Part shown: positions 1 to 48,918 of the stretch, in pieces
Layout of the letters: each line of letters opens with the position of its first letter
Numbering within the stretch: the stretch's first letter is position 1
DNA from: Candidatus Saccharimonadota bacterium
Lineage (GTDB): Bacteria; Patescibacteriota; Saccharimonadia; Saccharimonadales; Saccharimonadaceae
Assembly (NCBI GenBank): GCA_030528025.1
Contig: JAUMZP010000004.1
Location: forward strand, 1-48,918
Direction: 5' to 3'
DNA length: 48,918 bases
The notes under the pieces: generated by a model
Told to the model about the DNA's origin: nothing
Seen by the model: only the letters and a program-made list of their open reading frames with translations
The model's database searches: none
Program-made: the position numbers and the translations under genes

Positions 1-135
1 CATACCGCCAGCACGCCTCCCATTGTTTTGAGTGGGGTAGGGAGAGGGCGACCATATTTGCTTTATGTCTTACTCTCATGCTATGGGTGCTTCGGGCGTG
101 AGGTTTTATTTTATTTGTTTGGCATCCTTGGATAT

Positions 136-645
136 TTAATGAATCTGCAGAGGTGGGTGATACATACTAACAATACGAAACGCCCATGCTAACCCAAGTG
201 CGCCAACGATAATCAACACACTCATCGTTATCTCTACCTGCTTGTAATGACGCACGTGAAAGCGAGGAATGGTAGCAAGCGTCGTGACAAGGAAGCTCAG
301 TGTTATGGTTATTGAGGCGGGAATGAATCCACGTCCAGCCTGGAAGGCACATGCGCCCATTAAGAACGCTGCTGAGCCATAGATAATGCGCGAAATAGGC
401 CTCCTACCACGGCCAAGCCATAGCATGCCAGCCGCAAAGCAGGCTGCGTCCATACCGAAGATTATGATAGCTGCCCAAACTGGATCTATTCGTGTGTAGT
501 GGGTTGTAGGGTAATTGACTATATATGATATCGCCTCTGATATTAGCGCAACAATAACAAAAATGAGCCATAGCCGTACCATCTGCTTGGTGCGACGCAC
601 TGGTATATTTTGTGGTTGCTGGACGTGGGTGGATGATGTGCTCAT
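136..645 (-). CDS. Small polytopic membrane protein, unknown function
   Basis: This 169-residue protein is not recognised. It has a polar N-terminus of about 22 residues followed by four hydrophobic segments at roughly residues 24-45, 56-77, 86-106 and 108-125, then a fifth at about 139-156, so it should sit in the cytoplasmic membrane. A basic stretch (GRGRRPISR) between segments 2 and 3 suggests a cytoplasmic loop. The start is supported by a GAGGAA Shine-Dalgarno sequence 6-7 nt upstream and a TATAAC -10-like box just before it. It is a stand-alone gene; the upstream neighbour on the same strand is a decayed gene. No catalytic motif is visible. Confidence 0.7.
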   Translation of the reverse strand: MSTSSTHVQQPQNIPVRRTKQMVRLWLIFVIVALISEAISYIVNYPTTHYTRIDPVWAAIIIFGMDAACFAAGMLWLGRGRRPISRIIYGSAAFLMGACAFQAGRGFIPASITITLSFLVTTLATIPRFHVRHYKQVEITMSVLIIVGALGLAWAFRIVSMYHPPLQIH

Positions 646-733
646 GATCGTTCCTCGTGTGTTATAATAGCTTCTTAATTTGAAGGCGGTGCAGCATGAC
701 TCTCTTTCTCACTGACGCTAGCATGCTATTTAT

Positions 734-1322
734 CTACACTCCATTCAATTCAACAAACTCATAGACAAACGCCCCGCTGCTTAGTGAAAAGCAAAATACA
801 TCGTTGGTGCGATGGCTCGACGAATAGCGTGCCACGCAGCGGTTGTCACTGCTGATGGCTGCTCAAGCTTGATCACTAAACTTCTTTGGTGGAATAGTGT
901 GATTACCAAGGATGGCGGTGTCTCGAAATACCGACTCAGGGTAAGGGAGGTTGTCTCCGTAATGATACCACCCCGAGCAACCGTGCGGGCAATCGGTAAA
1001 GGGTTGTATACTTAGCAGACGATCACGCGTCGCTTTGTCGGTGATAGTGCCAATAACCGTACCATTACTGCTATCCCAGCCGTCTATGGCGTACCCCGAC
1101 TTCCATATGGCGAATTGCATCGTGATCAAAGCGCCCATAGAATATTGTCGTTGTGAAGCTGCCAATCGTCATGTAATACAGCCACCAGCCAATCGCCGCA
1201 ACGACGAACACACCAAGAATAAGGATTGGTATAGAGATTTTGTCGAGGAGGAGTTTACGTATACTGTTATTGTAAACTACTATTGCAAAATATGTCAATT
1301 TATACCAAAAATACCTCTGCAT
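734..1322 (-). pseudogene. Decayed paralogue of the membrane-anchored protein at 43508-44113
   Basis: Three reading pieces together reconstruct a relative of the intact 201-residue protein at 43508-44113. The first piece (1322 to about 1140) carries a single transmembrane segment ending in GWWLYYMTIG. A shift of frame in about 1071-1165 leads to a second piece with G-V-G-IT-K-R-LL-PF-C-C-W in the same order and spacing as the intact copy. An in-frame TGA at 863-865 interrupts this frame, but it stays open and homologous down to a TAG at 734-736, including RC, CFS, SG and VYE, which match RC, CVS, TG and VYD in the intact copy. One frameshift plus one nonsense codon makes a pseudogene the simplest reading. 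The ATG at 1322 lies inside a terminator hairpin, so the original start is uncertain. Sequencing error could explain the frameshift but not the TGA as easily. Confidence 0.7.
1269..1298 (-). promoter_or_regulatory. Promoter-like TTGACA / TACAAT for the decayed gene
   Basis: TTGACA at 1298-1293 and TACAAT at 1274-1269 on the minus strand are separated by 18 bp. They lie inside the long version of the open frame, which argues that the real start of the decayed gene was downstream of the ATG at 1322. Confidence 0.45.
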
Positions 1323-1335
1323 GCAGAGGTATTTT
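1308..1335. terminator. Terminator downstream of rplK
   Basis: A perfect palindrome with arms AAAATACCTC and GAGGTATTTT around TGCATGCA lies 17 bp beyond the rplK stop codon. It ends in a T-run on both strands, so it could act in both directions. It shows that rplK is not followed by rplA in its transcript. Confidence 0.85.
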
Positions 1336-1352
1336 GATGTGTGCCGAGTAGA

Positions 1353-1778
1353 TTAGTCAGTGACTTCCACACCCATGCTGCGAGCAGTACCCGCCACCGT
1401 CTTGATAGCTCCTTCGAGACTGATGGCGTTGAGTTGCTCCATTTTTGCCTGAGCGATCTCCTCAAGCTGTGCTTGGGTGATCGTCCCAACCTTGTCGCTG
1501 TGTGGCTTGCTACTGCCCTTCTTGATGCCGATTGCAGCACGGATCATATCATCAACGGGTTGGCCGAGGCTGCGCCATGCAAAGGTGCGGTCCTCAAACA
1601 CTTGGATATGGACGATAACATCCTTGCCCATATCTGCCTTGGTGGCGTCGTTGAATGGGTTGATGAAGTCCATCATATTCAAGCCCCACTGACCAAGTGT
1701 GCTACCAACGGGTGGTCCGGCGGTGGCACGGCCAGCTGGAATACGAAGCTTCAGGTTGCCGATAACTTTTTTTGCCAT
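1353..1778 (-). CDS. rplK: Ribosomal protein L11 (uL11)
   Basis: The 141-residue product matches L11 in length and layout: an N-terminal domain opening with KVIGNLKLRIPAGRATAGPPVG (read in two parts), a proline-rich PAG/GPP segment, and a C-terminal rRNA-binding domain ending GTARSMGVEV. L11 forms the stalk base of the 50S GTPase centre with 23S rRNA. The start has an AAAGGAAA ribosome-binding site. It has its own promoter between nusG and rplK although nusG lies just upstream on the same strand. Unusually, rplA, rplJ and rplL do not follow; a terminator does. No cysteine is present. Confidence 0.97.
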   Translation of the reverse strand: MAKKVIGNLKLRIPAGRATAGPPVGSTLGQWGLNMMDFINPFNDATKADMGKDVIVHIQVFEDRTFAWRSLGQPVDDMIRAAIGIKKGSSKPHSDKVGTITQAQLEEIAQAKMEQLNAISLEGAIKTVAGTARSMGVEVTD

Positions 1779-1828
1779 TATATTTCCTTTTACTCAATTA
1801 CTATTGGTATTGAGTGCGTAACGTTGCT

Positions 1829-1857
1829 ATTATAGTGGATCGCCTATACAAATGCAA
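1829..1857 (-). promoter_or_regulatory. rplK promoter
   Basis: TTGCAT (1857-1852) and TATAAT (1834-1829) are 17 bp apart on the minus strand, in the 93-bp gap between nusG and rplK. The predicted leader is about 45 nt and contains the AAAGGAAA ribosome-binding site. Confidence 0.7.
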
Positions 1858-1871
1858 ACTGCGTGCGAGGC

Positions 1872-2417
1872 TTACACCTTCTTGACCTGCAGCGCATCAA
1901 GCTCAACTGGCGTATCGCGGCCAAACATACTCACCATCACCTTGAGTTTGCCCTTGGTGGTGTCGATCTCACTCACGGTGCCATCAAAGTCTTTGAATGG
2001 CCCATCAATGATACTGACCACTTCCCCTTCGCTAAAGTCAATCTGATGCTTGGGATCTTCCACGCCCATGCGTTTCTTAATTTTCTTAATCTCAGCCTCG
2101 CTTACAGGAGTTGGCTCGGTACCGATCCCCACAAAGCCTGTGACACCAGGCGTATTACGTACAATGTACCATGTCTCGTCGGTGAGCTTCATCTCGACCA
2201 AGACATAGCCTTGAAAAATCTTAACTTCAACGACTTTGCGCTTGCCATTTTTGATCTGGATCTGCTTCTCCTTAGGGACGATTGCATCGAAGATTTTGTC
2301 CGCCATATCAACGGCCTGAATGCGCTGGCGGATACTATCGGCTACCTTCTCTTCATAGCCACTGTAGGTGTGGATAGCGTACCATTGCCGTGTGCTGTCG
2401 TAGCGTTTTTTTGTCAT
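1872..2417 (-). CDS. nusG: Transcription termination/antitermination factor NusG
   Basis: The 181-residue protein has the NGN domain (WYAIHTYSGYEEKV near residues 12-25, IFQGYVLVEM near 68-77, and a TPGVTGFVG segment near 89-97) followed by a KOW domain (EGEVVSIIDGPFKDFDG, about 132-148). NusG binds the RNA polymerase clamp, aids processivity and couples transcription to Rho or ribosomes. It lies 3 nt downstream of secE, the classical secE-nusG pair. Length is normal for the family. It contains no cysteine. Confidence 0.97.
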   Translation of the reverse strand: MTKKRYDSTRQWYAIHTYSGYEEKVADSIRQRIQAVDMADKIFDAIVPKEKQIQIKNGKRKVVEVKIFQGYVLVEMKLTDETWYIVRNTPGVTGFVGIGTEPTPVSEAEIKKIKKRMGVEDPKHQIDFSEGEVVSIIDGPFKDFDGTVSEIDTTKGKLKVMVSMFGRDTPVELDALQVKKV

Positions 2418-2420
2418 TGT

Positions 2421-2780
2421 CTACCTCCCCAGGATAATTTGAAATAGATATTTAAATGCAGCATCGAGCAGCAAAAGCGTCGCACTAAACACTGCAATAA
2501 AGCCAAGTAGTGCACCAGACATTTTCCATGTTGTTGCACGATCGGGCCAGCGCACCATACGGAGCTCATACCAGGCTCCAGCAAAGTAATTGCGAATCGC
2601 TGAGAATGGGCCACGGCGCTGACGCTTTGGCTTGGTTACTTTTGGTTTTTTGGCCTCGGTTTTGACTGACGCCACAGAGGTTGTCTTTTCTTTTGACGTT
2701 TTGGTTTTGGTGGGCGTGGTGTCTTGCGCGGTGATGCGCGTCACGCGGTTGGTTGATGATTTTTTGCCTGGTTTCGCCAC
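2421..2780 (-). CDS. secE: Preprotein translocase subunit SecE
   Basis: At 119 residues it is a short SecE with one C-terminal transmembrane segment (about 90-112) preceded by the conserved amphipathic stretch (ELRMVRWPDRATTW, about 74-87). The first 60 residues are a low-complexity Lys/Thr-rich tail, longer than in typical single-span SecE. It starts at a GTG, supported by GGGGAG 6 nt upstream; an ATG 6 nt earlier is out of frame. SecE clamps SecY in the membrane translocon. It is first in the secE-nusG unit, behind tandem promoters. Confidence 0.93.
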   Translation of the reverse strand: MAKPGKKSSTNRVTRITAQDTTPTKTKTSKEKTTSVASVKTEAKKPKVTKPKRQRRGPFSAIRNYFAGAWYELRMVRWPDRATTWKMSGALLGFIAVFSATLLLLDAAFKYLFQIILGR

Positions 2781-2796
2781 AGCATACTCCCCAAAT

Positions 2797-2859
2797 TTAA
2801 TAGCTTGTTTTTGCAGGCTGTCAAGCCCTAGTGTAGCGCGCTATAGCGAGGGCTGTCAA
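2797..2859 (-). promoter_or_regulatory. Tandem promoters of secE-nusG
   Basis: Two promoters follow each other on the minus strand: TTGACA (2859-2854), 18 bp, TACACT (2835-2830); then TTGACA (2824-2819), 16 bp, TATTAA (2802-2797). Both -35 boxes sit in the same decamer CTTGACAGCC, which looks like a local duplication. The downstream promoter gives a leader of about 10 nt containing GGGGAG. Confidence 0.65.
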
Positions 2860-2948
2860 GGGTAAAACATGGTTTTGCATTGTACTTCCGCTATTACTCA
2901 TAACAGATTTGGGTAGACACATGCTTGTTTATTCTTCGAAGGGGCATT

Positions 2949-4583
2949 TTACTGTGGGCTTGTATGTTTGTCGTGCGTCGTCTGCTGTGCAGCTGGCAGT
3001 GCAAAGAAGAAGGTCGAGCCATGATTAAGCTGACTGGTAAACTCGATGCGTGTACCGAGCTTGCGCGCGAGCTTGGCGGCAATGTAGAGGCCAAGGCCGG
3101 TGCCGCCAGTTTCGCGAGTACGGTAGTCTTCGCTGCGCCAGAAGCGTTCGAGGATGTGTGCTTGGTCGCTCTTGCTAATGCCAATGCCAGTGTCGCGCAC
3201 AGCGATGATAATGCGACTACCCTTCTTGCGCGCACTGAGGTGGACTTCTCCTTCTTTGGTGTATTTGAGGGCATTAGAGAGGAGATTTTGGATAAGCTCA
3301 CGTACATACAATGAGCTTGCGACAACATGGCCCAGCCGCGGCGATGTCTCGAGCGTGAGGGTGAGCTGCCTGTTGGTAGCCTGAGGGTGATATTGATGGT
3401 AGAGATCATCCATGAGCGCACGGACGTTAAGTAATTCTGGCATATCGGCGGCGCCACGCTCGGCTTGCGCAAGAGTGCTGAGGTCATTGACCATCTTTGC
3501 TAAGAAAACGACTTGCTCGTGGGCTGCATCAAGATGATCTTTGAGTGTGTGCTGCGGCATATCGCGCCGGTGAAGCATGAGCTGAATATTGCTCAGCGCT
3601 CCCTCGGCCGCCGTCAAGGGAGTGCGAAGTTCATGACTCACCACACTGATGAACTCATCGCGCTCCTCCTCAAGCGACTTTTCTTTCGTGATGTCGCGTA
3701 GGATGAGGACGTAGCCATCGCTTGAATCACTCATTGTATTGAGCGCACGTATTGGAGAAAATATGATACTAAGACGGAGCATCTCGCCCGATACTTCCAT
3801 CCACACATCATCGCGTGTTTGCGTAACGGTTGCAGCGTGAAGCAGCTGAGTTAGATAGACTGGTTGCTTGGCACTATCGCGCAGTGGAAGGATGGTATCG
3901 ATTAGCTTGCTATGTGGGCTTGTATTGGTATCAAGCAAATCGAGTGTTGCAGCGTTGTAGAGCTGGATAATACCCTGCTGGTCGGTTGCGATAATAGCGG
4001 TCGCGAGATTGTTGATAATCGTCAGAAGCCGATCGTGCTGCAGGGTCATTGCTTCGCGACTGGTGTGCAGTGCCGAGCGGTAGAGATTGTGGCGATATGC
4101 AAGGGCAACAATGACCACACCAAGCATAAAGGCCATTAATGTTGTTGTGGTAATATCAACGATACTTTGTGGCGTTAGCCAAAATGCATCAAGTGCTGCT
4201 GTAATAAAAAGCACGAGCGCACTGAGCAGCCACCCAGAAAAGCCAGCATAGGCAAACGCCGCTAGCATAAACAACGACCACGCACAGGTGAACGGCACTG
4301 CTACGCCAGAGATACTGAGCAGGTAGCTCGCAGCGAGACCATGATACAAGACGAGCTGCCACGCTCGCTGCTTATTCGTCTGCGACGGACGGAAGCAGGT
4401 GTAGAGACCAAGAGCAAGCCAAGTGCTGGCTGCTACATAGAAAGACCATTCACCTGCCCCAGGAATACGCTGCATTGCATCAAGACCGAGGAGTTTGCTA
4501 TACGCGAAAAGTAGGAGCGGAAAGACAACGCTGCTGACTCGCACAACAGTACTAGTTTGGCTATTGGTAGCGTATGGCGACAC
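2949..4583 (-). CDS. Membrane sensor histidine kinase (orphan)
   Basis: With a GTG start at 4583 the protein has 544 residues. It contains about six hydrophobic segments (residues 15-165), a PAS-like region (about 185-300, with AIIATDQQGIIQLYNAA), a dimerisation/phosphoacceptor domain (SVVSHELRTPLTAAEG; H317 is the likely phosphoacceptor) and an ATPase domain with N box (ELIQNLLSNALKYT), G1 (DTGIGIS) and G2 (GGTGLGL). It should autophosphorylate and pass phosphate to a response regulator, but none is adjacent. The GTG lies 6 nt after TATACT (4595-4590), with TTGTGC 18 bp further up, so the mRNA is probably leaderless; a longer TTG-initiated form at 4619 would begin upstream of that promoter's start site. 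The signal sensed is unknown. Confidence 0.9.
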   Translation of the reverse strand: MSPYATNSQTSTVVRVSSVVFPLLLFAYSKLLGLDAMQRIPGAGEWSFYVAASTWLALGLYTCFRPSQTNKQRAWQLVLYHGLAASYLLSISGVAVPFTCAWSLFMLAAFAYAGFSGWLLSALVLFITAALDAFWLTPQSIVDITTTTLMAFMLGVVIVALAYRHNLYRSALHTSREAMTLQHDRLLTIINNLATAIIATDQQGIIQLYNAATLDLLDTNTSPHSKLIDTILPLRDSAKQPVYLTQLLHAATVTQTRDDVWMEVSGEMLRLSIIFSPIRALNTMSDSSDGYVLILRDITKEKSLEEERDEFISVVSHELRTPLTAAEGALSNIQLMLHRRDMPQHTLKDHLDAAHEQVVFLAKMVNDLSTLAQAERGAADMPELLNVRALMDDLYHQYHPQATNRQLTLTLETSPRLGHVVASSLYVRELIQNLLSNALKYTKEGEVHLSARKKGSRIIIAVRDTGIGISKSDQAHILERFWRSEDYRTRETGGTGLGLYIAAKLARKLGTRIEFTSQLNHGSTFFFALPAAQQTTHDKHTSPQ

Positions 4584-4644
4584 GCTTCTAGTATACCTGG
4601 AGTATGACGGTAGGCACAAGCGTTTTGTGTGACATTTGCTTATG

Positions 4645-5343
4645 TTATATCATTGGTGTTTCGTGCTTAAGCCGCTGCCGGTGTGATCGGTAGTGAGGAT
4701 CATACTGCTCTACCAGCCCCCAAAAGGCTGACGAGTGATTCATGTAGTGAGTGTGGCAAAGCTCATGGATCAAGACATAATCAATCAGCTCATTGGGGAG
4801 TTTCATGAGCGCAATATTAAGGCTAATTGTACCTGTGCTGCTGCAGCTGCCCCATCGAGTGCTCGCATGGCTGAAGCGAATACGCTGGTAGGTTGAGTTG
4901 GTGTGCGCAGCAAGCTCGTGGAGGCGCTGCGGCAAGTAGGCTTTGGCTTCGCGGCGCAAGATAGTTGCAACTTCTTGTCGGATAGAGCACTGAACGGCTG
5001 GCTCGTCTATAGTGTGTTCTGGTGGGAGAGAGACGAGCAGCTTTTGCCCTGCGATGCGCACAGTGGGCTGATCGACCATCTGTGTGCGGATGATAGCGAT
5101 CGAGTGATATTTACCAATTGTCTCTCCGCCTCGATAAACATGTGCAGCGTGTTGGCGTAGGAGCTGGCGGAGTGCTTGACGATGGGTTGCAATGCTGTGA
5201 CGGATGAGAAAGAGCGGTGCGTGCTGCGGGGCATTGGCACAGAGCTGGCCATTTGGCGTAAGACGTAGTGTGATGGAACGCGCCTTGGCGCTGCGCTTAA
5301 TATCGATATCGCCAAACTCATCATCGCGGAGCGTAGAAGACAT
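4645..5343 (-). CDS. YgjP/SprT-type zinc metalloprotease-like protein (DUF45)
   Basis: The 232-residue protein has the YgjP-like layout: a basic beta-rich N-terminal half (KRSAKARSITLRLTPNG) and a C-terminal zincin motif HELCH (near residue 188), followed by a further histidine in NHSSAFW, the expected third zinc ligand. SRWGSC-like text upstream (TRWGSCSSTG) is typical of the family. The start at 5343 is chosen because AAGGAGGGAGG lies 9 nt upstream; a longer open frame to 5391 would overlap the previous gene and has no such site. Substrate is unknown. It follows the P-loop gene by 37 bp on the same strand. Confidence 0.85.
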   Translation of the reverse strand: MSSTLRDDEFGDIDIKRSAKARSITLRLTPNGQLCANAPQHAPLFLIRHSIATHRQALRQLLRQHAAHVYRGGETIGKYHSIAIIRTQMVDQPTVRIAGQKLLVSLPPEHTIDEPAVQCSIRQEVATILRREAKAYLPQRLHELAAHTNSTYQRIRFSHASTRWGSCSSTGTISLNIALMKLPNELIDYVLIHELCHTHYMNHSSAFWGLVEQYDPHYRSHRQRLKHETPMI

Positions 5344-5380
5344 AGATAAAAGCCTCCCTCCTTTTAACCAAGGTGTTATT

Positions 5381-6043
5381 TTATTGTACAATGTAGCGTG
5401 CCGAGCGAATTTGCCCTCGCCGTGGGACGCTCGACATAGCGCGCACTGGGTGGCTGGCTGGTGTCGGTGGTGGCACTTGAGTGCGCTGCTTTGCTGCTGG
5501 TGGAACTGTGGCTGGTGTTTTGCTCGGCAGAGCTTCGTCCTCGGTTTGTTGATCGATTTGCTTTAAGAAGGTAAGGGCAGCATGGGACTGTGATGAATAC
5601 GGGTGCTTGCCGCTGATGACAAAATAGAGCTCGCCAGCGGTGGGCTCGCTAAAGCGCCGTACGTAGTAATCGAATGCCTCACGTGAGAGTCGCTGGTTCT
5701 TGACACTTCGACTTCGGGCTGTCGTTACATCTGTTTGAACCCAAATAATCACTGGTCGATACCCTTCACTGCGCGCCCAGCGGACAAATTCACTTCGGCG
5801 AGCCCGGGTGTTGCTATCACCCTCGTATATGAAAGGCTGCTTGGTCTTGGCGATCTCTTGCAGAAATGTCTTCCCTACTACTGCCGCGGCTGCATCGTCT
5901 TGGCAGTAGCCCGAGAGCTCGTTAATATCAATAAAGGGTGAGCCAAAGGCCTTGGCAAACTGAGCGGCAAAAAATGTCTTGCCGCTACCGGGTAAGCCAA
6001 CCATGAGTATTGCAAAAGGCCGAACTGGAGGCGTTGGTTGCAT
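5381..6043 (-). CDS. P-loop kinase/AAA-type ATPase of the zeta-toxin/polynucleotide kinase-like group
   Basis: The 220-residue protein has a Walker A motif MVGLPGSGKT at residues 14-23, then an acidic DINELSG, and later a basic region with R-rich TTARSRSVKNQRLSREAF (about 122-139), a lid arrangement seen in small nucleotide, RNA-end or shikimate-like kinases. The last 60 residues are a Pro/Ala/Thr-rich low-complexity tail. Substrate cannot be named. The ATG lies 7 nt after TATAAT (6056-6051), predicting a leaderless transcript. It may be co-transcribed with the YgjP gene. Confidence 0.7.
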   Translation of the reverse strand: MQPTPPVRPFAILMVGLPGSGKTFFAAQFAKAFGSPFIDINELSGYCQDDAAAAVVGKTFLQEIAKTKQPFIYEGDSNTRARRSEFVRWARSEGYRPVIIWVQTDVTTARSRSVKNQRLSREAFDYYVRRFSEPTAGELYFVISGKHPYSSQSHAALTFLKQIDQQTEDEALPSKTPATVPPAAKQRTQVPPPTPASHPVRAMSSVPRRGQIRSARYIVQ

Positions 6044-6168
6044 GTATTTTATTATAGCAGACTCCGCGTGGCGTGAGGGATTTTTAGCATAAACGAATCA
6101 ATAGTTACTTTGCAATAGAAAATTCTTCCGGTTTGGCTATAGATTTGATATACTGTAGATAGTAACAG

Positions 6169-6243
6169 AGGGGCATAGTACAACGGCTAGTATAACGGTC
6201 TCCAAAACCGTAGATTGAGGTTCGATTCCTCATGCCCCTGCCA
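6169..6243 (+). tRNA. tRNA-Trp (anticodon CCA)
   Basis: A full cloverleaf is visible: acceptor AGGGGCA/TGCCCCT, anticodon loop CTCCAAA giving anticodon CCA, and T arm GAGGTTCGATTCCTC. The terminal CCA is encoded (6241-6243). With a CCA anticodon and many TGA stops in the window, UGA is read as stop. Confidence 0.96.
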
Positions 6244-6255
6244 CAATAGTATTCA

Positions 6256-6279
6256 ACCTCCCTGACGGAGGTATTTTTT
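6256..6279 (+). terminator. Terminator of tRNA-Trp
   Basis: ACCTCC and GGAGGT form a 6-bp stem around CTGAC, followed by ATTTTTT. It separates the tRNA from the next gene, whose -10 box begins 15 bp later. Confidence 0.85.
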
Positions 6280-6305
6280 GCCTAAAGGAGTGATATACTG
6301 GAGTT

Positions 6306-7052
6306 ATGTCAGCCCATGATGCTATCACCCACCGCGTTAAGCGTGTCGTGCGGCAGGTTTCGCCAGCAGCTTTTGCGGAGCGTTCGGCTGCGCGCAAGAT
6401 AGTGCAGCAGTTTGCTGAGCAAGCTGGCTTGATTTATTTCGGGACAATCAACCCGCGAGATGGTGACTATCACCCAGTCCGCGGCTACACTATGTCGACG
6501 ACCCACCGCGATAGACACTATAGCGTGGGTAATATCCGCGGCTATAATGTCACACTCGTGTCGCGGCGAGATATGGTGCGTATTGCCAATAGTCCCAAGC
6601 CTTCGCCCCAACGGTGGCTAATAGCCGCGGTAGATATGTACACACGCCGTGATGTACCGTATATGTTTATTGGCCGACAAGGCAAGATTGCTAGCTACCC
6701 GAGTTACAAATTGCAACCACTCCGGCTTGGGATGTTTGGGTCGCAACCAGAAGAATTTATGCAGAAATATACGGTGTATGGTGAGCTTGGGCGAGCAGTT
6801 GAGATAGAACGCTACCTCACACCTGATGTAGCATCGGTGATAGTGTCGCATTTTGATGATCTCAGTATTGAGATCTCGAGCGGTGTCCTCTATATCTATG
6901 CTGCTATGGCAACGCCCACGATGGAGCTGCTTGACCGGATGGTGTCTGATGGTCTGTGGCTAGCAGCGACATTTGACGTGTTTGCTGAGCAGCTTGCCGC
7001 TGCGCAAGCTGAGCGCCATACTACCATCCATCAGGGCTACCGCCATAGATAG
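6306..7052 (+). CDS. Conserved-looking protein of unknown function
   Basis: This 248-residue soluble protein is not recognised. It has mixed alpha/beta composition, no signal peptide and no clear transmembrane segment. A Y-G-E-L-G-RAVEIERYLTPDVASVIV stretch followed by alternating hydrophobic strands (LSIEISSGVLYIYAAM) weakly recalls DUF3137-type proteins; I would not assign it. The ATG lies 6 nt after an extended -10 (TGATATACT, 6291-6299) with GGAGTT in between, so it is probably a leaderless mRNA. It stands alone between tRNA-Trp and rpmG. Confidence 0.75.
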   Translation: MSAHDAITHRVKRVVRQVSPAAFAERSAARKIVQQFAEQAGLIYFGTINPRDGDYHPVRGYTMSTTHRDRHYSVGNIRGYNVTLVSRRDMVRIANSPKPSPQRWLIAAVDMYTRRDVPYMFIGRQGKIASYPSYKLQPLRLGMFGSQPEEFMQKYTVYGELGRAVEIERYLTPDVASVIVSHFDDLSIEISSGVLYIYAAMATPTMELLDRMVSDGLWLAATFDVFAEQLAAAQAERHTTIHQGYRHR

Positions 7053-7325
7053 TCTTAGATGATGAAACCTAATTGATAGTTCCCATACCCCTTCCCCTCT
7101 TCTGCTTTTTGAGAACGCAGTAAGGGGTAAAACCTTATCACTTACGCTGGCGATTAAGCATTTGCCGGTTGCCAGGTCTAGCGATAGTCCTTTAGGAACG
7201 TCACTCAAATAAAATAGTGAGTAAAAACTGACGCAGAAAAGCAGAGACTCAGGTAGTAAAACGGAAACAATCGATCATAGAACCGCATCGGTCGCTATAC
7301 TAACTCTCGCAATTGATCGCTACCA
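7053..7325. other. 273-bp convergent intergenic region with several possible RNA stems
   Basis: No coding frame is convincing. Several inverted repeats are visible: TACCCCTT with AAGGGGTA, enclosing a CTGC/GCAG stem; CTGGC with GCCAG; and CACT with AGTG. I could not match it to RNase P RNA, tmRNA, SRP RNA or a known riboswitch. It could be a small RNA, an extended 3' UTR or a decayed remnant. Confidence 0.4.
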
Positions 7326-7327
7326 CA

Positions 7328-7357
7328 AAAACAGCATTCGTGACTGAATGCTGTTTT
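7328..7357 (-). terminator. Terminator of rpmG
   Basis: AAAACAGCATTC and GAATGCTGTTTT form a perfect 12-bp stem with a 6-nt loop, 19 bp beyond the rpmG stop. Reading on the minus strand it ends in TTTTTG, so rpmG is the most likely user; it could also act on the plus strand. Confidence 0.85.
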
Positions 7358-7376
7358 GATTATTATTGCGATAAGA

Positions 7377-7586
7377 CTAGCCTTTGCGCGGCTTAACCTC
7401 GTTGCGGCCGAGCGATTTCTTCGTCTCAGTATAGGTAGCGTGCCGGCGAGCGATCGGGTCATACTTGCGCAGAACAAGCTTATCTGGAGTATTCATCGTG
7501 TTCTTACGTGTTACGTAGGTACGGTGTTTGGTGAGATTGCTCACAAGAGCAATAATCTTTCGCTTTGTATTGTTCTTCTTTGCCAT
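7377..7586 (-). CDS. rpmG: Ribosomal protein L33 (bL33), cysteine-free form
   Basis: The 69-residue protein has the L33 signature LVSN...[24 protein letters not shown] and the tail TYTETK. The paired CxxC zinc ligands found in zinc-type L33 proteins are absent, so it is the zinc-free form. It sits alone instead of next to secE, where rpmG is common in bacteria. The C-terminus (NEVKPRKG) extends a few residues beyond the usual end. The gene is monocistronic, ending in a strong hairpin. Confidence 0.95.
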
Positions 7587-7670
7587 TTCTTTACTCGTTA
7601 GATTTTATAAAACATCTTGGTTGATTATAGCATAGCCCACGGTGTAATGCTAGTGGCGATGAGGATTTTG

Positions 7671-9431
7671 CTATTCGGTAGCAGTATAGGCTGTCCAGTT
7701 GGCCTGCTCGTCAGCACTGAGCGCTTGGGCCTCGGCGACGACCGTAGCAAGCTGTGAAATGCTCACCGTGAAGGTCTCGCCACTGTCGATCTCGTCGCGC
7801 TGCCCCATTAAGGCTACCAAGCGATTCTCGGCATATGCAGCCTGCGCAGGGTTAAGCTGCTGAGCTTGATGATGACTCTTGATGAAGCGCCGTGCCAAAA
7901 GCGACTGTGAGTCGCCATCTTGGGCGGTCAATATGATTGGCTTTTGCTCTGATGTGGTAGCCTGGTTCTTCTTCTCAGAATGAGCTGGAGTGTGGTGCTG
8001 CGCTTGCGATTGACTAGAGGTAGTTACTGGGCGGCTAGCTTGCTTCTTGTCTGTATTGCCGCGATTATCACGTTGCTGCTGCGGCTGTGGAGCGGTTTGC
8101 GCAGGGCGGTGCGGAGCTTCTTGTGGTTGCTGAGCTGGGATCATTGCCACGACATATGCGAGTGGCACGGTAATAAGCAGTAGGACAATTGCCGCAAGAC
8201 CAGTTGCATATTGACGAAGTGCGCTCGATGGAGCAGGTGCGTGATGGCGAGTGAGTGTAACGAGCGCCCATAGTTTGCTCGTGAGCGCGAGACTACCAGC
8301 GATAGGAAGATAGAGTGGCAGGATCCATAGGTCGCGTGGGTGATGCTTAAGGTGCGGAATATTGCGCACGGCCTGCCATATAAGCCAGCCAAGCACGATC
8401 CCGAGGATCGTTATACTACTCCAGAGCGTTGCAGTAGTCGCTGCCCCAGTCAGAGTGCTGTATACGTTGTTGACGAGCGTACTACTAAGTACGATCAGTG
8501 CCCCAAGATAGAGCAAGCTCGCAAAGCAAAAGCCAATGTGCGTAAGCCAGACAAGTAGACCTGCTTGCCAGATACGTGCGTGTTGATGCCAGAGTTGCCA
8601 ATAGGCGGCGCGGCTCAGCTGGGTATAGCTACTTGCAATCCGGTAGAGTTCTGCCGGGTGGTTGATCTGCGTGAGAGCACTGTGCTGGTAGGCTGTATGG
8701 TGTTGTGAAGGCAGAGACAGTGCGATACTTGATGGATGATGCGCAGCACATGGCTGCGCTACTGCACTGCTCTGGGTAACGTGCTTAAGCAGCTCAAGCC
8801 GAATGGCAAAGGTGTCGCTTGTTATAGCATAAGCCTGGCCGCGGCGGCTCTGCATGGGCAAAATAACATGCTGCTGCATATCGAGGAGCCAACTGCCGAT
8901 TCGCTGCGAGAGCGTCATCCCACCAGTGTATTGTTGACGGCCACTGACGAGCCCAATAGTTGACTCGGCAAAGGGTAAGAGGAGGTTAATTGTCGATGTT
9001 GTCCAGCGCGCACGCGGGGTTGTGACAATCACAAGACTCACACGCCGCACTTTTCCAATCAGTGAGGCAAGCTGCGCATCATAACTCATCATCTCAGGCT
9101 GCTCGACCACTGTTGTCGCGTATTCTTTGGCGATTGCTCGAAGAGATTGGTGGGTGTGCAAAGCGTCGTTAATCGAGACCAGTAGCTGGGTTGGCTTGCT
9201 ATGCTCTTTGATGCTAGCGAGGCAGCTCTCGAAGACTTCTGGATCTTCGTCCTCAGCAACGACCAAGACTGCGTATTTTTTGCGGAGGGTTGCAGTGTAG
9301 GTTTTATTCTTGCGGGCACTCGCCACGCGGAGCCACCAACTCAGGACGACCATGAGAAATATAACCCCTCCAATCCACCAACGATACCTGTCGATTACTT
9401 CCATACACTGTATAAAACCAGCCATTGCCAT
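7671..9431 (-). CDS. Large membrane protein with a degenerate GT2-like domain
   Basis: The 586-residue protein has an N-terminal membrane segment (about 16-34), a region resembling family 2 glycosyltransferases (KYAVLVVAEDEDPEVFESCL near 49-68; a later LVSGRQQYTGG and QSRRGQAYAITSDTFAIR), further membrane segments (about 290-400 and 415-440), a Pro/Gln/Thr-rich linker and a C-terminal domain from about 505 (GDSQSLLARRFI, NPAQAAYAENRLV, GETFTVSISQL) that looks LysM-like. The GT2 DxD metal site is not present: LVIVTTPRARWT stands where a V-x-D-x-D motif is expected. It is therefore probably not an active transferase. GAGGAG is 3 nt before the first ATG and 9 nt before a second ATG at 9425, so translation may start at 9425. 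Confidence 0.75.
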   Translation of the reverse strand: MAMAGFIQCMEVIDRYRWWIGGVIFLMVVLSWWLRVASARKNKTYTATLRKKYAVLVVAEDEDPEVFESCLASIKEHSKPTQLLVSINDALHTHQSLRAIAKEYATTVVEQPEMMSYDAQLASLIGKVRRVSLVIVTTPRARWTTSTINLLLPFAESTIGLVSGRQQYTGGMTLSQRIGSWLLDMQQHVILPMQSRRGQAYAITSDTFAIRLELLKHVTQSSAVAQPCAAHHPSSIALSLPSQHHTAYQHSALTQINHPAELYRIASSYTQLSRAAYWQLWHQHARIWQAGLLVWLTHIGFCFASLLYLGALIVLSSTLVNNVYSTLTGAATTATLWSSITILGIVLGWLIWQAVRNIPHLKHHPRDLWILPLYLPIAGSLALTSKLWALVTLTRHHAPAPSSALRQYATGLAAIVLLLITVPLAYVVAMIPAQQPQEAPHRPAQTAPQPQQQRDNRGNTDKKQASRPVTTSSQSQAQHHTPAHSEKKNQATTSEQKPIILTAQDGDSQSLLARRFIKSHHQAQQLNPAQAAYAENRLVALMGQRDEIDSGETFTVSISQLATVVAEAQALSADEQANWTAYTATE

Positions 9432-9762
9432 AGACTCCTCTTTATTTAATGGTTATTCTTATTCTAACACGAAATTTTATCGTACAAACACTCTATCTAC
9501 AAGAGATTGCCTGAACGATAGATAACATATATTGTAGCCACGAATGCCCCTATTTGTCAATGGATTCTAAGAGAATTATGTATAGACGTATCATAACCTC
9601 CCCAATTGTGACATTGAGCATGGTGCAAAAAGCCAAGTTATGTTATAGATACTATATGAGGTAGGCTGATCACTGGTAGAACTTCGCACGCTCTATAGAC
9701 AAAGCAGCGAAGACGTGAGTGTGCTGGCAAAACAAGCACATCAAGAACCAAAGCAGTAAGGC
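9432..9762. other. 331-bp intergenic region without a recognised gene
   Basis: The left end holds the ribosome-binding site and a TAGAAT-like -10 for the minus-strand membrane protein gene. The rest is AT-rich with scattered TATAAT-like words. A 73-codon minus-strand frame at 9638-9859 runs antisense through tRNA-Thr and is not credible. Confidence 0.5.
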
Positions 9763-9791
9763 TTGCTGGTACGTACCTCGTATGGTAGAAT
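9763..9791 (+). promoter_or_regulatory. Promoter of tRNA-Thr(GGU)
   Basis: TTGCTG (9763-9768) and TAGAAT (9786-9791) are 17 bp apart. The predicted start site is a few bases before the tRNA 5' end at 9802. Confidence 0.6.
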
Positions 9792-9801
9792 ACCAAGTAA
9801 T

Positions 9802-9877
9802 GCCGCGATAGCTCAGTTGGTAGAGCGCATCCATGGTAAGGATGAGGTCTCGGGTTCAAGCCCCGATCGTGGCTCCA
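9802..9877 (+). tRNA. tRNA-Thr (anticodon GGU)
   Basis: Acceptor GCCGCGA pairs with TCGTGGC (one G-U), D arm AGCTCAGTTGGTAGAGC, anticodon stem CATCC/GGATG around ATGGTAA giving anticodon GGT, and T arm CGGGTTCAAGCCCCG. CCA is encoded at 9875-9877. Confidence 0.96.
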
Positions 9878-9891
9878 TGACTGAATTTGTT

Positions 9892-9920
9892 GATCACCCC
9901 CATTGCTGGGGTGATCTTTA
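9892..9920 (+). terminator. Terminator of tRNA-Thr(GGU)
   Basis: GATCACCCC and GGGGTGATC form a perfect 9-bp stem with a 7-nt loop (CATTGCT), followed by TTTATTG. Confidence 0.85.
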
Positions 9921-10008
9921 TTGTTGGTCTATGAGTGAGGATATTTTTCGCGTGTTTAAATATATGACGAGAAGCGCCCTTCCATGCTGCACACTATCAG
10001 AAACAAAC

Positions 10009-10746
10009 TTAGACTAGTTGACGGTGGCGTGGTAGCCGATAGACATGACCTGTTGGGGCTGGTGCTTGATGACGGCCTCGCTGCGGAGGAGTAACTTCGG
10101 ATAAGCCATAAGCTGCCGCTGCAGTTATTGGATGATCGTCCCTATAAGACTCAATTGATGATCGTGGAGTACAGTATAGGCCAAGTGGATAGTCGCACCG
10201 AGTGATCGACCGAGGTCCACCGCCGAGAGGACTCGATTTATCGTAGGAGCGAGTAGTAAATATGCTAATAAAGTCGATTTGTTTTTCTCTTATGGTCGAC
10301 GACATTAGTGAGTTACCTGGCTTATACTGAGCATATAGCAGTGAGCTGGGTGCATTATGAAGTATTTCCAACTCCACAGCTAGACAGCCAAGTGCATTGC
10401 GGATGGCGAGGATTTTATCGCGACCATGAGTGATTTCCCTAGCGTGGAGAGGGCTTTTTGCAGACCTGCTCATCTCTACCTCGCGACCCCATTGCACGGT
10501 AAATGGTGTGAGGTCGTGGGCAAGTTGCTCGACATGGTTGGCTATTTTGTCGCGCTGTTTAGTGTCTACCTCGCTATCCTTTCGCAGAACAAGGGATGGA
10601 AAAAGTAGTATGAGAGGATGTCTGTGGAGCTCTTCCTCTGATATTGGCCACTCGGTTGGCTGGTAATCTTCTCGTACTTGACGAGCCTGTGGCGGCCTAT
10701 CGAGCGTAGCGGCAATAAGAATATGATCGAAATACTTTTTTGTCAT
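10009..10746 (-). pseudogene. Probably decayed gene, weakly 2H-phosphoesterase-like
   Basis: The open frame encodes 245 residues, but only the first 155 or so read like a protein. From about 10280 downward the frame becomes Pro/Arg/Ser-rich, while the neighbouring minus frame becomes protein-like (STLLAYLLLAPTINRVL, AVDLGRSLGATIHLAY, then after an in-frame TAA, LLLRSEAVIKHQPQQ and VMSIGYHATVN, ending at 10014). The switch point is near AGAGAAAAACAAATC, a run of A residues prone to slippage. The N-terminal half (HPLILLFPSL; VEQLAHDLTPFTVQW; YAQYKPGNSL) faintly recalls LigT-like 2H phosphoesterases with both HxT motifs damaged. Frameshift plus stop suggests decay; the family guess is weak. Confidence 0.45.
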
Positions 10747-10833
10747 AGAGTGCAGTATATCGCAAAAGTCCTTTTATTAACAGAGGTACGTTGCATGATT
10801 GTAAGAGATTGTATGATTTGTGTTTTTCGCACT

Positions 10834-10861
10834 TTGACATTGGCGAAAAATTTGCTATACT
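10834..10861 (+). promoter_or_regulatory. Promoter of the tRNA-Tyr/tRNA-Thr unit
   Basis: TTGACA (10834-10839) matches the -35 consensus and TATACT (10856-10861) the -10, with a 16-bp spacer. It lies 25 bp before tRNA-Tyr. Confidence 0.8.
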
Positions 10862-10886
10862 AATTCACAGTTAGTTCATTTTATTT

Positions 10887-10971
10887 GCCGGAGTCGTCTA
10901 GTGGCAATGACAGGAGACTGTAAATCTCCCGCTTTTTAGCTTCGTAGGTTCGAGTCCTACCTCCGGTACCA
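10887..10971 (+). tRNA. tRNA-Tyr (anticodon GUA)
   Basis: Acceptor GCCGGAG pairs with CTCCGGT, anticodon stem GGAGA/TCTCC encloses CTGTAAA (anticodon GTA), and a long variable arm (CGCTTTTTAGCTTCG) is present as expected for bacterial tRNA-Tyr. CCA is encoded at 10969-10971. Confidence 0.95.
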
Positions 10972-10976
10972 TTCCT

Positions 10977-11053
10977 GCCGCTTTAGCTCAGCTGGTCAGA
11001 GCAACTGTTTTGTAAACAGTAGGTCTACGGTTCGAATCCGTAAAGCGGCTCCA
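10977..11053 (+). tRNA. tRNA-Thr (anticodon UGU)
   Basis: Acceptor GCCGCTT pairs with AAGCGGC, anticodon stem ACTGT/ACAGT encloses TTTGTAA (anticodon TGT), and T arm TACGGTTCGAATCCGTA is intact. CCA is encoded at 11051-11053. It is only 5 bp after tRNA-Tyr and shares its promoter. Confidence 0.96.
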
Positions 11054-11066
11054 TGCGTATATCGTG

Positions 11067-11096
11067 AAGACTTTCTTAAGGAGGAGGTCTTTTTTG
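11067..11096 (+). terminator. Terminator of the tRNA-Tyr/tRNA-Thr unit
   Basis: AAGACTTTCTT and GAGGAGGTCTT form an 11-bp stem with G-U pairs and an AAG loop, running into TTTTTG. It is 13 bp after the tRNA. Confidence 0.8.
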
Positions 11097-11259
11097 TTTT
11101 TGAAATTACGTAATAGTTGTAATTGACGAAGATATATTCCCTACTCTCTGCATAGACACACAAAGAACAATGCTGAAAGCGTAGTAATTGTGTGTATGTG
11201 TAGTGAGTATAGTGATATATCAGGCTTACGCAGCAAGAACCCCTTGCCCTGAGAATATA

Positions 11260-11290
11260 AATAAGGCAGCATACATGTTGCTACCTTATT
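11260..11290 (-). terminator. Terminator of the trpS-TPR operon
   Basis: AATAAGGCAGCA and TGCTACCTTATT form a 12-bp stem with one mismatch. Read on the minus strand it is followed by TTATATT. It lies 42 bp past the TPR gene. The stretch from 11100 to 11260 shows no gene. Confidence 0.7.
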
Positions 11291-11331
11291 AGATTGTACT
11301 TAGCCCTTATTATACCTTTTACCGCTTGGTG

Positions 11332-12222
11332 CTACATCGTAATGCGGCGTGGCGCGCTGCGCTGGATGCGGTTGCCGGGCATTGGAGCTCGTGCTGGTGG
11401 ATAAACAGCAGCGGACTGTCGACTATATGCGGCATTTGGCTGCGGCTGCGGAGGTGCTTGAGCATACGTTGGTGCTGCTGGAGCGGGCAATGCAGCCGGT
11501 GGATGGTAATATGCCGTTGGAGGTTGGTGCTCTACCTGCTGAGACGGCACAGTAATGCGTTGCTGAGGTTGCTGGCGAGGTTCTGGTTGTGCTCGGTGGT
11601 GCTGCGGTGATTGCGCAGAAGTAGGCTGGGGTTGCATCTTGGCGCGGATGCGCTGAGCTTTTTTGTGGTCGCCAGCTCGTTCGTAACCTTCGGCCAGGAG
11701 CTGATATGTTTGGGTACCAGGCTCTAGCTTGGCGGCACGCTCAAGTGACTCTAGCATTTTCTTACTATGGCCGAGCTTTTCCTGTACCTTAGCATAGGCA
11801 ATATGTCTGGCAGCGAGCTTGTCCTCCATTGCCAGTGCTTGTTCAAAGGCGAGAGCAGCTTTGTCGTAGCGCTTGGTTTCGTAATAGATGAGGCCAACGT
11901 TATGCAAGCTCGAGGCGCTTGGCTCGAGGCTTTGAGCGATCTCAAAACACTCAATCGCATCATCGAAGGCCTTCTGCTTGGCGTATAAAATACCGAGACG
12001 ATTATATGCGGTTGCATTACGCTCATCTACCCGCAAAATCGTGAGCAGTGCCTTCTCGGCGCGGAGATAACGACGATCGCGGAGTGACTCCTGAGCCACC
12101 TCCCACAGGCGATCAAGCTTACCCGAGAGGCGCATTGGTAATTGTGAGGTGGTCTCGGCAACTGATTGCTGCTGCCACAAGGCAAAAGCGCCAGCGCAGG
12201 CTACCAATAATAATCCATACAT
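11332..12222 (-). CDS. Membrane-anchored TPR protein with a Pro/Gln-rich tail
   Basis: With the start at 12222 the product has 296 residues: one N-terminal membrane segment (residues 1-15), about four to five tetratricopeptide repeats (about 35-185; e.g. ATAYNRLGILYAKQKAFDDA and SSLHNVGLIYYETKRYDKAA), then about 95 residues rich in Pro, Gln and Ala. TPRs are protein-interaction repeats, so a scaffold role at the membrane is likely. The start is chosen because the delta-prime gene stops 2 nt upstream, suggesting translational coupling; the open frame extends further but overlaps that gene. An in-frame ATG at 12240 is the alternative. Confidence 0.8.
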   Translation of the reverse strand: MYGLLLVACAGAFALWQQQSVAETTSQLPMRLSGKLDRLWEVAQESLRDRRYLRAEKALLTILRVDERNATAYNRLGILYAKQKAFDDAIECFEIAQSLEPSASSLHNVGLIYYETKRYDKAALAFEQALAMEDKLAARHIAYAKVQEKLGHSKKMLESLERAAKLEPGTQTYQLLAEGYERAGDHKKAQRIRAKMQPQPTSAQSPQHHRAQPEPRQQPQQRITVPSQQVEHQPPTAYYHPPAALPAPAAPTYAQAPPQPQPNAAYSRQSAAVYPPARAPMPGNRIQRSAPRRITM

Positions 12223-12224
12223 AG

Positions 12225-13052
12225 TTATAGTATACCACATGCCAGCAGCTGAATCCGCACGCTGGCATTGGCAGTAATGCGCTCGTGTGCGCGTGCGATA
12301 TGTTCTGCCTGGGCAAGTAGCTGCCGCGATGGTTGCGTCCGAAGTGTATGCCATATAATGTGCAACACACACTCAAGCAAGAGCAAAGCACGAGCTCGAT
12401 CGTGACTATAGCGCTGCCCAATCACGATGCGTTGGCGGGTAGCACCAGTGATATAGTGGCGTGCGTCGGTCATTGCCAGAGCAATGGTGCGAAACTCCTC
12501 GCTATTGGCAGCCAAGCGTGCGATTGTCGCAGGTTGCTGCTGCGCAATAAACTGCAGCTGGGCACGGCGCGTCGGGTCAATAATGCCAAGCTGGCCAAGT
12601 TGAGCAGCTGTTTGGGTTTGCTGAGGTGGGATGATACGGACGGTCTGGACGCGTGAGCGAATTGTTGCCAGCAAGCGTTGGGGCTGATGGCTGGTGAGGA
12701 TAAGATGAAGCGCGTGAGGCGGCTCTTCGAGGAGCTTAAGGAAGGCATTTTGGGCGGCAGGTGTCATCCGGTCGGCATCATCGATAATGACAAATTGCCG
12801 AGCCATTGCCTTGCCCTGAGTAAGTGTGTGAAGCGAGCGGATGTCATCAACGCGAATCGTCCCGCGTTGCTGGTCGTCGTGGCCCTGGCTGGTATGAGGC
12901 CGGAGGATAAGTGCGGTGTGGCCCGCAACCTGCCGTGCTGCGGTTATAAGCCCAAGCCCAGGTGCACCAACAAGAAGCAATGACTGTGGTGGCTGCTGCG
13001 CAAGCTGGGCAAGACGCTGCTCGGTGCGGGGGTTATAAACGAGCGATGACAT
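12225..13052 (-). CDS. holB: DNA polymerase III delta-prime subunit-like clamp-loader protein
   Basis: With the start at 13052 (AGGAAG just upstream) the protein has 275 residues. It shows the clamp-loader AAA+ core: a Walker-A-like LLVGAPGLGLITAA lacking the lysine, as in delta-prime proteins, VIIDDADRMTPAAQNAFLKLLEEPP (sensor region, read in parts) and LILTSHQPQRLLATIRSR. The protein helps load the sliding clamp. It overlaps the end of the pseudouridine synthase gene by 20 bp. It is shorter than E. coli HolB and could be called DnaX-like, but the missing P-loop lysine favours delta-prime. Confidence 0.85.
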   Translation of the reverse strand: MSSLVYNPRTEQRLAQLAQQPPQSLLLVGAPGLGLITAARQVAGHTALILRPHTSQGHDDQQRGTIRVDDIRSLHTLTQGKAMARQFVIIDDADRMTPAAQNAFLKLLEEPPHALHLILTSHQPQRLLATIRSRVQTVRIIPPQQTQTAAQLGQLGIIDPTRRAQLQFIAQQQPATIARLAANSEEFRTIALAMTDARHYITGATRQRIVIGQRYSHDRARALLLLECVLHIIWHTLRTQPSRQLLAQAEHIARAHERITANASVRIQLLACGIL

Positions 13053-14211
13053 CGGCTTCCTCAGGAAAGAGTGCCATAAAGGCTGCTGGTGGTGGTGCAA
13101 CAAACGTCTGGCGCAGGCCAGCACGAGTCGTGATTTCGAGCTGGTAGGCGTGCAGAAGGAGGCGCTCCCCTGCCGATCCATAGATGCGATCACCAACAAT
13201 CGGTGTACCAATATATGCCAGATGGACACGCAGCTGATGTGTTCGGCCAGTGCGGGGGCGCAGAGCGAGTAAGCTCATACTGGACTGCGAGGCGAGTACT
13301 TTATAGATTGTTTGGGCAGATTTGCCGCGTGGATCGGCTCGAAAGGTGCTTGGCGTAGCCGGGTTGCGCCCCAGCGGGACATCGATCTTGGCTTGCTGCT
13401 GACGGGGTTGCCCTGCCACGATCGCTAGATATGTCTTTTTGGCGTGGCGCTCGGCAAATTGCTTCTTAAGCCGCTGGAAGGCCTCAGGCGTACGTGCACC
13501 AATCATTACTCCGCTGGTGTCGCGGTCGAGTCGATGAACAATCCCTGGCCGATTTGTCTCTAGTCCAACTGAAGTATAGCGCCGGAAGAAGTCTGCTACC
13601 GTAAATTCATCATTGAGCGCACCCTTGCTATGTGTGAGGATACCAGCTGGCTTATTGATAACAATTACATCATCATCAATATAGAGGATGGGGAGGGTTT
13701 TGTCGCTATGGTCGGTTGCATCAGGTAGGTTGATGGCGATGCTGTCGGTTTCTGCTACCAGTTGGCGTGGCTGACAGACGACTCTATCGTTGACAGCGAC
13801 GTGGCCAGCCTTGATGTGTTTTTGCCAAGTAGAGCGACTAATCTCAGGGTGGCGCATTGCAAGCAGGCTATCAAGACGCTGGGTGGTGCGCTGCTGCTGA
13901 AAAAGGTAGACATCCTTACCCTTGAATGGTAGACCGTAGGTTGTAATGTCACTGAGTGGATTGGGGAGAATTTCCCCCGTTGCATCACTTTTTGTGGTGT
14001 AGATCTGCTGCATGATGTAGGGTGTATGATCCTCCGCTGTGTCGTCGATGAGCAGAAAGTATTGCCGGCGGTTGAAGCGAAAACGCACCAGCTGGTTGAT
14101 AGGCTGTGGGTGGCTACTGGCGATTTGGTCGATGTGGCGCGGGACATTATCGTCAGTTGCTTGACGAAACTGGCGTAAAATAGCAAGGAGGTCGCTTGAT
14201 GTGATTTTCAT
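13033..14211 (-). CDS. RluA-family rRNA pseudouridine synthase with an unusual N-terminal extension
   Basis: The 392-residue protein contains an S4 domain (about residues 108-160) and a pseudouridine synthase domain with INKPAGILTHS and the catalytic HRLDRDTSG (D229 is the nucleophile), then LRPRTGRTHQLRVHLAY. It should isomerise uridines in 23S rRNA, as RluD/RluC do. The first 105 residues have no counterpart in RluD that I know. The start at 14211 is supported by GGAG 10 nt upstream; the frame open to 14301 would overlap trpS. It lies 19 nt behind trpS and overlaps holB. Confidence 0.93.
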   Translation of the reverse strand: MKITSSDLLAILRQFRQATDDNVPRHIDQIASSHPQPINQLVRFRFNRRQYFLLIDDTAEDHTPYIMQQIYTTKSDATGEILPNPLSDITTYGLPFKGKDVYLFQQQRTTQRLDSLLAMRHPEISRSTWQKHIKAGHVAVNDRVVCQPRQLVAETDSIAINLPDATDHSDKTLPILYIDDDVIVINKPAGILTHSKGALNDEFTVADFFRRYTSVGLETNRPGIVHRLDRDTSGVMIGARTPEAFQRLKKQFAERHAKKTYLAIVAGQPRQQQAKIDVPLGRNPATPSTFRADPRGKSAQTIYKVLASQSSMSLLALRPRTGRTHQLRVHLAYIGTPIVGDRIYGSAGERLLLHAYQLEITTRAGLRQTFVAPPPAAFMALFPEEADVIARL

Positions 14212-14230
14212 ACAATGACTCCATCTCGCG

Positions 14231-15271
14231 CTATACGCATGATGTACTCCGCAAGCCAACCGCCTTTTGTACGCGGAGGAGCGTGATGCTAGCGACCTCA
14301 TTCATCGCTCGCTCAGAGCGCTCGAGAGTAGCAAGCAGCGTCTCGTCGGAAATGTCCGCGAGCCGCGTTTGAAAATCAGTGAGGAAGGCAGCCACCGCCT
14401 CAGCTACTGCACGCTTGAGTGGACCATACTGGGTCTGCCCTACCCACTCGGCATTCACCTCGGCCTGCGGGCGATTGGTTAAGATTGCAAGCAGTTGAAG
14501 TAGATTAGTAATGCCTGGCTGGTGTTGCCAGTCGAAATTGATAACACCAAGCGAGTCTGTCGTGGCAGCCATGATCTTTTTGCGCGCTTGGACGGGGGTG
14601 TCGGCAAGGTTAATCTTGGATTTTTGGTCGGTTGAACTCTTACTCATCTTCTTTTCTGGGTTCGTCAGGCTGCGAATGCGTAGACCGGTGTCGCGCTGGA
14701 TGAAGGCGGTTTGCTTGGCAGTTGGCTCTGGTACAGTGAAGAGCTCGCCGAACTTATGATTCATGCGCAGTGCAATATCACGGGTAATCTCCAGGTGCTG
14801 GAACTGATCCTCACCGACTGGCACCCATCGGGCGTTGTAAAGAAGGATATCGGCTGCCATTAGGACAGGGTAATTAAAGAGCCCAACAGTGACGTTATTG
14901 TTATTATCGGCTGATTTTTCTTTAAACTGCGTCATGCGGCTCATCTCGCCAAAGCCAGTAAAGCAATCTAAAATCCATGTGAGTTCACTATGTGCTGGGA
15001 TGAAGCTCTGCCGGTAGAGAAACGTATGCTCGTCGGTGATGTCAAGCCCTGCTGCGATGAAGTACTTGAGGTTTGTTAGTGTATTCTCGTAGAGTGTCGT
15101 GTGATCGATCGGTGTGGTAAAGCTGTGGAGGTCGGGCACAAACATATTGAGCTGGTAGCGCCCAGCATAGTGCTGCTGCAGCTGTACCATTGGCACAAAG
15201 GCACCAAGATAATTGCCAAGCGTTGGCTCTTCATTGCTACGAATTCCGGTGAGGATAACTTCTTTGGACAT
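14231..15271 (-). CDS. trpS: Tryptophanyl-tRNA synthetase
   Basis: The 346-residue class I synthetase has the HIGH-equivalent PTLGNYLGA (residues 16-24), GEDQFQHLEITRDIA in the middle and KKMSKSS near 210. It charges tRNA-Trp, whose gene is also in this window. The ATG lies 6 nt after TATACT, so this first gene of the operon is predicted to have a leaderless mRNA. The operon continues with the pseudouridine synthase, delta-prime and the TPR protein. Confidence 0.97.
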   Translation of the reverse strand: MSKEVILTGIRSNEEPTLGNYLGAFVPMVQLQQHYAGRYQLNMFVPDLHSFTTPIDHTTLYENTLTNLKYFIAAGLDITDEHTFLYRQSFIPAHSELTWILDCFTGFGEMSRMTQFKEKSADNNNNVTVGLFNYPVLMAADILLYNARWVPVGEDQFQHLEITRDIALRMNHKFGELFTVPEPTAKQTAFIQRDTGLRIRSLTNPEKKMSKSSTDQKSKINLADTPVQARKKIMAATTDSLGVINFDWQHQPGITNLLQLLAILTNRPQAEVNAEWVGQTQYGPLKRAVAEAVAAFLTDFQTRLADISDETLLATLERSERAMNEVASITLLRVQKAVGLRSTSCV

Positions 15272-15277
15272 ATACGT

Positions 15278-15306
15278 AGTATAGCATTTTCGGTGGCGAG
15301 TTTGAA
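15278..15306 (-). promoter_or_regulatory. trpS promoter
   Basis: TTCAAA (15306-15301) and TATACT (15283-15278) are 17 bp apart. The -10 ends 6 nt before the ATG at 15271, placing the expected start site at the start codon. Confidence 0.7.
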
Positions 15307-15515
15307 TAAGCGGTCAGAACACGCAGTATATGAGATGCTATACGAAACGATATCATTGACATAGAGTAGCATTTCTGGTTAGCTAGATAGTAAGGATTCG
15401 TTTCGAACAATCGAGACGAGAGGAGTTAAGAAAGACGACGGGAGAACACCATAAACGACACTCATAATGTACTGTGTATTGATTTGCTAATGTCAAGAAA
15501 AATCTAAGGAGCATC

Positions 15516-17162
15516 ATGCTAAATACTATCAAAACAAAGAAGAGCAGCACCAAGTATACCCTTGTTGCAGTTGTCGCAGGCTTTGCTCTGCTGAGCGTGG
15601 GGTCGAGTTATATTCACGCACGATCTGCACAGAACTCTCGCAATAGCAATCTATCTAACATTACTGCCAACACCAATACTGATGGATTCCAGCAATCAAA
15701 CCACTACAATACGCCAAAAGGCTTCATGAATGACATCCAGACGATATTCAAAGGAACGGATGACTACTATCACCTTTACTATTTGCTCAATAAGAACTAT
15801 AAGTCGAGCAATGATGGCACCGAGTGGTACCATATTCGTACGAAGGATTGGGAGCACTTTGAAGACCTCGGTGTGGCGATTCCTAAGTTTGTTAACGGCT
15901 GGTCGGCAGTTGCCTCGGGTTCGGTGTATCAGAATCGCAATGGATTTTTCCATGACTTACCCAAAACAGCAATAATTGCCTACTTTACGAGCTATACCGA
16001 GACTGGCCAGCACCAATATGCGGCATATTCACTCGATGATGGCCATACCTACCACCCGTATAATCACAGCCAGCCAGTCATGAAGGCGAAGTCCAAAGAG
16101 CAGAACTTCCGCGACCCACACGTCTGGTACAATGAATCCACTAAGAAGCTGATGATGTATCTGGCTGAAGGCGATAAGGTTGGTATCTACTCAAGTACTG
16201 ACGGAAAAAAGTGGGAATACCAGGGCGCGACCATGCTCAACGGTAGCACGCTTGACGGCAAAGATCTTGGCCTTATTGAGTGCCCTAACCTCAAGAGCTT
16301 TTATGATCCACAAACAAAGACTACCAAGCATGCACTACTCTTTGGGGCCAATGGCTATCAATATGGTTCGACAACAGGCACCTACTACATGATTGGCCGC
16401 CTCGAAGCCGATGGTAACTTTGTCGCCGAGCAGCAACCAGAGCGGCTTGACCACGGAACGGATTACTACGGCGCTAATTACTACCAAGAAAGCCCAACAC
16501 GCGTTAAGAGTATTGGCTGGATGGGTAACTGGGAGTACTCACAAGGGCAGATTTTGAAGGATGACGGCCAAGAGGCGAAGCATATCGGCTCGATGAGCTC
16601 AACTCATTCCCTTTCGATAACCCAAAAGGATGGAAAGTATGTGGTGCGGTCGCGCTTGATCAATAATAATGCGCGCACCAGCGGCCTCCGCACAAAGCAG
16701 TCGGCCCGGACGTCCAAAACAGCACCTGATGGCTACCACAAAGAATTGCTCAAAGTCAATCGCAAAGCATCGCAAGAGATTAGCCTTCACTTTGCAAACA
16801 ATACGGCCAATACGAAAGGCCACGTTCGGGTCTTTATTAATCAAAACGATAGCCGTGTGAGTGTTGACCTTAACACTGAGACCGGCACCTACGAGGTGAA
16901 ACGGAATAGCTCGAAGATCACTGGTGAAGCGAAAAATAAGTACGAGAAGGCGTATGCAGTATATAATAATTGGCAAAATCGCCAGCGCTACTTTGTCTAT
17001 CTCGTTGCCGACAAAGGGAGCCTTGAGATTGCTATGCCAGATGGGCAGATCTATTCGCTGATGAAGCTCTCGAGTGATCCAACCATGCAAGTTGTGGTGG
17101 AGTCAAGTACTGACAATAGCGTATCGGCGACGCTATGTGACTTCCAAAACAAAACACGGTAA
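15516..17162 (+). CDS. Exported GH32 fructanase (levanase/inulinase-type)
   Basis: The 548-residue protein begins with a basic N-terminus and a hydrophobic segment (about 14-32), a signal peptide or membrane anchor. The five-bladed GH32 domain follows with all three hallmark motifs: MND (D73, nucleophile), RDP (R199-P201) and ECP (E255-P257; E255 general acid/base). A beta-sandwich domain occupies the C-terminal 150 residues. No LPxTG anchor is visible. It should cleave fructose from levan, inulin or sucrose outside the cell. AAGGAG lies 4 nt before the ATG. It is alone on the plus strand with no transporter or fructokinase nearby, which suggests it was acquired as a single gene, possibly from a Gram-positive bacterium. 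Exact substrate cannot be read. Confidence 0.9.
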   Translation: MLNTIKTKKSSTKYTLVAVVAGFALLSVGSSYIHARSAQNSRNSNLSNITANTNTDGFQQSNHYNTPKGFMNDIQTIFKGTDDYYHLYYLLNKNYKSSNDGTEWYHIRTKDWEHFEDLGVAIPKFVNGWSAVASGSVYQNRNGFFHDLPKTAIIAYFTSYTETGQHQYAAYSLDDGHTYHPYNHSQPVMKAKSKEQNFRDPHVWYNESTKKLMMYLAEGDKVGIYSSTDGKKWEYQGATMLNGSTLDGKDLGLIECPNLKSFYDPQTKTTKHALLFGANGYQYGSTTGTYYMIGRLEADGNFVAEQQPERLDHGTDYYGANYYQESPTRVKSIGWMGNWEYSQGQILKDDGQEAKHIGSMSSTHSLSITQKDGKYVVRSRLINNNARTSGLRTKQSARTSKTAPDGYHKELLKVNRKASQEISLHFANNTANTKGHVRVFINQNDSRVSVDLNTETGTYEVKRNSSKITGEAKNKYEKAYAVYNNWQNRQRYFVYLVADKGSLEIAMPDGQIYSLMKLSSDPTMQVVVESSTDNSVSATLCDFQNKTR

Positions 17163-17199
17163 CATAACACAAGAAGAATTTCTTCTCTAACAGATAATA

Positions 17200-17228
17200 A
17201 AGCTCCCTTCTACAGTAAGGGAGCTTTA
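17200..17228. terminator. Terminator of the GH32 gene
   Basis: AAAGCTCCCTT and AAGGGAGCTTT form a perfect 11-bp stem with a 7-nt loop, 38 bp after the GH32 stop and followed by ATTATAT. The convergent hydrolase gene ends 62 bp away and may share it. Confidence 0.85.
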
Positions 17229-17289
17229 TTATATCAGGAAAGGTGTAGTAGTATGCAGCACTGTATCATACTATATAGGAATAGCGAGC

Positions 17290-18081
17290 TTATTGTTCGA
17301 GGTGTTTGGCAATAAGCTTGGCATAGCGTTTGCGAATCTCGTGGCCAGTGATGGCTGTCTCAATCACGACATTACGACGCTGGCGCTGGATTGTCTTGAA
17401 GTGCTTTGGTATCATCACTCCATCGAGTGTGCCGTAGAGAATCGTTATCGGTAGCGGCGGTAGATTACAGGCATCGCCGAGCGAGGTTTGGAGTAAAATG
17501 CTATTGTGCGCCGTCTTGGCATATGGCGAAAACCCTTCGCGACTGACATGAAAATTCTTCTGCGTCCGCTTATACTGATTGACTGCACCGATGAGTTTTG
17601 GTGATGCGTTGATCGCCTTAAGAAATCCTTTGCCGATTGTCTTGAGGAGCGCCTCGCGTAGTGGACGCTTAGTGATATCGCTTGGTAGATAGATTGGTGG
17701 TGAGCACAGCACAAGCTTTTGGACGCGGCGAGGAAACAGCTTAGTGTATTCAATAGCAACTAGTGTACCAAGTGAGTGTCCACACAGGATTACCTGGCGT
17801 AGTGGTGCAGCATGGCGGATCGTTTTGCGTAGAGCACGCGCATGATCGGTCAGGGTATAATCGGGCCAGGCAGGCTTGCGCGATTGACCAAAGCCCAGCA
17901 AATCAATTGCCAAGACTGGTTGGTCACTAAGCTGATTCAGCACATCTTGCCAAATATTATGATTCACCCCAATGCCGTGGATAAGCACAATAACTGGTCG
18001 AGATATGTCGTGCCAATCGCCAAATACCTGGGCATGCAGCGGATACGCCAGGCCAAATAGTTCGTGAAGTTTGTCGTACAT
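17290..18081 (-). CDS. Alpha/beta hydrolase
   Basis: The 263-residue protein (start at 18081) has the oxyanion motif LIHGIGVNHNIW, the nucleophile elbow CGHSLG (S103), a late acid YGTLDGVM and the catalytic histidine in TGHEIRK. It lacks a signal peptide and is probably a cytoplasmic esterase or lipase-like enzyme of unknown substrate. A TACAAT -10 (18098-18093) with TTGCAG 18 bp upstream puts the transcription start about 5 nt before this ATG, so the leader is very short and has no ribosome-binding site. An upstream in-frame ATG at 18102 overlaps the -10 and is rejected. Confidence 0.9.
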   Translation of the reverse strand: MYDKLHELFGLAYPLHAQVFGDWHDISRPVIVLIHGIGVNHNIWQDVLNQLSDQPVLAIDLLGFGQSRKPAWPDYTLTDHARALRKTIRHAAPLRQVILCGHSLGTLVAIEYTKLFPRRVQKLVLCSPPIYLPSDITKRPLREALLKTIGKGFLKAINASPKLIGAVNQYKRTQKNFHVSREGFSPYAKTAHNSILLQTSLGDACNLPPLPITILYGTLDGVMIPKHFKTIQRQRRNVVIETAITGHEIRKRYAKLIAKHLEQ

Positions 18082-18222
18082 ACTAGTGTTGTATTGTATC
18101 ATTTTTGGCGGGCTGGCTGCAAAAGAATGGTGGCATTATGCATATAAGGGATCTGTAGTAACACTTCTAGTGTCTAGAAGCTACTCTATCTCACCACTCT
18201 TAGTAATATTTTACTATAGCAA

Positions 18223-18247
18223 ATACCCTGCCATGTTGACAGGGTAT
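18223..18247 (-). terminator. Terminator of the infA-rpsI operon
   Basis: ATACCCTG and CAGGGTAT form an 8-bp stem with a 9-nt loop, 21 bp beyond the rpsI stop, and run into TTTGCTATAG on the minus strand. Confidence 0.75.
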
Positions 18248-18268
18248 GTTATGAAGCAGGCAAAATGC

Positions 18269-18667
18269 TTAACGCTTCGAATATTGCTCGCGTTTGCGGG
18301 CGCTGCGCAAGCCGTATTTTTTGCGCTCTTTTTCGCGTGGGTCGCGGCGCAAGAATTCGGCCTTCTTGAGTGTACCGCGCAGGTCTGGTGCGCCAACGGT
18401 AATCGCTTTAGCGATCGCCATCTTGATAGCATCAACCTGACCGCTGAGGCCACCACCCTTCACCAGGACAGTAACATCAAACTCTTTTTGCTTACCAACC
18501 AAGGCCAGTGGGTCAGTCACTTCAGCTAGCAATGTCCTGTTGCCTGATAGGTAGTCAAGCGCTGACTTGCCATTGATCGTCACATTTCCCTTGCCTTTGA
18601 CCAGTCGAGCGCGGGCAGTAGCGCTTTTGCGCCGGCCAAGACCATAATCGTATGTTGCTTGTGCCAT
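18269..18667 (-). CDS. rpsI: Ribosomal protein S9 (uS9)
   Basis: The 132-residue protein has the S9 landmarks GRRKSATARARL, the middle GGGLSGQVDAIKMAIAKA and the C-terminal tail RRDPREKERKKYGLRSARKR ending in the conserved lysine-arginine that reaches the 30S P site. It directly abuts rplM, forming the conserved rplM-rpsI pair at the end of the alpha-operon transcript. Confidence 0.97.
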   Translation of the reverse strand: MAQATYDYGLGRRKSATARARLVKGKGNVTINGKSALDYLSGNRTLLAEVTDPLALVGKQKEFDVTVLVKGGGLSGQVDAIKMAIAKAITVGAPDLRGTLKKAEFLRRDPREKERKKYGLRSARKREQYSKR

Positions 18668-19105
18668 TTATTGTACCTCTACTTTCTCTGGTTGCTGTGC
18701 GGTGTGGGCGTGCTCTTCGCCAGCAAAGACGCGGAGACGAGCTAGGCGGTCTGCTGCAAGCTTGTTTTTGGGTAGCATACCCTTCACAGCAGCAGTAATG
18801 ATGCGCTCTGGTGCGTTTTCGCGCACTTCCTTGAGCTGAGCGTCTTTGATACCACCAGGGAAACCACTGTGATGGTAGTAGATCTTATCCGTCTCTTTCT
18901 TGCCAGTCACAACAGCCTTAGCTGCGTTGATGACGACAACGTAATCGCCTCCATCGACGTGCGGTGTGTAAGTTGGCTTGTATTTGCCGACCAAGTACTG
19001 CGCAATGGTTGTTGCAGTGCGGCCAAGTGGTGCTTGGCTTGCGTCGATCAAAATCCAGCGCCGGCTAACATCGGCTGGCTTCTGCGAAAATGTTTTGTGA
19101 GCCAT
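18668..19105 (-). CDS. rplM: Ribosomal protein L13 (uL13)
   Basis: The 145-residue protein shows RRWILIDASQAPLGRTAT, VNAAKAVVTGKKETDK and KGMLPKNKLAADRLARLRVF, all typical of L13. It binds 23S rRNA early in 50S assembly. It starts 2 nt after rplQ ends and abuts rpsI, so it is co-translated with both. Confidence 0.97.
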   Translation of the reverse strand: MAHKTFSQKPADVSRRWILIDASQAPLGRTATTIAQYLVGKYKPTYTPHVDGGDYVVVINAAKAVVTGKKETDKIYYHHSGFPGGIKDAQLKEVRENAPERIITAAVKGMLPKNKLAADRLARLRVFAGEEHAHTAQQPEKVEVQ

Positions 19106-19107
19106 AA

Positions 19108-19512
19108 CTACTTCGCCTCCTTTGTGGTTGTCTCGGGCTTAGGCATTGGCTTGAGTTCGTCAACAAACTCAATCACTGCCATCTGCGCACCATCACCACG
19201 GCGCAGGTGTGTCCGATACACACGCACGTGGCCACTTGATCGATGGCTGAGTTGCGGGGCAATCTGGTCGACCAATTTGATTGCTGCAGCTTGTGTGCTG
19301 AGCCCAGCAATGACAGCGCGGCGATGAGCGAGGTCACCCTTCTTAGCTTTGGTAATGAGCTTTTCGATGTAGCGCACCAACTCTTTGGCCTTTGGCAGCG
19401 TTGTTTCAATTCGCTCCTCAACAACCAAGCTGGTTGCTAGGCCTTTGAGCAGGGCTCGACGTTGATCGCGTTCGCGGCCGAGCTTGCGCCCTTTGTATCC
19501 GTGTCGATGCAT
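19108..19512 (-). CDS. rplQ: Ribosomal protein L17 (bL17)
   Basis: The 134-residue protein begins MHRHGYKGRKLGRERDQRRA and contains TTLPKAKELVRYIEKLIT, the family signature. L17 binds near the polypeptide exit tunnel. The rpoA stop directly abuts its start, matching the conserved rpoA-rplQ order. Confidence 0.97.
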   Translation of the reverse strand: MHRHGYKGRKLGRERDQRRALLKGLATSLVVEERIETTLPKAKELVRYIEKLITKAKKGDLAHRRAVIAGLSTQAAAIKLVDQIAPQLSHRSSGHVRVYRTHLRRGDGAQMAVIEFVDELKPMPKPETTTKEAK

Positions 19513-20436
19513 TTAGAGCTCCAATTCTGCTAGTTTATCTTTTACTTCGTCGAGAGCTTTGCTGCCAAAGCCTTTGAGCTCGCGCAGGTCCTGCTCTGTC
19601 AAAGTGACGAGGTCATGAACAGTGCGAATCTCATTGTTGATGAGCGCGTTAGCGGTGCGGGCACTGAGGCCTAGGTCTTCGATCGAGGTGTTCAACTCGT
19701 TATCTTCCTCAGCAGTTTGAGTACCAGGTGCTGGTGCCGATACAACAGTTGTACTACCAGCAAGAGCGGTATACTGATTGACCAAAATTGCCGCAGCTTG
19801 CTCGAAGGCATCGCGTGGCGTTAAGCTACCATCAGTCTCGACGGTCATCTCAAGCCGCTCCAGATTGGTTTCTTGACCAACACGAGTCGGATCGACCTTG
19901 AAGCGCACACGCGTCACAGGGCTAAATTGCGCGTCCATGGCGATCATGTCGCTGTGTAGCCGGTTGGCACTCGACTCCTCGATCGGGTAGTACCCCCGAC
20001 CAGCCTCGGCTACCAGATCAATAACGACATTAGCCTGTGGGTCGTCAATTGTGCAGATAACGTGCTCAGGGTTGACAACCTCAACCTCAGCATTAGCTGC
20101 AATATCCCCAGCGGTTACTGCACCAGCGCCTTGCTTCTCAAGCCGCAGCTCGACAGGCTCATCGCTGTGTACAACCAAGTCGACGCCCTTGAGGTTAAGC
20201 ATGATGTCAACAACATCTTCTTTGACACCAGGCACAGTGGTAAACTCATGTGTCGCACCCTGCATTCGGAAAGCCGTAAAGGCTCCGCCGCGGATACTGT
20301 TCAGCAATACCCGACGCAAGCTGTTGCCCAGCGTGTTACCGTAGCTGGCGTGCAGTGGCTCAATGACAAACGTGCTGCTGTGCGGCCCATTGTCATCGAT
20401 GCGCGCCAACGCTGGATCGTGAATTAATTTAGACAT
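19513..20436 (-). CDS. rpoA: RNA polymerase alpha subunit
   Basis: The 307-residue subunit has an N-terminal assembly domain (FVIEPLHASYGNTLGNSLRR; later PIEESSANRLHSDMIAMD) and a C-terminal domain (about 250-307: IEDLGLSARTANALINNEI, LKGFGSKALDEVKDKL) that contacts UP elements and activators. A short Ala/Thr linker joins them. It sits in the usual place between rpsD and rplQ, 23 nt after rpsD. Confidence 0.97.
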   Translation of the reverse strand: MSKLIHDPALARIDDNGPHSSTFVIEPLHASYGNTLGNSLRRVLLNSIRGGAFTAFRMQGATHEFTTVPGVKEDVVDIMLNLKGVDLVVHSDEPVELRLEKQGAGAVTAGDIAANAEVEVVNPEHVICTIDDPQANVVIDLVAEAGRGYYPIEESSANRLHSDMIAMDAQFSPVTRVRFKVDPTRVGQETNLERLEMTVETDGSLTPRDAFEQAAAILVNQYTALAGSTTVVSAPAPGTQTAEEDNELNTSIEDLGLSARTANALINNEIRTVHDLVTLTEQDLRELKGFGSKALDEVKDKLAELEL

Positions 20437-20459
20437 GTAAAAAATTCTCCTTACCCTTG

Positions 20460-21077
20460 TTAGCGTGAGTAGTACTCAACAATCAGTTGCTCGTTGATAC
20501 CAGCCTCAGCTTCTTCGCGCTTTGGCTCGCCCGATACTTCGATCTTGAGTTTTTTGATATCGCTCTTGAGCCAACTCAGAGGTGGTTGGGAGGTGTTGCC
20601 GTAGATGTCATCAATTGCAGTAAAGTAGCCAGACTTTGTACTCTTTGGCCGAACGGTAATGACATCCCCTGCCTTGAGGCGGATTGATGGAATATCGACG
20701 CGGCGACCATTAAGCTCAAAGTGACCGTGGCTCACCAGCTGGCGGGCCTGGCGACGGCTCGTCGCAAAGCCAGCACGGTACACAGCGTTGTCGAGCCGGA
20801 GCTCGAGAAAACGGAGCAGATTTTCACCGCTTAGGCCTGGTTTGCGAGTTGCTTCGTTCATAAGCTTAGCAAACTGCTTCTCCAGCAGGCCATACATGCG
20901 GCGCACCTTCTGCTTTTCACGTAGCTGGGTTGCGTACATGCTTGGCTTGCTCTGGCGGCCATGAGCGTGCTCGCCCGGAATACCACTCTTGCGTGCCAAA
21001 ATCTTGTGTGCCTTAGGGTGAAGCGCCACGCCTTCCCGGCGGCTCTGCTTCACGATTGGGCTTCTATCTCGTGCCAT
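20460..21077 (-). CDS. rpsD: Ribosomal protein S4 (uS4), zinc-free form
   Basis: The 205-residue protein has the S4 N-terminal region and the S4 RNA-binding domain (RLDNAVYRAGFATSRRQARQ; HGHFELNGRRVDIPS). In zinc-type S4 the N-terminus carries a four-cysteine cluster; here the equivalent positions read IVKQSRREG and HKILARKSG, with no cysteine. S4 nucleates 30S assembly and in many bacteria represses its own operon. It directly abuts rpsK. Confidence 0.97.
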   Translation of the reverse strand: MARDRSPIVKQSRREGVALHPKAHKILARKSGIPGEHAHGRQSKPSMYATQLREKQKVRRMYGLLEKQFAKLMNEATRKPGLSGENLLRFLELRLDNAVYRAGFATSRRQARQLVSHGHFELNGRRVDIPSIRLKAGDVITVRPKSTKSGYFTAIDDIYGNTSQPPLSWLKSDIKKLKIEVSGEPKREEAEAGINEQLIVEYYSR

Positions 21078-21467
21078 TTACGCCCTCCTTGCCTTTCGTG
21101 GGCGAACGCCACCGTGTGGCACACCCGTTACATCTTTGATGCTATTGACGGCAATGTCGAAGCCGGCCATTGCGCGGATTGCCGCATCACGACCGAGCCC
21201 AACACCCTTGACAAATACGTCAACAGTGCGGATGCCGTAGCTACTCTTGGCAGCTTCTGCGGCTTTTTCTGCAGCAATCTGTGCTGCATAGGCTGTGCCC
21301 TTCTTACTTCCACGAAAACCACATGCACCAGCGCTGGCAGCGGTCAAGACGTTACCTTTGCTATCTGCAAATGTGACAATAGTGTTGTTAAAGGTTGCCT
21401 GTACATGCAGCTGACCAGATGGGACTGATCGGCGCTGCTTTTTCTTGGTGGATTTTGCTTGTGCCAT
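21078..21467 (-). CDS. rpsK: Ribosomal protein S11 (uS11)
   Basis: The 129-residue protein has QATFNNTIVTFADSKGNVL, SAGACGFRGSKKGTAYAAQ and the C-terminal DVTGVPHGGVRPRKARR, all diagnostic of S11, which lies on the 30S platform. It starts 15 nt after rpsM and abuts rpsD. Confidence 0.97.
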   Translation of the reverse strand: MAQAKSTKKKQRRSVPSGQLHVQATFNNTIVTFADSKGNVLTAASAGACGFRGSKKGTAYAAQIAAEKAAEAAKSSYGIRTVDVFVKGVGLGRDAAIRAMAGFDIAVNSIKDVTGVPHGGVRPRKARRA

Positions 21468-21482
21468 ATCTCGTCCTTTCTC

Positions 21483-21869
21483 CTACGTCTTACTTGCTGC
21501 CTTTGGCTGTGCTCCGCCGACGGCGATCGCCTTACCCTTGCGAGTTCGTGCGTTCGTTCGAGTGCGCTGACCGCGTGTTGGCAAGCCATTTTTGTGCCTG
21601 AGACCGCGGTATGCACCAATGTCTTTGAGGCGTTTGATATTGTTGGTCACCAGGCGTTGCAGATCGCCTTCAGTGACATAATCTTTGTCGATAATGTCGC
21701 GAAGTTTCTGCTCCTCAGCCTCGGTGAGATCTTTCACCCGAGTGGTCGGCTCAATTTTTGCCGCCGCAAGGATGTCTCGAGCAAGCGTGCGCCCAATACC
21801 ATGGATGTAGGTAAGAGCAATGTGCACTTGCTTGTCTGATGGGATAACTACCCCAGCAATTCGAGCCAT
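21483..21869 (-). CDS. rpsM: Ribosomal protein S13 (uS13)
   Basis: The 128-residue protein begins [20 protein letters not shown] and carries [33 protein letters not shown] and a basic tail. S13 is in the 30S head and contacts the P-site tRNA. It begins 2 nt after the rpmJ stop. Confidence 0.97.
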
Positions 21870-21871
21870 GC

Positions 21872-21988
21872 TTAACCCTGCCTTTGCTTATTCTTAGGTT
21901 TTTTCTTGTTGATGACACGGAGTCGGCCTTTACGCCGGACCAGCTGATCATCGGGGCTGATCTTTTTGACACTCGCACGAACTTTCAT
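21872..21988 (-). CDS. rpmJ: Ribosomal protein L36 (bL36), cysteine-free form
   Basis: This 38-codon gene begins [11 protein letters not shown] and ends [10 protein letters not shown], the L36 pattern. The four zinc ligands of ordinary L36 (three Cys and one His) are missing: the region reads [17 protein letters not shown]. It is therefore the zinc-free form. It sits between infA and rpsM, the usual place. The 77-bp gap to infA includes an AGCGG/CCGCT hairpin that might attenuate or process the transcript. Confidence 0.93.
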
Positions 21989-22065
21989 GAGCGTACAAAT
22001 CTCCCTACAGGAAAAACCTGCCGTTACTGAGAACAGCGGTGATATCAGGCCGCTGCTCTACGTTA

Positions 22066-22290
22066 TTAAACGCGTGCGCGGAAGACGATTCTGCCCTTCG
22101 TGAGATCGTAAGGGGTTAACTCAACTTCCACGGTATCACCTGGGACCAAACGGATGTGATGCTTGCGCATCTTGCCGCTGATGTGAGCGATAATGCTTAG
22201 GCCGTTCTCTAATTCTACCTTAAATTGCGTATTAGGCAGTGCTTCCACTACCTTGCCGCGCAATTTGATAACTTCTTTCGAACTTGCCAT
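22066..22290 (-). CDS. infA: Translation initiation factor IF-1
   Basis: The 74-residue OB-fold protein shows [40 protein letters not shown] and [10 protein letters not shown], as in IF-1, which binds the 30S A site during initiation. It is the first gene of its operon. Its predicted mRNA leader is only about 10 nt and lacks a Shine-Dalgarno sequence. secY, adk and map, often just upstream, are not here. Confidence 0.97.
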
Positions 22291-22306
22291 AGATATACAG
22301 CTTTGT

Positions 22307-22335
22307 ATTATACGCTATTTCTCTGTAGGAGTAAA
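22307..22335 (-). promoter_or_regulatory. Promoter of the infA-rpsI operon
   Basis: TTTACT (22335-22330) and TATAAT (22312-22307) are 17 bp apart on the minus strand. The likely start site is near 22300. Confidence 0.75.
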
Positions 22336-22626
22336 GAGAAGTAGCCAGCTTTTTGCATTATTATTGTGAGACTATGGATGGCACTATTCTTATATCAGAA
22401 TAGAGCCGTAAGGGAGGTAGCTCTACTCCTAAAAGGAGCATCCCCTAGGCCTTCATGATGTATAGACTTGAAAGCCCACCATCATTCCTCAGCCTCTATT
22501 CCGCTACGGTTCTGCATCCCCCCTTTCTATATTGAATTGCAATGATACGGCATTATGCCACTCATAACACACGTTCTAAAGGCTCGTGAACGAATTATTA
22601 TGGAATACGGGAATCATATCAAAAAT
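22336..22626. other. Intergenic region with strong RNA folding potential
   Basis: No protein is credible here. On the minus strand GAATAGAG (around 22503-22496) can pair with CTCTATTC about 100 nt later, enclosing an ATGATG/CATCAT stem and a CTCC-TTTTA-GGAG hairpin; an ATTCT/AGAAT hairpin follows. The block lies between the secY terminator and the infA promoter. It does not match RNase P RNA, tmRNA or SRP RNA by eye. Orientation is uncertain. Confidence 0.4.
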
Positions 22627-22655
22627 ATCGCCACAGACAGAGGTGGCGGTATTTT
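22627..22655. terminator. Terminator of secY
   Basis: ATCGCCAC and GTGGCGGT form an 8-bp stem with an 8-nt loop. T-runs follow on both strands. It is 26 bp beyond the secY stop and isolates secY from infA. Confidence 0.85.
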
Positions 22656-22680
22656 TTGTGAGATATACTAGTGATAGCTT

Positions 22681-24156
22681 TTATGCCTTTGCGGCAGCAC
22701 GCCGCCGACCGAGTAAGCCACGCTTCTTTGGCTTGGTATCAAGGTCATCGACCGAGAAGTCGTCATATGTTACCATCAGCGCTCGTGAGTTAATCTGACG
22801 GAGTGTCTCAAGGCCAACCGTCACGACAATAAGCAAGCTCGTACCGCCGATTGCCATGTTATTAGCATTAATGCCAAGCTGCGCAAAGACGTAGTCGATC
22901 GCAAACGGAATGATGGCGATGATCCCCAGGGCAAGCGACCCAAACAGGTTAAGCCGATTGACGGTGCGTGACAGATACTTTTCGGTAGTTGGGCCAGGGC
23001 GAATCCCCTCTATGAAGCCACCTTGGTTTTCAAGACTCTCCGTAATCTCGCTCGCATTAAAGACGATACCGGTATAGAAGTAGGTAAAGGCAATGACGAG
23101 TAAGAAGTAGATCGATGGGTAGATAAGCACTGTCAGACCACCTGTGGCGTATGTTTGAGCGGTGGGTGCCTGGAACCACTGGATAAGGTTATTTGCTAAT
23201 TGCTGATTTGCACCAGGTGTCGCATGTAATAGCTGCCCTACAAAAGCTGGCAAGCTGAGGAATGCCACTGCAAAAATAACTGGTACCACACCCGCAGCGA
23301 TGAGCTTGATAGGCAAGATACTCTTAATGCCACCATACGAGCTATTGCCGCCAACCCGCTTGGCATAATTAATCGTGACAATACGCTGTGCTTCGTTAAT
23401 CTTAACGAGGAGATAAAGTAAGATGAGGCCGATCGTCCCAAGGACAACTACTGTCCAGAAGGTTGTCGGGTTAACGGGTAGTGAGAACCAGCCAAAGACG
23501 CTGAGCGAACCATTCTGAGTATTAAAGAGCGATGAGTAGATTGACCCAAAGGTGGTTGGCAGCTGACTAATTACACTAGCGAAGATGAGTAGGCTAATAC
23601 CGTTACCAACGCCCTGCTCTGTCATCAGCTCACCGAGCCACATCAAAAGTAGCGAGCCAGCAGTGAGCGCCGTTACTGCGACAATCCACTCATGAAGCGA
23701 GCCTGCCACCGTACCAGTCGTACTTCCAGCCAGGACCGATTGGCGCAAGAAGTAGATGATACCGATCGATTGAGCAATCGCCAGCGGCACACTAGCGATG
23801 CGCGTCCACTGATTGATCTTGCGTCGGCCCGACTCACCATCTTTGTGCATCTCCTCAAGGCTTGGGATGGCTTTGGTAAGGAGCTGGGTAATAATGCTAG
23901 CGTTAATAAATGGCCCAAGGCCAATCAAAACGATAGACAGCTGGGCCAATGCTCCACCAGTCAGGATGTTTAAAAAGCCACCAAAGTCACTCGCCGATAC
24001 GACGTTCTGGATAATATCCTTAAGTCGGCTTGGTTCGGCCAACGGCACTGGCACGTGCGCCAAGAAACGATAGGCGACGATAAGCCCTAGCACGATACCA
24101 AGGCGTTTTTGCATGTCTTTATTTTTGAGCGATCGAAGAATAATCTTCCAGTTCAT
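22681..24156 (-). CDS. secY: Preprotein translocase subunit SecY
   Basis: The 491-residue protein has ten hydrophobic segments and SecY hallmarks: the first segment with VPVPLAE, the plug region, EQGVGNGISLLIFASVIS, and cytoplasmic KINEAQRIVTINYAKR followed by FASVI/KLIAAGVVPVIFA. It forms the protein-conducting channel with SecE. The C-terminal basic tail (KPKKRGLLGRRRAAAKA) is longer than usual. It is a single-gene unit with its own terminator instead of part of a spc operon. Confidence 0.97.
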   Translation of the reverse strand: MNWKIILRSLKNKDMQKRLGIVLGLIVAYRFLAHVPVPLAEPSRLKDIIQNVVSASDFGGFLNILTGGALAQLSIVLIGLGPFINASIITQLLTKAIPSLEEMHKDGESGRRKINQWTRIASVPLAIAQSIGIIYFLRQSVLAGSTTGTVAGSLHEWIVAVTALTAGSLLLMWLGELMTEQGVGNGISLLIFASVISQLPTTFGSIYSSLFNTQNGSLSVFGWFSLPVNPTTFWTVVVLGTIGLILLYLLVKINEAQRIVTINYAKRVGGNSSYGGIKSILPIKLIAAGVVPVIFAVAFLSLPAFVGQLLHATPGANQQLANNLIQWFQAPTAQTYATGGLTVLIYPSIYFLLVIAFTYFYTGIVFNASEITESLENQGGFIEGIRPGPTTEKYLSRTVNRLNLFGSLALGIIAIIPFAIDYVFAQLGINANNMAIGGTSLLIVVTVGLETLRQINSRALMVTYDDFSVDDLDTKPKKRGLLGRRRAAAKA

Positions 24157-24453
24157 ATATTGTCCCTTTTGCCACTAACTACTAAACGCTATATCTAGTA
24201 CAGTATACACGAATTGCTCCAGAAGCGAAAGGGCCAGTTGTCAATGTAGGGTGGCTTCGGCCTCCAAGAAAACTGCGAGAAGTTCGTGTTTTTTGTAGCT
24301 GATGTTCGGATACAGACTCATGGCAGCTCATAATAAATAGCGCACGATGTATATTCTCATGATATAATGCTAGATGTATTATTAATTTACTCTGATAATT
24401 TAGCTTGTTTCGACCTTGCTAAAGTTACAGGGTTGCACATAAAAGGAGGAGCA

Positions 24454-24774
24454 ATGGCTCAAAACAACCAAGGGCTCAAGATTCGGATTCGCCTCAAAGC
24501 ATACGACCACAAGGTGATCGACCAATCAGCTAAGCAAATTATCGACACCGCCCTACGTACTGGCGCAAACGTCGCAGGTCCTGTGCCACTACCAACGCGG
24601 CGCAGTAGCTACACAGTAGTAAAAAGCCCGCATGTATACAAGACTGGCGGTGAGACATTCGAGATGCGTGTCCACAAGCGCTTGATTGACATCACCAATG
24701 CTACACCCAAGACAATCGACAACCTTCACAACCTCAGCTTGCCAGCTGGCGTGGATGTCGAGATCCGGATGTAG
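24454..24774 (+). CDS. rpsJ: Ribosomal protein S10 (uS10)
   Basis: The 106-residue protein starts [20 protein letters not shown] and contains [20 protein letters not shown] and [12 protein letters not shown], the S10/NusE signature. Besides its role in the 30S head it can serve as NusE. AAAGGAGGAG lies 4-5 nt before the ATG; an upstream in-frame ATG at 24367 lacks a site. It is isolated, with no S10-operon genes next to it, and has an AT-rich leader of about 80 nt after TATAAT at 24362-24367. Confidence 0.96.
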
Positions 24775-24793
24775 CACCGCTATACGCTGATTA

Positions 24794-24830
24794 ATCAAAA
24801 AGAGTGATAACAACTATCACTCTTTTTGAT
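24794..24830. terminator. Shared terminator of rpsJ and the M16-like gene
   Basis: A perfect 16-bp stem (ATCAAAAAGAGTGATA with its complement) encloses ACAAC. On the plus strand TTTTTT follows. It lies 19 bp after rpsJ and 4 bp after the end of the convergent gene. Confidence 0.9.
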
Positions 24831-24834
24831 TTTT

Positions 24835-26259
24835 TTACGCTACCTGCTCAAACTCCTCTGCTGATAGCCTCCCTGGGATATCATCAAGCGTAATTAATGC
24901 TGACTCCATAGCATCGTAGATTGTCTGTGCGATAGATTGGCAGTCATTCTCGATCGTCATGTGAGTGTTAAAGACTCGGTTCTTAAGCAATGCGGTTTTT
25001 GCAGCAAGTGTCACAGTCTCTGGTCGTATTTCCCAGCATGCACGAACGATGTCATCATAGCTCACTACCGGGTCTTCGTCCTTAAACCGTTTAATAATTT
25101 GTCGAGTCACCCACTGATGAAAGCGCTCTGCCTTTGTCTCATCGTCGATCCGCCATGATACTGCTTGCTGAGCAATCTCAAATACCTCGAGTGGCACTCC
25201 CTCGTTTGCAAGCTTTTGCAGCCCTTGCCATAGCTTTTTCTCAAACAGCGGCATATCACTGTCTTCGACGATGTAATGAATAATAAAGCGATATGATTGG
25301 CCGGTTTCGCGGACAGCCATATCATTCTTATTAAATATCGTGCAGTATTTTGCAGCACACCGCGCTTGATATAAGGGGTGGTCTTTGAAAGAGTCACCTA
25401 ATCGATTGGGCATGGTAAACAGCACCAATATACATTCTGCAAGCATCCGAGCGCTCATCTCCATCAGTGGATCTTGCGCAAAGTTGAGACGAAACCCGTG
25501 AAAGCCGATCGTATGCAACACGCCATTAAACTGAAAAAGTTTTGCTGAGAGTTGCGGCACGATAATTGTCCCATAGCGATCTTGTTGAGCCATTGTCTTA
25601 AGATAGCTCATTTGATAGAGCGGAAATCGCTGCCCAACCGCGGCACCATCACAGGCTTGCTCAATCGCCTGTAGAATTACCGTCTCATCCCAATCAGGCG
25701 CGTGCATATTAGCAGTGATAACAATGTCACTGTTAGCTAGTGTATAAAACATTCCATAAAATCGCTGCGCATCTCTTAGTGATATATCAGTTGCTGATTG
25801 AGTGCGCTGTGCGAGCTTTGGCCGTCCAAACATCTGACACTGGTTGTCGCTCATCAGTGCGGCGTCAATATCATGCTCTTCCTTGGCAAGCTCGGCAAGT
25901 GTGCGCTTTTTAGCAGTCTGGAAGGCATTACGTGTGATACGTGTTTGGTAGAGGCTATGTATCATGTGACCCAGCTTTGTAGCAAACTGCGGTGCGCTCT
26001 CTGCCTGAAGTGAATAAGCTACAAAATGCTGCAGCCGATCTTGGTAGATACACGCCGACGCACCAATGTGGTTATCGTTCATGGTTTGGGTCAAGATGTG
26101 CTGGACGATACGCGGTGCTTCGTAGATGCGAGCGTCACCAGCGTACTCATACCCTGCACGTACGGCAATGGTAGTTTGAATCGTTGTTGCGTCAGGAGTG
26201 TCGACCAGCCAGACAGGCAAACCCAGTGTGGTGGTATGCTTCGTGATAGTATAGTTCAT
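24835..26259 (-). CDS. M16 peptidase-like protein without the catalytic HxxEH motif
   Basis: The 474-residue protein resembles the two-domain unit of M16 (inverzincin) proteins: LGLPVWLVDTPDATTIQTTI near residue 12, then AVRAGYEYAGDARIYEAPRIVQHILTQ (in parts) where active enzymes have G-S-x-x-E...HxxEH. Here only the final histidine remains, so it should be non-catalytic, like the inactive partner of heterodimeric M16 pairs. No active partner is in the window. No signal peptide is visible. The ATG lies 6 nt after TATGAT (26271-26266), predicting a leaderless mRNA. The family call is by layout only. Confidence 0.6.
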   Translation of the reverse strand: MNYTITKHTTTLGLPVWLVDTPDATTIQTTIAVRAGYEYAGDARIYEAPRIVQHILTQTMNDNHIGASACIYQDRLQHFVAYSLQAESAPQFATKLGHMIHSLYQTRITRNAFQTAKKRTLAELAKEEHDIDAALMSDNQCQMFGRPKLAQRTQSATDISLRDAQRFYGMFYTLANSDIVITANMHAPDWDETVILQAIEQACDGAAVGQRFPLYQMSYLKTMAQQDRYGTIIVPQLSAKLFQFNGVLHTIGFHGFRLNFAQDPLMEMSARMLAECILVLFTMPNRLGDSFKDHPLYQARCAAKYCTIFNKNDMAVRETGQSYRFIIHYIVEDSDMPLFEKKLWQGLQKLANEGVPLEVFEIAQQAVSWRIDDETKAERFHQWVTRQIIKRFKDEDPVVSYDDIVRACWEIRPETVTLAAKTALLKNRVFNTHMTIENDCQSIAQTIYDAMESALITLDDIPGRLSAEEFEQVA

Positions 26260-26292
26260 AGTGGTATCATATCATCTTTTGTATAAAAAACA

Positions 26293-26320
26293 AAAATACC
26301 TCCCCTATGGGAGGTATTTT
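26293..26320 (-). terminator. Terminator of tuf
   Basis: AAAATACCTCCC and GGGAGGTATTTT form a perfect 12-bp stem with a CTAT loop, 24 bp beyond the tuf stop; on the minus strand it is followed by TG then T-rich sequence. Confidence 0.85.
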
Positions 26321-26344
26321 GTGAGTTTGCAAGTACTGTGCAAA

Positions 26345-27529
26345 CTACTTGACGATGTTGGTCACAACACCGGCACCGACTGTACGGCCACCTTCGCGGA
26401 TAGCGAAGTCTTGACCCTTGTCCATAGCGATTGGGGCGTTCAAGGTCACCTTGAAGGTCACTTGGTCGCCTGGCATCACCATTTCCTTGTCGGCAGGGAG
26501 CTCAATCTCGCCAGTCACGTCCGTTGTGCGGAAGTAGAACTGTGGCTTGTAGCCCTTGCTAAATGGTGTGTGGCGGCCACCCTCTTCCTTCTTAAGGATG
26601 TAGACTTCCGCCTCAAACTCGGTGTGTGGGGTGAGTGTGCCTGGAGCAACAATCACCTGACCACGCTCAATCTGGGTGCGCTCGATACCGCGCAGCAACA
26701 GACCAGCGTTGTCACCTGCCTGACCTTGGTCGAGGCTCTTCTTGAAGGCTTCAACACCAGTCACGACAGAGGTCTGAGTTGGCTTAAGACCAACAATCTC
26801 TACTGGGTCGTTGATCTTGATGACACCCTGCTCGATACGGCCAGTTGCAACTGTACCACGACCCTTGATCGAGAAGACATCCTCGATTGGCATCAAGAAT
26901 GGCTTGTCGAGGTCGCGCTGAGGCAACTCGAAGTAGTCGTCCATAGCAGCCACCAACTCCATCACAGCGTCTTCTGCCTCGGTGTCGCCCTCGAGCGCCT
27001 TGGTAGCAGAACCCTTGATGATTGGTGCGTTGTCGCCATCGTAGCCGTTCTTGGTGAGCAGCTCGCGGACGTCCATCTCAACCAACTCAACCAACTCTGG
27101 GTCAGCCAAGTCCATCTTGTTGAGGAAGACGACGATCTTTGGCACACCAACCTGGTGAGCAAGCAGCACGTGCTCGCGTGTCTGTGGCAATGGACCGTCG
27201 TTGGCGGCAACCACTAGCACAGCACCGTCAATCTGAGCGGCACCAGTAATCATGTTCTTGACGTAGTCGGCGTGACCTGGCATGTCAACGTGCGCGTAGT
27301 GGCGCTTCTCCGACTCGTATTCCTGGTGGGAGCTGGCGATGGTAATACCGCGTTGCTTCTCCTCAGGAGCGTTGTCGATGTCTTCGTAGTTGCGAGGTTT
27401 GTTTACATCGCTTGGAAGACGCTTTGCCAACACGTGAGTGATGGCAGCCGTTAACGTTGTTTTACCGTGGTCGACGTGACCCATAGTACCAACGTTAATG
27501 TGTGGCTTACTTCGATCGAAATCTGCCAT
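26345..27529 (-). CDS. tuf: Elongation factor Tu, cysteine-free
   Basis: The 394-residue GTPase has intact G motifs: [19 protein letters not shown] (G3, with Met in place of the usual Cys), NKMD and GSATK, then domains 2 and 3 ([29 protein letters not shown]). It delivers aminoacyl-tRNA to the ribosome. The protein contains no cysteine: the normal DCPGH and NKCD positions are Met. AAGGAG precedes the ATG by 13 nt. It is a single-gene unit, separated from fusA and rpsJ. Confidence 0.98.
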
Positions 27530-27627
27530 GTAGGTAAGTACTCCTTACTTATGTTAATATTTGGTACGACGCGAGCTACTTGCCGGAGTAGAGACACTAC
27601 GGCAAAACGCGTCGCGCGTTAGGATTT

Positions 27628-27656
27628 ATTATAGGGTGCGGTGGCAAAAAAGTAAA
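27628..27656 (-). promoter_or_regulatory. tuf promoter
   Basis: TTTACT (27656-27651) and TATAAT (27633-27628) are 17 bp apart. The leader is about 90 nt and holds the ribosome-binding site. Confidence 0.75.
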
Positions 27657-27660
27657 GTAG

Positions 27661-28425
27661 CTAGTCCCACCAAACATACCACTGTCGACTGCCGTATACC
27701 TGGTTTGCCAAAGCTTCAAAGGTCTCCGACCCTTGATAGACTGCGTCGCCATATGAAAAATAGAACAGCTCAACGGCAACCGCCTTAGCATCGGCATCGG
27801 TCTGCGGTGGACGCTCGACGTAATACTCAACAGTATCATGGCTGATAGCGGCAGGCACAGCACCGTACTTCTCATACCAATAGCGCGATACCGCCACCTG
27901 GATGGCTGGCTCGGGACAATCATTCCAACCACCCATACAGAGGTAGGCTAGCGCCTCATACGGTGCTGTGGTTGGTAGTTTGATAATAATGACCGGATTG
28001 TCGCTATCTGCCTGGAATGGGCTGATGAAGTCAACTGTAGTAGGGTCATCGTCATCAGGCGACGCCGAGAAGCCCGGCGCAAAATAGTCATCTACAGTAG
28101 AGATCTGCTGATCCTTTTTCGCTGTTTCAGCTGGTAGCTCCTGTGCAACGTGAGCAAAGAAGGTTGGTACATCAATTGCCTGCGATGCTTCCATGGTGCG
28201 CCGCACAAGCTCGGGGACTGTCTGAACGCCAGCGTTCTCTAGGCCTTCCGCTATCTCATCTAGAATGAGGCTATCAAGCGTCACAATCACCGGCGTGAAG
28301 CCCTCGTGCTTACCCTGCTCGCGAAGCTGCACATAGCGCTGCGTTGCGTTAACGACTTCGCATTCTACGTAGTCGACGCCAATCCCGGCAAAGAGTGTTT
28401 TGAATCGCTGCATTGTATCTGACAT
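27661..28425 (-). CDS. DUF4253-domain protein
   Basis: The 254-residue protein ends in a DUF4253-like domain: EALAYLCMGGWNDCPEPAIQ, then VAVSRYWYEKYGAVPAAISH, DTVEYYVERPP, and a terminal WYVWWD. The function of this domain is unknown; members often occur in accessory gene settings. The N-terminal 130 residues are acidic and not recognised. The start at 28425 is fixed by AAGGAGGAG 5 nt upstream, behind a TATAAT about 20 nt further up; the longer open frame to 28602 overlaps the ABC ATPase gene. It lies 40 bp after that gene but seems to have its own promoter. Confidence 0.8.
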   Translation of the reverse strand: MSDTMQRFKTLFAGIGVDYVECEVVNATQRYVQLREQGKHEGFTPVIVTLDSLILDEIAEGLENAGVQTVPELVRRTMEASQAIDVPTFFAHVAQELPAETAKKDQQISTVDDYFAPGFSASPDDDDPTTVDFISPFQADSDNPVIIIKLPTTAPYEALAYLCMGGWNDCPEPAIQVAVSRYWYEKYGAVPAAISHDTVEYYVERPPQTDADAKAVAVELFYFSYGDAVYQGSETFEALANQVYGSRQWYVWWD

Positions 28426-28465
28426 AGTACTCCTCCTTGGGCGCATTATAGCATGGAGGGATGTA

Positions 28466-29194
28466 TCAATCATTGCTGAGCGCAGCGAAGAAGGTGCGAA
28501 CCTTTGGCTGGGTGGAGTGATTAATGACCTGGGCTGGCGTACCATCTTCAATAATCTTACCCTCGTCAAGGAAGACAATCCGCGATGCAACATCGCGCGC
28601 AAACGACATCTCGTGTGTGACGACGATCATTGTAATCCCTGTTTCGGCAAGGTGCTTAATAACCGCTAGCACCTCATCGACCATCTCAGGGTCGAGCGCA
28701 CTCGTTGGCTCATCAAAAAGCAAAACTTTTGGCTGCATTGCCAAGGCACGGGCAATCGCTACCCGCTGCTTTTGCCCACCCGAGAGATGACTCGGGTATT
28801 CTTGGGCTTTGGCGCGAAGACCAACCAGATCAAGCATTTGAAGTGCCTGACGCTTAGCTTTGGCTCTTGATAGTTTGCGCACCTTGAGTGGTGCAAGCAT
28901 GATATTTTCAAGCACGGTCATATGCGGAAAGAGGTTAAACTGCTGAAAGACCATGCCAAGCTCAGTCCGGGCTTTGTTGAGGTCGGTCGCTGGATTGGTC
29001 ATATCAATACCATCAACCCATACTTCCCCGCTTGTCGGCGTCTCAATCATATTAATACAGCGAAGCAGCGTGCTTTTGCCACCACCACTCGAGCCCAAGA
29101 GGACTACAACCTCTCCCTGTTTGATTGTCAGGTCAATGCCGCGCAAGACATAATTGTTGCCATAGCGCTTGCGGAGCTGCTTGATATTAATCAT
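28466..29194 (-). CDS. glnQ: Polar amino-acid ABC transporter ATPase
   Basis: The 242-residue ATPase has Walker A GSSGGGKST (residues 34-42), the Q-loop VFQQFNLFPHMT, signature LSGGQKQRVAIARALA, Walker B KVLLFDEPTSALDP and the switch histidine in VVTHEM. It drives uptake through the neighbouring permease. Its start overlaps the permease gene by 8 bp. The closeness to GlnQ/HisP-type ATPases is clear; the exact amino acid is not. Confidence 0.92.
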   Translation of the reverse strand: MINIKQLRKRYGNNYVLRGIDLTIKQGEVVVLLGSSGGGKSTLLRCINMIETPTSGEVWVDGIDMTNPATDLNKARTELGMVFQQFNLFPHMTVLENIMLAPLKVRKLSRAKAKRQALQMLDLVGLRAKAQEYPSHLSGGQKQRVAIARALAMQPKVLLFDEPTSALDPEMVDEVLAVIKHLAETGITMIVVTHEMSFARDVASRIVFLDEGKIIEDGTPAQVINHSTQPKVRTFFAALSND

Positions 29195-29888
29195 GCGCTT
29201 TAAGCCTCCTCTCTACTCGATTCATCACCCACGTAAATAGCGTGGTGAGGGCAAGGTAAATCATTGCAGCGGCAAAGAGCGATTCAAAGGCGGTGGCCGT
29301 TTGGAAGCGGATATTATCAGCACCACGCATCAGATCGTTCATACCAATCCAACCAACAACTGATGTCTCCTTGAGGAGCGAAATCCCTTCGCTGATCAGT
29401 GACGGCAATGACTGCTTGAGTGCTTGAGGCAGGATGATATAACGCATGGTTTGCCAGCGACTCAAGCCAAGCGAGCGCGCCGCTTCGACTTGTCCGTTAT
29501 CGATACTTTCGATCCCGCCTCGAATAATCTCAGCAATATACGCACCACTGTTGATACCAAAGGCAAGGCTTGCAATCCACAGTTTTGGCACCCCACGGTA
29601 CGAGCCAAATACCACGTAATACATAATGAGTAGCTGCACCAAAGCAGGTGTGCCGCGAATGACCGTGGTATAGGCATGAGCCAAGCTCACCCATGGCCGC
29701 CAGCGCTGGAGGCGATGTAGTTTGCATGTGCGAAATGGTTGCCAAGCAGACTGCTGCATGAGAGCGACAACCAGGCCAATCACGAGCCCAATGATCGTTG
29801 AGAAAACGGTCAGAAGAATCGTCACTTCTAGGCCGCGCCACAAGAAAAGATAGCGCTCGTCGCCAAAGAGGATATCCCACACATTCAT
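29187..29888 (-). CDS. glnP: Polar amino-acid ABC transporter permease
   Basis: The 233-residue permease has several membrane spans and the HisM/GlnP-type loop: RGTPALVQLLIMYYV and the EAA motif EAARSLGLSRWQTMRYIILPQA. About 20 extra residues (PFRTCKLHRLQRWRPW) form a basic insert between the first span and the conserved core. Its ATG overlaps the stop of the binding-protein gene by 4 bp, so the three genes are translationally coupled. Confidence 0.92.
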   Translation of the reverse strand: MNVWDILFGDERYLFLWRGLEVTILLTVFSTIIGLVIGLVVALMQQSAWQPFRTCKLHRLQRWRPWVSLAHAYTTVIRGTPALVQLLIMYYVVFGSYRGVPKLWIASLAFGINSGAYIAEIIRGGIESIDNGQVEAARSLGLSRWQTMRYIILPQALKQSLPSLISEGISLLKETSVVGWIGMNDLMRGADNIRFQTATAFESLFAAAMIYLALTTLFTWVMNRVERRLKAHD

Positions 29889-30703
29889 GGCTGCGCCACT
29901 CCGAAGTGTTTTTTGATGAGCTTATCGTAGCGGCCATCACGCTTCATTGCAGCAATACTGGCGTTTACTTCAGCGAGTAGTTTGCTATTACCCTTTTTGA
30001 TAGCAATGGCGTAATCCTCGTGCGAGAGGTTGCGTGGCAAGGCAACGAGCTGCGGGTTCGTGGCAAGGTATTGCTGAGCTGGCCCATCATCCATAATGGC
30101 AGCGTCGATCCGCCGACTGCTGAGCTCTTGCACGACACTAGCTGTCGATTGGAGTTGTACCACCTGCGCCCCACGAATCTTGTGTGCCAGTGTATCGGCT
30201 GTGGTGCCAAGCTGCACGCCAATTCGCCTGCCAATGAGGTCATCACTGGTGGCAATTGTTGAGCCAGTCTTTGGTACAATTATCTTTTGGGCTGCAGTAT
30301 AGTACGTGTGCGAAAACTCAGCATTTTTACGCCGATCTGGCGTGACAGTCATACCAGCTGCGATGAGGTCGATTCGCCCAGCCTGTAGTGCTGGCAAGAG
30401 GCCATCAAAAGCGATCTCCTCAATTTGTAACGAACGGTTTGTGTCCTTAGCAATCTCCCGTACAAGGTCAATGTCAAAGCCAACGATCTCCTGCCCCTGC
30501 TTATATTCAAACGGCTTAAAGCCAGGATCGGTGCCCAGCACGAGTGTTTTTTCCAGACCACTGCCAGCCGTCTTAGTGGTAGAGGCTGCTGGGCTCAGCT
30601 CGACATCCCAATACATATAGCCCAGCAAAGCTACTGCCACAGCAGTGAAACTCAGCCATTTGAGCCGTGTCAGTCTGCGTTGCCGACGAGTCGATTGCGC
30701 CAT
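29885..30703 (-). CDS. Polar amino-acid ABC transporter substrate-binding protein, membrane-anchored
   Basis: The 272-residue protein (start at 30703) is a family 3 periplasmic-type binding protein: LGTDPGFKPFEYKQGQEIVG, FDIDLVREIAKDTNRSLQIE, the LIAAGMTVTPDR hinge and RIGVQLGTTAD. It has a basic N-terminus and one hydrophobic segment (about 17-31) but no lipobox cysteine, so it is held by an uncleaved anchor or released, unlike most Gram-positive-type binding lipoproteins. It has no cysteine at all. The ATG lies 7 nt after TATACT and is predicted leaderless. Confidence 0.9.
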   Translation of the reverse strand: MAQSTRRQRRLTRLKWLSFTAVAVALLGYMYWDVELSPAASTTKTAGSGLEKTLVLGTDPGFKPFEYKQGQEIVGFDIDLVREIAKDTNRSLQIEEIAFDGLLPALQAGRIDLIAAGMTVTPDRRKNAEFSHTYYTAAQKIIVPKTGSTIATSDDLIGRRIGVQLGTTADTLAHKIRGAQVVQLQSTASVVQELSSRRIDAAIMDDGPAQQYLATNPQLVALPRNLSHEDYAIAIKKGNSKLLAEVNASIAAMKRDGRYDKLIKKHFGVAQP

Positions 30704-30710
30704 GCATATA

Positions 30711-30772
30711 AGTATAAGCGCTTTGCTAGACGGATGCAAGTACTTGTATTGTTCTATTTACCGCGTTATGAT
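30711..30772. promoter_or_regulatory. Back-to-back promoters of the ABC operon and hsp20
   Basis: Minus strand: TTGCAT (30739-30734), 17 bp, TATACT (30716-30711). Plus strand: TTGTAT (30744-30749), 17 bp, TATGAT (30767-30772). Only 4 bp separate the two -35 boxes, so the polymerases would compete. TTGTATT (30744-30750) and AATACAA (30776-30782) form an inverted repeat around the hsp20 core promoter, a possible operator. Confidence 0.65.
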
Positions 30773-30806
30773 AAGAATACAAAAGCAACACATAAGGAGG
30801 CACCCT

Positions 30807-31247
30807 ATGAGTAGTCTTACAAAATACAATCCATTTGAGGAATTGCGCGCATTGCAGCGGCAGCTGTTTGATAATCCCTTTACCACGACACTCAGCCAAG
30901 CTGTCACAGCCGATGTCTACACAGTGGATAATACACTGGTTGTTGAAGCACACGTGCCAAACTTTGCCGAGGAAGACCTCGATGTAAGCCTTGACAATGG
31001 TGCGCTCGTCATCCGCGGCGAACGGCACGAAAAAACCGAGGACAAACAGCGCAACTACGTCGTTCGTGAGAGCAGCACAAGTTTCTGCCGTCGTGTACAG
31101 GTACCAGATGGTAGCGATGTTGAGCAGATTAAGGCCCATCTAGAGGACGGTATCTTGAGGGTAACGGTACCACTGAAGCCATTACCTGCGCCGCAAAAAA
31201 TTGCCGTCAAGAAAATAGCCAAGCACGATAAGAAAACAAAAAAGTAG
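30807..31247 (+). CDS. Small heat-shock protein, Hsp20/alpha-crystallin family
   Basis: The 146-residue protein has a short N-terminal region (KYNPFEELRALQRQLFD), an alpha-crystallin domain (about 30-125; DVYTVDNTLVVEAHVPNF to HLEDGILRVTVPL, with the conserved G-x-L) and a basic Lys-rich tail. It holds unfolding proteins in solution. TAAGGAGG lies 6 nt before the ATG. It is a single-gene unit. No CIRCE element is present here, in contrast to clpP. Confidence 0.95.
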   Translation: MSSLTKYNPFEELRALQRQLFDNPFTTTLSQAVTADVYTVDNTLVVEAHVPNFAEEDLDVSLDNGALVIRGERHEKTEDKQRNYVVRESSTSFCRRVQVPDGSDVEQIKAHLEDGILRVTVPLKPLPAPQKIAVKKIAKHDKKTKK

Positions 31248-31270
31248 TACGAGCCATAGCCTTGCATTAA

Positions 31271-31298
31271 CAAAAGCCGGCGTATATGCCGGCTTTTG
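31271..31298 (+). terminator. Terminator of hsp20
   Basis: CAAAAGCCGGC and GCCGGCTTTTG form a perfect 11-bp stem with a 6-nt loop (GTATAT), 23 bp after the hsp20 stop. Confidence 0.85.
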
Positions 31299-31315
31299 TG
31301 CGTTATTAAGATAAT

Positions 31316-31344
31316 TAAAACACCCCTGTAGCAGAGGTGTTTTA
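31316..31344 (-). terminator. Terminator of fusA
   Basis: TAAAACACC and GGTGTTTTA form a 9-bp stem around an 11-nt loop that can extend through CTG/CAG. It lies 20 bp beyond the fusA stop. Confidence 0.8.
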
Positions 31345-31364
31345 TAGAGATGATATAAGAAGAC

Positions 31365-33458
31365 TTACTTACTGCGCTTCTCGATAATCTCCTGCGCGAC
31401 GTTTGGTGGAACTTCCTCATAATGGGCAAGTTCCATCGTGCTAGCAGCTCGGCCCTGCGACATCGAGCGGATGTCGCTGGTGTAGCCAAACATGTTTGCC
31501 AGTGGCACGATAGCCTTTACGAGCTTCGCGCCGCCCATCAAGTCTTCCATTGCCTCAATGCGGCCCCGGCGGCTATTGAGGTCGCCAATGATATCACCCA
31601 TGAACTCCTCAGGTGTTGTCACCTCAACCTTCATCACTGGCTCAAGCAAGACTGGGTTGGCCTTCTTGATACCTTCGCGGGCAGCCAAGTGGGCAGCCAG
31701 ATTAAAGGCGAGCTCGCTTGAGTCGACATCGTGGTAGCTTCCGTCGTACAAGGTCGCCTTGACGTCAACAACTGGATAACCAGCAATCACACCACCATCG
31801 AGTGTCTCCTTAATACCCTTCTGCACAGCTGGGCGGTACTCTTGTGGCACCACACCACCCTTGATTTCATCGAAGAATTCGTAGCCCTTGCCTGGCTCGT
31901 TCGGCTCAAAGCGCACCCAGACATCACCGTATTGGCCACGACCACCAGACTGCTTGGCATGCTTACCCTGCGCCTCAGCCGTGCCCTTGATAGTCTCGCG
32001 GTAGGCGACTTGCGGCTCACCAACATTGGCCTCAACGTTGAACTCGCGCTTCATGCGGTCGATCAAAATCTCTAGGTGAAGCTCACCCATACCGCTCATG
32101 ATAGTCTGGCCTGTCTCTTCATCGGTGTAGACGCGGAAGGTTGGGTCTTCTTCAGCCAGGCGTTGCAGAGCAATACCCATCTTTTCCTGGTCGGCCTTAG
32201 TCTTGGGCTCTACCGCGATCGATACTGGTGGCTCGGGGAAGCTAATTGCTTCAAGAGCAATTGGATGCGCTTGATCGCACAAGGTATGGCCCGTGAAGGT
32301 ACCCTTCAGGCCCACCACAGCAGCAATGTCACCAGCGCCCACGCTGTCGATCTCTTCGCGCTTATCGGCATGCATCCGGACGATGCGCCCCACACGCTCC
32401 TTTTCACCTGTCGTTGTGTTAAGAACGTAGCTACCGGCAGTCAAGCGACCACTGTAGACACGGATGAAGATTAACTTACCAACAAATGGGTCGGCAGCCA
32501 GCTTAAAGGCTAGTGCGGTCATTGGCTGCTTGTCATCGGGCTGGCGACTTACTTCATCGCCAGTCTTGGGGTTCTTACCCCAGATTTCACCAACATCAAG
32601 CGGGCTTGGCAGGTAATCAACCATTAGGTCAAGCACCTTCTCGACGATCACACCGCGGCCATCGCCACCTGTCACCAAGAAGAAGTCACCAGCCAAGACA
32701 CGTTGGCGTAGCGCTGCCTTGAGCTCGTCAATAGTAATGGCATCCTCACCTTCGTCGAGGAACTTCATCATTAGGTCGTCATCGGCCTCAACAGCATTCT
32801 CAACGAGCAGACTGCGAGCTCGCTTTGCCTTGTCGAGCATATCAGCTGGGATCTCACCCACCTTAAGCTCGTGGTCGGTGTAGTCATCATAGGTGTAGGC
32901 CTTCATGTCGATAAGATCAACCACACCACAGACATCCTTTTCAAAGCCAATTGGCAGGTGGATTGGGAAGGCCTGTTTACTGAGGCGATTGTGGATTGAC
33001 TCGATCGACTTGTAGAAGTCACCACCAGTCTGATTGATCTTGTTCACGAAGCAGATACGTGGCACACCGTATTTGTTGGCCTGGCGCCATACGGTCTCAC
33101 TCTGGGCTTCTACCCCCATCTTGCCATCAAAGACTGTCACTGCGCCGTCGAGCACCCGCAGGCTGCGCTCCACCTCAGCGGTAAAGTCGATGTGCCCAGG
33201 GGTATCAATGATGTTAATTTTGTGACCCTTCCAGAAGCAGGTCACCGCTGCAGAAGTAATAGTAATACCACGCTCTTTTTCTTGGGTCATCCAGTCAGTG
33301 GTAGCACCACCATCATCGCCTTTCACTTCGCCAATCTTGTGGTTGATACCGGTGCGGTACAAAATACCTTCTGTCGTCGTCGTCTTACCGGCGTCGATAT
33401 GGGCAATAATACCAATGTTGCGAAAGTCCTTCAGAGGGACATTCTTGGGGGTTGCCAT
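31365..33458 (-). CDS. fusA: Elongation factor G with altered base-recognition motifs
   Basis: The 697-residue protein is full-length EF-G with domains [15 protein letters not shown] (G1), RGITITSAA (G2), DTPGHIDFT (G3) and, in domains [13 protein letters not shown] and [14 protein letters not shown]. Two G-domain motifs are abnormal. G4, normally NKMD, is NKIN (N139-N142, 33033-33044). G5, normally CGSAFKNKG, is GGDGRG (around residues 264-269, 32652-32669), with one residue fewer and no SA. These are the parts that read the guanine base. The sequence around both is otherwise conserved, so this is not a local frameshift. AAGGAG precedes the ATG. It is a single-gene unit with no rpsL, rpsG or tuf beside it. 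Confidence 0.96.
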
Positions 33459-33584
33459 AGGGGGCTCCTTCTCTCCTTACGTGTTTTTTAGCATGAGTAA
33501 TACAACTCTCAACGATTGATTATAGCATGGATTGGATGTGGGCGGTAGAGTAATTATCACCCCTGATGAGTCCATCTGCTCCTG

Positions 33585-34109
33585 CTAGCCAGGGAGCCGT
33601 TCGCCGTTTTTTGACCACACCCCGTAGCGGTCGGGTGCGGTGGTGCGCATTGCTTGAGGCACGGCATCATACTCACCTGGTGGTAAGCCGCTTGTGTTGA
33701 TATAGAGCAGCTTATATTCAGTTTGCTGAGCATTGGTGACGTACAGGTAGGTGTTGCTAGTTGCATCAGTGGTAGTACCCTGAGTGATACTGGGAAGCGT
33801 GGTAATGTAGATCGGCACTAATTGACGCAAAAATGTGGCACTATCGCGGCGCTGGTAGGTGGGGGTGGTACTACCAGCAGTCCGAGCAACCGGGTATGCA
33901 CCATTTTTGGTATAGTAGCGATCAAGCGCTTGGCGCATTGCTGTGAGGTCGGCCACGCGAGTCCGCCCTTGTGCACCAGCTTGGATACGTTGATACGAGA
34001 CGAGTGTCAATGTAGCAAGGATGGCAATAATAACGATCACAACCAGCAACTCTACCACAGTATAGCCAGCGTGTTTTTTCTGCATTAACCGATTTTTCAT
34101 AGCGCTCAT
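33585..34109 (-). CDS. Type IV pilin-like protein
   Basis: The 174-residue protein has a class III (prepilin) signal: basic MKNRLMQKKHAG followed by YTVVELLVVIVIIAILATLT, with cleavage expected after Gly and the conserved Glu at mature position 5. Tyr replaces the usual Phe at mature position 1. The rest has the LxxAxDRYYTKNGAYP feature of minor pilins and pseudopilins. TM7 cells use type IV pili for motility and host contact, but no assembly genes are adjacent. The start at 34109 lies 7 nt after TATAAT and is predicted leaderless; an upstream TTG at 34145 is part of the -35 box. Confidence 0.9.
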   Translation of the reverse strand: MSAMKNRLMQKKHAGYTVVELLVVIVIIAILATLTLVSYQRIQAGAQGRTRVADLTAMRQALDRYYTKNGAYPVARTAGSTTPTYQRRDSATFLRQLVPIYITTLPSITQGTTTDATSNTYLYVTNAQQTEYKLLYINTSGLPPGEYDAVPQAMRTTAPDRYGVWSKNGERLPG

Positions 34110-34116
34110 GCTTTGC

Positions 34117-34181
34117 ATTATACGAAGTACCTTGCGTTTAGGCAAGGGCCATTGCTGCCAACCTAGCTGGCAGTGTATAAT
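34117..34181. promoter_or_regulatory. Divergent leaderless promoters of the pilin gene and the 34188 gene
   Basis: Minus strand: TTGCCT (34145-34140), 17 bp, TATAAT (34122-34117). Plus strand: TTGCTG (34152-34157), 18 bp, TATAAT (34176-34181). Both -10 boxes end 6-7 nt before an ATG. The -35 boxes are 6 bp apart. Confidence 0.75.
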
Positions 34182-34187
34182 GACACT

Positions 34188-35159
34188 ATGCTATTCAGTG
34201 GATCATTCTCCTCACCTCAATATCGACGCTCACGCCTAACACCGCGTGGGTTGGCTATTCGCTTTGCTTTGGCTGGTTTGGCGGTTGTTGCTATTGCGGC
34301 AGGGATTATTTATATCGCAACTCGGCCACACAAAGCCAAGAACACCGAACAACACACCGAGACAAAGACTGGTCCACGTGAGCAGCTCACTGCCACCAAG
34401 ACACTGGAGCGTGCTAAGAAATACTTCAAAGGGACAGAAGCTGTTAAGTCATCACTATCAACGCCAGTTAGAGCAGAGGGCTTTCGCTTTTATTCTATCG
34501 CTACCGACCCAAGCAAAACCAAGAGTGCTGCTGCTACCCTACCCAAGGCTGAGGCTAAGCGCAACGTTACCGCCCTAGAGCACATGCTCGACTATGATCA
34601 ATTCACGCGCTATGTCGTGCAAGATGGCGATAAAGACGGCCCGTACCTCGCAGACTTTACGCGTAGCAATGGCGACGTAACGTGCCAGATTAGCAATACC
34701 CCACTTGACCCAAATGACCCGAAAAACAAGGAAACTCGCTTCGTTGAGTTTAAATGCCTTGATGCTGCAGATTATAAAGACCTCGCCAAGCAGCAAGCTC
34801 CTCTCTACAATGCCTACTCGCCTGCTGCAAGTTCGAGTTATAACGTTGGCATTGTCGGCACTATGACGGTGCGCGAAAGCAAGCTTGCAGGCTATCGCTT
34901 AGCAGAGATACCGCTGGGTGGTGTACAACCCGAGTCGCACCTCTTTAATTCGCAAGGAACAGCGCTGTTTTATCAATCAAGCGATGGGCGCTGGGTATTC
35001 TTCCAGATCCGCCAAAACGATATGCTCACATGTGATGTCTACAAAGTCCAGCTCCGCAACGCCAAGAAAGTCGACCTACGGCAAGTTTACGAAGGCGACA
35101 AATGTCACGACCTCAGCAAAGGCGAAGTAGTGACGGTAGAGATGCCGAAGTATCAGTAG
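34188..35159 (+). CDS. Membrane-anchored extracytoplasmic protein, unknown function
   Basis: The 323-residue protein has a basic N-terminus (RRSRLTPRG), one membrane segment (about residues 25-43) and a large polar domain outside. Four cysteines in the outer domain (VTCQIS, FKCLD, LTCDVY, DKCHD) could form two disulfides; this stands out in a window where cysteine is rare. No family is recognised. The ATG at 34188 lies 6 nt after TATAAT. A GTG at 34173, in frame, lies inside the promoter and is rejected as the start. Divergent to the pilin gene. Confidence 0.8.
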   Translation: MLFSGSFSSPQYRRSRLTPRGLAIRFALAGLAVVAIAAGIIYIATRPHKAKNTEQHTETKTGPREQLTATKTLERAKKYFKGTEAVKSSLSTPVRAEGFRFYSIATDPSKTKSAAATLPKAEAKRNVTALEHMLDYDQFTRYVVQDGDKDGPYLADFTRSNGDVTCQISNTPLDPNDPKNKETRFVEFKCLDAADYKDLAKQQAPLYNAYSPAASSSYNVGIVGTMTVRESKLAGYRLAEIPLGGVQPESHLFNSQGTALFYQSSDGRWVFFQIRQNDMLTCDVYKVQLRNAKKVDLRQVYEGDKCHDLSKGEVVTVEMPKYQ

Positions 35160-35320
35160 GGTTGCGAATCAGCGTACATACTATAGACTAGCTAGCACTC
35201 GCTAGGGGTGGTTTGTGATGATATAGTTGTTAGGAAGTAGCATAACTCGTATTACATAACCAGTGATTTATTGTATAATCAAAGTTAGTAAATAAACCAA
35301 GCCGATTTTCCGGAGGGAGT

Positions 35321-35809
35321 ATGGAAACACAACTAGAAGGCCCTATTACCAAATATATTGATCTAATTGGAAGAGGCATTGATGGAATACAGAAGCAGGT
35401 CGATAAGGCAACGAATGGCTTGGCATGCAAGCCGTTAATTGAAGATACCGACGAAAGCTTCCTCGGTGCTGGTTCGACCGAATCGTACTGGTCGTATTAC
35501 AATATGGGGCTCGAGTTACTTTGGCGTAACAATATTCTCGTATCACTGTCTATTTTTCTTCAAGATGACGGTTCTTACGAAGAGCCTTATATTCCATTTC
35601 TACAGCAACTAATTGCTTCGTTGCCAAATGAAGCGACTATCGATGAGTTGGTTAGCATATTTGGTCAGCCGGAATCTGAAGGTGGAATCGGTGGATGCAA
35701 AAACCTCCGATATATGATAAGTCCCGAAAAATACATTGTATTCTGCTTCAATGGTGAGAGCACCTTACGGTCAGTTCAGCTCGGCTTGACTCGTGTTTTG
35801 AGAAAGTAA
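35321..35809 (+). CDS. Small soluble protein, possibly immunity-like
   Basis: The 162-residue acidic protein is not firmly recognised. Its layout (LSIFLQDDG, then SLPNEATIDELVSIFGQP, then LRYMISPEKYIVFCFNGE ending with RSVQLG) resembles small proteins often found as immunity or toxin-neighbour proteins, in which a helix-start threonine precedes a conserved G-x-P and a beta-hairpin. This is only pattern resemblance; no toxin gene is adjacent. GGAGG lies 4 nt before the ATG. Downstream it shares the rpoC terminator. Confidence 0.7.
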   Translation: METQLEGPITKYIDLIGRGIDGIQKQVDKATNGLACKPLIEDTDESFLGAGSTESYWSYYNMGLELLWRNNILVSLSIFLQDDGSYEEPYIPFLQQLIASLPNEATIDELVSIFGQPESEGGIGGCKNLRYMISPEKYIVFCFNGESTLRSVQLGLTRVLRK

Positions 35810-35865
35810 TTCTCAGCAAGCAAGAATAAATCTAGTAGCATAGCACACTCAATGTATGATTATAA

Positions 35866-35895
35866 AAGAGCCCCACTCTCTCAAGTGGGGCTCTT
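35866..35895. terminator. Shared terminator of rpoC and the 35321 gene
   Basis: AAGAGCCCCACT and AGTGGGGCTCTT form a perfect 12-bp stem with a 6-nt loop. It lies between two convergent genes, 21 bp from rpoC. On the minus strand it is followed by TTATAATC. Confidence 0.9.
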
Positions 35896-35916
35896 CTGCT
35901 ATAGATTAGCTATTTC

Positions 35917-38900
35917 CTACAGCTCATCAGTAGCAATTGTCACTTCCGGCTCAGCCTCTTCGGCCTGAGCTTCGGCGACAAACTCATCCTCTGGAGAGTC
36001 ATTCTCCTCGAGCGGCAGGGGGTGTGCACCCGTACCAACCGGCACTTTGTTACCGATGATGACGTTCTCCTTAAGACCCTTGAGGTGGTCGGCGCGGCCA
36101 CTGGTGGCAGCGTTGATCAGCACGCGAGTCGTGTCTTGGAACGACGCAGCAGACAGCCAGCTATCACTCCAGATACTCACCTTGGTGATACCAAGCAGCA
36201 GCTGTGCATACTGGGCTGGCGTTTTGCCCTGGGCGACGAGTTCCTTGTTGGCATCAACCACTGATGCCTTGGAGATGATGTCGCCCATGACGAAGGTGCT
36301 ATCACCTGGATCATCAATCTGCACCCGGCTAAACATCTGCCGGACGATGATCTCAAGGTGCTTGCCAGCCACATCCTGGCCCTGCGCAGCATAGATACGA
36401 AGTACTTCGTTAATGATGTAGCGCTGGGTTGCCTCTGTGCCCTTGAGGCGCATGAGGTCGTGCAGGTTGAGCGAACCAAGTGTCAGGCGATCGCCTGGCT
36501 CGACCATATCGCCTGGCTTGACGACGAGGTACATCGTGCCAGGGATTTCGTAGCGAACTGGTGCTGTAGCATTGCCTGTGAGGACAAGCGAATCACCAGT
36601 GGACTCAACCACTCCATCAAACGGTGCAGTAAGTGGCTGCGTGCCATCGTCGAATGACGCAATGACGTCGCCAACCTTGACCTTACTGCCCGATTGTACC
36701 ATCACCATGCGGCCGTCGAGCGGCATACGCTCTACCTTACCCGCTTGCGGCGTGACCTGTACAACGTACTTCTTGCCATCTTCCCAGATATCGACCAAAC
36801 CAGCGACTTCTGTGACGTAGGCCTGGCCTTTCGGATTACGCGCCTCAAAGAGTTCCTCAACACGTGGCAGACCCTGGGTGATGTCTGATCCACCAACACC
36901 AGAGCTATGGAAGGTGTTAAGCGTCAGCTGCGTACCAGGCTCACCGACCGACTGAGCAGCAATGACACCAACTGGCTGCGAACCATCGACGAGTTGGCCA
37001 GTTGCCATGTCGATCCCGTAACTCTTGCGTGGAATACCGTGCAAGTTCTTGGTAGAGAGGACAGACTGGATACGTACTTGGTCGATCGACTGATCTGCCT
37101 CGATAGCGTTGGCAATCTCACGTGTAATGAGCTGGTCGCGGTCGAGGTGGCCTGGCACTGCCTCGGCGGTGTAGCGGCCAAACAAGCGGTTGCCAAACTC
37201 GATCATCGTCTCTTCAGACTCATTGCGGTAGATAGTGAAGCCATCGTCGTCACCCTCTTCATCCTCAACGGTAAAGACATCCTGCGAGACATCAACCAAA
37301 CGACGCGTGAGATAGCCAGAGTCGGCCGTCTTGAGGGCGGTATCGATAAGCCCCTTGCGAGCACCACGCGTTGCCACGAAGGCCTCCAGGCTCGACAACC
37401 CTCGCTTGAAGTTGCTACGCACTGGCAGCTCAATCTCGCGGTTAGCGGCATCCACCTGGATACCGATCATCGCACTAGCCAGCTTAATATTGTTGACGCT
37501 ACCACGAGCACCAGAGTTCACCATTGTTGCGACAGAGGTGTCCATGTGGGCCAATTGGCTGCGCAAGAAGTCCTCTACCTTGCGGTCGACGGTGCGCCAG
37601 TTGTTGACGGTTAATGTGTAGCGCTCGTCCTCGGTAATGAGCCCTTGATCAAGCTGCTCCGAGATCGCAGCAGAACGTGCGTCACCCTCAGCCACGAAGT
37701 CAGCAATTTCGTCGAAGCTGAGATAGTCTTCCATACCAGTCGACACCGCAGCAGTGGTGGCAAAGCGGAAGGCCAAGCCCTTCATGCGGTCAGCAGTGAT
37801 AGCAGTCTCAGCAGCGCCATAGCGCTCGAAGATCTGACCAAGCACCCGCTTGAGCTCTTTCTTGGTCTGGACGTTGTTGTTGTAAGGGAAGTCCTCTGGC
37901 AGGATCTCGTTAAAGAAGACACGCCCCAGGGTAGTCGTCCGGATTTCACCCTTAGCCCGGATGCGAATCGGGCTCTGCAGGTGGAGCTTGCCCATGTCGT
38001 AGGCTAGCTCAGCAGCCCGGCTGTCGGCAAAGACGGCGACAGTGTCAGTCTGAGCCGAAGGCTTCTCGTATGTGAGGTAGTAGTTGCCGAGCACCACGTC
38101 CTGGTCGATACTGAGGACTGGGCTACCATCGGCAGGCTTAAGCAGGTTATTGACGGCACTCATCAGCTCGCGTGCTTCGGCCTGTGCCTCGGCACTGAGC
38201 GGCAAGTGAACAGCCATCTGGTCACCATCGTAGTCGGCATTAAAGCCGTTAGCGACGAGCGGGTGAAGCTGGATCGCCTTACCCTCAACCAGCTTTGGCT
38301 GGAAGGCTTGGATACTCAAGCGGTGTAGTGATGGCGCACGGTTGAGCAGGACGTACTTGCCCTTGATTACCTCATCCAATGCATCCCATACAACCGCTTC
38401 ACCTGCCTCAATTAGGCGCGTTGCACTCCGGATGTTGTGGGCGTAATCGCCCTTGATAAGCCAGCTGATGACAAATGGCTTGAAGAGCTCGATTGCCATC
38501 TGCTTTGGCAAGCCACACTGGTGGATCTTGAGCTTCGGGCCCACCACGATGACCGAACGGCCTGAGTAGTCGACGCGCTTACCTAGCAAGTTCTGGCGGA
38601 AGCGCCCTTGCTTACCCTTAAGCATATCGCTAATGCTCTTAAGGCGGCGGCGTCCACCAGTTGCATTGACAGCGCGGCCACCACGAGCAGCCGAGTTGTC
38701 AATCAGGCTATCGACCGCTTCCTGCAACATACGCTTCTCGTTGCGCTGAATTACCTCTGGTGCGTTGAGCTCAATGAGCTTCTTGAGACGGTTATTACGG
38801 TTGATGACACGGCGGTAGAGGTCGTTGAGATCACTCGTCGCAAAGCGTCCACCGCTCAGGGCTACCATTGGCCGCAGGTCCGGTGGAATAACTGGCAAAA

Positions 38901-39789
38901 CTGTCATACACAGGCTTGATGGCTTAATGCCCGCCGCTTGCATACCCTCCAGTACCTTAAGGCGCTTAAGTAGCTTCTTCTCGCGTTGACCACGCGCGCC
39001 TTCGGCTTCTTCCTGCAAATCAGCGATGAGTGTGTCGAGGTCGATATCATCAAGGAGCGCCTTGAGTGCATCACCACCCATACCAACTTTTACGAGCTCC
39101 TCATACTCTTCGGGGAGGTTACGGTAGTCGGTATCGCTTAGGAGAGCGCGCTTTTGTAGACTCTCAAGCTGAGCTTTCTTTTGGCTGTAGGTTGCCTCGA
39201 GCTCTTCGTATTCGCGTGTTTGCTGCTCGGCAAGAGCTTTCACGTCTGCCCCATCAGCCTCAGCTTCGCGCTGGAAGCGAATCTTGATGGCAGCCCGTGC
39301 CGCCTCAGTCTCAGCCTCAAGGTCAGTCAAATAAGCGTCGCGTGTTTCAGCGTCGACGTCGAGGATGACATAGGTAGCAAAGTAGGCGATCTTCTCGAGA
39401 TTGCGCACCGTAATGCCTAGCAAGAGGCTCATCGCACTGGGTGTGCCGCGCATAAACCAAATGTGCGCTACGGGGGTTGCTAGGCTAATGTGCCCCATCC
39501 GCTCGCGACGCACGATCGACTTGGTGACGAGTTCACCATTTTTATCTACTGCAGCTTCGCGGCTGCGCACACCCTTGAGCTTGCTATCGTGCGGGTTGAT
39601 ATCTTTGACTGGGCCAAAAATACGCTCGCAAAACAGGCCATCGCGCTCAGGCTTCTGGGTTCGATAGTTAATCGTCTCCGGCTTGGTGACTTCGCCGTAG
39701 CTCCACTTGAGGATATCCTCGGGGCTGGCGACGGCCAAGCGTACCGCGTCAAAATTGGCGATATCGTGATCTGTTACCACGTGGGACAT
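35917..39789 (-). CDS. rpoC: RNA polymerase beta-prime subunit lacking both zinc-binding sites
   Basis: The 1290-residue subunit has the catalytic NADYDGD (N517-D523; the usual Phe is Tyr) and the bridge/trigger region VGVIAAQSVGEPGTQLTLNT. The N-terminal zinc ribbon normally after KPERDGLFC is replaced by a cysteine-free segment (residues 62-90, KDINPHDSK...VDKNGELV). The second zinc site is also gone: EDEEG stands for the usual EDCG (about 840) and STKNLHGIPRKSYG (about 911-924) for the normal three-cysteine CxxxxGxCxxCYG-like motif. The C-terminus is acidic. It begins 1 nt after rpoB with GAGGAGGAAG overlapping the rpoB end. Confidence 0.98.
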   Translation of the reverse strand: MSHVVTDHDIANFDAVRLAVASPEDILKWSYGEVTKPETINYRTQKPERDGLFCERIFGPVKDINPHDSKLKGVRSREAAVDKNGELVTKSIVRRERMGHISLATPVAHIWFMRGTPSAMSLLLGITVRNLEKIAYFATYVILDVDAETRDAYLTDLEAETEAARAAIKIRFQREAEADGADVKALAEQQTREYEELEATYSQKKAQLESLQKRALLSDTDYRNLPEEYEELVKVGMGGDALKALLDDIDLDTLIADLQEEAEGARGQREKKLLKRLKVLEGMQAAGIKPSSLCMTVLPVIPPDLRPMVALSGGRFATSDLNDLYRRVINRNNRLKKLIELNAPEVIQRNEKRMLQEAVDSLIDNSAARGGRAVNATGGRRRLKSISDMLKGKQGRFRQNLLGKRVDYSGRSVIVVGPKLKIHQCGLPKQMAIELFKPFVISWLIKGDYAHNIRSATRLIEAGEAVVWDALDEVIKGKYVLLNRAPSLHRLSIQAFQPKLVEGKAIQLHPLVANGFNADYDGDQMAVHLPLSAEAQAEARELMSAVNNLLKPADGSPVLSIDQDVVLGNYYLTYEKPSAQTDTVAVFADSRAAELAYDMGKLHLQSPIRIRAKGEIRTTTLGRVFFNEILPEDFPYNNNVQTKKELKRVLGQIFERYGAAETAITADRMKGLAFRFATTAAVSTGMEDYLSFDEIADFVAEGDARSAAISEQLDQGLITEDERYTLTVNNWRTVDRKVEDFLRSQLAHMDTSVATMVNSGARGSVNNIKLASAMIGIQVDAANREIELPVRSNFKRGLSSLEAFVATRGARKGLIDTALKTADSGYLTRRLVDVSQDVFTVEDEEGDDDGFTIYRNESEETMIEFGNRLFGRYTAEAVPGHLDRDQLITREIANAIEADQSIDQVRIQSVLSTKNLHGIPRKSYGIDMATGQLVDGSQPVGVIAAQSVGEPGTQLTLNTFHSSGVGGSDITQGLPRVEELFEARNPKGQAYVTEVAGLVDIWEDGKKYVVQVTPQAGKVERMPLDGRMVMVQSGSKVKVGDVIASFDDGTQPLTAPFDGVVESTGDSLVLTGNATAPVRYEIPGTMYLVVKPGDMVEPGDRLTLGSLNLHDLMRLKGTEATQRYIINEVLRIYAAQGQDVAGKHLEIIVRQMFSRVQIDDPGDSTFVMGDIISKASVVDANKELVAQGKTPAQYAQLLLGITKVSIWSDSWLSAASFQDTTRVLINAATSGRADHLKGLKENVIIGNKVPVGTGAHPLPLEENDSPEDEFVAEAQAEEAEPEVTIATDEL

Positions 39790-39790
39790 C

Positions 39791-42700
39791 TTAGGCTTCC
39801 TCCTCGCTTAGGTTTTCTACTGTGTCAATATCTTGGACGGACATGCCGCTGTCATCGGCGATCGTGCCAATGCCGTCGGATTCATCAAGATAGGTTGCTT
39901 TGTCATCGCTCTCGTCAGACGGGACGGTTTTATCGGCAGGGCCCGCAGCAGCAATGACATGCTCAGCATCGACCGACTCGTCAGACTCATCCAATAGGTC
40001 AACACGCAGACCCAAACCTTGCAGCTCCTTAACAAGCACATTAAAGCTCTCGGGCAGCTTTGGCCCGGCAATAGGCTCATCTTTAATGATTGCCTCGTAG
40101 GCTTTGGCGCGGCCATACACGTCGTCTGATTTAATTGTCAGCATCTCCTGTAGAGTAGTCGCGGCACCGTAAGCTTCGAGTGCCCAGACCTCCATCTCTC
40201 CGAGGCGCTGACCACCATTTTGAGCTTTACCACCAAGTGGCTGCTGAGTCACCATGGTGTATGGGCCGGTGCTGCGGGCGTGGATCTTGTCACTCACCAT
40301 GTGGTGGAGTTTGATCATATGCATCACGCCGACCGTTGTACGCTCCTCGAATGGCTCACCGCTCAGACCATCGTAGAGTTGGCTCTTGCCGTCGCGCGCA
40401 ATGCCAGCCTTTTCAAGCTCATCCTTGATAGTATCGGCTGGCACACCATTAAACGGCGGCGTGGCAACCTTGTAGCCGAGTGCTCGTGCAGCCATGCCGA
40501 GGTGTGTCTCGAAGAGCTGACCAAGGTTCATACGGCTTGGCACACCAAGCGGGTTGAGGATAACATCAACAGGAGTACCATCAGCCAGGTATGGCATATC
40601 CTCTACCGCCATAACACGGGCACACACACCCTTGTTACCGTGGCGGCCAGCCATCTTGTCGCCGACACCAATCTTACGCAACTGGGCAACAAAGATCTGA
40701 ATTTGCATCAATACACCCGTCTTGAGCTCGTGGCCATTCTCGCGGCTAAATACCTTGACGCCAACAACTTTACCGCCACCAGCATTGTTCATGCGCTGGC
40801 TGGTGTCGCGCACATCCTTGGCCTTTTCACCAAAGATTGCACGCAGTAGGCGCTCTTCGCTACTGAGCTCTTGCTCACCCTTTGGCGTAATCTTCCCAAC
40901 CAAGACATCACCCGCCTTGACCTCAGAGCCAATCTGTACAATACCGCTCTCATCCAGGTGACGAAGGCTGTCCTCACTCACATTTGGAATATCGCGTGTC
41001 ACGATCTCTGGACCAAGCTTTGTCTCGCGTACCTCGACAGTATAATCCTTGATGTTGATGCTGGTAAGAGTGTCATCTTCTACCAAGCGGCGGCTCAAGA
41101 TCACTGCGTCGTCCATGTTGTAGCCACCCCACGGCATAAAGGCTACCAGCAAGTCTTTACCAAGGGCAAGCTCACCATCGGCAATGGACGCGCCCTCGAT
41201 GAGAGTGTCACCCTTCGCAACGGTTTGGCCACGGGTTACTCGGACTTTTTGGTTGATACAACGATCGTCATTGCTCTTGGCAAAGTGGATCAGGTTGTAG
41301 CGCTTGACGCCATCAGCATAGCGTACCTCGACTGCTTCGCCATCAGCCCGAATCACTTCGCCATCGGCCTCGGCCGTCACAAGCTGGCTCGAGTTGCGTG
41401 CCACCTCGTGCTCAATGCCAGTGCCAACCGTTGGCGACTCTGGCTGCAAAAGCGGCACTGCCTGGCGCTGCATGTTGGAGCCAGTCAAGCTGCGGTCAAT
41501 ACGGTTCTTCTCGATGAATGGCACGAGACTCGCGGTCGACCCAAGGATCTGCTTGTGTGCAGCGTCCATGAAAGTGACTTCACTGGTATCTACCTGCCCT
41601 GGCTGGAGGAACTTACGCGCACTAACGCGATCGCGCACGAAGGTGCCATCCTCATTAAGGCGAGCACCAGCATCGGCAATCACCTCAGTTACCTCTTGCG
41701 AGGCATCGAGGTAGACGATTTCATCAGTCACGCGGCCATCAACCACCTTGAGGTATGGTGTCTCAATAAAGCCGTATTCGTTGATACGTGCGTAGGTGGC
41801 GAGGTTAAGCACCAGACCAATGTTAGCACCCTCTGGCGTCTCTACCGAGCAAATCCGACCATAGTGGGTGGGGTGAGCATCGCGCACTTCAAAGCCAGCC
41901 CGCTCACGGCTCAAACCACCAGGTCCCATCGAGCTCAGGCGACGCTTGTGGCTCAGCTCCGACAGTGGGTTCACCTCATCAAGCAGCTGGCTCAGCTGGC
42001 TACTGGCGAAGAACTCGCGCACTGCTGCCACCACTGGGCGAGCATTAATCAGCTGGCTCGGCGTAACCGTTTCAAGGTCACTCATACTCATACGGTCCAT
42101 TGCATTGCGCTGCATCCGGAGCATACCAACGCGGAACTGGCGCGCCACCAACTCGCCAACCAGTTTCACACGGCGATTGCTCAGCGAGTCGATATCATCA
42201 GCTGGCTCTTGGGTATTGTTAAGGCGAATGATTTCGCGCAAGACACCAATCAAATCACTCATCTGCAATGTGCGATATTCGGCCGTATTGGGCACATCAA
42301 CACCTAAGCGCTGGTTGATCTTGTAGCGACCAACGCGGCTGTAGTCGAAACGCTTAAAGTCGAAGAACATGCGCTCAATCATCTGGCGGGCGTTCTCTAC
42401 CGTAGCAAGGTCGCCCGGGCGCAGGCGGCGATAGACCTCAATCAGCGCTTCGTTGATGCCATGCGCTGGGTCCTTCTCGAGCGTAGCCTCGATGTATTTC
42501 ATCTCACCAGTGTCGATATCAGCAAAGGCCTCGCGAATGGCCGACACCTTGCTCATACCAAGAGCACGCAGCAAGGTGGTAGCTGCAATCTTGCGGCGGC
42601 GATCGATCTTCACGTAGATTGCGCCTGATGGGCTGGTCTCAAACTCAAGCCATGCCCCACGGCCTGGGATCATCTTGGCACCATAGAGGTTGCGCCCTGC

Positions 42701-43153
42701 CACGCGGTCAGCACTAAACAGTACACCAGCACTCCGAATCAGCTGGCTTACCACCACACGCTCTGTTCCATTGATGATAAACGTTGCGCGTTCGGTCATC
42801 CAAGGGTAATCGCCCATGTAGATGCTCTGTTCCTTGACTTCGCCGGTCGTCTTATTGATAAGCTCGACGGTAGCTTGCAGTGGTGCATCGAAAGTCAGGT
42901 TGTTTTCTTTCGCAAACTGCTCTGTATGCTTGGGCTCGCCAAAGGCATAATCCTTAAAGCGCAGCTCGAGCTTCTGGCCAGTGTAGTCTTCGATTGGGTT
43001 GAGCTCTGCGAAAATTTCGCTCAAGCCCGTCTCGACGAATTCCTTCCAGGATTCTTCTTGGTGAGCCAGCAAGTCGGGTACTGCCAGCGCGGTGTCATTG
43101 CTGGTAAAAAACACACGCGATGGAGCAGCTGTTGCCGTGGTAGGTGTAGGCAT
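39791..43153 (-). CDS. rpoB: RNA polymerase beta subunit
   Basis: The 1120-residue subunit has the rifampicin-region (LSQLLDEVNPLSELSHKRRL, GPGGLSRERAGFEVRDAHPT) and C-terminal motifs (GDKMAGRHGNKGV, GGKAQNGGQRLGEMEVWALE). After the last conserved stretch (LVKELQGLGLRVDLL) follows an acidic tail of about 65 residues with repeated DESD. The start at 43153 is supported by GAGGAG 6-7 nt upstream; the frame open to 43204 is in the leader. The two genes form one transcript; rplJ and rplL do not precede them. Confidence 0.98.
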   Translation of the reverse strand: MPTPTTATAAPSRVFFTSNDTALAVPDLLAHQEESWKEFVETGLSEIFAELNPIEDYTGQKLELRFKDYAFGEPKHTEQFAKENNLTFDAPLQATVELINKTTGEVKEQSIYMGDYPWMTERATFIINGTERVVVSQLIRSAGVLFSADRVAGRNLYGAKMIPGRGAWLEFETSPSGAIYVKIDRRRKIAATTLLRALGMSKVSAIREAFADIDTGEMKYIEATLEKDPAHGINEALIEVYRRLRPGDLATVENARQMIERMFFDFKRFDYSRVGRYKINQRLGVDVPNTAEYRTLQMSDLIGVLREIIRLNNTQEPADDIDSLSNRRVKLVGELVARQFRVGMLRMQRNAMDRMSMSDLETVTPSQLINARPVVAAVREFFASSQLSQLLDEVNPLSELSHKRRLSSMGPGGLSRERAGFEVRDAHPTHYGRICSVETPEGANIGLVLNLATYARINEYGFIETPYLKVVDGRVTDEIVYLDASQEVTEVIADAGARLNEDGTFVRDRVSARKFLQPGQVDTSEVTFMDAAHKQILGSTASLVPFIEKNRIDRSLTGSNMQRQAVPLLQPESPTVGTGIEHEVARNSSQLVTAEADGEVIRADGEAVEVRYADGVKRYNLIHFAKSNDDRCINQKVRVTRGQTVAKGDTLIEGASIADGELALGKDLLVAFMPWGGYNMDDAVILSRRLVEDDTLTSINIKDYTVEVRETKLGPEIVTRDIPNVSEDSLRHLDESGIVQIGSEVKAGDVLVGKITPKGEQELSSEERLLRAIFGEKAKDVRDTSQRMNNAGGGKVVGVKVFSRENGHELKTGVLMQIQIFVAQLRKIGVGDKMAGRHGNKGVCARVMAVEDMPYLADGTPVDVILNPLGVPSRMNLGQLFETHLGMAARALGYKVATPPFNGVPADTIKDELEKAGIARDGKSQLYDGLSGEPFEERTTVGVMHMIKLHHMVSDKIHARSTGPYTMVTQQPLGGKAQNGGQRLGEMEVWALEAYGAATTLQEMLTIKSDDVYGRAKAYEAIIKDEPIAGPKLPESFNVLVKELQGLGLRVDLLDESDESVDAEHVIAAAGPADKTVPSDESDDKATYLDESDGIGTIADDSGMSVQDIDTVENLSEEEA

Positions 43154-43359
43154 GTAAACTCCTCTTGAATTATTGTTATCTATCCGCACGTGCAAGGACT
43201 CCAAAACCCTGCTCGTGCATTTGTTGTGGCACCGAAGCTTTACTCAATATAAGTTTTCGCACACTAAAACGCCACGCCACCGGCGTAGTCCGCACCTAAC
43301 CCATATTACACAACCTTCATTAACATCTCATTATAGCGAATGAACTGCGAGTGCGTCAA
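43154..43359 (-). promoter_or_regulatory. rpoBC promoter and 170-nt leader
   Basis: TTGACG (43359-43354) and TATAAT (43335-43330) are 18 bp apart. The leader to the ATG at 43153 is about 170 nt and can form an ACGCC-GGT-GGCGT hairpin and stems around GCACGTGC. Such a long leader in front of rpoBC could serve autoregulation. Between 43360 and 43507 nothing is recognised. Confidence 0.65.
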
Positions 43360-43507
43360 GTACTTTCTATCTATAATTTCAAATCTCCGCTTTCTCCTGC
43401 TGATACAAAACATTACACGAGATATTAATACCGCGTGCGTTCCTTTGTATCAGAGATGAAAATGATTAACGAAATGATATAGTCGCAGAAAAACAGAAAG
43501 TTTATTA

Positions 43508-44113
43508 TCACTCGGACAGGCCACGGGCATTTCCGCCGACATCATATACATACCGCCCTGTCTTAGCAGACACGCATAGCATTTGTTCGGCGTAATTGTT
43601 ACGCCAGAGGGCGCATCGTGTACTTGTATCCTGCAATATTTCACGGATATTGTCTGGGGATGAACCTTTGGTTGTATGCGACACTGAGAGTATTCTAGCT
43701 ATCGTTGGATCCTGAGGCTCAGCTTCTGTCACTGTAATCCAATCGCTACACACTGCTCGCGCTGAACAGTGCACGAATGGTTTTTTCGCCAGTAGTTGCT
43801 CGCGCTCAGATTTATTTGTTATAACACCAAGCACATTACCGAGTGCATAATTGTCCTGCGATATCGCCTTTCCTGATGAATAGTCAGCCGCACGTACCAA
43901 TACATCCCCCATAACGATTTGGGTGCGCATAAGTTCCTTAGTGTCTCGCTTGGCCTGATAGAAAAAGGCGAGCGCCGCCATACAGACAATAATCAACACG
44001 ATCGTTACCAACATAACGACAGTCATACGGCGTGGACGGAAGCGCCGTGGCTTTTTTGCTTGAGATGGAGTGTTTGTAGACTGAGTTGTCGATTGGTCGC
44101 TATGTTGTGTCAT
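43508..44113 (-). CDS. Membrane-anchored protein, intact member of a small paralogous family
   Basis: The 201-residue protein has a polar basic N-terminus (about 30 residues, KKPRRFRPRR), one membrane segment (about 32-53) and an outer domain with VLGVITNKSEREQLLAKKPF, then VHCSARAVCSDW, and a C-terminal RCALWRNNYAEQMLC. Four cysteines may pair. The same residue pattern is found in the decayed gene at 734-1322. Function unknown. The ATG at 44113 lies 6 nt after TATAGT (44125-44120), giving a predicted leaderless mRNA within the gap after clpP. An in-frame start further up (44131) lies inside the promoter. Confidence 0.8.
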   Translation of the reverse strand: MTQHSDQSTTQSTNTPSQAKKPRRFRPRRMTVVMLVTIVLIIVCMAALAFFYQAKRDTKELMRTQIVMGDVLVRAADYSSGKAISQDNYALGNVLGVITNKSEREQLLAKKPFVHCSARAVCSDWITVTEAEPQDPTIARILSVSHTTKGSSPDNIREILQDTSTRCALWRNNYAEQMLCVSAKTGRYVYDVGGNARGLSE

Positions 44114-44145
44114 AGCCTTACTATAGCACAAAGCAGCTACTCGTG

Positions 44146-44754
44146 CTATTTTGCGTTTGCGCGCTGGCCAATCACTTCATCGGCTAGGCCATACGCCACG
44201 GCATCTGCGGCACTCAGCCAGTAGTCACGCTCCATGTCAGCCTTGATTTTATCGAGTTTCTGGCCAGTGTTGTCTGCCATAATGGTGGCCAGCCGCTCCT
44301 TGAGGGCGATACTCTCGCGTAAGCTAATTTCTTGGTCTGTCACTTTGCCGCGTGTACCGCTGCTAGGCTGGTGGATCATCACGCGGGCATTGGGCAGAAC
44401 AAAGCGTTTGCCCTTCGCACCGCTACTAAGCAAGAAGGCACCCATGCTCGCCTGCAGACCAATACCAATCGTCTGTACATCCGGCGCGATGTATTGCATC
44501 GTATCGTAGATTGCGAGACCGTCATACACACTGCCACCAGGGCTGTTGATATAGAGCTGGATGTCTTTGTCTGGATTTTCATTGGCAAGATGGAGCAGCT
44601 GCGCGACAACGACATTGGCTGTCATCTCAGTCACTTCTTCGCCGAGGAAGATAATGCGATCCTCGAGCAAACGTGAGTATATATCATAGCCACGCTCACC
44701 ATCACGTGTGCGGACGATGACGTTGGGCACTAGGTAATCATTCGGTTTCATCAT
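44146..44754 (-). CDS. clpP: ATP-dependent Clp protease proteolytic subunit
   Basis: The 202-residue serine protease has the [10 protein letters not shown] oxyanion segment, the nucleophile in [19 protein letters not shown], the catalytic His in MIHQPSSG and a downstream Asp in the usual place. It forms the chambered tetradecamer fed by ClpX or ClpC. It is the only clear clpP in the window. The ATG lies 6 nt after TACAAT, so translation is predicted leaderless. A perfect CIRCE operator overlies its promoter, implying control by HrcA. Confidence 0.97.
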
Positions 44755-44760
44755 AGTACT

Positions 44761-44802
44761 ATTGTAACGAGAAAGTTAGCACTCGTCAATATAGAGTGCT
44801 AA
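44761..44802 (-). promoter_or_regulatory. clpP promoter with perfect CIRCE operator
   Basis: TTAGCACTC (44776-44784), 9 bp, GAGTGCTAA (44794-44802) is an exact match to the HrcA operator CIRCE. On the minus strand TTGACG (44789-44784), 17 bp, TACAAT (44766-44761) forms the promoter. The -35 lies in the centre of CIRCE, so HrcA would block polymerase directly. Confidence 0.95.
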
Positions 44803-44829
44803 CTTCCGTTATGCGAGCTGTATTATCTG

Positions 44830-46119
44830 CTACTTCTTAGTATTTTGCGCCACCAGCCAGTCGATCGTCTTCTCTGTCAAGAGGCGGTTGGCAATCTCGT
44901 GCTGCACTTCTGGCTCATCAAAGCGCGCCACCATAGTTGCATCATTGGCATACTGTTGCTTAAAGGCACTGATGCGCTCTTGCAGTTCCTCCGCTGTGGC
45001 TTCGATCTTCTCGGCCTTGCTCAACTCAGCCAGGACAAGCCCAGCCTTAATGCGCTCATCGGCCGCTGGCTTAGCCTCCTTCTCGATCCACTCGTCTTTG
45101 TCCTTATATTCCTTCTCGGCAAGGTACTGCTCAAGGGTGCGACCGCGGTGAGCAAGGTTCTGGACCAAGTCTTGCTCAATTGAGCGAAGCTGATCGGCCC
45201 GTAATACCTCCGGAATGGCTACCGTGCTGGCATCAGCCAACTGCTTGACGGCTACGTCGCGCAGCTCGTCATCTGCTTCACGCTGCTTTTGCGCGGTAAT
45301 TTCTTTCTCGATATCTTTCTTGAGATCTTCAATAGAGGTAAATGGCCCAACCTTTGCAGCAAACTCATCAGTCAGCTCAGGCAGTGTCACTTTCTTGACC
45401 TTCTTAATGGTCGTATCAAAGACGACTGCTTGCCCGGCTAGTTCGCTCGCATGGTAATCCTTTGGGAAGGTGAGTTCAACCGCCTTTGTTTCACCAGCCT
45501 TGAGGCCAATCAATGCCTCTTCGAAGCCTGGAATGAATGACTTGCTGCCGAGTACAAGCGGATAATCTTTCCCGGTGCCACCAGCAAAAGGCGTACCATC
45601 GCGCTTACCGACAAAGTCAATCGTTACCTCGTCACCATCCTGAGCTGCTTCATCAGTGTCCATACGCTCAGCCATGCTGTGGCGAATCCGGTCAAGGATC
45701 TCCGTTACTTCTTCTGGCGTAACGGTTATCTTCGCTGGCTTGAGCTTGAGTTTCTTATAGTCACCAAGAGTAATCGTGGGCATAACCTCTGCCTCAGCAG
45801 TAAACTCCAGCTCACTACCAGGCACAAACTTTTTAATCTCCACTTCTGGGCGCTCAAGCACCTGCACATCACTCTCGAGGAAGGCTGCAGCAACTGCTTT
45901 GCTCAGGGCGTTGTTAAGCGTCTCCTCGGCGAGGTGTTCTGGATTGGTATTCTTTGCAACCAACTCGAGCGGGGCATGACCCTTGCGGAAACCATCAACT
46001 TTAGTCGTCTTGGCGAGTTTACGCAAAGCAACCTGGCGAGCTGCCTCCAGTTCGTCTGCACCGACGGTAATCGTGGCGCGTACTTTGGTGTCTGATAGGT
46101 GGTCTAGTGTCGTCTTCAT
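44830..46119 (-). CDS. tig: Trigger factor
   Basis: The 429-residue chaperone has the ribosome-binding N-terminal domain with GFRKGHAP (about 43-50, the signature loop), an FKBP-type peptidyl-prolyl isomerase domain (about 158-240; IDFVGKRDGTPFAGGTG to FPKDYHASELAGQAVVFD) and a long helical C-terminal domain. It binds nascent chains at the exit tunnel. tig precedes clpP, as in many bacteria, though clpX does not follow. The ATG lies 8 nt after TACAAT. The protein has no cysteine. Confidence 0.97.
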   Translation of the reverse strand: MKTTLDHLSDTKVRATITVGADELEAARQVALRKLAKTTKVDGFRKGHAPLELVAKNTNPEHLAEETLNNALSKAVAAAFLESDVQVLERPEVEIKKFVPGSELEFTAEAEVMPTITLGDYKKLKLKPAKITVTPEEVTEILDRIRHSMAERMDTDEAAQDGDEVTIDFVGKRDGTPFAGGTGKDYPLVLGSKSFIPGFEEALIGLKAGETKAVELTFPKDYHASELAGQAVVFDTTIKKVKKVTLPELTDEFAAKVGPFTSIEDLKKDIEKEITAQKQREADDELRDVAVKQLADASTVAIPEVLRADQLRSIEQDLVQNLAHRGRTLEQYLAEKEYKDKDEWIEKEAKPAADERIKAGLVLAELSKAEKIEATAEELQERISAFKQQYANDATMVARFDEPEVQHEIANRLLTEKTIDWLVAQNTKK

Positions 46120-46127
46120 AGTTGGTT

Positions 46128-46156
46128 ATTGTATCATATGTCGCTGGCGGTGTGAA
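46128..46156 (-). promoter_or_regulatory. tig promoter
   Basis: TTCACA (46156-46151) and TACAAT (46133-46128) are 17 bp apart. The -10 ends 8 nt before the ATG at 46119. No CIRCE is visible here. Confidence 0.7.
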
Positions 46157-46271
46157 ATAGGCATGCGACAGACCCAAGTATGCATGTGTATATATGCTGT
46201 TTCGCAAGATGAGCAAAACGGGAAGCTAACAGAGATGAGCTATAGCTGTCATAGAGACATAGATGGTGATA

Positions 46272-47615
46272 CTACGATAAATCAAAGTCATCATCTTCAC
46301 TGCGCGATGGCTGACGACGGTAATCCTTAACGGCACTAACGACGCGCTCCAGACTGAGCTTTTGCTCCTCGCTTGTCGCAATATTCTTGAGGGTGTAGAT
46401 CTCGTTCTCCAGCTCATCCTCACCAACAAAGAGGAAATATGGGATCTGTTTCTTGATCGCTGCTTTGAGCTGCTTGTCTAGTTTGCGGCCAGTGAAATCG
46501 ACTTCCACATTGACGTCCTCATCGCGCAGGTCGTCCGCTAGCTCTAGTGCACCGCGCATTGCCCCGCCAAGGACGATCATATAAATATCGGTTGTGGAGC
46601 TAAACTCTGGTAGCAGCTGATGCGCCTCGAGAAAGAGCTGCATCATTGATAGGCCCGGTGCAAAGCCGACTGCACTAATAGGCTCAGCACCAAACATCCC
46701 CACTAAGCCATCATAGCGCCCACCACCAAAGAGCGAACGGTTATTATCTGGATGCGTGTCGAAAAACTCAAACACTGTACCCGTGTAATAGTCTAACCCA
46801 CGCATGAGCGTGATATCGAAGATGGCATTTGTTACGCCACTACGCTCAAGTAGTGTAAAGAGCCGCTGCACATCGCGCACCGCCTCACTATCGCGAATCG
46901 ATTCGGGGAGATCGGCCATAGTACGTGCCGTCAAGAGCTGAGCAATCCGCTGCAAGCCGACCGGTGCCGCCGCCTCACCAAAGATCTCAATCGCCTGATC
47001 GCGAAAAGCCTGCGGTGGAATCTTGTTCTTACGATCAAACAGCCGGATCATCAGCTGAGCCTGCACGGCATCGAGCTCGAGAAACTGCGCCATCATAAGG
47101 TTGATCAACTGGCGATTGTTGATGCGAATAGTGTACATGTCGTCCGTCGCGCCAAAGGCCTTCATGATACGGCTACCAAGTGTGATAATCTCGGCCTCGG
47201 CCTGCATGTTATCAACACCAAATATATCGACATTCATCTGCCAAAATTCACGCTCTCGCCCCCGTTGTGGTCGCTCATAGCGCATAAACTGGGCAATACT
47301 AAACCAGCGCGCTGGATAGGCGATCTCTTGGCGGTGCTTGGCAATCATCCGGCTTACGCTCGGCGTCATCTCAGGACGGATTGCTACCTGTCGATTGCCA
47401 CGATCAATAAACTGATACGTCTGGTCATTCACTAACTCGTCACCACTCTTGGCGGCATACACTTCAACTGGCTCAAGCAGTGGTGCATCGTATTCTTCGT
47501 AGCCGTAGCTCTTGGCGACGTGACGCCAGGTCTGAAAGATGTATTTGCGCACGCGAAGATCTTCCGGATACCAATCCCGCGCCCCCCGATATGATTCCGA
47601 TGAAAGCTTTGTCAT
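46272..47615 (-). CDS. hisS: Histidyl-tRNA synthetase with an unusual motif 3
   Basis: The 447-residue class II enzyme has motif 2 (FMRYERPQRGREREFWQMNV), the His-specific RGLDYYTGTVFEF and GGGRYDGLVGMFG, and a C-terminal anticodon-binding domain. Motif 3, normally GFAMGLERL, reads GFAPGLSMM, so the arginine that usually contacts ATP is replaced by methionine. Everything around it is intact, so a frameshift is unlikely. The start at 47615 fits the family length (MTKLSSESYRGARDWYPED); the frame open to 47801 overlaps the upstream gene. Confidence 0.95.
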   Translation of the reverse strand: MTKLSSESYRGARDWYPEDLRVRKYIFQTWRHVAKSYGYEEYDAPLLEPVEVYAAKSGDELVNDQTYQFIDRGNRQVAIRPEMTPSVSRMIAKHRQEIAYPARWFSIAQFMRYERPQRGREREFWQMNVDIFGVDNMQAEAEIITLGSRIMKAFGATDDMYTIRINNRQLINLMMAQFLELDAVQAQLMIRLFDRKNKIPPQAFRDQAIEIFGEAAAPVGLQRIAQLLTARTMADLPESIRDSEAVRDVQRLFTLLERSGVTNAIFDITLMRGLDYYTGTVFEFFDTHPDNNRSLFGGGRYDGLVGMFGAEPISAVGFAPGLSMMQLFLEAHQLLPEFSSTTDIYMIVLGGAMRGALELADDLRDEDVNVEVDFTGRKLDKQLKAAIKKQIPYFLFVGEDELENEIYTLKNIATSEEQKLSLERVVSAVKDYRRQPSRSEDDDFDLS

Positions 47616-47735
47616 AGTTACTGCTATTTTTGCATAAACGGCATGGAAAAACAAGCCCTTGGCCGGATTCACTACTCTATAGCGCCACGCAGCGCTACAT
47701 GCTCCTTCGTTACCGTATGTTTGAAAAAGAGTAAA

Positions 47736-47754
47736 GAGAGTAGAATCTCTACTC
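47736..47754 (-). terminator. Terminator of the TrmH-like gene
   Basis: AGAGTAGA and TCTACTCT form an 8-bp stem with an ATC loop that includes the stop codon of the methyltransferase gene. Read on the minus strand it continues CTTTACTCTTTTT. Confidence 0.65.
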
Positions 47755-48315
47755 TTGACCCGAGCGTAGGCGATGATGCTGCACCCAGGCGTACATCGCA
47801 ATACCCGCTGCTACGCCGACATTGAGGCTGCGCGTACTGCCAAACTGCTCAATTGCGACAATACCTGTAGCTCGCTCAAGCAGCTCGGGACGAATACCAG
47901 GCCCCTCTGCCCCAAACAAAAGCACGGCACTACGCGGCAGCGCGACCGAGTGGAGTGGCTGCGAACCAGCAACATTATCGACTGCGATGAGTGGCCAGTC
48001 AGCAATAGCCTGCAAGAAATCTTCAACCGTTTGGTGATAATGCACGTGCAGATACGTATCCGTCATCATCGCGCCACGTTTATTCCACTGCCGCCGACCA
48101 ATGATATGGACATGGCGCACCCCAAAGGCATTGGCACTGCGGACGATCGTCCCCATGTTGAAATCGCGCACGACATTATCAATCGCAATATGAAGTGCCG
48201 AGCCATGCTCATCAAGATCGGCAACGATAGCTTCGTGAGGCAGCCCTTTATAGCGGTCTACCACATTGCGATGGTCGGCTTCAGCTAGTGCAGCGGTGGG
48301 CTCTATAGTACTCAT
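47749..48315 (-). CDS. TrmH/SpoU-family RNA 2'-O-methyltransferase
   Basis: The 188-residue protein has the three SPOUT motifs: NMGTIVRSANAFGV (about 53-66), LLFGAEGPGI (about 132-141) and GSTRSLNVGVAAGIAMYAW (about 158-176), which together form the knotted SAM site. Only the catalytic domain is present; the L30e-like extension of RlmB is missing, so TrmL-like or TrmH-like tRNA modification is more likely. The ATG lies 7 nt after CATAAT (48328-48323). Exact target unknown. Confidence 0.9.
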   Translation of the reverse strand: MSTIEPTAALAEADHRNVVDRYKGLPHEAIVADLDEHGSALHIAIDNVVRDFNMGTIVRSANAFGVRHVHIIGRRQWNKRGAMMTDTYLHVHYHQTVEDFLQAIADWPLIAVDNVAGSQPLHSVALPRSAVLLFGAEGPGIRPELLERATGIVAIEQFGSTRSLNVGVAAGIAMYAWVQHHRLRSGQE

Positions 48316-48323
48316 TGGTGATA

Positions 48324-48686
48324 TTATGCTGCTATTCCTATGGTATCAGTATTATTTTCTTCGACGGACTGCTGCGTCATGCCACTGATCTCACGAATGA
48401 TGCGGATGCCCTCTTCGGTAAGCTCACCCTGTGTTGGCTGTCCGGTGCGTGATGATATAGCCAGGCCGTACAGTAAGCGTCCTGCAGTATCTGGCGTAAG
48501 ATCTTCGCCTGATTGTGTAGCAATTAAACCTAGCGCACCAACCATCCGTCGGCGCACCTCAGCATACTGCTTATCTCTAGCTTCACCCGAGTTGGCGGTG
48601 CCGCACTCCTCTCGGATTTCTTCGATCTTTTGTTGTGTCCACTCTAGCTTGTCGAATTTTTGGGACGATGAATGGATAGAGGTCAT
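48324..48686 (-). CDS. Small hydrophilic protein, unknown function
   Basis: The 120-residue acidic protein is mostly helical by composition, with no membrane segment, signal or recognised motif. The start at 48686 is supported by AAGGAG 7 nt upstream. It lies 8 bp upstream of the TrmH-like gene, whose -10 falls in its last codons, so the second gene may have both read-through and its own promoter. Confidence 0.65.
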   Translation of the reverse strand: MTSIHSSSQKFDKLEWTQQKIEEIREECGTANSGEARDKQYAEVRRRMVGALGLIATQSGEDLTPDTAGRLLYGLAISSRTGQPTQGELTEEGIRIIREISGMTQQSVEENNTDTIGIAA

Positions 48687-48761
48687 GTCATTACTCCTTA
48701 CATAACGTAAAATAGTGGCAGACCCGCCACAGTTTATTTACCTGATTGTACCACAAAACTC

Positions 48762-48790
48762 TTTACGCAAGGCCGAAATTCGTATACAAT
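48762..48790 (+). promoter_or_regulatory. tRNA-Leu promoter
   Basis: TTTACG (48762-48767) and TACAAT (48785-48790) are 17 bp apart. The predicted start is near 48797, at the left arm of an inverted repeat that flanks the tRNA. Confidence 0.65.
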
Positions 48791-48795
48791 ACACG

Positions 48796-48918
48796 GTAAG
48801 AGCCTGCGGTGCGTATATCTGCGGATGTGGCGGAATTGGTAGACGCGCTAGCTTCAGGTGCTAGTGCCCTCGTGGCGTGGAGGTTCAAGTCCTCTCATCC
48901 GTACCAACAAGCTCTTAC
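48796..48918 (+). repeat. Inverted repeat enclosing tRNA-Leu
   Basis: GTAAGAGC (48796-48803) and GCTCTTAC (48911-48918) are exact reverse complements, placed just outside the tRNA. The transcript would begin at the left arm, so the pre-tRNA could be closed by this stem. The window ends at the right arm and the repeat may be longer. Confidence 0.55.
48821..48906 (+). tRNA. tRNA-Leu (anticodon CAG)
   Basis: Acceptor GCGGATG pairs with CATCCGT, anticodon stem CTAGC/GCTAG encloses TTCAGGT (anticodon CAG), and a long variable arm (TGCCCTCGTGGCG) is present as in class II tRNAs. T arm GAGGTTCAAGTCCTC. CCA is encoded at 48904-48906. Confidence 0.96.

Follow-up and report, generated by a model that had tools for sequence, protein, structure and literature searches.

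The clpP gene of this Saccharibacteria genome, encoding the proteolytic subunit of the Clp protease, is preceded by an exact CIRCE element which, judging from its sequence and its genomic setting, very probably works as an HrcA operator and brings clpP under regulon-wide heat-shock control. The operator is real and ordinary in kind, and behind it stands an HrcA regulon, found widely across the order, to which the Clp protease belongs. HrcA/CIRCE is textbook heat-shock control, of the type that acts on dnaK and groESL in Bacillus subtilis. The argument is built on the operator itself, the promoter geometry, the presence of hrcA, the list of sites in the genome and their conservation in relatives, each of which was observed directly.

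Results

An exact CIRCE element upstream of clpP

The window, by which we mean the whole stretch of 48,918 nucleotides that was analyzed, contains tig and clpP on the minus strand, separated by a gap of 75 nt in which a perfect CIRCE is found. This element, TTAGCACTC-N9-GAGTGCTAA, is 27 bp long and has no mismatches. The features discussed are as follows.

44776..44802, no strand assigned: CIRCE operator TTAGCACTC-N9-GAGTGCTAA, from pattern match and genome scan
44784..44789, minus strand: -35 box TTGACG; its first five bases are the end of the CIRCE spacer and its sixth is the first base of the arm
44761..44766, minus strand: -10 box TACAAT, separated from the -35 by 17 nt and from the ATG by 6 nt
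44146..44754, minus strand: clpP, ATP-dependent Clp protease proteolytic subunit, 202 aa (NCBIfam and Pfam); mRNA predicted leaderless
44830..46119, minus strand: tig, trigger factor (NCBIfam), upstream of clpP on the same strand, with no CIRCE of its own
30927..31208, plus strand: hsp20 match, small heat-shock protein, with no CIRCE

The initial annotation had described an exact HrcA operator on clpP with the -35 box at its center, within 44761-44802, a range that runs from the -10 box through the far end of CIRCE. Both parts of this description hold. The -35, read from 44789 to 44784, has its first base at position 14 of the operator's 27, inside the spacer, and clpP lies downstream of it. 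The ATG of clpP occupies 44754-44752, and a transcription start 7 nt past the -10 would hit its A. The encoded protein scores 257.9 bits against PF00574 (cut-off 20.2) and 291 against PRK00277 (NF001368; cut-off 249), and falls below the equivalog cut-off of TIGR00493 (277.8 versus 308.6).

This is the one CIRCE match with up to three mismatches in the window, where 100 shuffles gave a mean of 0.04. Base composition predicts about 7e-7 exact matches for the window and 1.4e-5 for the genome, and a reversed control pattern was found nowhere in the genome. Chance origin of the clpP element was thereby ruled out. Because the clpP site is the sole CIRCE in the window, the hsp20 match and tig lack one, as had been noted initially.

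The HrcA regulon of the genome

The genome to which the window belongs (1.03 Mb in 15 contigs, 98.6% complete) contains eight CIRCE sites with up to three mismatches. From reading of the surrounding DNA and protein scans, their targets are hrcA-grpE, dnaK (two sites), groES-groEL, dnaJ, a clpB-like gene, a clpC-like gene and clpP. Since the eight sites lie at chaperone, Clp and hrcA genes, clpP is part of a wider HrcA regulon. The initial annotation had presented clpP as the target in place of the classical groESL and dnaK, which is not what the genome contains, and clpP as a lone target was rejected. The names clpC-like and clpB-like are our own designations. The clpC-like protein has Clp_N and AAA domains and a UVR motif (Pfam), and its best NCBIfam score, 857.9, is for ClpB with a cut-off of 1232.1; the clpB-like protein reaches 1142.4 against the same cut-off. 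Two partial matches to ClpX (27.1 and 18 bits, cut-off 370.75) are all that was found of it in the genome, a full ClpX being absent from the matches, and since both fall far below the cut-off, the clpC-like protein is inferred to be the likelier partner of ClpP. There are two hsp20 matches in the genome, including the copy in the window.

The best-scoring -35 begins in the spacer at six of the eight sites. At groES, TATACT inside the operator could serve as a -10, while of the two dnaK sites the second is downstream of the promoter belonging to the first.

HrcA is known from some organisms to co-regulate targets of CtsR, as stated in sections of PMC3842655, which also cites work on Streptococcus salivarius clpP (Chastanet and Msadek, 2003). 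As its title has it, that clpP is likewise an HrcA target and is dually regulated, with CtsR and HrcA both acting. By this precedent HrcA could share clpP here with a second heat-shock regulator, whether CtsR, ClgR, an HspR-like protein or an alternative sigma factor; we consider this unlikely, as unlike the streptococcal case no match to CtsR (PF05848) was found in the genome by a search whose control matched in Lactococcus lactis.

A compact HrcA-family repressor

A genome search for hrcA and for further CIRCE sites had been proposed initially, with a missing hrcA gene as the refutation of HrcA control. The gene is present, behind its own CIRCE, at L014:3048-3755 (G000 C3:111622-112329), and its product exceeds the cut-offs of both PF01628 and PF03444. 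The latter, the winged-helix domain (29.7 bits, cut-off 21), aligns by sequence to residues 16-92 of the HrcA structure 1STZ. Against the NCBIfam hrcA equivalog TIGR00331 the protein scores 177.5 bits where 197.2 are required, the model having 338 positions and the protein 236 aa; it is therefore named here a compact HrcA-family protein. The short length is shared by 11 relatives (231-248 aa), the 1STZ chain of 338 residues being about 100 aa longer.

HrcA has an inserted dimerising domain. The AlphaFold model of the present protein (pLDDT 87.7) superimposes on 1STZ with a Z of 22.9 and an rmsd of 2.3 over 227 aligned residues, spanning chain residues 15 to 332. Thus about 96 of the 323 resolved residues of 1STZ are without a counterpart, nearly all of them internal. 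By this predicted model the protein has the HrcA fold.

Conservation of the clpP operator in relatives

Of 195 genomes drawn from the class, 184 gave a ClpP match and 189 an HrcA match. Within the order, the DNA upstream of 90 clpP places was surveyed for CIRCE with up to four mismatches, in 89 genomes including our own, and the element is present at 83 of the places: 39 perfect, 20 with one mismatch, 21 with two, two with three and one with four, leaving seven places with none. At 71 of the 90 places tig was found no farther than 1.5 kb upstream of clpP and on its strand, and CIRCE is present at all 71; in 43 of these, no more than 400 nt separate the end of tig from clpP.

Four of the seven exceptions (G054, G067, G119 and G133) belong to one genus, g3, in which clpP sits behind clpC (L136, L137, L138 and L144). 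The two genes are adjacent in G054 and G133, and an ORF of about 328 aa lies between them in G067 and G119. CIRCE precedes clpC in G054, G119 and G133; in G067 it is found where the start of clpC is expected, as located by position. The other three exceptions, G050, G085 and G140, have neither a clpP CIRCE nor an upstream clpC, the upstream DNA of G085 being only 460 nt long, and they count against the reading of the site as a working operator. Six more genomes (G047, G128, G052, G067, G073 and G162) were checked by position only. CIRCE lies 46 nt before the clpP match in G047 and G128, and in the g3 genomes G067, G073 and G162 it lies 2.5-3.5 kb upstream of clpP, which fits the clpC-clpP order. 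G052, which lies outside the 90-place set, has by position no CIRCE near clpP, another point against the operator reading.

The same is true of the patchiness beyond the order, where among 28 genomes of the class the site (up to three mismatches) is present in 10 and absent in 18, and of the scarcity there of TTGAC in the spacer, seen at two of the 10 clpP sites. In favor of the operator reading, CIRCE within 500 nt was found at none of 79 named clpP loci of other groups, four of which have shorter upstream DNA.

It could be argued that the element is a relic, an inherited site at a clpP no longer regulated by HrcA, given that the site is lost at three of the 90 places and that two genomes bearing CIRCE are without a detected HrcA (see below). 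We regard this as highly improbable, since the arms are kept, with 80 of the 90 places at two mismatches or fewer, while the spacers vary widely, and since CIRCE precedes clpC where clpP follows that gene.

The -35 box within the operator

At 79 of the 83 clpP sites of the order, the -35 of the best-scoring promoter starts in the spacer, most commonly at operator base 10 (28 sites), 12 (23) or 14 (21). The promoter scorer placed the -35 outside the spacer at the remaining four and gave odd start distances at a few sites. TTGAC occurs in the spacer 55 times directed toward clpP versus none in the opposite direction among the 83 sites, and TTG 77 versus nine times, although these counts are not independent because the sequences are related. 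One register of the fused element (up to one mismatch) was found in nine of the 10 genomes of the class and five of the 135 others in a 145-genome draw of the phylum.

The initial annotation had also taken the clpP mRNA to be leaderless. By position this fits 48 of the 83 sites, where 6-7 nt lie between the -10 and the start codon; the other sites differ, many having longer leaders.

A different arrangement is seen before groES in G175, G119 and G116 (L217, L240 and L257), where the last C of one arm is replaced by T and TTGCAA continues from the arm. Promoter and operator may trade off at these groES sites.

The position of the element between two codirectional genes also suits an RNA hairpin, one that mainly ends or processes tig transcripts or that does so as a second job beside the operator. 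A run of at least four T occurs within the 10 nt after the clpP CIRCE at 34 of 83 sites, among them 27 of the 43 from the family part of the set, versus 13 of 55 CIRCE at other targets; these T-runs are found after the clpP CIRCE at L016-L045 and L126-L185. Since T-runs are commoner after the clpP CIRCE than at other targets, a second job as tig terminator is possible in relatives. For the site in the window we consider the hairpin quite improbable, as it has no T-run after it (CTTTCTCGTT), the same sequence precedes dnaJ, hrcA, dnaK, groES and clpC, and the spacer retains a -35 directed toward clpP.

The regulon in relatives

Across 15 genomes searched with tblastn, 56 of 59 CIRCE sites precede HrcA, DnaK, DnaJ, GroES-GroEL, ClpC, ClpB or ClpP. 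In three g3 genomes DnaJ was matched by its C-terminal part only, and the frame after CIRCE opens, by eye, with a J domain. Of the remaining three sites, one is a perfect CIRCE that lies 74 nt before an hsp20 gene in G041 (L219:1105-1627), in contrast to the hsp20 match of the window. In G130 (L246:1601-2684) a one-mismatch CIRCE lies before a gene for a DUF308 protein and one for an FKBP isomerase, a locus that is a possible extra HrcA target, and in G041 (L221) one CIRCE is without a clear target.

Two g3 genomes, G133 and G162, have five CIRCE sites each, yet neither Pfam nor a clade HrcA profile detected an HrcA in them, which counts against HrcA control. The clade profile, run without a positive control, gave no matches in the five genomes lacking a Pfam HrcA. 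These two genomes may have a gap in the assembly, an HrcA that has diverged, or a different repressor.

Discussion

Taking operator and regulon together, we favor control of clpP by HrcA and infer for binding, repression, heat induction and start site the following sequence of events. In unstressed cells, HrcA sitting on CIRCE would cover the clpP -35 and block RNA polymerase. Repression by covering of the -35, as originally suggested, is supported by the presence of hrcA and by a conserved site with a built-in -35, both of them features of the DNA. As misfolded proteins build up, HrcA would lose its activity; in B. subtilis, HrcA is inactivated when help from GroEL is short. clpP would then be transcribed, beginning on the ATG or beside it, and the clpC-like and clpB-like genes, dnaK, dnaJ, hrcA-grpE and groESL, all with this operator, would be derepressed jointly with it. 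Through the CIRCE at hrcA the repressor would also repress its own gene. Since the operator lies upstream of the clpP start, it would be absent from mRNA made from the clpP promoter, and control would be exerted at transcription. RNA reading through from tig would carry CIRCE as a hairpin.

HrcA/CIRCE is a known system and clpP as an HrcA target has precedent; the Saccharibacteria form is a variant that we have not found in print. It shares with the B. subtilis type the operator, the repressor family and the core targets hrcA-grpE, dnaK, dnaJ and groESL. Unlike that type, the regulon here adds clpP and the clpC-like and clpB-like genes, has a -35 that starts inside the operator at six of eight sites, and is served by an HrcA about 100 aa shorter than 1STZ. 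Another comparison is with the Mollicutes, whose reduced genomes have CIRCE before lon and clpB as well as before dnaK or dnaJ genes according to sections of PMC5138195 and PMC4245973; no clpP target is seen in those sections, whereas the protease here is ClpP. Streptococcus thermophilus clpP is heat-induced, and the two CIRCE of that genome both lie elsewhere than at clpP, as reported in part of PMC3192767. For the Saccharibacterium TM7x, the main text of PMC10768705 reports, in the parts drawn on here, that most chaperones are higher during the initial encounter and that TM7x_03020, predicted to be a clp protease gene, is higher in recovery, and it does not contain the term HrcA; the timing of chaperones and clp therefore does not speak for joint control there. 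Among open-license papers we found no literature on HrcA in Saccharibacteria, TM7 or the candidate phyla radiation, which is no proof of absence.

It is important to consider what such an arrangement could mean for these organisms. The Saccharibacteria (TM7) are ultrasmall and live on other bacteria. We regard as evenly poised the broader proposal that in this group a compact HrcA is the single master regulator of protein quality control, covering the Clp protease and the chaperones through a fused element of operator spacer and -35, and that in one genus a clpP without its own operator keeps this control by sitting behind a CIRCE-bearing clpC. A joint regulon of chaperones and Clp protease would yield a short, testable list of stress genes. 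In addition, an operator with a built-in -35 and a start codon 6-7 nt past the -10 would provide a sequence rule for finding promoters in Saccharibacteria genomes.
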